This document shows, piece by piece, positions 1 through 36,448 of a stretch of DNA of 36,448 nucleotides (its first letter is position 1; each line of letters starts with the position of its first letter). The notes beneath the pieces are model-generated. The model did no database searches, was not told the DNA's origin, and was given only the letters and a program-made list of their open reading frames with translations. The position numbers were made by a program, and so were the translations under genes. The stretch lies in assembly GCF_002160895.1 (NCBI RefSeq), contig NZ_NFLL01000026.1, forward strand, positions 1 to 36,448, written 5' to 3'. The stretch comes from Faecalibacterium sp. An122 (GTDB lineage: Bacteria > Bacillota > Clostridia > Oscillospirales > Ruminococcaceae).

Positions 1-137
1 TTGATGTCGTTGAACACGATGGTGGCGCCGCAGTTGGCCATAGCGGTAGCGATGGCGAAGCCGATGCCGTAGGATGCGCCGGTGATCAGCGCCACTTTGC
101 CGGTCAGGTCAAAGGATTTTGCAGTACAGACAGACAT
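1..137 (-). CDS. SDR-family oxidoreductase, N-terminal part (gluconate 5-dehydrogenase-like)
   Basis: The reverse strand from an ATG at 137 reads as the N-terminus of a short-chain dehydrogenase. It has the FDLTGKVALITGAS start and the glycine-rich TGxxxGIG nucleotide-binding motif, here TGASYGIG, with IVFNDIN at the end of beta-2. Only about 45 residues lie in the window; the catalytic Ser-Tyr-Lys part is beyond the left edge. It follows the epimerase gene by 41 bp on the same strand, so it is probably the last visible gene of the uronate operon. The opening resembles gluconate 5-dehydrogenases that interconvert keto-sugar acids with NAD(P)H, but the substrate cannot be fixed from this fragment. 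Confidence 0.85.
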   Translation of the reverse strand, partial: MSVCTAKSFDLTGKVALITGASYGIGFAIATAMANCGATIVFNDI

Positions 138-178
138 GGTTATTTACCTCCCAAATGATTGGATTTTGTCAAAACAGG

Positions 179-997
179 TCACGGTTCCGCCAGCCGCCGC
201 ATAAAGTCCAGATCCGCGGCGTCCCGGGAAAGCTGGACTTCCTCCCGCAGGAGGGGCAGGTCAGGGCGGCAGCGAACCAGCCAGGAATGAATGGCGGTGT
301 AATCCATCACGCCCTGACCCAGTCCCCGGGGACAATAGGTGTCCCCCTCCAGGACAAAGTCCTTGATATGCATGGCCCGGATGCGGGGTCCGAACGCTTC
401 CAGCCATGCGGTCCAGATCTCTCCCTGGCGGGGCTGATCCCGGCGTTTGAGCACGTTGGCCGGGTCCAGAATCAGGGCCAGATGCTGCGGGTCGGCCACC
501 CGTTCCAGAAGGGCCTGGGTCCGCTGGATGCTGTCCAGCGGGTACCAGAACACCGGTTCTATGGCGAACACGCCGCCGCACCGGGCCGCTGCCTCGGTGA
601 TCCGCAGGACGCTGTCCTCCAGAAGGGGGAACCGCCGGGCCTTTTCTTCGGCGTCCAGATGCTCATAGCTGCTCTCGCTGCCGACGCAGCGGGCGCCCAT
701 GGCATTCTGGAGGTTCAGGCAGTGGATGACATTTTCCACAGCGGCGCGGCGGGTAGCGGAATCGGGGCTGCTCAGATCCATATAACAGCCCAGGACGCTG
801 ATCTCCACGCCGGCATCCTGAAAGGCTTTTCCGATGGCGGAAGCGTCATCCAGGGTGAGCTGGCGGTAGCTCTCCACCCCCAGCAGCCCCTTGACCGGGG
901 CCAGCTGGCAGGCATTGTACCCTCTGCCCGCCAGCAGGGCCGCCAGATCTCCGGGGGTGTGGCGGCCATAATCGTGGGCGCGGCAACCAAGTTTCAT
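179..997 (-). CDS. Sugar phosphate isomerase/epimerase (TIM barrel)
   Basis: A 272-residue protein of the xylose isomerase-like TIM-barrel family (AP endonuclease 2 fold). Segments match the usual metal-ligand strands: FAIEPVFW (Glu), LALILDPANV (Asp), IRAMHIKDF (His) and LREEVQLS (Glu). The length suits this family. Such enzymes isomerise or epimerise keto-sugars or sugar phosphates in the cytoplasm. It lies 15 bp after the GH105 gene and 41 bp before the SDR gene, so its substrate is probably a product of the unsaturated uronyl hydrolase. There is no signal peptide. The exact reaction (tagatose 3-epimerase-like or hydroxypyruvate isomerase-like) is not determined by the sequence. Confidence 0.85.
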   Translation of the reverse strand: MKLGCRAHDYGRHTPGDLAALLAGRGYNACQLAPVKGLLGVESYRQLTLDDASAIGKAFQDAGVEISVLGCYMDLSSPDSATRRAAVENVIHCLNLQNAMGARCVGSESSYEHLDAEEKARRFPLLEDSVLRITEAAARCGGVFAIEPVFWYPLDSIQRTQALLERVADPQHLALILDPANVLKRRDQPRQGEIWTAWLEAFGPRIRAMHIKDFVLEGDTYCPRGLGQGVMDYTAIHSWLVRCRPDLPLLREEVQLSRDAADLDFMRRLAEP

Positions 998-1012
998 GGC
1001 GGACCTCCCGGG

Positions 1013-2131
1013 TTACAGGTGCTGCAGCGCCTCGGCCAGGGCCAGAATGGTCAGGGACTGACCATAGGCCATGGGGGCAATGAGAATGTTTTTATAGTGG
1101 TCCGCGTTCATTCCCATGCCGGTGCCGCCGGAGACGTTCAGCACGGTGCCGTCGGTGTCGATGTTCCGCAGCAGAGCCTGGATGGCGCGCTGGGCGCAGT
1201 CCAGATAGGAGTCGTCCAGAATCCCCATCCGGATGCCCTTGAGGATGCCGCAGGTGATGGCTGCGCTGCCGGATACCTCCTCATAACTGGTGGGGTCGTC
1301 CAGAACGGTGTGCCACAGTCCGCTGGGGGCCTGCAGGCGCTTCAGGGCGGCCACCTGAGCCTTGTAAGTGTCCAGAATGAAGGTCTTGACCCCGGCGTTC
1401 AGAGTGCCCTTGAACATATCGATGTAGTCCAGGATGCCCAGGGTAAACCAGCTGTTGCCGCGGCACCAGAACACCCCGCCGAAATTGTCCATCCGGTTAA
1501 AGCTCCAGCCGTGGTAGAACAGCCCGGTATGGGTGTCATAGAGGTACTTGATGTGGATCAGAACCTGATGCATGGCCTCGTCAATCCATTCCTGCCGGTT
1601 GTACTTCAGGCCCATCCGGTTGAGGAACAGCACCGTCATGAACAGGGTATCAATCCACAGCTCGTTCTCGTTGAGCCGCACCCCCAGCCGGTCGCCGTTG
1701 GCGCTGGTCACATGCTGAAAGCCGTTTTCCTGGGTCCGGGGCAGGCAGTGCATCAGCCAGTGGGCCCAATCTTTGCACAGGGCCTCATATTCATCGTTAT
1801 GGCACAGCTCGTTCAGCTCCACCAGGGTCAGCAGCGGGGTGGTGGTGTTGATATTGCGGCTGGGCAGGCCCAGGGCCAGGTTCTGGCGGAACCAGTCGTC
1901 CAGAAACTCCCGGTACTCCTGGCAGTGGTCGCACTGCATCACCTTCAGCAGGCCATACAGGCCTACCCCCTGGGGCCAGTCCCATTCCTGGATGCCGAAG
2001 TCCCGCTTGAAAAAGCCGATGGCTTCGCCGCCCTCTTTCAGGCTGTCCTCATTCTCAGGGCCGCCCAGGTGCATCAGTTTCTGAATCACCAGATCCAGCT
2101 TTTCCCGTAATTCCTTTTCATTGATTTTCAT
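1013..2131 (-). CDS. Glycoside hydrolase family 105/88, unsaturated uronyl hydrolase
   Basis: A 372-residue (alpha/alpha)6-barrel hydrolase. Family hallmarks are EWDWPQGVGLYG at about residues 49-60, LWIDTLFM at 158-165 with the likely catalytic Asp161, HGW at 208 and WCRGNSWF at 222-229. GH105/GH88 enzymes hydrate the 4,5-double bond of unsaturated galacturonyl or glucuronyl residues left by polysaccharide lyases, releasing a keto-uronate. No signal peptide is seen, so it acts in the cytoplasm on imported oligosaccharides. Its ATG overlaps the araC stop by 4 bp, suggesting translational coupling. The GH105 (rhamnogalacturonyl) assignment is favoured over GH88, but specificity is inferred. 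Confidence 0.9.
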   Translation of the reverse strand: MKINEKELREKLDLVIQKLMHLGGPENEDSLKEGGEAIGFFKRDFGIQEWDWPQGVGLYGLLKVMQCDHCQEYREFLDDWFRQNLALGLPSRNINTTTPLLTLVELNELCHNDEYEALCKDWAHWLMHCLPRTQENGFQHVTSANGDRLGVRLNENELWIDTLFMTVLFLNRMGLKYNRQEWIDEAMHQVLIHIKYLYDTHTGLFYHGWSFNRMDNFGGVFWCRGNSWFTLGILDYIDMFKGTLNAGVKTFILDTYKAQVAALKRLQAPSGLWHTVLDDPTSYEEVSGSAAITCGILKGIRMGILDDSYLDCAQRAIQALLRNIDTDGTVLNVSGGTGMGMNADHYKNILIAPMAYGQSLTILALAEALQHL

Positions 2132-3081
2132 AGCTCTGTGTCAGGAGTTGACTCCTTTTCCTCCCTTGTAAGATTGTCGGCCGGCTGCATAAAGTCGGTG
2201 GAAACATCAAAAGCGGTCACGGTGTGCAGGGTTCCACGGTATCGCAGCGGGGAAACGGTCATATAGCGCTTGAACTCCCGCTCAAAGTGGGTCAGGCTGT
2301 TGTAGCCCACCCGCTCCGCAATGGTTGAGACGCTCCATTTGGTTTTTTCCAGGTATTCCCGGGCCTTCTGTATCCGCAGAATGGTCTGGTATTCGCTGAC
2401 CGAATATCCAATCACCCTGCGGAACAGGCGGCACATATAAAACTTGCTGAGGTAAAACTGCGCCGCCAGCTGGTCCAGAGAATGCTGCTCGGCGTAGTGC
2501 TGGGTGAGATAGTCCGCCAGCTGGTACACGCATTTGTACTTTTCATCCTGGTACAGGGGCAGGATGGATTCCCCGGCGGTCAGCTCCCGCACCAGGCTCA
2601 GGAGCAGCAGCACGGTGTTGGCCTCGATGGCCTGGACGTAGCCGAAGGCGCGGCGGGTTTCTTCTTCCTGAAAGCGTCCGCACATCTGCAGGAAGAATTC
2701 CTGCTGCCGCGGGTTCAGGTGGTAGATGCCCGGATTTTTGCGGAAAAAGGCGGCAAAGTTCAGATCCGGGAACTTGGCGTCCATCTGGGCCATCTTCTGG
2801 CTGGTGATGTACAAAATCATCCGCTCATACCCCGGCTCACAGTGGTCGGGACAGCGGGTCATATGAATCATGTCGCTGTCAATGAGGACCAGGTCCCCTT
2901 TGCCGGCCAGAAAAGAGCGGTTGTTGAAAAAGAACTGCCGGTAGCCGTCCATGATGTAAAAAATCTCGTATTCATCGTGAAAGTGGCGGACGCTCATGTT
3001 GTGTTCGCGGCGGCGGTTCACATGCTCCAGAGAGATGCCGTTCACCGAGGCGCCATACGCAACAAAGCCGGTTTCTTCCAT
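2128..3081 (-). CDS. AraC-family transcriptional regulator with cupin sensor domain
   Basis: A 317-residue regulator. The N-terminal cupin (about residues 25-110, with RHFHDEYEIFYIMDG) should bind the inducer. The C-terminal double helix-turn-helix spans about 200-290 (LAAQFYLSKFYMCRLFRR, then SVSTIAERVGYNSLTHFEREFKRY with the usual P-RYR end). The start has a good ribosome-binding site (AGGAAGGAG) about 5 bases upstream. It sits between the TRAP transporter genes and GH105 and is coupled to GH105, so it is the likely local activator for this sugar-acid operon. The inducer is unknown. About 27 residues follow the DNA-binding domain without a recognised function. Confidence 0.93.
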   Translation of the reverse strand: MEETGFVAYGASVNGISLEHVNRRREHNMSVRHFHDEYEIFYIMDGYRQFFFNNRSFLAGKGDLVLIDSDMIHMTRCPDHCEPGYERMILYITSQKMAQMDAKFPDLNFAAFFRKNPGIYHLNPRQQEFFLQMCGRFQEEETRRAFGYVQAIEANTVLLLLSLVRELTAGESILPLYQDEKYKCVYQLADYLTQHYAEQHSLDQLAAQFYLSKFYMCRLFRRVIGYSVSEYQTILRIQKAREYLEKTKWSVSTIAERVGYNSLTHFEREFKRYMTVSPLRYRGTLHTVTAFDVSTDFMQPADNLTREEKESTPDTEL

Positions 3082-3161
3082 GGGGTCTCCTTCCTGAGCC
3101 GGGCAGGGGCTCCTGGCTGCACCGGGGCAGCCCTTTCTGTCAAACAGCTGTTTCTGCAGCT

Positions 3162-3189
3162 ATTATAGCATACCGAACAGGCCCGGCAA
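3162..3189 (-). promoter_or_regulatory. Candidate extended -10 promoter for araC-GH105-epimerase-SDR
   Basis: On the minus strand TTGCCG is followed by 16 bases and TATAAT, preceded by TG at the extended -10 position (TGCTATAAT). The TATAAT overlaps the dctM stop codon. The araC start is about 80 bases downstream, after a small dyad (AGCTG/CAGCT) and a GGCTGC/GCAGCC hairpin. This is a match by eye to the sigma-A consensus. It would let the regulator be made apart from the transporter. Confidence 0.45.
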
Positions 3190-4470
3190 GCCAAGGCTCA
3201 AAGCGGGGATGAAGGTCACCAGCAGCAGGCCGATCACAATGGCTCCAAAGTAGGGGATAAGGCGGGGGACCACCTTTTCCACCTTGAGGTTGGCCACGCT
3301 GCAGCCCACAAACAGGACGCTGCCCACCGGCGGGGTGATGGTGCCGATGGCCAGGTTCATGACCATCATGACGCCGAACTGGACGGGGTCCATGCCGATG
3401 CTGTTGATGACCGGCAGGAAGATGGGGGTGAAGATCAGCAGGGCGGGGGCCATATCCATGAAGGTGCCCACAATCAGAAGGATCAGGTTGATGATGAGGA
3501 GCAGAATGTACTTGTTGTCGGTGACCGACAGCAGGGCATTGCTGATGGCCTGGGGCAGGCCGGTGAAGGACAGAACGAAGGAAAGCACCGAGGATGCGCC
3601 GATGACCAGCATGACGATGGTGGTCATGGTGGCGGTATTGACCAGGATGTCCTTGATTTCGGACAGCTTGATGCTGCGGTAGATCAGGACCGACAGCAGG
3701 AAGGCATAGACCACGGCGATGCCGCTGGCCTCAGTGGGAGAGAACACGCCGCCCAGAATGCCGCCGATGATGATGAGAATCATAAAGAGGCTGGGCACGG
3801 CGTCCCAGATGGTCTTGAGGACCTGGGAAGCGGTGAGTTTCTGTGCGTTGCGAACCACATAGCCGTTCTTTTTGGCGAAGCAGAAGGCCACCACCATGCA
3901 CAGGCCGGCCCACAGCAGGCCGGGAATCCAGCCGGCAATGAACAGAGTGGCCACCGAGACGCCGCCGCAGGCGGCCGAGTAGATGATAAAGGCGTTGGTG
4001 GGCGGGATCAGCTGGCCCACAGGAGCCGTGGCGATGTTGGTGGCGGCGGAGAATTCCTCCTCATAGCCGGCGTCCTTTTCGGGTCCGTTCAGGACGCTGC
4101 CCATGGCGGAAGCGGCGGCAATGCCCGAGCCGGACAGGGAGCCGAACATGGCGTTGCCTGCAATGTTGGTCAGGGCCAGGGAGCCGGGCACCTTGCCCAG
4201 CACCAGCATGGCCAGGTTCACCAGGCGCTGCGCCAGGCCGCCGCTGCCCATCAGGTTGCCGGCCAGGATGAAGAAGGGAACCGCCAGCAGGCTGAAGCTG
4301 TCGATGCCGGTGGTGAGCTTCTGGGCGGCAATGAACATGGCGAACTTGGGGGAAAGGAACATGGTGATGGTGACGGCGGCGGAAGTGATGATGCTGAAAG
4401 ACACCGGCGTCCCCATGATGAGCAGGAAGGCGAACAGGATGATCAATACGATCGCGGCTGAAATCTCCAT
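3163..4470 (-). CDS. dctM: TRAP transporter large permease, DctM family
   Basis: A 435-residue, very hydrophobic protein with about 11-12 membrane segments across its whole length, the normal size for DctM. Typical stretches include FSLLAVPFFILAGNLMGSGG, LTNIAGNAMFGSLSGSG near residues 100-115 and MNLAIGTITPPVGSVLFVG near 375-393. DctM is the sodium-driven channel subunit of TRAP transporters, which take up organic acids delivered by the periplasmic/extracellular protein DctP. It starts one base after the dctQ stop. The neighbouring GH105 gene points to a sugar-acid substrate rather than a C4-dicarboxylate; that is inference. Confidence 0.95.
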   Translation of the reverse strand: MEISAAIVLIILFAFLLIMGTPVSFSIITSAAVTITMFLSPKFAMFIAAQKLTTGIDSFSLLAVPFFILAGNLMGSGGLAQRLVNLAMLVLGKVPGSLALTNIAGNAMFGSLSGSGIAAASAMGSVLNGPEKDAGYEEEFSAATNIATAPVGQLIPPTNAFIIYSAACGGVSVATLFIAGWIPGLLWAGLCMVVAFCFAKKNGYVVRNAQKLTASQVLKTIWDAVPSLFMILIIIGGILGGVFSPTEASGIAVVYAFLLSVLIYRSIKLSEIKDILVNTATMTTIVMLVIGASSVLSFVLSFTGLPQAISNALLSVTDNKYILLLIINLILLIVGTFMDMAPALLIFTPIFLPVINSIGMDPVQFGVMMVMNLAIGTITPPVGSVLFVGCSVANLKVEKVVPRLIPYFGAIVIGLLLVTFIPALSLGLPGLFGML

Positions 4471-4962
4471 TTATTTGACCTCCTCACAGCTGTTTTTCAG
4501 TTCGGCGGCATGGTCCATCAGGCGGGGAATGCTGTAGAGCACCATCAGCACACCGGAAACCGGCACGCCGCTGTAATACACCTGCATGGGGATCTGAAGG
4601 GCGGCCGACACCTGGCCTGCCGCATTGGAAGTAACCATGATGCCGCCGGCAATCATGATGACCACGCTGATGAGAAGAATCAGAATATCGTTGAAGATTT
4701 TGTCCATGGCCAGGCCCTTGGGGGTAAAGGTGCCGGTAACAAAGCCGATGGAGATGTGCTTGTCCCGGCCATAGGCATAGGGGACGCCCAGCATGGTGGT
4801 CCAGATCAGGACGTATTTGACAAATTCCTCGGTCCAGTCGCTGGGATTCTGCAGGACAAAACGGGTGAAGATCTGATACACGCACCCGAACACCATCAGG
4901 ACCACCATGATGGACAGGATCACTTCCAGGATTTTATCCAGAAGCGCGGTTAAACGTTTCAT
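4471..4962 (-). CDS. dctQ: TRAP transporter small permease, DctQ family
   Basis: A 163-residue protein with four hydrophobic segments, as usual for DctQ. The first lies at about residues 12-32 and is followed by the family region RFVLQNPSDWTEEFVKYVLI with the Trp-Glu-Glu pattern, then ILILLISVVIMIAGGIM near 95-110 and a last helix near 132-145. It pairs with DctM in the membrane. The gene lies between dctP (17 bp gap) and dctM (adjacent), giving the standard P-Q-M order. Confidence 0.93.
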   Translation of the reverse strand: MKRLTALLDKILEVILSIMVVLMVFGCVYQIFTRFVLQNPSDWTEEFVKYVLIWTTMLGVPYAYGRDKHISIGFVTGTFTPKGLAMDKIFNDILILLISVVIMIAGGIMVTSNAAGQVSAALQIPMQVYYSGVPVSGVLMVLYSIPRLMDHAAELKNSCEEVK

Positions 4963-4979
4963 TGCGCTTTCCTCCTCGC

Positions 4980-5996
4980 TCAGTCGGCGTAATTCTGAAT
5001 GTCCTCGTACAGGGCGCGGTATTCATCGCCGCGGGCGCAGTATTCCTGATGGATGGGCTGCACCGCCTCAATGAAAGCGGTCTTGTCGATATCGTAGTAG
5101 ATATGGACTCCATGCTCCTGGGCCTCTGCAATGGCGTCGGCCATCATGTCGCTGTACAGGCTCTTGAAGTTTTCATTGGTCTTTTCCAGGCTTTCCACCA
5201 GGGCGGTCTGCTGTTCCTGGGTCAGACTGTTCCAGGTGTCGGTGCTGATGATGTAGATATCGGGGGAGTACTGGTGCTCGGTGTAGGTGTAGGATTTGAC
5301 CAGGTCCTCGTGGCCGTTGACGGTGAGGGCCAGCTCGGTGTTCTCCGCGCCGTCCACCATGCCCTGCTGCAGGGCGGTATAAGTCTCGCTGGAGGACATG
5401 GGAACCGCCGAGCCGCCCATGGCCTCGATCATCTCCATGGAGGTGGAACTGACCATGGACCGGATCTTTTTGCCGGCCAGCACCGACGGGTCGGTGACGG
5501 CCACATCTTCTTTCAGATAGAAGTTGCGGGAACCGTTGGCGTAGTAGCCGATGGCGATGAAGCCCTGGTCCGCTGTGGAGGTGAACAGATCCTTGACGGC
5601 CTGGCTCTCCTCCATGGCGGTGTAGTAGTGATCCTGGTCCACAAACAGATAAGGGATGGCAAAGATGGCATAGCGGTCATCAAACTGCTCCAGGGTGTTG
5701 GAGCTGACCTTGGCCATGTCCAGGATGCCGGCCTGGACCATCTCGATTTCCTCGTTTTCGGTGCCCAGCACACCCGAGGGGTAGATCTTTACCTCCATGT
5801 CGGTATCGGTCTGCGCCACAAAGTCCGCAAACAGGGCGATGGAATCCGCAATTTCGGAGCCTTCCTGCTGGTTGTGGGCCAGACGGATCTCGGCCGCGGA
5901 GGAGTTGTTGGAGCTGTACACCTGGACAAAGGTGCCGGCTGCCACCAACAGGGCAGCCGCACAGACAGCCGCGCCGATTTTCTTTTGAATGGTCAT
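4980..5996 (-). CDS. dctP: TRAP transporter substrate-binding protein, DctP family
   Basis: A 338-residue binding protein. The first ~35 residues form a signal or anchor segment (MTIQKKIGAAVCAAALLVAA) without a clear lipobox cysteine, so it may stay anchored by the uncleaved segment. The mature part has IRLAHNQQEGSEIADS, YPSGVLGTENEEIEMVQAG and KIRSMVSS, which match the DctP fold; the arginine in KIRSM is the family's usual carboxylate-binding residue. MVDGAENTELA matches the G-x-E-N region. The start has AGAAAGGAAA upstream. It is the first gene of the operon. Confidence 0.94.
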   Translation of the reverse strand: MTIQKKIGAAVCAAALLVAAGTFVQVYSSNNSSAAEIRLAHNQQEGSEIADSIALFADFVAQTDTDMEVKIYPSGVLGTENEEIEMVQAGILDMAKVSSNTLEQFDDRYAIFAIPYLFVDQDHYYTAMEESQAVKDLFTSTADQGFIAIGYYANGSRNFYLKEDVAVTDPSVLAGKKIRSMVSSTSMEMIEAMGGSAVPMSSSETYTALQQGMVDGAENTELALTVNGHEDLVKSYTYTEHQYSPDIYIISTDTWNSLTQEQQTALVESLEKTNENFKSLYSDMMADAIAEAQEHGVHIYYDIDKTAFIEAVQPIHQEYCARGDEYRALYEDIQNYAD

Positions 5997-6414
5997 GGAT
6001 TTTCCTTTCTTCCCATTTTTTGAAAGCTGTGCGCTGGACTATTGCGCGTCAGTTTTCATCAGAACCTTCGATATCATGCATGATTTACGTGCTTATTGTA
6101 CCATTTAGCCACGGATGCGTCATCCGAGTATCTTGCAAAAATAAAAAAGAATTCAAACTATCTTGCGCTTCATTGTGGAAAACGAAGAGCTTTGCTCACA
6201 TATAGCTCAAAATAAGTGATGCGTTTTTGTGCATTTTGACAATTCACGCTCCAGGTCAATGCGTAATCAACCTATTTTATAGATCCATCTGTAAAAGGAA
6301 AACGCGGAACCTTTTCTCTGAAAATTCTGTATAAGTCCTTTCTATCGTATTTTATCTGTGCTATCATAAAAACAAAAAAGAATGCTCGATTCTGGTTAGA
6401 AAGGATGTATCTGC
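5997..6414. promoter_or_regulatory. AT-rich divergent intergenic region between dctP and cas3
   Basis: No gene is seen here. The region must hold the promoters of the leftward TRAP operon and of rightward cas3. On the minus strand TACAAT at 6095-6100 is a reasonable -10 for dctP with a weak -35. On the plus strand TATCAT at 6362-6367 is a possible cas3 -10, also with a weak -35, followed by the ribosome-binding site AGAAAGGATG just before the cas3 ATG. A TTGACA at 6236-6241 has no good partner box. An operator for the AraC regulator was not identified. Confidence 0.4.
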
Positions 6415-8586
6415 ATGGAACCAGCCCGGACCCAGACCCATTTTCTCGCCCATCAGACTGAGGACAAAACTCGTGCCCAGACCATCCTGGAACATCTGCA
6501 GGGCACAGCTGCCCTGGCCCAGGACTTCGGAGCCGCCTTCGGGGCAGAGGAACAGGCCCGGCTGGCCGGTCTGCTCCACGACATCGGCAAATACAGCGAA
6601 GCCTTCCAAAAGCGGCTCCAGGGCCAGGCAGTCACCGTTGACCATTCCACCGCCGGAGCAAAGGAAGCTTTTGCCCAGCGGCAGCTGGAGGCTGCTTTTG
6701 CGGTGGCCGGACACCACGCTGGTCTGCCAGACGGTGGTGCCGCCACAGACAGCCCGGAAGGCAGCACCTTATGTGCACGGATGAAGCGAACCACCCCCTC
6801 CTGCGATGCCTGGCACACCGAGCTGCCCGCTCTGCCTTCGGCCCGGCGGCCGCCCCAGATCCCGCCGGATAATCTGAGCGAAGCCTTTTACATTCGGATG
6901 CTGTACTCTTGCCTGGTGGACGCAGATTTTCTGGACACCGAAACCTTTATGCAGGGCCGCGCCGCCCCCCGGGGCGGATACGATTCCATTCCGGTTCTGT
7001 TCCAGCGCCTGCAGCAGTACATTGCCCCCTGGCAGAATCCCACCACCCCCCTCAATCAAAAGCGCTGTGAAATCCTGGAGCAATGTCTCCACGCCGGGCA
7101 AACTGGAACCAGTGGGCTCTACACCCTGACGGTTCCTACAGGGGGCGGCAAAACAATTTCTTCTCTGGCTTTCGCCCTGGCCCATGCTCAGGCCGCCCAC
7201 AAGGACCGGGTGATTTATGTGATCCCTTATACCTCCATCATCGACCAGACCGCCGAAATTTTCCGGAAAGTGCTGGGAGAAGAAAACGTCATCGAGCATC
7301 ACTCCGGCGCAGACTACCAGGTGAATGGAGACCAGACCGATCCTTCCTTTTACCGGAAAGCTCTGGCCGCCGAAAACTGGGACGCTCCGGTCATCGTCAC
7401 CACGTCGGTGCAATTCTTTGAATCTCTCTACGGGAACCGTTCCTCCCGCTGCCGCAAACTTCACAACATCGCCAATAGCGTGGTCATCTTTGACGAAACC
7501 CAGGCTCTGCCGGACTCCTGCCTGCTGCCCTGCGTGGAGGCCATCGGGCAGCTGGTTCAGTATTACCGGGTGACAGCGGTGCTTTGCACCGCCACCCAGC
7601 CAGCCCTCCAGCCTCTGTTTGCAGAGCTGGCGCCCCATCTTTCCATCCGGGAAATCTGTCCTGACACCCAGGCGCTCTACAGCTTTTTCTGCCGGACCAC
7701 CCTCTGTCAGGCCGGCGCCCTTTCCCTGGAAGACCTGGCCGTCCGGATGAACGCCCAACCCCAGACCCTGTGTGTGGTCAACCGCCGGGCCACCGTTCCG
7801 GAACTGGGCGCCCTGGTGGCACCGGAAGGCCGCTACTGCCTGACCACCCTGCTCTGCCCAGTTGATCGCAAACGCCTGCTGCACCAGATTCGTTCCCGCC
7901 TGCAGGAGGGGCTTCCCTGCCGGGTGATCTCTACATCCCTGATTGAAGCCGGTGTGGATGTAGACTTTCCCGCCGCCTGTCGGGAGGAAGCCGGCCTGGA
8001 CTCCATCTTGCAGACCGCAGGTCGCTGCAACCGGGAGGGCAAACGGGATGTGGCGGACAGTCTGGTCTCGGTATTCCGTCTGGAAGGGGTACGGCCCCTT
8101 TCTTCCATACAGGCCGGCGCAGACGCCGCACACAATGTCCTGAAGCAGTGTTCCGACCCCGCTAGCCCCCAGGCCATTGAGGCTTACTTCACCTTTTACC
8201 GAACCTTGAAAGGCAAAGCCTCTCTGGACGTTCACGGCGTGTTGGATGCGTTCTGCAAGGGAATCCAGGGCTGTATGCTTCCCTTTGCCTGGGTGGCGGA
8301 ACATTTTCACCTGATCGACTCTCCTACCGTCACCCTCTACATTCCTGTGGATCAGGGGCAAAGCCTGATCAACCAACTGCGGGCCGGGTATGCCAGCCGC
8401 TCTCTCTACCGGAAGCTGGGACAGTATGCCGTCAACATCTACCCGGACCACCTGAAAAACCTGCTGGATGCAGGCGCCGCAACGCCGCTGGACGGTGGCA
8501 GCTATGTCCTAACGGATCTTTCTCTCTACAGCCGCGATACCGGCCTTGCCCTACAGGCAGAGACCGGAAAAGCTCTTTTTGGATGA
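6415..8586 (+). CDS. cas3: CRISPR-associated helicase/nuclease Cas3 (type I-C)
   Basis: A 723-residue fusion of an N-terminal HD nuclease and a superfamily 2 helicase. HD motifs: LLHDIGK with His55-Asp56, VDHSTAGA with Asp76-His77, and AGHHAGL with His100-His101. Helicase motifs: TGGGKT with Lys246 (Walker A), VIPYTSIIDQT, FDETQALP with Asp360-Glu361 (Walker B), and QTAGRCNREGK (motif VI). Cas3 is recruited by target-bound Cascade, then nicks and unwinds the displaced DNA strand. Its size and position upstream of cas5-cas8-cas7 fit type I-C. It is not tightly coupled to cas5c: a hairpin terminator and a new promoter lie between them. Confidence 0.96.
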   Translation: MEPARTQTHFLAHQTEDKTRAQTILEHLQGTAALAQDFGAAFGAEEQARLAGLLHDIGKYSEAFQKRLQGQAVTVDHSTAGAKEAFAQRQLEAAFAVAGHHAGLPDGGAATDSPEGSTLCARMKRTTPSCDAWHTELPALPSARRPPQIPPDNLSEAFYIRMLYSCLVDADFLDTETFMQGRAAPRGGYDSIPVLFQRLQQYIAPWQNPTTPLNQKRCEILEQCLHAGQTGTSGLYTLTVPTGGGKTISSLAFALAHAQAAHKDRVIYVIPYTSIIDQTAEIFRKVLGEENVIEHHSGADYQVNGDQTDPSFYRKALAAENWDAPVIVTTSVQFFESLYGNRSSRCRKLHNIANSVVIFDETQALPDSCLLPCVEAIGQLVQYYRVTAVLCTATQPALQPLFAELAPHLSIREICPDTQALYSFFCRTTLCQAGALSLEDLAVRMNAQPQTLCVVNRRATVPELGALVAPEGRYCLTTLLCPVDRKRLLHQIRSRLQEGLPCRVISTSLIEAGVDVDFPAACREEAGLDSILQTAGRCNREGKRDVADSLVSVFRLEGVRPLSSIQAGADAAHNVLKQCSDPASPQAIEAYFTFYRTLKGKASLDVHGVLDAFCKGIQGCMLPFAWVAEHFHLIDSPTVTLYIPVDQGQSLINQLRAGYASRSLYRKLGQYAVNIYPDHLKNLLDAGAATPLDGGSYVLTDLSLYSRDTGLALQAETGKALFG

Positions 8587-8598
8587 TGGCATAAGAAA

Positions 8599-8632
8599 AG
8601 GGCGGCAAGATCCTTCCTTGCCGCCGCTTTCC
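8599..8632 (+). terminator. Probable intrinsic terminator of cas3
   Basis: GGCGGCAAG (8601-8609) pairs perfectly with CTTGCCGCC (8617-8625) around a 7-base loop. A short, weak T-rich tail (GCTTTCCT) follows 15 bases after the cas3 stop. The remaining bases up to the next promoter show no gene. Confidence 0.65.
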
Positions 8633-8779
8633 TACAAAGTACATCTAATTTTTTCTATCCACAGCAGTTGCTGACGCCTTTATTATATCGAATCATGGGG
8701 CTGAAGGCAAATTCACCCCTCAAATTTCACAATTTACATGCGGTTGATTTGGACGATGCAACAAATCTGTCGGTTTGTC

Positions 8780-8808
8780 TTGACAGTTTGGGGGATCGGG
8801 TATAGAAT
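8780..8808 (+). promoter_or_regulatory. Promoter of the cas5-8-7-4-1-2 operon
   Basis: TTGACA at 8780-8785 and TAGAAT at 8803-8808 are separated by exactly 17 bases, a near-consensus sigma-A promoter. Transcription would start near 8815, about 45 bases before the cas5c GTG. Together with the preceding terminator it implies separate expression of Cascade/adaptation genes and cas3. Confidence 0.75.
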
Positions 8809-8819
8809 CATATCGTAAT

Positions 8820-8842
8820 CAATTGTAAATTACATTTAATTG
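8820..8842 (+). promoter_or_regulatory. Candidate operator: imperfect AT-rich inverted repeat
   Basis: CAAT-TG-TAAAT-TAC-ATTTA-ATTG forms an interrupted dyad between the predicted transcription start and the cas5c ribosome-binding site. It could be a regulator site or merely an AT-rich leader; no regulator is known. Confidence 0.25.
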
Positions 8843-8860
8843 AAGAAAGGAGTTGTTACA

Positions 8861-9505
8861 GTGATCCAACTGGAAGTCTGGGGGCCTTACGCCCTGTTCA
8901 GCAGGCCCGAGCTGAAGGTGGAGCGAGCTTCGTATGACGTGCCCACCCCTTCGGCGGCCCGCGGGATGGTGGAAGCCATCTATTATCATCCTGGTCTGCG
9001 GTGGCACATCGACCGCATTTATGTGATGAATCCCATCCGCTTTGTCAGCATCCGGCGCAACGAGGTCATGAGCAAAATTTCGGCCCGCAATGTGCGCCAG
9101 GCAGCCCAGGGCGGCAAACAGGATTTATACCTGGCCACGCCCCAGGAAATCGTACAGCGTTCCTCCCTGCTGCTGCAGGATGTCCACTATGTCATAGAGG
9201 CCCATTTTGATATGACCGACAAGGCCTCTCCGTCCGACAATCCCGGCAAATTTCAGGATATTGTCACCCGCCGGATGGAGCGGGGCCAGTGCTTCAACAC
9301 CCCGTATCTGGGGTGCAGGGAGTTTTCCGCGTCCTTCCGGCGCTGGCCGGGCGGCCCCATTCCCACCATCCCGGAAACCCGGGATTTGGGCCTGATGCTG
9401 TATGATTTCGACTATTCTGATCCCCAGCACATTACCCCCACCTATTTCCGCGCCAAACTGGACAACGGCGTTCTGAACGTTCAGGATTGCGAGGTGCTCC
9501 GATGA
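8861..9505 (+). CDS. cas5c: Cas5c (Cas5d), type I-C crRNA-processing and Cascade subunit
   Basis: A 214-residue RAMP protein. The GTG at 8861 is chosen because AAAGGAG ends 8 bases upstream; a TTG at 8840 would lie upstream of that site. The N-terminus (IQLEVWGPYALFSRPELKVE) and GQCFNTPYLGCREFSASF (about residues 142-159) are typical of Cas5c. In type I-C, which has no Cas6, this protein cuts the repeat RNA and then caps the 5' handle in Cascade. Tyr41 and Tyr42 lie where the catalytic tyrosine of the Bacillus halodurans enzyme is expected. The expected Lys-His pair appears as Lys130-Phe131, an alignment made from memory. Its stop overlaps the cas8c start (ATGA). Confidence 0.95.
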   Translation: MIQLEVWGPYALFSRPELKVERASYDVPTPSAARGMVEAIYYHPGLRWHIDRIYVMNPIRFVSIRRNEVMSKISARNVRQAAQGGKQDLYLATPQEIVQRSSLLLQDVHYVIEAHFDMTDKASPSDNPGKFQDIVTRRMERGQCFNTPYLGCREFSASFRRWPGGPIPTIPETRDLGLMLYDFDYSDPQHITPTYFRAKLDNGVLNVQDCEVLR

Positions 9506-11262
9506 TCCTGCAGGCACTTACCCACTATTATGAGGATTTGCTGAACCTTGGCACCATTGCCCGGCCCGGCTGGAACCTCGCCAAAATTTCCTACGGATTG
9601 CTGCTGGACGACGACGGCCATCCGGTGCAGCTGCTGCACCTGCAGCAGGAAGTCTCCCGGGGTAAAAAGATGGTTCTTGCCCCGCAGGAATATTCCCTCC
9701 CCGCCCCTGTCAAGCGTTCTTCGGGGGTGGCGCCCAATTTTCTCTGGGATAACAGCGGCTATCTGCTGGGCGCAGACAACAAGGGCAAGCCCCAGCGAAC
9801 CGCCCAATGTTTTGCAGCCGCCAGGGAACTGCATCTAAGTCTCCTGCGGGACGCAGATTCCCCTGCTGCCCGGGCCATTGTACGCTTTTTTGAGAACTGG
9901 GACCCCGCTCGGGCCGCAGACTGTCCCGTCCTGCAGGAAGACTGGGAGGACCTGATGAAGGGCGGCAATCTGACCTTCTGGTACCAGGGCCGCCCGGCTG
10001 CGGAGGACCCCGTCATCTGTGAGGCTTGGCAGCGCCACTATGACGGCGGAGACGACGCCGGCGAACCGGATATTCTCTGTCTGGTCACCGGCCGCCGCGG
10101 CCCCCTGGCCCAGCTTCATCCCAGCATCAAGGGGGTGGCCGGCGCCCAGAGCAGCGGCGCTTCACTGGTGTCCTTCAACGCCTCTGCCTTCTGTTCCTAT
10201 GACCACGAGCAGGGAGCCAATGCTCCCACCAGCGAATATGCCGCCTTTGCCTATGCAACAGCCCTGAACACCCTGCTGGCCGACCGCAACCACGTCTGCC
10301 GGGTGGGAGACACCACGATTGTACTGTGGGCCGAGGGAGCCGGCAATGCCTATCAAGACTGCGCCATGGCCGCCCTGTTCGGCGGTATGGGCTCCGATGC
10401 CCCTGCCTACCAGGAAAACGATCTTCTGAACGCCCTGAAGCAGTTGGCCAGCGGCCATGCCATTGACTGGGAGGAAAGCCGGTTGGACCCCAATACCCGG
10501 TTTTATGTTCTGGGACTTGCCCCCAATGCTGCCCGTTTGTCGGTCCGCTTTTTCTGGCAGAACAGCTTCGGACAGCTGGCCCAAAATCTGGACGCTCATT
10601 ATAACCGTCTGCGGATCGTCCGTCCCTCCTATGACCAGACTTCGTCTCTCACGGTCTGGCGCATGGTGCTGGAAACGGTGCGCAAAGTGCCCGCCGGGTC
10701 CAAACGCCCCGAACCCAGCCCCCGTCTGGCCGGCGATCTGCTGCTGGCTATTCTGAACAATGCCCCTTACCCCGCCACTCTGCTGGACGGCGTCCAGCTC
10801 CGCATCCGTGCCCAGCAGGATATCAGCTGGGGACAGGCTGCCATCCTCAAAGCGTACTATCTGCGCAATTCCGGCAATCAACAGCTCAAGGAGGTTATGA
10901 CCATGGAATTGAACGAACAAAGCACCTATCTACCCTATGTGTTGGGGCGTCTGTTTTCGGTTCTGGAAGCTGTGCAGCAGCGCGCCAATCCGGGGATCAA
11001 CACCACCATCAAAAACCGCTATTTCAATTCGGCATCTGCCACCCCGGCTCTGGTCTTCCCCACCCTTATCAATCTGGCTCAGAAGCACCTGAACAAGTTG
11101 GACGGCGGCATTGCTACTTATTACGACAAACGTCTCACCGAACTGAACAGCCGTATCACCGAGACCCTGCCCGCCCGGATGACACTACCGGAACAGAGTG
11201 CATTCCAGATCGGATATTATCACGAAACCCAGAAGCGCTACACCAAGAAGGAGGAGAAGTAA
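9502..11262 (+). CDS. cas8c: Cas8c (Csd1), type I-C Cascade large subunit
   Basis: A 586-residue protein of the Csd1 family, starting MILQALTHYYEDLLNLG, the family's usual opening. The ATG at 9502 overlaps the cas5c stop (ATGA), which is preferred over a TTG 15 bases earlier. Features include FLWDNSGYLLGADNKGK (about residues 80-96) and RFYVLGLAPNAARLSVRFFW (about 333-352), both conserved in this family. The large subunit recognises the PAM and helps open the target DNA. The last ~120 residues are also made as a separate small subunit from an internal start. The gene ends 2 bp before cas7c. Confidence 0.95.
   Translation: MILQALTHYYEDLLNLGTIARPGWNLAKISYGLLLDDDGHPVQLLHLQQEVSRGKKMVLAPQEYSLPAPVKRSSGVAPNFLWDNSGYLLGADNKGKPQRTAQCFAAARELHLSLLRDADSPAARAIVRFFENWDPARAADCPVLQEDWEDLMKGGNLTFWYQGRPAAEDPVICEAWQRHYDGGDDAGEPDILCLVTGRRGPLAQLHPSIKGVAGAQSSGASLVSFNASAFCSYDHEQGANAPTSEYAAFAYATALNTLLADRNHVCRVGDTTIVLWAEGAGNAYQDCAMAALFGGMGSDAPAYQENDLLNALKQLASGHAIDWEESRLDPNTRFYVLGLAPNAARLSVRFFWQNSFGQLAQNLDAHYNRLRIVRPSYDQTSSLTVWRMVLETVRKVPAGSKRPEPSPRLAGDLLLAILNNAPYPATLLDGVQLRIRAQQDISWGQAAILKAYYLRNSGNQQLKEVMTMELNEQSTYLPYVLGRLFSVLEAVQQRANPGINTTIKNRYFNSASATPALVFPTLINLAQKHLNKLDGGIATYYDKRLTELNSRITETLPARMTLPEQSAFQIGYYHETQKRYTKKEEK
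10903..11262 (+). CDS. cas11c: Cas11c small subunit, internal translation product of cas8c
   Basis: Inside cas8c and in the same frame, AAGGAGG at 10888-10894 is followed 8 bases later by ATG at 10903; another in-frame ATG at 10897 is too close to be the best start. The product would be 119 residues beginning MELNEQSTYLPYVLGRLFSV and ending in a basic tail. Independent translation of a Cas11 small subunit from the 3' part of cas8 is established for type I-C systems, and the start at the ...YxLGRLFxVLE region agrees with that. Two Cas11 copies line the belly of Cascade and stabilise the non-target strand. Expression here is inferred from the site, not shown. Confidence 0.8.
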   Translation: MELNEQSTYLPYVLGRLFSVLEAVQQRANPGINTTIKNRYFNSASATPALVFPTLINLAQKHLNKLDGGIATYYDKRLTELNSRITETLPARMTLPEQSAFQIGYYHETQKRYTKKEEK

Positions 11263-11264
11263 CC

Positions 11265-12149
11265 ATGTCCGAGCCCATCAAAAACCGCTATGATTTTGTC
11301 ATTCTGTTTGATGTCGAAAATGGCAACCCCAACGGCGACCCCGATTCCGGCAATATGCCCCGGGTGGACCCGGAAACCGGCTATGGCCTGGTGACCGACG
11401 TATGCCTGAAGCGGAAAATCCGCAATTATGTGGAGACGGCCAAAGAGGACGCCGAGGGCTACCGAATCTACATCAAGGACCAGGTTCCCCTCCAGCGCAG
11501 CGACGCCGAAGCCCTGTCCTATCTGGGGGTTGACAAGGACCTGAAGGCAGCCAAAAAGGACGACCCCACCCTGGACGTCAAAATCCGTGACTTCATGTGC
11601 CACAACTTCTATGACATCCGCACCTTCGGCGCGGTGATGACCACCTTTGTCAAAGGCGCTTTGAACTGCGGCCAGGTCCGGGGACCCGTTCAGCTGAGCT
11701 TTGCCCGCAGCGTGGACCCCATCCTGCCCCAGGAAATTACCATCACCCGGGTGGCCATCACTACCGAGGCCGATGCCGAGAAAAAAGGCACCGAAATGGG
11801 CCGCAAGTACATTGTCCCCTATGGCTTGTACCGGGCCGAAGGGTATGTCTCTGCCAATCTGGCCCGCAAGGTCACCGGTTTTTCGGAGGAAGACCTGCAG
11901 CTTCTGTGGCAGGCCATCCTGAATATGTTTGAAAATGACCACAGCGCCGCCCGCGGCAAGATGGCGGTGCGGGAACTGATCGTCTTCAAGCACGACAGTG
12001 AGCTGGGCAACGCCCCCGCCTACAAACTGTTTGACGCAGTTCATGTGGACCACGCCGCCGGCGTGACGGTTCCCCGCAAGTACAGCGACTATGTGGTGAC
12101 GGTGGATCAGCAGCTGCCTGCCGGCGTCACCTGCGAAAGACTGTCCTGA
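11265..12149 (+). CDS. cas7c: Cas7c (Csd2), type I-C Cascade backbone
   Basis: A 294-residue Cas7/Csd2 protein. The N-terminal FVILFDVENGNPNGDPDSGN followed by PETGYGLVTDVCLKRKIRNY is diagnostic, as is the region DIRTFGAVM near residues 120-128. Several copies polymerise along the crRNA spacer to form the Cascade filament. AAGGAGGAG lies just upstream of the ATG. The start is 2 bp after cas8c, and the stop overlaps the cas4 start (TGATG), showing tight operon coupling. The length is normal for the family. Confidence 0.97.
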   Translation: MSEPIKNRYDFVILFDVENGNPNGDPDSGNMPRVDPETGYGLVTDVCLKRKIRNYVETAKEDAEGYRIYIKDQVPLQRSDAEALSYLGVDKDLKAAKKDDPTLDVKIRDFMCHNFYDIRTFGAVMTTFVKGALNCGQVRGPVQLSFARSVDPILPQEITITRVAITTEADAEKKGTEMGRKYIVPYGLYRAEGYVSANLARKVTGFSEEDLQLLWQAILNMFENDHSAARGKMAVRELIVFKHDSELGNAPAYKLFDAVHVDHAAGVTVPRKYSDYVVTVDQQLPAGVTCERLS

Positions 12150-12829
12150 TGGACACCGACGGTTACCTGATGATGTCCGGCATCCAGCACTTTTCCTTTT
12201 GCCGGCGTCAGTGGGCTTTGATTCACCTGGAGCAGCAGTGGGCCGAAAACCTCCGGACCACCGAAGGGCAGCTGCTGCATCAGCGCTGCCACAACGAAAC
12301 CTTCCATGAAAAGCGTGGAAATCTCCTGGTGGTGCGGGGGATGCGTGTCGTCAGCCACCGCTTGAAAATGACTGGCACCTGTGACGTGGTGGAATTTCAC
12401 GCCGACCCCGAAGGCATTGCACTGGATGGATTTCCAGGCCTTTGGCTTCCTGTACCGGTGGAGTATAAACATGGCTCCCCGAAAATCAACGATGCGGATC
12501 GTCTCCAACTCTGCGCCCAGGCAATGGCGCTGGAAGAAATGCTGGTCTGCACCATCCCGCAGGCGTTCCTTTTCTATGCCGAGACCCGACGTCGAGAAAC
12601 CGTGGAACTTACGCCGGAGCTTCGCCAGAAGGCCCAGTCCATGGCGGAGGAAATGTCCCGTCTCTTTGCCCGAGGTTATACGCCCAAGGTGAAACCCGGA
12701 AAGCACTGCAACGCCTGTTCCTTGAAAGAGCTTTGTCTGCCTGTCCTATGCCGCCGCGCCGATGCTGCCGGGTACGTTCGCACCTACCTGCTGGAATCCG
12801 AAGGAGAAATACCATGCGAAAGCTGCTGA
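12149..12829 (+). CDS. cas4: Cas4 exonuclease, spacer-acquisition factor
   Basis: A 226-residue RecB-like nuclease with an iron-sulphur cluster. ISxIQHFSFCRRQW gives Cys18, and C187-x2-C190-x5-C196 supplies the other likely cluster ligands. Nuclease motifs include the His in LLHQRCHNE (His44), Asp79 in TGTCDVVEF and Glu105-x-Lys107 in PVEYKHG. Cas4 works with Cas1-Cas2 to trim prespacers and select the PAM end so that spacers integrate in the right orientation. The ATG overlaps the cas7c stop, and its end overlaps the cas1 start by 16 bases. All key residues appear intact. Confidence 0.95.
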   Translation: MDTDGYLMMSGIQHFSFCRRQWALIHLEQQWAENLRTTEGQLLHQRCHNETFHEKRGNLLVVRGMRVVSHRLKMTGTCDVVEFHADPEGIALDGFPGLWLPVPVEYKHGSPKINDADRLQLCAQAMALEEMLVCTIPQAFLFYAETRRRETVELTPELRQKAQSMAEEMSRLFARGYTPKVKPGKHCNACSLKELCLPVLCRRADAAGYVRTYLLESEGEIPCESC

Positions 12830-13845
12830 ATACCCTGTTTGTCCTGACCGAAAGCAGCTATCTGACCCTGGACGGCGAAAACGTTGTCATCAAGCAGGAC
12901 CAAACCGAAACGGCCCGTTTCCCGCTGCACACTCTGGAGGGCATCCTCTGTTTTTCCTATCCGGGCGCTTCTCCTGCCCTGATGGGCGCCTGTGCGCAGC
13001 GGAACGTAGATTTGGCCTTTTTTACACCCCGCGGGCAGTTTTTGGCCCGCTCGGTCGGCCAGACCCGAGGCAACGTATTGCTTCGCCAGCAGCAATTTCG
13101 CGCTGCCGATGACCCCGGCGTCTGTTGCCGGTACGCCAAAGGATTTCTCCTGGGGAAAGTATATAACGCCCGCTGGGTCCTGGAACGTGCCACCCGCGAT
13201 CATCCGCAGCGCGTTCCCGTGGAAACCCTCAAGACGGTCTCGGCCCAGCTGGCTGCTGCCTTGCCCAAAATCGAGGATGCCATGACCACAGAGGAACTTC
13301 GCGGCATCGAAGGAGAAGCTGCCCAGCTGTATTTTGGCGTTCTGGATCATCTGATTCTGCAGCAGAAAAAAGACTTTGCCTTTGTCCGCCGCAGCCGGCG
13401 GCCGCCTCTCGATCCCGTCAACGCACTTCTTTCCTTCGCCTATACCCTGCTGGCCCGGGACTGCGCCGCTGCACTGGAAGGCGTCGGTCTGGACCCCTAT
13501 GTCGGCTTTCTGCATACCCCTCTCCCCGGGCGCACCAGCCTGGCCCTTGATCTGATGGAAGAGCTGCGCACCGCCTTTGCAGATCGCTTTGTTCTGACCT
13601 GCATCAATCAGAAAACCATCCTCTCCAAACACTGCATTCGCCAGGAGAGCGGAGCCGTTCTTCTGACCGACGAAGGGCGGCGCGCCTTTCTGACTGCCTG
13701 GCAGCAGCGCAGACAGCAAACCATCCAGCATCCCTTCCTTGGTGAAAAGATTCCATGGGGGCTTGTCCCTTATGTTCAGGCCCTTCTGCTGGCCCGCACC
13801 CTGCGGGGAGATCTGGATCGGTATCCTCCTTTCTTTTGGAAATAA
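12814..13845 (+). CDS. cas1: Cas1 integrase (type I-C)
   Basis: A 343-residue Cas1. The start ATG at 12814 has AAGGAG just upstream, inside the end of cas4; longer in-frame starts within cas4 give non-family sequence. The opening LLNTLFVLTESSYLTLDGEN is typical of subtype I-C. The metal-binding catalytic residues are visible: Glu166 in GIEGEAAQLYF, His234 in VGFLHTPLPGR and Asp246 in LALDLMEELR. With Cas2 it forms the complex that inserts new spacers at the leader-proximal repeat. It is followed after 12 bp by cas2. Confidence 0.97.
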   Translation: MRKLLNTLFVLTESSYLTLDGENVVIKQDQTETARFPLHTLEGILCFSYPGASPALMGACAQRNVDLAFFTPRGQFLARSVGQTRGNVLLRQQQFRAADDPGVCCRYAKGFLLGKVYNARWVLERATRDHPQRVPVETLKTVSAQLAAALPKIEDAMTTEELRGIEGEAAQLYFGVLDHLILQQKKDFAFVRRSRRPPLDPVNALLSFAYTLLARDCAAALEGVGLDPYVGFLHTPLPGRTSLALDLMEELRTAFADRFVLTCINQKTILSKHCIRQESGAVLLTDEGRRAFLTAWQQRRQQTIQHPFLGEKIPWGLVPYVQALLLARTLRGDLDRYPPFFWK

Positions 13846-13857
13846 ACGGGTGGTTCT

Positions 13858-14148
13858 ATGTTGGTTCTTGTCACCTATGATGTGAACACCGAGACGGCCG
13901 CCGGCCGGCGCCGTCTGCGCAACGTGGCCAAAGCTTGTGTCAATTATGGCCAGCGGGTTCAAAACTCCGTTTTTGAATGTATGCTGGATGCGGCGCAATA
14001 CGCTCTGTTCAAAGCCGAACTGGCTGCACTGATTGATCCGGAAACGGACAGTCTCCGTTTTTACTGTCTTGGCAATCACTATGCATCCAAGGTGGAGCAG
14101 ATCGGACTTACGCCCCAATGGCCCCAGGACGGAATCCTTTTAGTGTAA
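13858..14148 (+). CDS. cas2: Cas2, adaptation complex subunit
   Basis: A 96-residue ferredoxin-fold protein with LVLVTYDVNTE (Asp8 at the end of the first strand), the RRLRNVAKACVNYGQRVQNSVFE region conserved in Cas2 and a C-terminal strand LRFYCLGNH. It bridges two Cas1 dimers and acts as a ruler for spacer length. It is the last cas gene; the array leader starts directly after its stop. The full normal length is present and no defect is seen. Confidence 0.97.
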   Translation: MLVLVTYDVNTETAAGRRRLRNVAKACVNYGQRVQNSVFECMLDAAQYALFKAELAALIDPETDSLRFYCLGNHYASKVEQIGLTPQWPQDGILLV

Positions 14149-14366
14149 AGGACGGGATTGCTTTCAGCCGCCTCTGTGCGAGCCGGAAGTCCGCAGAACT
14201 TTCACGCTTTCCTCGCACCGGATTCTGACTGTTCCTGGATGGTAAAAGTATAAATTGTCTCCTTCATTCATTGCAGGCTGCATAAAATACAGATGTCTTT
14301 TTTGTCAGCCTTATCTTTGTGAACAAATGTCAGCGGTTATATTCTCATTTGACCGTCACATTTGCT
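14149..14366 (+). promoter_or_regulatory. CRISPR leader with candidate pre-crRNA promoter
   Basis: A gene-free 218-bp stretch between cas2 and the first repeat, more AT-rich toward the array. TTTGTG at 14316-14321 and TATATT at 14338-14343, 16 bases apart, would start transcription close to the first repeat. A GGTGCGAGGAAAG-like run near 14205-14220 and its partial complement near 14175 may form a hairpin. Position on the cas side and the degenerate repeats at the far end support this as the leader end. Confidence 0.6.
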
Positions 14367-15946
14367 GTCGCCCTCCTCGCGGAGGGCGTGGATAGAAATT
14401 CCGGACAATGCCCGCGCATGGCGGCCTCCAGCGGTCGCCCTCCTCGCGGAGGGCGTGGATAGAAATATAGACAAGAGGAATGCCTTGCAGCTCAACCCGG
14501 TCGCCCTCCTCGCGGAGGGCGTGGATAGAAATATCGGTTTCCACCGGCAGCATGGTGAGCTTTACGCGTCGCCCTCCTCGCGGAGGGCGTGGATAGAAAT
14601 CTGGCCGGAACGGTAACCGGTATCCACTACGCCGGTCGCCCTCCTCGCGGAGGGCGTGGATAGAAATCAACCATCAGTGGCTCAACAACGAAAGCAGCGG
14701 CGTCGCCCTCCTCGCGGAGGGCGTGGATAGAAATTGTAAGAACTGCATGGTGTTGTTACCATAGTCATGTCGCCCTCCTCGCGGAGGGCGTGGATAGAAA
14801 TTGGAAAGCCCCTGCTGGTAACTGTGGTCCACACGGGTCGCCCTCCTCGCGGAGGGCGTGGATAGAAATAGACCAGTGCAACGGACTCTACCAGCCCGCA
14901 GGGTCGCCCTCCTCGCGGAGGGCGTGGATAGAAATCCAGAAGGCTCCCGATACTGCCCACGCTGCCCACCGTCGCCCTCCTCGCGGAGGGCGTGGATAGA
15001 AATGCAACGTACCAGCCGATCAGCTGTCTGAAACGGGTCGCCCTCCTCGCGGAGGGCGTGGATAGAAATTAGCTTCCACTGCCGCCATGGGCGCTCCCGT
15101 CCGGTCGCCCTCCTCGCGGAGGGCGTGGATAGAAATTGGGCGGCTCCGGGTGGAGGATAACCCAGCCCGCGTCGCCCTCCTCGCGGAGGGCGTGGATAGA
15201 AATAACCAGGCGTACACGGGTCAAAGCCCGGTCAGCGTCGCCCTCCTCGCGGAGGGCGTGGATAGAAATGAGGCTGTCCAGCCGGAGGGCTTGGGCGGCC
15301 TCCGTCGCCCTCCTCGCGGAGGGCGTGGATAGAAATAGCAGGAATTTGTGCAAATGAGTCTGAAACCGGGGTCGCCCTCCTCGCGGAGGGCGTGGATAGA
15401 AATAACGGAGCAACCGGAGCAGGGAGCGGGAGCAGCGCGTCGCCCTCCTCGCGGAGGGCGTGGATAGAAATCTGGTTCAGGACTGCCATTTCTCCCAGGT
15501 TTGCCAAGTCGCCCTCCTCGCGGAGGGCGTGGATAGAAATATCGGCCAGGAACTGTTGGAAGTCCTGGAAGTAGTGTCGCCCTCCTCGCGGAGGGCGTGG
15601 ATAGAAATAAGGACGTGACCTGTGATGCTGCGATTGGCGATGTCGCCCTCCTCGCGGAGGGCGTGGATAGAAATCAAAAGTATCTCGGACTTTGCAAGAA
15701 CCACAGAACGTCGCCCTCCTCGCGGAGGGCGTGGATAGAAATAGCTCTCCGCCCCAGGCGACCATGCGCCGCTTATGCAGGTCGCCCTCCTCGCGGAGGG
15801 CGTGGATAGAAATACAGCGACCCGGCTATAACGGCGTTGTACGCCCGTCGCCCTCCTCACGGAGGGCGTGGATAGAAATAATGAGACCCCGGTCTGCGGG
15901 TCCAACTGCATCGGTCGCCCTCCTCACGGAGGGCGTGGATAGAAAC
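14367..15946 (+). CRISPR. Type I-C CRISPR array, 24 repeats and 23 spacers
   Basis: Repeats are 33 bp, start GTCGCCCTCC and end GTGGATAGAAAT. The core CGCCCTCC-TCGC-GGAGGGCG folds into an 8-bp stem with a 4-base loop, as expected for a Cas5c substrate. The first 22 copies look identical. Repeats 23 (15847-15879) and 24 (15914-15946) carry the same G-to-A change in the loop, and repeat 24 also ends AAAC instead of AAAT. Spacers are 33-38 bp, mostly 33-35; the longest (38) is at 15743-15780. No spacer was noticed to match elsewhere in this window. The terminal variants and cas2-side leader set the orientation. Confidence 0.98.
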
Positions 15947-16068
15947 ACAAAGGCCTGCATCTGCGCCAGGCCATCTGCCGCCCGTGTCTAAAACATAACG
16001 CCAATGGGGATGGACGTCCAGGGCGGCAATGCCGTTCATTTCATCCTTGACATCCAGACACAGCGGTA
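15947..16068. other. Junction between array end and transposase remnant
   Basis: This 122-bp stretch follows the last repeat. Its first ~34 bases could be one more spacer without a following repeat; the rest is probably the end of the IS256-type element downstream of its transposase stop. No clear terminal inverted repeat was recognised, so the exact insertion edge is unknown. Confidence 0.35.
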
Positions 16069-17125
16069 TTACTCGGGCATCCATTCGGCAAAGTAGATCG
16101 CCATCTGTGCGTGGATCGTACTCCAGTCCTGCCGCCGTCCGGCCCTCTTTTTGGTAATGTCCATCATGGCCAGATGCAGCATTTTCAGCAGGCTGTCATC
16201 GGTGGGGAATACGGACTTGGACTTGGTTACCTTGCACAGCTGGCGATTAAATCCCTCAATGTTATTCATGGTAGATCAGCCGCCGGACCTCCTGGGAATA
16301 CTTGAAGTAGGTACTCAGATTTGCCCAGTTGTCTCTTCAGGACCGGGAGATTTTCGGGTATTTCTTGTCTCAGCGCTCCCCAAAGACGTCGCGACCTGCT
16401 CATCCACAACGGCCTGGTGGATGATACAGTTCTGGATCTCGGTCTGAGAGAATCTTGCATGGATGGCTGTGTCAAATCCCATGAAGTTATCTGTGCATCC
16501 GGCAAAAACACACTATATACCGCCGTTTTTTAAGTCGTTCAGTACAGCTGCTCAGAACTTGGCTCTCTCATTTTCTCCGTCCACATTCCCAGAACATCTT
16601 TTCTTCCGTCCAGATCGACCCCAATGGTAATGTAGACGGCCTTCTTCACAATCTGGCCTTCACTACGAACGTGGTAGCAGATGGCGTCCAGAAAGATCAC
16701 TGTATAGATGGACTCCAGCGGCCGCTGCTGCCACCCTTTGGCGATGGGAAGAATCTTATCTGTAATCCGGTTTATGGTGCTGTCTGAGACAGAAATGCCG
16801 TAGATCTTCAGGCTTATGCTGGTCTGGTTCTTTTTAGCACCTGGGGTTCAAATTCCCCCTTTCGATCCCGAGACACCTAAACTTCCACATCTCCAAAGCT
16901 GGTCCGAAGAGTTTTACTGCTGTAGCCTATATCCTCATCCAGTTCTGCTTCCAGACCATTTTCCATGAACTCGGCAATGCTTTCTTTGGACAGGTTCTGG
17001 ATGTCATCCATGCTGCCGATATTTACCATCTGCAAAAGTTCACGGACCTTCTCTCGACGGGCATTCTCTTCTGGGCTGCGATTCTTTCTGGCCAGACGTA
17101 ATTCCTCTTGTGTGGTGCTTCTATT
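16069..17125 (-). pseudogene. IS256-family (mutator-type) transposase, decayed
   Basis: Fragments in order on the minus strand: EELRLARKNRSPEENARREK, ELLQMVNIGSMDDIQNLSKE, SSKTLRTSFGDVEV, YGISVSDSTINRITDKILP, AVYITIGVDLDGRKDVLGMW and, after more frame changes, NNIEGFNRQLCKVTKSKSVF to YFAEWMPE with a stop at 16069. They lie in several frames. Relative to related transposases (from memory) stretches are missing after the ELDED region, before YGISV, and after the QNCIIHQ segment, which removes part of the catalytic core. No start codon precedes the first fragment. The element cannot move by itself. It shows an old insertion close to the array's far end. Confidence 0.85.
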
Positions 17126-17221
17126 CTACACCTCTTAGGAGTTTTTCACAGATTATAGGAGAGTCTTGTGTTTGATGCCGGATCGTTAAATTCGCCAATT
17201 TCAGAAAAAACAAGCAGGTAC

Positions 17222-17256
17222 AGAAAAGACCGCACCGGTTGCCCGATGCGGCCTTA
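17222..17256 (-). terminator. Intrinsic terminator after the XRE gene
   Basis: On the minus strand GGCCGCAT pairs with the GTGCGGTC side across a short loop, followed by TTTTCTG. It lies just after the stop codon of the broken XRE gene, so that gene once had a complete transcription unit. Confidence 0.65.
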
Positions 17257-17261
17257 TGCCA

Positions 17262-17530
17262 TCACGCAAAGGTGATGTGCAGCGTCTTGCCCAGACAAGA
17301 CGCCATTTTTTGCAGAAACTCCAACGAAGGGTTGGCATTCCCGTTTTCAATGCGTGAGATGTTTGCTTGGTGCCCATCTTTTCAGCCAACTGTTTCTGAG
17401 TCAGTCCAACAGCCTTCCGACTGGCGATCGCTGCACGAATCACTTCGTACTGCGGTTCCAGGCGGTCATACTCTTCCTTTACTTCCGGGTTTTCTGCAAA
17501 TACCTCCTTTTTGTAATCGCTGTACCTCAT
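17262..17530 (-). pseudogene. XRE/HigA-like helix-turn-helix regulator, frameshifted
   Basis: The ATG at 17530 (with an AAAAGGAG-type ribosome-binding site) opens MRYSDYKKEVFAENPEVKEE, continuing to IASRKAVGLTQKQLAEKMG, the first half of an XRE helix-turn-helix. After GTKQ near 17366 the reading frame is lost. The rest of the domain, ISRIENGNANPSLEFLQKMA and GKTLHITFA with a stop at 17262, continues in another frame. Restoring 4 bases (one AAGC unit) would give GTKQANISRIE, the family's normal sequence. Such proteins are HigA-type antitoxins, but no toxin gene is seen upstream. A programmed frameshift is less likely. Confidence 0.8.
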
Positions 17531-17935
17531 CTGCACACTCCTTTTACAATCTTCTTTACTCCTATTAACTTTGGTATGAGATACGCTTTTATGAATTCCG
17601 ATGCTTGAAATCATCCATTCGGTTGGTTTGACAGATATATAAAGAAATGTAATTTTATTTAATCTCAACGAGAAACTCTCCTGCGGCAATCTTTAGACAA
17701 ACAGCTGCGGGAGAGTTTTTGCCTGTAAAGTCTTTTATTTCATGATATGATCATCGTATCATTTAGAGGCACATTATCTTGTCGGAAGAGGCATATTCTC
17801 TGCGTCTCACCGATCTTTCGGTATAAGGGAAGTGGATCAGCTGATTCGCGGTCAACATCTCCGTCAGAGCCGTTTGGAGGCTTTACTTTGCGGTTTGTTC
17901 CTCTGCCTCCAGCTCTTGCGAAATGTTTTTTCTTT
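17531..17935. other. Gene-free AT-richer gap with one hairpin
   Basis: No gene could be supported. AACTCTCCTGC and GCGGGAGAGTT at 17674-17718 form a hairpin followed by TTTTGCCTG on the plus strand, a possible terminator or repeat. The stretch 17770-17935 has short overlapping open frames on both strands, none with a family signature or convincing ribosome-binding site. Confidence 0.4.
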
Positions 17936-17987
17936 AAAACCAAAACAGCCGCCGCCCGGGACCCAAGCCTCGGACGGCGGTTGTTGT
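17936..17987 (-). terminator. Intrinsic terminator of spoIVA
   Basis: On the minus strand AACAACCGCCG pairs with CGGCGGCTGTT, followed by TTGGTTTT. It begins about 10 bases beyond the spoIVA stop codon. Confidence 0.75.
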
Positions 17988-17997
17988 TTATGTCTTT

Positions 17998-19479
17998 TTA
18001 CAGCAGGATGCAGATCAGCCCGGTGCAGCCCTCGTTGATGACCCGTTCCAGGGTCTCCTGCATCCGGGTGCGGGCCTCCTGGGGCATATGCAGCAGTTTG
18101 GCCTGGAGGCCTTCATTCACCAGCTCGTGGAGGCTCTTGCCAAAGATATTGGACTCCCAAATCTTCACCGGGTCCTCCTCAAAGCCGGACAGCAGGCTCT
18201 GGACCAGCTCCTCGCTCTGGCGCTCACTGCCCACAATGGGGCTGATTTCGGTGCGGATCTCTGCCCGCATCATGTGGATGGAAGGGGCGCTGGCTTCCAG
18301 GCGGACGCCGTACCGGCCGCCCTGGCGGATGATCTCGGGCTGTTCCAGCCGCAGCTCGTCGATGGAGGGCATCACGATGCCGTAGCCGGTGGCCTCCACC
18401 TGTTCGATGGCGCTGCGCAGCCGCTCGTATTCCTTTTTGGCGCGGGCCAGCTCGATGATGCAGGGCATCAGGCCCGCCTCATCGCCGATCTCCAGGCCCG
18501 TCTGCTCGCTGAGCACCTGATAGAACACGTCGGGCTTCAGCTCCACCGTCACCTTGACGCTGCCTTCGGCCAGGTCCATCCCCGTCACCGCCGACCGCTG
18601 CACCGCGTCGCAGGCCAGGGCCTCCCCGCCTTCGGCGGCCCGCAGGTCCTTCATACGGGCGATACTGGCCGCAAAGTTCAGCGCCGCCTCGTACACGCTG
18701 CTCTGAAGCCAATGGCCGCTGTCCAGCATGGTCACCCACCGGGGCATGGCAAAATCCAGTTCCCGCACCGGGAACTCATACAGCACCGACTCCAGAATCT
18801 TTTCCAGGGCGGCGGCGTCCAGGTCCACGCAGCTCACCGGCAGCACCGAACGGCCATACCGCTCCTCCATCCCTGCCGCCAGCTGGCGGGTCTCGGGAGA
18901 GTCGGGATGGGCACTGTTGAGCAAAATCACATAGGGTTTGCCCAGCTCCTCCAGTTCCCCGATCACCCGGGCCTCCGCCTTTTCGTAGCCGGCCCGGGGG
19001 ATATCGCTGATGGACCCGTCGGTGGTCACCACCACCCCGATGGTGGAATGGTCCCGGATCACCTTCTGGGTGCCGGTCTCGGCCGCCAGGTCGAAGGGTA
19101 CCGCCTCATCAAACCAGGGGCTCTTGACCATCCGGGGCTTTTCGTCCTCCTCGTGGCCCATGGCTCCCTCCACCATGTAGCCCACGCAGTCGATCAGCCG
19201 CACCCGGCATTCCCCGCCCCCTTCCAGCTGGAGGGGGACCGCCGTCTCCGGGATGAACTTGGGCTCGGTGGTCATGATGGTCCGGCCCGCCGCCGACTGG
19301 GGCAGTTCGTCCCGGGCCCGCGCCCGGGCCGCCGTATCCCCCAGGACCGGCAGCACCAGCTCCTCCATAAACTGTTTGATGAAGGTGCTCTTTCCGCTGC
19401 GCACCGGCCCTACCACGCCAATATAAATATCGCCGCCGGTCCGCTGGCCAATCTCCCGATACAGTACAGGATTCTCCAC
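17998..19479 (-). CDS. spoIVA: Stage IV sporulation protein A (spore coat ATPase)
   Basis: A 493-residue protein, the same size as B. subtilis SpoIVA. The N-terminus has a P-loop GPVRSGKST at residues 24-32, and the domain order is ATPase then middle and C-terminal domains. The GTG at 19479 is preceded by GAGGAGGAAGG. SpoIVA hydrolyses ATP to polymerise into the basement layer of the spore coat on the outer forespore membrane, where it is held by SpoVM. It lies 17 bp after the SPOCS-LysM gene and is probably co-transcribed with it. SpoVM itself is encoded about 2 kb upstream. The presence of this gene implies a sporulation programme, at least ancestrally. Confidence 0.97.
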   Translation of the reverse strand: MENPVLYREIGQRTGGDIYIGVVGPVRSGKSTFIKQFMEELVLPVLGDTAARARARDELPQSAAGRTIMTTEPKFIPETAVPLQLEGGGECRVRLIDCVGYMVEGAMGHEEDEKPRMVKSPWFDEAVPFDLAAETGTQKVIRDHSTIGVVVTTDGSISDIPRAGYEKAEARVIGELEELGKPYVILLNSAHPDSPETRQLAAGMEERYGRSVLPVSCVDLDAAALEKILESVLYEFPVRELDFAMPRWVTMLDSGHWLQSSVYEAALNFAASIARMKDLRAAEGGEALACDAVQRSAVTGMDLAEGSVKVTVELKPDVFYQVLSEQTGLEIGDEAGLMPCIIELARAKKEYERLRSAIEQVEATGYGIVMPSIDELRLEQPEIIRQGGRYGVRLEASAPSIHMMRAEIRTEISPIVGSERQSEELVQSLLSGFEEDPVKIWESNIFGKSLHELVNEGLQAKLLHMPQEARTRMQETLERVINEGCTGLICILL

Positions 19480-19496
19480 TGTGTACCTTCCTCCTC

Positions 19497-21011
19497 TCAG
19501 GCCCCGGGCACCAGCAGGCGGCGCGCCGCCGCCAGGGTGCGGGTGTCGGGTTCCAGGCCGTTGGCTTCCAGCATCTGGCCCGGCGATACATGGAACCGCC
19601 GCGCAATATCAAACAGTTCCTCCCCCGGCTGGGCGTAATACACCCGCAGGGAGATATCCGGGTCGGCGGGGGCCAGGAGGTCCCCGATCTCAATGCTGCT
19701 GACAAAGGGCCGGCTCTCCCGTCTCAGCACCGCCCCCTGGGCCCGGACGGTGACCGTGACTTCCAGGTTCCCGCCGGCACAGCCCGCCTGGACGTCCTGG
19801 GCCGACAGCCAGCACTCGGGAATCAGCTCCCCCGTCTCTTTCACCGGCAAGGGCAGCGTCAGCTCGGCCGACTTGTCGTAGCTGTCGATCTCATCCAGGC
19901 TGTTCTGGCCAAAGGCCGTCACCAGCACCCGGGCCGTCAGCACCGGGCCGTCCTCCCGCTGTTCCACCGCCGCCGGGCCAAAGGCCACAAAACAGGCCAG
20001 AAGCCGGGTGTTTTCATCCGGCAGCGGACCCGAACAGGTCACCGCCGCCGTGTCGTCCAGCTTGCAGGCCAGCTGTTCCGTCGTCAGGGGGGCCGACTCG
20101 CTGCGGACCTGGTACTGGGTGGAAAAGGCGTCGGTGACGCAGTTCAGCTCATAGGGACGCCAGGCCCGCAGGTGCAGCATGGAGGTGGCGGTGAGCTTGC
20201 CGGGGCTGCCGTCCTCCCCCTCCGCCACGGCAAACCCCACCGGCTCCACCGCGCACTGGCACAGGCAGTCCTCGGTGAGGCCCTCCACGTCCAGAATCTG
20301 ATTGAAGGGTATGGTGGCCGCCTGGCCCAGCAGCGCGGCGCTGCCTTTGGCCCGCCAGGCGCACTGGGCGTGGATTTCGCCCTTGACCACCGCTTTGCCG
20401 TTGAGAATCTTCATCTCCCCCACGACGGCGCTGCCCGACACGTCCAGGATCGCCGCGGGGGGCTGGTCAAAGACCACCGTCCCGTCGGCGGCCATCAGCT
20501 TGTCAAGCACCGCCGCCCGCTTTACCCCCCGCAGGGTGGCCTGGCGCTGCTGGATGCCGCAGTCCGCCAATGCCGTGACCGCCTCGGTGCTGCACTGGGT
20601 GGACACCGATGCCACCAGGCCATAGGCCCCCCGCACCTCGATGCGGCGGGGATTCACCGCCCGGCAGTTGATGTATTCGGTCTCCCCCTCCACCGACGCG
20701 TTCCAGGAGGTAAAACTGAAACTGGGCAGGTCCAGCGCCTTGTTGAAGGGGATCTTCTGCTCGGTCTGGCACAGTCCCGCCCCATCCTCCCCCTGATAGT
20801 AGACGGTACAGCGGATGTACCCCTCCAGCGTCAGCTTGCCCGGCTGCAGCTGCTTTTGCAGCACCACCGGCCGGGCAAAGCATTTCACAATCTTAAACAC
20901 CTGGGGCAGATAATCGGAGATGAGAATCTCCGTCTCCACCGGGATTTCCGCCTTGACGGTGCAGCACCCGCCGCCGGCGTAGAGAATATCACGGAATACC
21001 TTCAGTTCCAT
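19497..21011 (-). CDS. SPOCS (DUF3794) and LysM domain spore coat protein
   Basis: A 504-residue protein. The start ATG at 21011 has AGGAAAGGAG 9 bases upstream; the open frame continues upstream, but that extension is compositionally unlike protein. Three beta-rich SPOCS/DUF3794 modules are seen (about residues 30-170, 190-290 and 320-430). The first contains ILISDYLPQVFKIVKCFARP and the others contain IPFNQILDVEGL and SYDKSAELTLPLPV. The C-terminal LysM is at about 455-504 (VYYAQPGEELFDIARRFHVS). In clostridia such proteins are linked to coat or exosporium assembly. It is the first gene of the unit with spoIVA. Its exact role here is not known. Confidence 0.9.
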   Translation of the reverse strand: MELKVFRDILYAGGGCCTVKAEIPVETEILISDYLPQVFKIVKCFARPVVLQKQLQPGKLTLEGYIRCTVYYQGEDGAGLCQTEQKIPFNKALDLPSFSFTSWNASVEGETEYINCRAVNPRRIEVRGAYGLVASVSTQCSTEAVTALADCGIQQRQATLRGVKRAAVLDKLMAADGTVVFDQPPAAILDVSGSAVVGEMKILNGKAVVKGEIHAQCAWRAKGSAALLGQAATIPFNQILDVEGLTEDCLCQCAVEPVGFAVAEGEDGSPGKLTATSMLHLRAWRPYELNCVTDAFSTQYQVRSESAPLTTEQLACKLDDTAAVTCSGPLPDENTRLLACFVAFGPAAVEQREDGPVLTARVLVTAFGQNSLDEIDSYDKSAELTLPLPVKETGELIPECWLSAQDVQAGCAGGNLEVTVTVRAQGAVLRRESRPFVSSIEIGDLLAPADPDISLRVYYAQPGEELFDIARRFHVSPGQMLEANGLEPDTRTLAAARRLLVPGA

Positions 21012-21111
21012 GTTCACGGCGCTCCTTTCCTGTCCTTTGTACGGCGCATGGTTCATTGTATGCGGCGCAGCGTGGGACCAGAACCGACGCTTCCGCCCTA
21101 CCGTTACACAC

Positions 21112-21205
21112 ACTCTATGTCTTTTAGCTTTTGTTCGCTGCGCTAGGCCCAGAGGGGGAGGGAGGGGGTTTCGACTCCCGCTCCCTAGGTCCGGGTTGCC
21201 GTTAC
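21112..21205. repeat. Intergenic palindromic repeat, copy A
   Basis: GGGAGGGGG at 21160-21168 pairs with CCCGCTCCC at 21177-21185 with one mismatch, around TTTCGACT. The 30 bases from 21160 differ at a single base from copy B at 34340-34369, and similarity extends leftward through the CGCT-CGCT and CCAGAGGG parts. No gene is present. Confidence 0.75.
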
Positions 21206-21207
21206 CC

Positions 21208-21375
21208 AAATTTTCAGCGCGGGGCGCTGCCTGCGGCAGATACAGCCGAGGCGGAGCAGGGGCAGCGGTCTGCTTTTTGCGAGGGCGCGACGACGCCCGA
21301 AGCAAAAACAGGGCACCGCAACCCGGAGCAGTGCTCCAATTTTCACAAGGGCGCACCGCCGCCCGCCGGGAAAAT
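21208..21375. repeat. Cluster of nested hairpins in the gap upstream of the SPOCS-LysM gene
   Basis: Three dyads follow one another: TTTTTGC-GGGCG / CGCCC-GCAAAAA (21274-21308), GGAGCA / TGCTCC (21325-21337) and ATTTTC-GGGCG / CGCCC-GAAAAT (21339-21375). The first and third share the same plan, an A/T arm outside a GGGCG stem. AAATTTTC at 21208 and GGCAGATACAGCCGAG at 21235-21250 resemble pieces of the 34630-34689 element. No protein is supported here. Confidence 0.65.
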
Positions 21376-21426
21376 CGGCTAAGCACAAGAGGAAAACCTA
21401 GCACTAGTCCCGTTGAAAATACCAAC

Positions 21427-21459
21427 AGAAAACCCCCGCCTCTTTTGAAGAAGCGGGGG
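21427..21459 (-). terminator. Intrinsic terminator of spoVM
   Basis: On the minus strand CCCCCGC pairs with GCGGGGG (21433-21439 with 21453-21459), with partial extension of the stem into the loop, followed by TTTTCTGTTGG. It begins 6 bases after the spoVM stop. Confidence 0.85.
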
Positions 21460-21465
21460 CAAGGG

Positions 21466-21555
21466 TTAATTAGTTTCCTGGCCTTTCTTGATGCCGAACA
21501 GCATACGCAGAAGGCCGGCCAGGCACTTGGGGCTCTTGATGACGATAATCTGCAT
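21466..21555 (-). CDS. spoVM: Stage V sporulation protein M (SpoVM), 29 residues
   Basis: A 29-codon gene on the minus strand. Compared from memory with 26-residue B. subtilis SpoVM, these are identical in place without gaps: Met1, Ile6, Lys7, Pro9, Lys10, Leu12, Gly14, Arg17 and Gly21. Pro9, needed for curvature sensing, is kept. The protein is an amphipathic helix that marks the convex outer forespore membrane and anchors SpoIVA. It follows thiN as in the Bacillus order, has its own terminator, and has AGGCAGGGA upstream of the ATG. TATAAT at 21591-21596 could be a -10 box. It has three more residues at the C-terminus than the Bacillus protein. The hairpin-rich gap and the SPOCS-LysM gene separate it from spoIVA. 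Confidence 0.88.
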   Translation of the reverse strand: MQIIVIKSPKCLAGLLRMLFGIKKGQETN

Positions 21556-21628
21556 AGATGGTTCCCTGCCTTTCGATGGTGGTTTGCTCCATTATAGGCA
21601 GAAACGGCCCAAAATGTTCCGCCCCGGT

Positions 21629-22267
21629 TCAATCGGCGGCGGTTTCCACCACCACAAGGGCCCCCTTCTCCACCGAAAGGGTGATGCAGTCCGACCCGGG
21701 GGCGTACTCATTGCTGACCCCCAGAGGGTAGCTGGCGGTCAGCTGGGCCCCGGTCAGCTCATAGAAGGCACCCCGGATGGTGACGCCCTCGGCCTTCCCC
21801 TCCGCCGGGAACACCGACAGGTAGAAGTAATCCCCTTTGGGATAGGTCCGGGTCTGGCCGGGCAGCAGGTAGGTGACCCGGCTGCGCTCATCCTGCAATG
21901 TGGCCCGGACGCCCCGTTTTTCCAGGCCCAGGCCGGTGCAGAGGTTGGCCAGGGTGTGTTCCAGGCGCTTTCCCCCCAGACACCCCAGCATCAGCACCTC
22001 CCGGAACCCCTGCCGCGCCGCCAGCTGGGCGGCGTACTCGGTGTCGGTATCGTCCTTGACGTGGGGCAGCACCACCAGGTCCTCCCCTTCCGGCATATCG
22101 GGCCGGGGGGCCGAATCGAAGTCCCCCACCACGGCGTTGGGCCGCCGGCCCAGCACATCACAGCTGCGGTAGCCTGCGTCGCAGGCTATCAGGTAATCGT
22201 CGGGCCGCAGCAGCCCCGCCAATTCCGCCCCCACCGGGCAGGCCGACAATATCACACAGCGCGCCAT
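21629..22267 (-). CDS. thiN: Thiamine pyrophosphokinase
   Basis: A 212-residue protein. The ATG at 22267 has AAGGAGGG 10 bases upstream; a longer in-frame reading up to 22510 lies over the rsgA gene and is rejected. Motifs: LIACDAGYRSCDVLG, VVGDFDS with Asp49 and Asp51, KDDTDTEYA with Asp72, Asp73 and Asp75, and GCLGGKRLEHTLANL. The enzyme transfers pyrophosphate from ATP to thiamine, giving the cofactor TPP. It occupies the same place as in B. subtilis (after rsgA/cpgA and before spoVM), but rpe is absent between them. No TPP riboswitch was recognised upstream. Confidence 0.94.
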   Translation of the reverse strand: MARCVILSACPVGAELAGLLRPDDYLIACDAGYRSCDVLGRRPNAVVGDFDSAPRPDMPEGEDLVVLPHVKDDTDTEYAAQLAARQGFREVLMLGCLGGKRLEHTLANLCTGLGLEKRGVRATLQDERSRVTYLLPGQTRTYPKGDYFYLSVFPAEGKAEGVTIRGAFYELTGAQLTASYPLGVSNEYAPGSDCITLSVEKGALVVVETAAD

Positions 22268-22291
22268 AGGCAAAACGCCCTCCTTCGCTTG

Positions 22292-22332
22292 CAAAAGCGC
22301 CGCAGGGCATAGCCGAGCGGCGCTGGGTTTTG
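22292..22332 (-). terminator. Hairpin between rsgA and thiN, possible attenuator
   Basis: CAAAA-GCGCCGC (22292-22303) pairs with GCGGCGC plus TTTTG (22317-22332). On the minus strand the stem is followed by TTTTG, 6 bases after the rsgA stop and before the thiN ribosome-binding site. It could reduce read-through or simply be a member of the hairpin family with GGCATAGCCGAG in its loop. Confidence 0.5.
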
Positions 22333-22338
22333 ATGGGT

Positions 22339-23232
22339 TTACAGTTTGGGTTCCTGGCGGCGGGGCTGTTCCCAGTCCTTCACGTCCTTCACCTCGTCGT
22401 ACATGGCGCAATAGCTGTCGTACCGGGTTTGGGACAGTTTGCCTTCGGCCAGGGCCGCCCGCACCGCGCAGCCTTTCTCGCTGCGGTGGGAACAGCCGGT
22501 GAACTGGCACTGGCCCAGGTACGGCCCGAACTCGGGGAAGGCGTGTTCCAGGTTTTCCTTGGGGATAAAGCCCGCGCGGCCCGCCTCCAGGCTGGCAAAG
22601 CCCGGGGTATCGGCGATCCGGCCCCCAAAGGCCTCGAAGATGGTGACCTCACGGGTGGTATGGCGGCCGCGGCCCAGCTTCTGGCTGATGGCGGCGGTCT
22701 CCCGGCCCGCCTCGGGCAGCAGGGCGTTCAGCAGGGTGGACTTGCCCACCCCTGAGTTGCCGCAGAAGGCGCACAGCCGCCCGCTGATCCATTCCTTCAC
22801 CGCGTCCAGGCCCTCGCCGGTGGCGTAGTCGATGCGGATAAAGGGGATGGTGGACAGGGCATAGGCTTTCTCCAGAAAGTCCGCCTCCGCCAGGTCGCCC
22901 TTGGTGCAGACGATCACCGGCTGCACCCCTTTATCCACCGCGATGGCCGACAGTTTATCCAGCACCAGGGTGCTGGGGGAAGGCTGGGTGGTGCTGGCCA
23001 CCAGGAACAGCACATCCAGGTTGGCCACCGGAGGCCGGACAAAGACGTTCTTGCGGGTGGCGATCTCAGCGATCACCGCCGCGCCGTTCTCCACCGCCAG
23101 GGTCACCTGATCCCCGGCCACCGGGCTGCGCTTTTGTTTGCGGAAGATGCCGCGGGCCTTGCACTCCACCACCCCGTCCGGGGTTTTCACGTAGTAGAAC
23201 CCGCCGATCCCCTTGATGATATATCCGTCCAT
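22339..23232 (-). CDS. rsgA: Ribosome small subunit-dependent GTPase A
   Basis: A 297-residue circularly permuted GTPase. After an N-terminal OB fold (about residues 1-65) the motifs come in the order G4 TKGD (110-113), G1 GNSGVGKST (158-166) and G3 DTPG (208-211). A zinc site follows with Cys242, Cys247, His249 and Cys255. RsgA checks late assembly of the 30S ribosomal subunit and leaves when GTP is hydrolysed. It is just downstream of prkC (12 bp). In B. subtilis the homologue CpgA is a substrate of PrkC, so the pairing has functional sense. Confidence 0.97.
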   Translation of the reverse strand: MDGYIIKGIGGFYYVKTPDGVVECKARGIFRKQKRSPVAGDQVTLAVENGAAVIAEIATRKNVFVRPPVANLDVLFLVASTTQPSPSTLVLDKLSAIAVDKGVQPVIVCTKGDLAEADFLEKAYALSTIPFIRIDYATGEGLDAVKEWISGRLCAFCGNSGVGKSTLLNALLPEAGRETAAISQKLGRGRHTTREVTIFEAFGGRIADTPGFASLEAGRAGFIPKENLEHAFPEFGPYLGQCQFTGCSHRSEKGCAVRAALAEGKLSQTRYDSYCAMYDEVKDVKDWEQPRRQEPKL

Positions 23233-23244
23233 CCGCTGCCCCCG

Positions 23245-25140
23245 TTAAAACCAGTCCCAGGGCCAGATGAGGCTGGGGTCCGAGGAACTGGCCCCGCCGT
23301 CGGTGCTGCCCGACGAGGAGCTGCCCGAGGAGGAGGACGAAGAGGACGAGGAGCCGCCGCCCCACAGGTCGCCCCACCAGTCGCCGCCGCCCTCCGAGCT
23401 GGAAGGCTCTTCCGGCACTTCGGGGGCCGGCTCGGGACCGGCCGACACGGTGACGTTGATGCGGGTGTTGTATTTGACGGTGGAGCCGGGCGCGGTCTCC
23501 TGGGCGATGACGGTGCCCACCGGCTGGTCGCTGTAGGCCTGGGTCTGGCTGCCCAGGGTCAGGCGGTTCTGGACCAGGAGGGTCCGGGCGTCGTTCACCG
23601 ACAGGCCCACCACCGAGGGCACGCTGGTGGTGGTGCTGACCTGCTGGCGGCTGACGTACACCACCACGGTGCTGCCCGCCGGGACGGTGGTGCCGGCCGC
23701 GGGGTCGGTGCGGATGACCGCACCCACCGCCACCGAGGGCTCCACGTTCTGGACCACCAGCACCGACAGGCCGGTATCCCGCAGCAGCTGCTCGGCGTCG
23801 GCCTGGACGTAGTTGGTGGTATCGGGGATGGTGACGTACTGGGTGCCCAGGCTCACCGTCAGGGTGACGGTCTGGCCCTCGCGGACCACACGGCCCGCCG
23901 CCGGGGACTGTTTATAGATATAGCCCTCGCCGTAGGTGCTGCTGTATTCCTCCACCCAGTTGATGTTGATTTGCCCGCTGCCCACCTGGGTGCTGGCTTC
24001 GGCCTCGGTGCGGGTCATCCCCACATAGTCCTCCAGGACGATGTCCGCCTTCTGGTCCGAGATGAAGTTGCTGTTGTTGTGCAGAATCATCAGGCACAGC
24101 ACAGCGCACGCCACCGCGAAGGCCACCGTGATCCCCAGCAGGGACGGGATGAACACCGAGCGTTTTTTCCGCTTTTTGGGCGTCCGGGTGCCGGCGCCGC
24201 CGGCGCGCTGGTCTTTTTTCTGGCTCATTGTCTGTTTGACCACCTTTGCAGGTGCTTCCTCCGTGATATACTTATAGGCAAAGACCACATCCGGGTCCCG
24301 CACATACTGCCCCAGGGCGTCCAGCATCTCGCTGGCGCTGGCGTACCGGTTGGCCGGCAGCTTGGCCATGGCCTTTTCGGTGATTTCCACCAGGGCCCGG
24401 GGGGTGTCGGGGGCCAGCTGGGCCAGCGGCCGCGGGGTGTCGGTGATCTGCTTGAGCGCCACCTTCACCGCCTCGTCGGCGTCAAAGGGCAGGTGCCCCG
24501 ACAGCATCTCGTACATCATGACGCCCACCGAGTAGATATCGCTCTGGGGGCCGGTGACCTCGCCGCGGGCCTGCTCGGGACTGATATAGTGTACGCTGCC
24601 CATGGCCTTGCCGGCCAGCAGCTGGTTCTCGGCCCGGGAAATCCGCGCGATGCCGAAATCCATCATCCGCAGCTGGCCATTGTCCAGCAGCATGATGTTC
24701 TGGGGCTTGATGTCCCGGTGCACCACGCCGTTGCGGTGGGCGTGGTCCAGGGCCTGCAGAATCTGGGAGATGAAGTGGACCGTCTCCCGGCTGGTGAGCT
24801 TGCCCCCGCGCTCGTTGAGGTATTCCCGCAGGGTCATGCCGTTGACGTACTCCATCACGATATACTGGAGCCGGTCGGTGACCGACACGTCGTACACCTT
24901 GACGATATTGGGGTGATGCAGCAGGGAGATGGCCTTGGACTCGTTCTTAAAACGATTCACCAGGTCCGGGTCGTGCATGAACTCGGCCCGCAGCACCTTC
25001 ACCGCCACCACCGTCCCCGCCGGGACGGGGCCGTTCTGGCCCACCGCCACCGCCTTATAGACGTTGGCCATGCCGCCGGCGCCGATCAGCTCCCGCACCT
25101 CATAGAGGCCGTCCAGCCTGCGGCCGATCAGATTATCCAT
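23245..25140 (-). CDS. prkC: PASTA-domain Ser/Thr protein kinase PrkC
   Basis: A 631-residue membrane kinase. The cytoplasmic kinase domain (about residues 12-270) has GAGGMANVY, the VAVKVLR lysine, HRDIKPQN and DFGIAR. A Lys-rich stretch precedes one transmembrane helix (about 323-350, SVFIPSLLGITVAFAVACAV). Outside are three PASTA repeats (about 365-565) that should sense muropeptides or lipid II. The C-terminus is unusual: an acidic-proline linker, then a Gly/Trp segment and a long serine-rich tail ending IWPWDWF. PrkC phosphorylates translation, division and wall proteins and controls spore germination in B. subtilis. It overlaps prpC by 8 bp, so kinase and phosphatase are coupled. Confidence 0.97.
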   Translation of the reverse strand: MDNLIGRRLDGLYEVRELIGAGGMANVYKAVAVGQNGPVPAGTVVAVKVLRAEFMHDPDLVNRFKNESKAISLLHHPNIVKVYDVSVTDRLQYIVMEYVNGMTLREYLNERGGKLTSRETVHFISQILQALDHAHRNGVVHRDIKPQNIMLLDNGQLRMMDFGIARISRAENQLLAGKAMGSVHYISPEQARGEVTGPQSDIYSVGVMMYEMLSGHLPFDADEAVKVALKQITDTPRPLAQLAPDTPRALVEITEKAMAKLPANRYASASEMLDALGQYVRDPDVVFAYKYITEEAPAKVVKQTMSQKKDQRAGGAGTRTPKKRKKRSVFIPSLLGITVAFAVACAVLCLMILHNNSNFISDQKADIVLEDYVGMTRTEAEASTQVGSGQININWVEEYSSTYGEGYIYKQSPAAGRVVREGQTVTLTVSLGTQYVTIPDTTNYVQADAEQLLRDTGLSVLVVQNVEPSVAVGAVIRTDPAAGTTVPAGSTVVVYVSRQQVSTTTSVPSVVGLSVNDARTLLVQNRLTLGSQTQAYSDQPVGTVIAQETAPGSTVKYNTRINVTVSAGPEPAPEVPEEPSSSEGGGDWWGDLWGGGSSSSSSSSSGSSSSGSTDGGASSSDPSLIWPWDWF

Positions 25141-25882
25141 GCTGCACCTCCACCGGCTCCACGCCCAGCAGCAGGGCGGTGATGTTGTCCTGGCCGCCGG
25201 CGGCGTTGGCCGCCTCGATCAGCCGGTCGGGCAGGTCATAAAAGGGCACCCGGCCCAGCAGCGCCTCCATCTGTTCGGTGGTGAGGGCGTTGGTCAGGCC
25301 GTCCGAGCACAGCAGCAGCATATCCCCTTTCAGCACCACCACCGAGGTGAAATCGGGGGTCAGGCGGTAGTCCACACCCAAAGCCCGGGTGATGATGTTT
25401 TTCTGGGGGTGATGCTCGGCCTCCTCGGGGGTGATGGTGCCGCAGTCCACCAGCTCCTGGACATAGGAGTGGTCGTGGGTCAGCTGATGCAGCCGCCCCG
25501 CATGGAACAGGTACGCCCGGGAATCCCCCGCGTGGCAGATATAGGCCCGGCCGTCCCGCACCAGGGCGCAGACCACCGTGGTGCCCATGCCGGCCAGGGA
25601 TTCCTCCTGGGCCGACTTCTGAAAGACATAGTGGTTGGCGTGTTCCAGGGCCTGGGCCAGGAACTGTTCCTCCCCGCCCCGGCCGCAATGGCTGTACTGG
25701 TCCTGAAAGGACCGCTCGATCACATCACAGGCTCCATGGGAGGCCTCCCGGCCGCCCCGGGCCCCGCCCATGCCGTCGCACACCAGGCCCCAGGCCGCCC
25801 CGCCGGGCAGTTCCCCTGCCCGGTAGTCGTCCTGGTTTTCCCGCCGGATGCGGCCCACATCGGTTTTCCCTGCAAGTTTCAT
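25133..25882 (-). CDS. prpC: PP2C-type Ser/Thr protein phosphatase PrpC
   Basis: A 249-residue metal-dependent phosphatase. The PP2C motifs are seen: TDVGRIRRENQDD at the N-terminus, LVCDGMGGARGG (metal-binding Asp at about residue 36), GMGTTVVCALV, ICHAGDSRAYL and LLCSDGLTNAL, with GGQDNITALLL near the end. It removes phosphates placed by PrkC, whose gene starts inside its last codons. It follows rlmN by 13 bp. Confidence 0.96.
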   Translation of the reverse strand: MKLAGKTDVGRIRRENQDDYRAGELPGGAAWGLVCDGMGGARGGREASHGACDVIERSFQDQYSHCGRGGEEQFLAQALEHANHYVFQKSAQEESLAGMGTTVVCALVRDGRAYICHAGDSRAYLFHAGRLHQLTHDHSYVQELVDCGTITPEEAEHHPQKNIITRALGVDYRLTPDFTSVVVLKGDMLLLCSDGLTNALTTEQMEALLGRVPFYDLPDRLIEAANAAGGQDNITALLLGVEPVEVQHG

Positions 25883-25895
25883 AGGCTTCTCCTTT

Positions 25896-26945
25896 TTACT
25901 CCGTCTTGGCGGCGGCGTCCATTTCTTCCCGCCGCAGCTGGCCGCAGGCGGCGCTGATCTCGCTGCCCAGCCGGCGGCGGACGGTGGCGTTGACCCCCAG
26001 GGCCGTCAGTTTGGCCTGGAAGCGGCGGACGTTCTCGGCGTCGGTGGCCGAATAGGGGCTGCCGTCCACCGGGTTGATGGGGATCAGGTTCACATGGGCG
26101 CCCATCCCCCGGATCAGGCCCGCCAGCTCTTTGGCGCAGGCGTCGCTGTCGTTGACCCCCCGCACCATGGAATATTCAAAGCTGACCCGCCGGCCGGTGG
26201 TGTCCTGGTAGCGGCGGACCGCATCCATCAGCTGGGCCACCGGATAGGCGTTGTTCACCGGCATCATGCTGCTGCGGATGGCGTCGTTGGGGGCATGGAG
26301 GGAGATGGACAAGGTCAGCTGCAGCTTGCGCTGGGCCAGACGGTCAATCTGGGGCACAATGCCGCAGGTGGACAGGCTGATATTCCGCATCCCGATGTTG
26401 ACGCCGTCGGGGGACGAAATGATGGTCAAAAACTTCATCACCTCGTCGAAGTTGTCCAGCGGCTCGCCGATGCCCATGAGGACGATATGGGAGATGCGCT
26501 CCCCGATGTCCTTCTGGGCGGTATAGATCTCGGAGCAGATCTCGCCGGCCTCCAGGTTGCGGACCCGGCCCGCCTGGGTGGAGGCGCAGAACCGGCAGCC
26601 CATCCGGCAGCCCACCTGGGTGGACACGCAGACGGTGCAGCCGTAATGATACCGCATCACCACCGTCTCGATGCAGTTGCCGTCGGCCATCCGCAGCAGG
26701 TATTTCACGGTGCCGTCCTTGGCCTCCTGGCGGCGCTCGATCTGGGGCGCGGCGATATAGAACCCCTGGTCCAGCTGGGCGATGAGGGCCTTGGGCTGGT
26801 CGGTCATGGCGGCAAAGTCGGTCACCAGCTTCTGATGCAGCCAGTGAAAAATCTGTTTTGCACGGAAGGCCGGCTGGCCCATGGCTTTCATCTCGGCGGC
26901 CAGTTCCTCGATGGTGAGGGATGAGATACAGCGTTTGTTTTCCAT
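25896..26945 (-). CDS. rlmN: 23S rRNA (adenine-2503-C2)-methyltransferase RlmN
   Basis: A 349-residue radical SAM enzyme. C113-x3-C117-x2-C120 (GCRMGCRFCAST) binds the 4Fe-4S cluster, and GIGEPLDNFDEV is the SAM-binding GEP motif. The family also uses two other cysteines in catalysis; Cys332-region ACGQL near the C-terminus fits one. RlmN methylates A2503 of 23S rRNA and A37 of some tRNAs. A resistance Cfr enzyme is unlikely given length and position in the conserved operon. Confidence 0.96.
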   Translation of the reverse strand: MENKRCISSLTIEELAAEMKAMGQPAFRAKQIFHWLHQKLVTDFAAMTDQPKALIAQLDQGFYIAAPQIERRQEAKDGTVKYLLRMADGNCIETVVMRYHYGCTVCVSTQVGCRMGCRFCASTQAGRVRNLEAGEICSEIYTAQKDIGERISHIVLMGIGEPLDNFDEVMKFLTIISSPDGVNIGMRNISLSTCGIVPQIDRLAQRKLQLTLSISLHAPNDAIRSSMMPVNNAYPVAQLMDAVRRYQDTTGRRVSFEYSMVRGVNDSDACAKELAGLIRGMGAHVNLIPINPVDGSPYSATDAENVRRFQAKLTALGVNATVRRRLGSEISAACGQLRREEMDAAAKTE

Positions 26946-26981
26946 TGAAGATTCTCCTGGGGATATTCCTTGTGCGGCGGC

Positions 26982-28304
26982 TTATTCAGCGCGCTGCATC
27001 ACACAGATGAAAAATCCGTCCATCCCGGTGCGGCCCGGCACCGACAACAGGCCGCAGGGCCCCTGTTCCATGCCGGCCGGCAGAGCCACATCCGGCTCCA
27101 CCACCCGGAAGTCGGGCCGCCGGGCCAGAAAGGCCCGGACCTGGTCCTGGTTCTCCTCGGGGTGGATGGTACAGGTGGAGTAGACCAGCCGTCCCCCCGG
27201 CTTCAGGTAGCCGGCGGCGCAGTCCAGGATGGCGCGCTGGGTGTCCAGCAGCTCCCGGCGGCGGGCCTCGTCCAGGGTTTTATAGCGGATATCGGGCTTT
27301 TTGCCCAGAATGCCCAGACCGCTGCAGGGCACATCGGCCAGCACGCGGTCGGCGGCGGGAAAGGCGGGGTTGGGCACGGCGGCGTCGTTCACCGCCGTCT
27401 CGATGCAGCCCAGGCCCATCCGCCGGGCGGCGGTCTGGATCAGGCCCACCCGCTGAGGGGTGCGGTCGCAGCTGATGAGGCGGCCCTTATCCTGCATTTC
27501 CTGGGCCAGGGCCAGGGTTTTGCCGCCGGGGGCGGCGCACAGGTCGATGACCGTCTCCCCCGGCTTTGCACCCAGGCAGAGGGCCGCCAGCTGGCTGGCC
27601 TGGCCCTCCACATGGAAGTCCCCCCGCTGGAACCATTCGGTGTCGGCGGGGCTGCCGGCAAAGTCGGCCAGCAGGCTCCCCGGCACGAGGCCGGGTTTGG
27701 CCTCCACCCCGGCCTTGCTCAAGGCGTCGGCCAGGGCGGCGGGGGTGGTGTGCAGCGGATTGACCCGCAGGGCGGTCTTGCCCCCGTCCGCCGGGCTGGA
27801 CAGGATGGTCAGGGCTTCTTCCGGGTAGTATTGGCGCAGGAACGCGGCCACATCCCGGCCCGCCGACCCCAGCACCATCAGCCGCTCCACCTCGTCGGCA
27901 AAGACGGCGGTATCCAGGTCATAGGCGCAGGCTTTGCGCAGGACGGCATTGGCCAGGCCGGCGGCGCTGGACTTGCCGAAGGCGCGCACCAGCTTGACTG
28001 ACTCATTGACGGCGGCCGGGACGGGCACCTGCATATAGCGGGCCTGGGCCAGGCCGCTGCGCAGGATGGCCCGCACCGGCGGGTCCAGTTTGGCCAGGCC
28101 CTTGGGCAGGAACCGGCTCAAAATATAGTCCAGGGTGGCCTGGCGCTCCAGGGTGGTGTAAAAGATGGCGCTGGCAAAGGCCCGGTCCCGGCCCTGCAGG
28201 CCCGAGCGGCCCAGCTCGGCATCCAGCACCAGGTTGGAGTAGCCCCCCTGTTCCTGATGGACGAGGGCGGCCGCCGCAGCGGCCCGGGGCCCCGCCGGCC
28301 TCAA
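26982..28304 (-). CDS. rsmB: 16S rRNA (cytosine-967-C5)-methyltransferase RsmB
   Basis: A 440-residue protein: an N-terminal NusB-like RNA-binding domain (about 1-140) and a C-terminal methyltransferase. The SAM site is VIDLCAAPGGKTLALA, the catalytic cysteines are in DVPCSGLGILGKKPDIRY and YSTCTIHPEENQ. The start is a TTG at 28304 that overlaps the fmt stop (TTGA), so translation is probably coupled to fmt. The ribosome-binding site is weak. It methylates C967 in helix 31 of 16S rRNA. Confidence 0.95.
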   Translation of the reverse strand: MRPAGPRAAAAAALVHQEQGGYSNLVLDAELGRSGLQGRDRAFASAIFYTTLERQATLDYILSRFLPKGLAKLDPPVRAILRSGLAQARYMQVPVPAAVNESVKLVRAFGKSSAAGLANAVLRKACAYDLDTAVFADEVERLMVLGSAGRDVAAFLRQYYPEEALTILSSPADGGKTALRVNPLHTTPAALADALSKAGVEAKPGLVPGSLLADFAGSPADTEWFQRGDFHVEGQASQLAALCLGAKPGETVIDLCAAPGGKTLALAQEMQDKGRLISCDRTPQRVGLIQTAARRMGLGCIETAVNDAAVPNPAFPAADRVLADVPCSGLGILGKKPDIRYKTLDEARRRELLDTQRAILDCAAGYLKPGGRLVYSTCTIHPEENQDQVRAFLARRPDFRVVEPDVALPAGMEQGPCGLLSVPGRTGMDGFFICVMQRAE

Positions 28305-29221
28305 AGGGTATCCCCCGCTTTGAGCCGCAGGCCCGCCGCAAAGGCGCTGCCCTCCATGGGCTTGGAGCTCTCAGGCACCACCCGCAGCAGCTGGACGGCG
28401 CCATCGGCGCAGGCCACCGTCAGGGGCTTCAGGGCCAGGACGGTGCCGGGAGCCTGGCCGCTGCTCTCGGCCACGCGGCTCTCGGTGACCTTCACCTTGC
28501 GGCCGCCGCTGGTGACAAACCAGGCCGAGGGCCAGGGGTTCATGCCCCGGACCCAGTTGTGGATGTGTTCCGCCGAATCGGTCCAGTGGAACTCCGCCAT
28601 CTCCTTGGACAGGGGCGGCGCCATGGTGGCGGCGGCGTGGTCCTGGGGGGTGGGGGTCAGGGCGCCGGCGGCAATTTTGGGCACCGTCTCGCACAGAACC
28701 CGGGCGCCCACCGCGGTGACCCGGTCGAACAGTTCCCCGCTGGTCTCCTCGGGGTCAATGGCCATCTTTTCGCAGACCAGCACGTCGCCGGTGTCCAGGC
28801 CGGCGTCCATCTGCTGGATGGAGACGCCGGTCTCGGCGTCGCCGTTCAGCACCGCCCACTGGACCGGCGCGCTGCCGCGATACTTGGGCAGCAGGGAGAC
28901 GTGGAGGTTGATGCAGCCATACCTGGGGATCTCCAGCACCGACGGGGGCAGGATGCACCCATAGGCCACCACCGCGATCAAATCGGGGGCCAGGGCCCGG
29001 ATGTTGGCATCCTCGCCGCCGTCCCGCAGGGTGCGGGGCTGAAAGACCGGAGTGCCGTGGGCCAGGGCCACCGTCTTGACCGGCGGCGGGGTCAGCACCT
29101 GTTTGCGGCCCACCGGCTTATCCCGCCGGGTGTACACGCCGCAGATCTCATGGCCGGCGGCGTAGAGGGCCTCCAGGCAGGCGGCGGCGATATCCGGCGT
29201 TCCCATGAACAAAATCCGCAT
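28301..29221 (-). CDS. fmt: Methionyl-tRNA formyltransferase
   Basis: A 306-residue enzyme with ILFMGTPDIAAACLEAL at the N-terminus, the catalytic Asn-His in CINLHVSLLPKYRGSAP and DAGLDTGDVL after it, followed by a C-terminal OB-like tRNA-binding part. It formylates the initiator Met-tRNA using 10-formyl-tetrahydrofolate. Its start directly abuts the def stop. def and fmt are the two opposite steps of the formyl-Met cycle and are paired in most bacteria. Confidence 0.97.
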   Translation of the reverse strand: MRILFMGTPDIAAACLEALYAAGHEICGVYTRRDKPVGRKQVLTPPPVKTVALAHGTPVFQPRTLRDGGEDANIRALAPDLIAVVAYGCILPPSVLEIPRYGCINLHVSLLPKYRGSAPVQWAVLNGDAETGVSIQQMDAGLDTGDVLVCEKMAIDPEETSGELFDRVTAVGARVLCETVPKIAAGALTPTPQDHAAATMAPPLSKEMAEFHWTDSAEHIHNWVRGMNPWPSAWFVTSGGRKVKVTESRVAESSGQAPGTVLALKPLTVACADGAVQLLRVVPESSKPMEGSAFAAGLRLKAGDTL

Positions 29222-29755
29222 TTACTGCTCCTTTGCTTTCCGGGCCTCGGCGCGGCCCTCCTCGGTATCCTCGTAGAAATAATCGCTGGACTCCATGATG
29301 GTGATGCCGTCCAGGTGGTCGTTCTCGTGCTGGATGCACCGGCCCAGCAGGCCGTCGGCCTCCAGCTCGAACCACTCGCCGTTCCGGTCCTGGGCGCGGA
29401 CCTTCACCGCCGCCGGGCGGGTCACGGCGCCGTTATGGCCCGGGAAGGACAGGCAGCCCTCATAATGGGTCTCCTCGTCCTCCGACACCGCCACGATCTC
29501 GGGGTTGACAAAGTCAATGAACTTGTACTCGTAGTCCTCGGGCAGTTCCTCGGGGGCGTCGGTGACGTCCCACACCACGAACAGCCGGCGCAGCATCCCC
29601 ACCTGGGGGCCTGCCAGGCCTACGCCGTCGGCGGCGATCATGGTCTCGTGCATATCGTCCAGCAGGGTGGCCAGACGGTCGTCAAACTTGGTCACGGGGC
29701 GGCAGACCTTATTCAGAATGGGGTCGCCTTCCTTCACGATGTTGCGGATAGCCAT
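29222..29755 (-). CDS. def: Peptide deformylase
   Basis: A 177-residue metalloprotease. The three motifs are GVGLAGPQ (residues 44-51, with Gly in place of the usual second Ala), EGCLS (99-103, metal ligand Cys101) and HENDH (143-147, two His ligands and the catalytic Glu). It removes the formyl group from new proteins. The last ~25 residues form a charged Glu/Lys-rich tail. It is preceded by priA with a 21-bp gap. Confidence 0.96.
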   Translation of the reverse strand: MAIRNIVKEGDPILNKVCRPVTKFDDRLATLLDDMHETMIAADGVGLAGPQVGMLRRLFVVWDVTDAPEELPEDYEYKFIDFVNPEIVAVSEDEETHYEGCLSFPGHNGAVTRPAAVKVRAQDRNGEWFELEADGLLGRCIQHENDHLDGITIMESSDYFYEDTEEGRAEARKAKEQ

Positions 29756-29776
29756 AAATTACACCTCTCCAATTCA

Positions 29777-32041
29777 TCAGATATCGCCGTCCGAGTGCAT
29801 ATCCACCGCGGCGGAGGCTTTGGCCGGGAGTTTTTCCTCCTCGTAACAGGCCAGCACCTGCCGCAGCAGGGCGCGGAACGTCTTGTCGTTCCGGCACTTG
29901 ACGGTGAGCTTATAGCGGTAAATTTCGTTGATCATCAAAATACTGCCCGGGGTGGGGCCCAGCACCCGCAGGGGGATGCCGGGCTGCTGTGCGGCCTCCC
30001 GGGCCAGAATCTGGGCAAAGCGGGCGGCGGCCTTGGCCACCTCCCCTTCCTTTTTGCCCGAGAAGGTCACAATGCACAGCCCGCAGAAGGGCGGATACAG
30101 GCCCAGGCGGCGGTATTCGATCTCCTGGGCGAAAAAGGCGTCGTAATCCTGTGCGGCGGCCAGGTTGAGGACGGGGTTGTCGGGGTCGGTGGTCTGGATG
30201 ATGGCCCGGCCAGGGCTGGAAGCCCGGCCGCTGCGGCCCACCACCTGAGTCACCAGGCTGAACACCGTCTCATAGGCCCGAAAGCCCTGGGCGAACAGCA
30301 GAGAGTCAATCCCCAGCACCCCCACCAGGGTCACGTCCTCGAAATCCAGGCCCTTGGCCACCATCTGGGTCCCCACCATGATGTCGTACTCATGGCGGGC
30401 AAACTGGGCCAGCATCTTTTCGTGGGCGTCCTTGGCGGAGGTGGTGTCCTGGTCCATCCGCAGGATATGGGCCTCGGGGAACAGGGCTGCCAGCTCCTCC
30501 TCCGCCTTCTGGGTGCCGAAGCCCCGGTATTGCAGTTTGCCGCCGCAGGCGGGGCATACGGTGGGCCGGGGCTGGATCTGGGTGCCGCAGTAGTGGCACA
30601 GCAGCCGTCCCCCTTCATTCTTATGATAGACCATGGGGACGCTGCACTTGGGGCACTTGAGCACCTCGCGGCAGTCCTCGCACTGGGCCATGGTCTGGTA
30701 GCCGCGGCGGTTCAGCAGGAGGATGGTCTGTTTCCCGGCGTCCAGGTTCTCCCGGATGGCGTCCTCCAGGGCCAGGCTGATCTCCCGGGGGTTGCCGGCG
30801 GCCAGCTCGGCCCGCATATCCACAATCTGCACCGACGGCAAGGGCTGGCCGCCGTACCGCTGGGTCAGCCGCACCAGCTGGCACCGCCCCGCCTGGGCCT
30901 CATAAAAGCTCTCGGTGCTGGGGGTGGCGCTGGCCAGCAGCAGCAACGCCCCATTTTTGGCGGCCCGCCACCGGGCCACCTCATGGGCGGAATACCGGGG
31001 GGCTGACTCGGAGCGGTAGGTGTGTTCCTGTTCCTCGTCGATGACCATGAGGCCGATCCCTTCCAGAGGGGAAAAGATGGCGCTGCGGGTGCCCACCACG
31101 ATGTCGGCCCCGCCGTCCTGGATCATCTGCCACTGGAGCAGGCGTTCGGTGTGGTTGAGAGCCGAGTGCTGCACCGCCACCCGCCGCCCGAACCGCTCTT
31201 TCAGCCGGCGGATCATCTGGGGGGTGAGGCTGATCTCGGGCACCAGCACCAGGGCCTTTTTGCCCAGGGCCAGACACCGCTCAATCAATTTGAGGAACAC
31301 CAGGGTCTTGCCGCTGCCGGTGACCCCGTACAGCAGGGCGGTATGGGCCTGGCCCGTCTCCAGGTGGGGGGCCAGGGCGTCAAAGGCGGCCTGCTGTTCC
31401 GCCGTCAGGTCCAGCTGTTCGGTGCGCTGGGGGATGTGGGCGTAGAGGTCCAGGGATTTATTCACCTGCTCGCTGGCCAATACCCCCTTGGCGCAGAGGT
31501 TTTCGGCCACCGCGCGGCTGATGCCGTGGGCTTCCAGGTCCCCCTGGGTCCGGGGCCCGCCGCTGAGCAGGGCCACCGCCGCCAGCTGTTTGGCGGTGGG
31601 TTTGGGCTTCTGGGGCAGGGGCGCCGCCAGCCGGTACAAGGTCTCGGTATGGCGGGTCAGCTGCTTTTGCAGCACCGGGGTCACCCCGTCCGCCGCCAGG
31701 GCCGGCTTATACTGGGCCCCGTAAGGGATCACCGCCTTGACCGCCTCGTACCAGGTGCAGAAGGTACGGCCCTTCAAAAACCGCACCAGTTCCAGCAGCT
31801 CGGGGGTCAGGCAGGCCGACGCCGGGGCCACGTCAAACAGATACTTCAGCTTGGAGCTCTCGGGCTCGGCGTCGCAGGCCAGCACCACCCCCATCCGGGG
31901 GCGGCTGCCCCGCCCGAAGGGCACCAGCACCATGCTGCCCAGCCGGACGGCGTCCTGCTGGTCGGGCATCACGGCGTAGGTATACAGTTTATCAAAGTGG
32001 AAGGCCGCATGGCTCACCGCAACGCCCACCGTCTTTGGCAT
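29777..32041 (-). CDS. priA: Primosomal replication-restart helicase PriA
   Basis: A 754-residue protein. The ATG at 32041 has AAAGGAG about 9 bases upstream, and MPKTVGVAVSHAAFHFDKLY is the expected PriA beginning; a longer open reading into gmk is rejected. It has an N-terminal DNA-binding domain, Walker A GVTGSGKT (239-246), Walker B region VIDEEQEHTY (333-342, Gln in place of the common His), and a zinc region with paired cysteines (CEDCREVLKCPKC, CHYCG, CPACGG). PriA reloads replication forks away from oriC. It is only 22 bp from gmk; rpoZ and coaBC, which lie between them in B. subtilis, are not here. Confidence 0.96.
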   Translation of the reverse strand: MPKTVGVAVSHAAFHFDKLYTYAVMPDQQDAVRLGSMVLVPFGRGSRPRMGVVLACDAEPESSKLKYLFDVAPASACLTPELLELVRFLKGRTFCTWYEAVKAVIPYGAQYKPALAADGVTPVLQKQLTRHTETLYRLAAPLPQKPKPTAKQLAAVALLSGGPRTQGDLEAHGISRAVAENLCAKGVLASEQVNKSLDLYAHIPQRTEQLDLTAEQQAAFDALAPHLETGQAHTALLYGVTGSGKTLVFLKLIERCLALGKKALVLVPEISLTPQMIRRLKERFGRRVAVQHSALNHTERLLQWQMIQDGGADIVVGTRSAIFSPLEGIGLMVIDEEQEHTYRSESAPRYSAHEVARWRAAKNGALLLLASATPSTESFYEAQAGRCQLVRLTQRYGGQPLPSVQIVDMRAELAAGNPREISLALEDAIRENLDAGKQTILLLNRRGYQTMAQCEDCREVLKCPKCSVPMVYHKNEGGRLLCHYCGTQIQPRPTVCPACGGKLQYRGFGTQKAEEELAALFPEAHILRMDQDTTSAKDAHEKMLAQFARHEYDIMVGTQMVAKGLDFEDVTLVGVLGIDSLLFAQGFRAYETVFSLVTQVVGRSGRASSPGRAIIQTTDPDNPVLNLAAAQDYDAFFAQEIEYRRLGLYPPFCGLCIVTFSGKKEGEVAKAAARFAQILAREAAQQPGIPLRVLGPTPGSILMINEIYRYKLTVKCRNDKTFRALLRQVLACYEEEKLPAKASAAVDMHSDGDI

Positions 32042-32063
32042 CCCATCCGCTCCTTTGTCTGTG

Positions 32064-32636
32064 TTATTCCGGCTGGCCCACCCGCCGGGCGATGGTTTCG
32101 TAGAGTTCGGCGGCGGCCTGGTCCAGGTCGCGATTGACGATCCAGGCGTCAAACTCGCCGGCCCGCTGCAGCTCCTCCCGGGCGATGGCCAGACGGTTTC
32201 TCACGTCGGCGTCGCTGTCGGTGCCGCGGCCCCGCAGCCGCTGTTCCAGCTCCTCCCAGGAGGGGGGCAGCAGGAAGATGATGGTGGAGCCGGGGTACAG
32301 GCGCTTGATATTGGCGGCGCCGTGGACGTCAATATTCAGCAGCACCGTCTTGCCCGCGGCAATCCGGCGGTCCACCTCCAATTTCAGGGTGCCGTAGTGG
32401 TGGTCGTTGAAGCAGTTGCTCTCCAGGATCTCACCCTGGTCCAGCAGCTGCTGGAACTCCGCCTCGGTGCGGTAGTAGTAGTTGACCCCTTCGGCCTCCC
32501 CTTCCCGGGGGGCGCGGGTGGTGATGGACACCGTCTTCTCAATCTCAGGATGGGCCGCACGGACTTTGGCCATGACGCTGTCCTTGCCCACGCCCGAAGG
32601 CCCTGCCACCACAAAGAGATACTTTTCGCCTTCCAT
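32064..32636 (-). CDS. gmk: Guanylate kinase
   Basis: A 190-residue kinase with P-loop GPSGVGKD (residues 12-19), the GMP-binding segment SITTRAPREGEAEGVNYYYR and VLLNIDVHGAANIKRLYP. It converts GMP and ATP to GDP and ADP. Its ATG directly follows the remA stop, as in the Bacillus order yicC-remA-gmk. Confidence 0.97.
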   Translation of the reverse strand: MEGEKYLFVVAGPSGVGKDSVMAKVRAAHPEIEKTVSITTRAPREGEAEGVNYYYRTEAEFQQLLDQGEILESNCFNDHHYGTLKLEVDRRIAAGKTVLLNIDVHGAANIKRLYPGSTIIFLLPPSWEELEQRLRGRGTDSDADVRNRLAIAREELQRAGEFDAWIVNRDLDQAAAELYETIARRVGQPE

Positions 32637-32897
32637 TTAAACTTCCTCCGTTTTTCCATCCGATGGGCTGCCTGCACGGTTGGCCACCGTCTCGGGCTGC
32701 AGGGCGGACAGGATCACATGATCCGAATCCATCAGCAGCACCGCCCGGGTGCTCCGGCCATAGGAGGCGTCAATCAGGCGGCCCTGTTCCCGGGCCTCCT
32801 TGATGATGCGCTTGATGGGGGCCGAGTCGGGGCTGACCACCGCCACCAGACGCTCCGCGCTGACCATATTTCCAAACCCGATGTTTATCAGCCGCAT
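32637..32897 (-). CDS. remA: RemA-like regulator (DUF370)
   Basis: An 86-residue protein with the conserved opening [40 protein letters not shown] and [20 protein letters not shown]. In B. subtilis RemA is a DNA-binding activator of biofilm matrix genes; in clostridia its role is less clear. The last ~15 residues are variable. It lies between yicC and gmk, as in other Firmicutes. Confidence 0.95.
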
Positions 32898-32924
32898 ACC
32901 TGTTACCCTTTATCCTATCTGTGT

Positions 32925-33803
32925 TTACTCGAGGTTCTGGATCTGCTCCCGAATCTTCTCGATCTCGGCCTTCATGTCCACCACGATCCGGCTGATGTCC
33001 AGATCCTGGCACTTGGAACCGATGGTGTTGGCCTCCCGGTTCAGTTCCTGGGTGAGGAAGTCCAGCTTGCGGCCCACCGGCTGGTTGCTGCCCAGAATCT
33101 CGCGGTACTGGGCAATATGGCTGCGCAGGCGCACCGTCTCCTCATCCACCGCGGTCTTGTCCCCGAAGATGGCCGCCTCGGACAGGACCCGGGCGTCGTC
33201 GATGGACCGGTCTTCCAGGATCACCTTGAGCCGCTCATACAGGCGCTGGGTGTATTTCTCCACCCGGCCGGCGCTGAGGGTCTCCACCCGGCCCACGCAT
33301 TCCTCCACCGTATTCAGGCGGGAGGAAATGTCGGTCAGCATCTTTTCGCCCTCGATGCCCCGCATCTCCATGAAGTTCTCCAGGGCAACGGCGGCCACGT
33401 CCGACACGTCGTTCCACAGCTGTTCGGGGTCCACCTGGGCCTGCTGGGTCACCAGCACGTCGGGGAAGCGGGCCAACAGGCTCACCGTCACGTCATTCTT
33501 GATCCCCAGGCCTTCGGACAGGTCCCGCAGGGCCTGCTGATAGCTGCGGGCCAGGTTCATGTCCACCGTCACGGCGGTGTCGGAGGCCTCGGTGTTCTGG
33601 ACCGTCAGGCTCAGCTCCACCTTGCCCCGGGCAATCCGGCTGTTCAGCAGCGTCTTGAGCCGGCTGTCCAGAAAAGCGCAGCTGCGCGGCACACGGGAGG
33701 TATACTCAAAATACCGCGCATTGACGCTGCGCAGCTCCACCGTGATCTCCCGGCCATCCCGCACCTCGCTGGCACGGCCGTACCCTGTCATGCTATAGAT
33801 CAT
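32925..33803 (-). CDS. yicC: YicC family endoribonuclease-like protein
   Basis: A 292-residue protein starting MIYSMTGYGRASEV, the family signature. The ATG at 33803 is preferred because AAGGGAAG lies about 8-10 bases upstream; a GTG two codons earlier is too close to that site. The N-terminal domain has VELRSVNARYFEYTSRVPRS and the C-terminal part FLTQELNREANTIGSKCQD. YicC proteins are linked to RNA decay and stationary-phase survival. It is the first gene of the long operon. Confidence 0.95.
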   Translation of the reverse strand: MIYSMTGYGRASEVRDGREITVELRSVNARYFEYTSRVPRSCAFLDSRLKTLLNSRIARGKVELSLTVQNTEASDTAVTVDMNLARSYQQALRDLSEGLGIKNDVTVSLLARFPDVLVTQQAQVDPEQLWNDVSDVAAVALENFMEMRGIEGEKMLTDISSRLNTVEECVGRVETLSAGRVEKYTQRLYERLKVILEDRSIDDARVLSEAAIFGDKTAVDEETVRLRSHIAQYREILGSNQPVGRKLDFLTQELNREANTIGSKCQDLDISRIVVDMKAEIEKIREQIQNLE

Positions 33804-33895
33804 ATTCACTCTTCCCTTTTCATTCTTGCCAGATCATTTCCACATATATATCCGCCTTGGGGTCTAGTGCCCCATATTACGATACATATGGTATC

Positions 33896-33924
33896 ATTTT
33901 ACTATTCCGGCGCCTTTTTTGCAA
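33896..33924 (-). promoter_or_regulatory. Promoter of the yicC-to-thiN operon
   Basis: On the minus strand TTGCAA (33919-33924) and TAAAAT (33896-33901) are 17 bases apart. Directly downstream GATAC-CATAT-GTATC (33881-33895) is a 15-bp inverted repeat that could bind a regulator. The start codon of yicC is about 90 bases away. Confidence 0.55.
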
Positions 33925-33966
33925 GGGAACCGGAGAAAAAACCCATGTTTGACACAGCCTTGTCAC

Positions 33967-34009
33967 AAAGAACAGCCGGGCCGGAGGATCTCTCCCCCAG
34001 CCCGGCTGG
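33967..34009 (-). terminator. Intrinsic terminator of the 72-residue gene
   Basis: On the minus strand AGCCGGGC pairs with GCCCGGCT, with a partly paired loop, then GTTCTTTG. It begins two bases after the stop at 34012 and separates this gene from the yicC promoter. Confidence 0.7.
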
Positions 34010-34011
34010 AC

Positions 34012-34230
34012 TCAATACTCTTTGGTGACGGTCTCGAGGCCGTACTTTTTCAGAAAGCGGGCGAGGTCCCGCTCATCCCGGATCAGCATGACTTCTTCAA
34101 ACCGGCCGGTGGCAATCTCCCGAAAGCCCGCCGCCTGTTCCCCGGTACAGATGCTGCACCGCACCACCGGTTTCCACAGGGCAGGATCGTAGGTCCTGGC
34201 CTCGGGCTCCTTTTTCTTTGCAAACCACAT
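34012..34230 (-). CDS. Conserved small protein of unknown function (72 residues)
   Basis: The ATG at 34230 has GGAGGTGA about 8 bases upstream. The protein starts MWFAKKK, has one Cys-x2-Cys motif in VRCSICTGEQAAGF (residues 23-36) and ends with RDERDLARFLKKYGLETV. Similar small proteins are common in clostridial genomes; automated labels as a dehydrogenase are not supported. One CxxC could bind metal as a dimer or act in redox. It has its own terminator. Confidence 0.8.
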   Translation of the reverse strand: MWFAKKKEPEARTYDPALWKPVVRCSICTGEQAAGFREIATGRFEEVMLIRDERDLARFLKKYGLETVTKEY

Positions 34231-34292
34231 GGACGGGTCACCTCCAGGGTTTCGGCAAGGTGGGACAGGTGTGCCGCTCTGCCTTTACGCAC

Positions 34293-34393
34293 GCTGGTTC
34301 TTTTTCCTCTTTGTCCGCTCCGCTGGGGCCAGAGGGCCAGGGAGGGGGTTTCGACTCCCCCTCCCTAGGCCCTCTGGACTCCCTACCCTCCCT
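34293..34393. repeat. Intergenic palindromic repeat, copy B
   Basis: CCAGAGGGCC-A-GGGAGGGGG (34329-34348) pairs with CCCCCTCCC-T-(A)-GGCCCTCTGG (34357-34377) around TTTCGACT: 20 pairs with one bulged base. The core is almost identical to copy A at 21160-21189, and the sequence to the left (CCGCTCCGCTGGG) is related too. No gene is present in this 536-bp gap. Confidence 0.8.
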
Positions 34394-34586
34394 AACGACC
34401 AGGGTCTGAACCCTGGACCCAGACAGGGAAGTCGCGCCGTTCAAAAGCCTAAAAAACACTGTCATGCCTGGCTCGTTTAAACTTTCAGGGCCTCAAACGG
34501 CGGCACGGGTGTTTTTCTTAACGGCTTTTGCCCGCCGCTCCGATTTAAATTGGGCCTGTTGGAGCGGGCACCCCCATTTTTAATCC

Positions 34587-34619
34587 GTCCGGCCGAAGGA
34601 CATGTGCCTGAGGCCGGAC
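34587..34619. repeat. Perfect 8-bp hairpin
   Basis: GTCCGGCC (34587-34594) and GGCCGGAC (34612-34619) are perfect complements, with AGG and CCT also paired inside the loop. It is the first of three consecutive dyads before oadA. Confidence 0.65.
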
Positions 34620-34629
34620 ACCGACAGGG

Positions 34630-34689
34630 AAATTTTCCGGCGGGAGTGTGCGAGGCCATAGGCCGAGTGCGCGGTTCGCCGGGAAATTT
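34630..34689. repeat. 13-bp dyad with GGCCATAGGCCGAG loop
   Basis: AAATTTTCCGGCG (34630-34642) pairs with CGCCGGGAAATTT (34677-34689) with one wobble. The loop contains GAGGCCATAGGCCGAG, related to the loops at 22305-22317 and 21235-21250. GGGAAATTTT also occurs as a direct repeat at 34628 and 34681. Confidence 0.65.
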
Positions 34690-34705
34690 TGTCCCCAGGG
34701 GGATA

Positions 34706-34760
34706 CTAGGGGGAAGGAATTTCTGTCGCGCGTATGCGCGCAGAAATGGGTTCCCCCTAG
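34706..34760 (-). terminator. 22-bp palindrome just after oadA (probable terminator or RNA-protecting hairpin)
   Basis: Arms CTAGGGGGAA / TTCCCCCTAG (10 bp), ATTTCTG / CAGAAAT (7 bp) and CGCGC / GCGCG (5 bp) are stacked with one 3x3 internal loop, one bulged T and a 4-base tip. On the minus strand it begins 6 bases after the oadA stop. No T tract follows (TATCCCCCTGG), so it is not a textbook terminator. Confidence 0.7.
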
Positions 34761-34766
34761 ATTGGT

Positions 34767-36170
34767 TTAGACCGGGTGCGACTTATTGACGTAGTCAGCG
34801 TGATCGGCGTCCACGCCCTGCAGTTTGGCGTTGCGCTTGTCGAAGAACTTGGGCGCAACCTGCGGGAACATGGCGTAGGTCAGGGCGTCCTCCTCCTGGA
34901 TGGACCACTTGGCGGCCTCGGCCTTCAGCTTGTCCATTTCGGGCTCCAGGGTATCGGCAAAACGGCAGGTGATGGGCTGCTCGTCGCCCAGGATCTTCTT
35001 GGTGAACTCGGCCGAAATGGGAGCCGGGGTCTTGCCGTAGTCGCCATGGACCAGGCCCTTGAACTCCTTGGTCACCATCTTGTACCGCTCGCCCAGAATC
35101 ACGTTGAACACCGCCTGGGTGCCCACGATCTGGCTGGTGGGGGTGACCAGCGGCGGATAGCCGGCGTCCTCGCGGACGCGGGGAATCTCGGCCAGCACTT
35201 CGTCCAGCTTGTCCTCTTTGCCGGCGTCCTTCAGCTGCTTGAGCATGTTGGAGAACATGCCGCCCGGCACCTGGTACAGCAGGGTGTTGGCGTCCACGCC
35301 CAGGCTCTTGGGGCTGATTTGGCCGTTGGCAATGTACTTTTCACGCAGCTTGGCGAAATAATCGCGGACTACGTTCAGCTGGTTCAGGTCCAGGCCGGTG
35401 TCGTAGTCGGTGCCCTTCAGGGCGGCCACCAGGCTCTCGGTGGGCATATGGCTGGTGCCCAGGGCCAGGGGGCTCATGGCGGTATCCACAATGTCGGCGC
35501 CTGCCTCAATGCCCTTCAGGATGGACATGGAGGCCAGGCCGGCGGTGTAGTGGCTGTGGATATCCACGGGGATCTTGACGGTGGCCTTCAGCTCTTTCAC
35601 CAGCTCGGCGCAGGTGAAGGGGGTCAGCAGGCCGGCCATATCCTTGATGCAGATGGAGTCTGCGCCCATCTCCTCCAGGGTCTTGGCGTACTTGGCAAAG
35701 GCCTCGTTGGTGTGGACCGGGCTCAGGGTGTAGCTGATGCAGCCCTGGACGTGGGCGCCCTCCTTGTTGGCGGCCTTGATGGCGGTCTGGAGGTTGCGGG
35801 GATCGTTCAGAGCGTCAAAGATGCGGATGACGTCGATGCCGTTGGCCACCGACTTCTGGACAAAGTACTCCACCGCGTCGTCGGCGTAAGGGCGATAGCC
35901 CAGCATGTTCTGGCCGCGGAACAGCATCTGCAGCTTCTGATGGGGCAGCTCTTTGCGGAGAATCCGCAGCCGCTCCCAGGGGTCCTCATCCAGGAACCGG
36001 ATGCAGCTGTCAAAGGTTGCGCCGCCCCAGCACTCCACCGAGAAATAGTTGATCTTGTCCATTTCCGGCAGGATGGGACGCATCTCGTCCATGGTCATCC
36101 GGGTGGCCAGCAGGGACTGGTGTGCGTCGCGCAGGACCACCTCGGTGATTTTGATCGGCTTTTTCGCCAT
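34767..36170 (-). CDS. oadA: Oxaloacetate decarboxylase alpha-type carboxyltransferase subunit
   Basis: A 467-residue protein. The ATG at 36170 has GGGGAGGG 9 bases upstream; an in-frame GTG at 36179 is less well placed. The TIM barrel has LRDAHQS (13-19), MLFRGQNMLGYR, the lysine expected to be carbamylated, Lys176 in CIKDMAG, and metal-binding His205-x-His207 in IHSHYTAG. The usual fused biotin domain is missing and is supplied by the next upstream gene. Such subunits act in sodium-pumping oxaloacetate decarboxylases or as 5S of transcarboxylase. Which of these applies cannot be settled here because partner genes lie outside the window. Confidence 0.9.
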   Translation of the reverse strand: MAKKPIKITEVVLRDAHQSLLATRMTMDEMRPILPEMDKINYFSVECWGGATFDSCIRFLDEDPWERLRILRKELPHQKLQMLFRGQNMLGYRPYADDAVEYFVQKSVANGIDVIRIFDALNDPRNLQTAIKAANKEGAHVQGCISYTLSPVHTNEAFAKYAKTLEEMGADSICIKDMAGLLTPFTCAELVKELKATVKIPVDIHSHYTAGLASMSILKGIEAGADIVDTAMSPLALGTSHMPTESLVAALKGTDYDTGLDLNQLNVVRDYFAKLREKYIANGQISPKSLGVDANTLLYQVPGGMFSNMLKQLKDAGKEDKLDEVLAEIPRVREDAGYPPLVTPTSQIVGTQAVFNVILGERYKMVTKEFKGLVHGDYGKTPAPISAEFTKKILGDEQPITCRFADTLEPEMDKLKAEAAKWSIQEEDALTYAMFPQVAPKFFDKRNAKLQGVDADHADYVNKSHPV

Positions 36171-36189
36171 AATGTCCACCCTCCCCTAA

Positions 36190-36448
36190 TCAGTTCAGCG
36201 TGACCAGCATATCGCCGGAGTTGACCACGTCGCCGCGCTTGACGTCCACGGTGGCGACGGTGCCGTCCTGGGGCGCCACGATCTCGTTCTCCATCTTCAT
36301 GGCTTCCAGCACCACCAGGGTGTCGCCGGCCTTGACCGAATCACCCGGCTTGACGCGGGTATCCAGGATGTTGCCGGGCATGGGAGCCTTGACGGCCACA
36401 GCACCGGCGGGGCCGGCGGGTGCGGCAGGAGCAGCGGGGGCGGGAGCC
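36190..36448 (-). CDS. Biotin carrier subunit, C-terminal part (cut by the right edge)
   Basis: The frame is open to the window edge. It has an Ala/Pro-rich linker (APAPAAPAAPAGPAG) and then a biotinyl domain: MPGNILDTRVKPGDSVKAGD, EAMKMENEI with the biotin-accepting lysine, and a closing VNSGDMLVTLN before the stop at 36190. It carries the carboxyl group between the carboxyltransferase and the membrane decarboxylase or another partner. An internal ATG near 36399 is not the start. The 19-bp gap to oadA shows they form one operon. Confidence 0.93.
   Translation of the reverse strand, partial: APAPAAPAAPAGPAGAVAVKAPMPGNILDTRVKPGDSVKAGDTLVVLEAMKMENEIVAPQDGTVATVDVKRGDVVNSGDMLVTLN

Follow-up and report, generated by a model that had tools for sequence, protein, structure and literature searches.

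Does a gut genus whose best-known member is reputed not to form spores still run a coat-building sporulation programme? This testable question is raised by spoVM, which encodes a small peptide known to anchor the spore coat, and by its partner genes in Faecalibacterium sp. An122. We analysed a stretch of 36,448 nucleotides from this organism (contig NZ_NFLL01000026.1), referred to throughout as the window, in which the original prediction had assigned a 29-codon frame on the minus strand (21466-21555) to spoVM. The frame is real and not a product of chance, and we regard it as nearly certain that it is the spoVM gene, with a 29-residue product that most likely functions as in B. subtilis.

Identity of the 29-codon frame

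The product, which starts with ATG, scores 35.6 bits (E 6.5e-9) against the NCBIfam model for SpoVM, NF033436, above the curated cut-off of 31, and a six-frame scan of the organism's own genome with this model returns a single match (33.6 bits, E 2.1e-7). In the PDB, 2MVH (stage V sporulation protein M of B. subtilis) is the sole match, and residues 1-22 align to it without gaps and with nine identities (M1, I6, K7, P9, K10, L12, G14, R17 and G21); the nine gap-free identities of the original prediction, including Pro9 and Gly21, are thus recovered when counted against this structure. The pairwise E-value to 2MVH is weak by itself (0.77), and a Pfam search with the 29-residue product gives no match. 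The size is that of the family, a single protein of about 26 residues, with 29 residues in the window and 24-30 across the genus copies. Together, the score above the cut-off, the ungapped identities and the single match in the genome identify the frame as spoVM.

In B. subtilis SpoVM, Pro9 and Ile6 are key residues, and Ile6 is needed for SpoIVA binding. Both are present in the window product; among the 30 complete copies of the genus, Pro9 is found in all, while position 6 is occupied by Ile in 24, Leu in four and Val in two. Pro9 is also the sole fully conserved residue in a published alignment of SpoVM from Bacilli and Clostridia, according to its figure legend (PMC5607322). The predicted SpoVM helix appears moderately amphipathic, with a hydrophobic moment over residues 9-22 of 0.48 compared with a shuffle mean of 0.27, a value attained by 2.7% of shuffles; the test is a modest one, in which the corresponding stretch of 2MVH itself lies at 9.3% and two genus copies lie at 5.2% and 0.4%.

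Automatic gene callers had been expected to miss spoVM, which holds in part. The window copy is recognised by the NCBIfam model, against that expectation, whereas in favour of it Pfam gives no match and 12 of the 31 genus genomes fall below the NF033436 cut-off in the genome scan (19 lie above it). Eleven of these 12 copies are complete and one is cut by a contig end, so that the cut-off excludes intact copies, 11 among the 31 of the genus. At E ≤ 10, the model matches all 31 genus genomes, 30 of them at E ≤ 0.0034 and the copy cut by the contig end (G017) at 0.012. Weak matches alone mean little, because six of 14 control genomes also match at E ≤ 10, one of them over the cut-off. Of 197 genomes sampled from the order, 83 have a match at E ≤ 0.001, and the score exceeds the cut-off in 36; in the 114 without such a match, the gene may be absent or may have been overlooked by a model of only 26 positions. 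The window spoVM is an ordinary addition to the known SpoVM family, and calling it fills a small annotation gap.

Table 1. Features of the spoVM region in the window, in minus-strand reading order, and the two sigK halves elsewhere in the same genome
Feature	Coordinates	Strand	Basis
rsmB-type rRNA methyltransferase	26982..28304	minus	PF01189, PF01029
rlmN-type radical SAM methyltransferase	25896..26945	minus	PF04055, PF21016
PP2C phosphatase (prpC type)	25133..25882	minus	PF13672, 73.9 bits
PASTA Ser/Thr kinase (prkC type)	23245..25140	minus	NF033483, 503 bits (cut-off 450)
rsgA, ribosome-dependent GTPase	22339..23232	minus	TIGR00157, 195.1 bits (cut-off 100)
thiN, thiamine diphosphokinase, 212 aa from inner ATG	21629..22267	minus	TIGR01378, 122.7 bits (cut-off 76.4)
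Conserved promoter-like pair GAACATTT-N12-GCCTATAATG, upstream of spoVM	21590..21619	minus	Alignment of 30 genus copies
Ribosome-binding stretch GAAAGGCAGGG	21564..21574	minus	Read from sequence
spoVM, 29 codons plus stop	21466..21555	minus	NF033436 score, PDB 2MVH alignment, pN/pS
Stem-loop, intrinsic-terminator-like, 13 pairs then TTTT	21432..21460	minus	Terminator scan, fold energy
GCATACAATG, putative sigma-E type -10 element before SipL-like gene	21054..21063	minus	Sigma-E consensus score
SipL-like protein, 504 aa, SPOCS (two stretches) and C-terminal LysM	19497..21011	minus	PF12673, 79.4 bits; PF01476, 25.5 bits
spoIVA, 493 aa	17998..19479	minus	TIGR02836, 666.9 bits (cut-off 459.9); three Pfam SpoIVA domains
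sigK halves (own genome, contig C34)	L167:722-1162, L166:1200-1553	minus	SigK models, one half covering profile positions 2-119 and the other 109-222

The neighbourhood of spoVM

Along the minus strand, the genes read rsmB, rlmN, PP2C phosphatase, PASTA kinase, rsgA, thiN and spoVM, followed by the stem-loop with its T-run, the SipL-like gene and spoIVA (Table 1). The placement after thiN is confirmed by the TIGR01378 gene, which ends 73 nt upstream of the spoVM start, and it is a fixed one: in all 30 genus copies that have context, thiN immediately precedes spoVM on the same strand. The neighbouring spoIVA is also there, as the second gene downstream; the SipL-like gene in between was absent from the original prediction, and no NCBIfam model names its product (best score 12.6 bits). 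Between spoVM and the SipL-like gene, the window has a long spacer (21012-21431): measured from the spoVM start, the distance is 545 nt, compared with 195-275 nt in the remaining linked members of the genus.

The comparison of gene order covered 31 members of the genus and 25 further relatives, of which some matched weakly (E up to 0.15); the window proteins served as queries, a procedure that diverged neighbours may escape. Sixty relatives were searched, and G047, G051 and G055 (no match) as well as G053 and G059 (weak matches, E 0.39 and 0.71) were excluded. A SipL-like gene starts within 550 nt downstream of spoVM in 20 of the 31 genus genomes (truncated at a contig end in one) and is followed by spoIVA in 14 (one cut). 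G005 and G012 carry the SipL-like gene 2.3-3.5 kb from spoVM, and in nine genus genomes neither gene was detected in the stretch covered around spoVM. The idea that some genus genomes have spoVM without spoIVA was refuted, as SpoIVA (TIGR02836) scores over the cut-off in 31 of 31. Among the named loci, where the findings rest on 20 of 80, thiN, spoVM, the SipL-like gene and spoIVA are consecutive in Gemmiger (L079, L080), Fournierella (L081) and an Oscillospiraceae bacterium (L085), and two of eight Faecalibacterium loci (L075, L076) have the SipL-like gene and spoIVA with no spoVM nearby. Furthermore, one or both of these genes lie no more than 3.5 kb from spoVM in eight of the 25 family and order relatives (G034, G036, G041, G042, G048, G049, G050 and G054), and three of these eight have them on the opposite strand. 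The spoVM-sipL-spoIVA clustering extends past the genus and is not universal. Within the listings and open-access main-text passages covered by our literature search, we found no treatment of SpoVM in Faecalibacterium or of this cluster.

The signals claimed on either side of the frame were both recovered. A ribosome-binding site precedes it, and GAAAGG occurs within 30 nt upstream of spoVM in 30 of 30 genus copies. The terminator-like stem-loop begins 5 nt past the stop codon, with a fold energy, flanks included, of -23.7 kcal/mol; the terminator scan overall is not above shuffles (four sites vs a mean of 5.2), and the spoVM stem is the longest of the four. By a criterion of our own, used without a shuffled control, a stem-loop of -16 kcal/mol or lower before a T-run lies within 140 nt downstream in 28 of 31 genus copies, the exceptions being G005, G021 and G029; the stem is not immediately followed by the T-run in G010 and G030.

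Upstream of spoVM, the promoter-like pair GAACATTT-N12-GCCTATAATG is conserved in the genus, and its reading as a sigma-E promoter is equivocal. Scored with the sigma-E consensus of B. subtilis as given in PMC3416734, the pair agrees at 5/8 and 6/7 fixed positions, 11 of 15 in all. The best score averages 10.5 over the 30 genus upstream regions, compared with 8.5 in shuffles, and 12 of 15 positions are attained by three of the 30 copies (0.25% of shuffles), several copies scoring best in another register. The strict sigma-E pattern with CATA occurs in none of the 30 regions, and TATAAT upstream of spoVM could alternatively be a sigma-A -10 element; a sigma-70 scan of 17500-23500 gave no promoter, with 0.8 expected. 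The -10 candidate of the SipL-like gene, GCATACAATG, is cleaner than the element upstream of spoVM: this upstream region agrees with the B. subtilis sigma-E consensus at 7/7 fixed -10 and 4/8 fixed -35 positions, and a count by eye places GCATANANT before the SipL-like gene in 15 of the 18 genomes aligned. Over the window, Rfam at gathering thresholds returned nothing and ARAGORN no tRNA.

Three genes for the coat basement layer, spoVM, the SipL-like gene and spoIVA, thus stand side by side. Gene identity, protein constraint (see below), neighbourhood and the presence of partner genes are all shown here, and by analogy with the family a course of events can be proposed. SpoVM would be made in the mother cell and, as an amphipathic helix kinked at Pro9, would lie in the outer forespore membrane, where it would recruit SpoIVA; SpoIVA would in turn polymerise and, with the SipL-like protein, form the basement layer of the coat.

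Within SpoIVA, the glycine seventh from the end, which we take to be the counterpart of B. subtilis Gly486 (assuming a B. subtilis protein of 492 residues), occurs in each of the 16 C-termini listed. Gly486 of B. subtilis SpoIVA is tied to SpoVM binding, and the matching residue of C. difficile is Asn (PMC5607322), whereas that of the window SpoIVA appears to be Gly. This difference weighs against a role modelled on C. difficile, in which SpoVM would aid the SipL-like protein and SpoIVA and be dispensable for coat attachment. In favour of such a role, C. difficile SpoVM is largely dispensable even though it binds SpoIVA (PMC5607322), and a SipL-like protein is encoded in the window. We consider a dispensable SpoVM possible, if on balance unlikely, and prefer a function as in B. 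subtilis.

Constraint on spoVM and the sporulation genes of the genus

That the frame is open is no argument by itself, because, of the five other frames across the 24 codons compared, three are mostly open as well, with stops in only 2, 1 and 3 of the 30 copies. Selection acts on spoVM at the protein level. The frame is complete in 30 genus genomes, always with ATG; in the remaining one, G017, a contig end truncates it, and this copy was left out of the codon test for this reason. Over 24 codons of 27 distinct sequences, pN is 0.164 and pS 0.577, and all 351 (non-independent) pairs show pN below pS. Sites that vary number 16 of 24 at the first codon position, 8 at the second and 23 at the third. 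Val5, Ser8, Pro9, Gly14, Leu16, Phe20 and Gly21 are identical in 30 of 30 copies. The original prediction had looked to close relatives for conservation of the frame over that of the DNA and named stops, frameshifts or an unrelated gene at this position as evidence against it; constraint is seen at the protein level, no stop or frameshift falls within the first 24 codons of the 30 complete copies, and the position after thiN is kept as described above. Internal stops suspected in four genus matches were rejected, as they are ordinary ends after residue 24-26.

F. prausnitzii, the best-known species of the genus, is described as non-spore-forming in PMC6295017 and called a spore-former, in passing, in one review (PMC8953710). 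Other sporulation genes were searched in the genus, where several of the genomes that lack a match are incomplete. Spo0A scores over the cut-off in 30 of 31 genus genomes; a SigE-like factor is found in 27 of 31, at 301-329 bits and below the family cut-off of 348.6, and SpoVAD is matched below the cut-off in 27 of 31. The alpha/beta SASP model (PF00269) has no match in the 31 genus genomes (G000-G030), compared with 27 of 30 relatives outside the genus. GPR scores over the cut-off in 26 of 31 genus genomes, at 148-169 bits vs 222-337 in the relatives that match (26 of 30), and these lowered scores are possibly due to relaxed constraint after SASP loss. The limitation of the GPR match to profile positions 2-229 of 306 was dismissed as a special feature, since the best stretch of many relatives ends near 236. 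Epulopiscium was dropped as a precedent for SASP loss, as SASPs are retained there (PMC3416734).

On contig C34 of the organism's own genome, sigK is split into halves that lie some 19 kb from each other on the same strand (Table 1), and a serine-recombinase frame (PF00239, PF07508, PF13408) lies beside the 3′ half; the arrangement is that of a skin-like intervening element. Split-looking sigK pairs are similarly listed for G005, G007 and G020.

Either the genus sporulates in a modified way, or its SASPs have diverged past the model, or sporulation was lost recently. A selected coat-basement module kept with sporulation regulators, in a genus that has lost the alpha/beta SASPs, might lead to coated forespores that differ from classic resistant spores, such as transmission cells with a short life. 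We put this forward as a speculation that we consider improbable; if it were true, the label "non-spore-forming" would mask a modified sporulation programme. Less probable still is that spoVM is genuine but a relic, in a lineage that no longer sporulates and is losing the gene. The reported non-spore-forming nature of F. prausnitzii (PMC6295017), the missing SASP genes and the low GPR scores would all fit a relic, but the frame is complete in every uncut copy with pN far below pS, and SpoIVA, Spo0A and, below the cut-off, SpoVAD are retained as given above, which makes decay of the gene improbable. Finally, an open frame arisen by chance, or a small amphipathic peptide unrelated to SpoVM, to which the very short length, the weak PDB E-value, the lack of a Pfam match and the openness of other frames might point, is ruled out for practical purposes by the family score, with matches in all 31 genus genomes, the protein-level constraint and the fixed linkage to thiN jointly.

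Comparison with known SpoVM systems

Within the family as modelled by NF033436 (SpoVM_broad), the window copy lies over the cut-off, and many copies of the genus and order lie near or below it. In the text of a survey of gut Firmicutes, which names Faecalibacterium in its reference list only, sporulation-specific late genes are for the most part missing in former spore-formers (PMC8340488), and the pattern of the genus differs from this. A cluster that includes Faecalibacterium was already noted to keep spoIIIA operon genes, with phenotype unknown (PMC7924749).

The closest parallel is B. subtilis SpoVM (2MVH), with which the window protein shares Ile6, Pro9 and Gly21 among its identities. It differs in length (26 residues in B. 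subtilis) and at positions 2 and 8, which are Lys and Leu in B. subtilis and Gln and Ser in the window. In B. subtilis, too, spoVM presumably lies downstream of thiN, in a gene order that we take to be that of the window up to spoVM, except for rpe; unlike in B. subtilis, the SipL-like gene and spoIVA come next downstream in the window. C. difficile SpoVM belongs to the same family and acts beside SpoIVA and SipL (PMC5607322), as would the window protein, and it differs in its dispensability and in the Asn of its SpoIVA partner, where the window SpoIVA appears to resemble that of B. subtilis.
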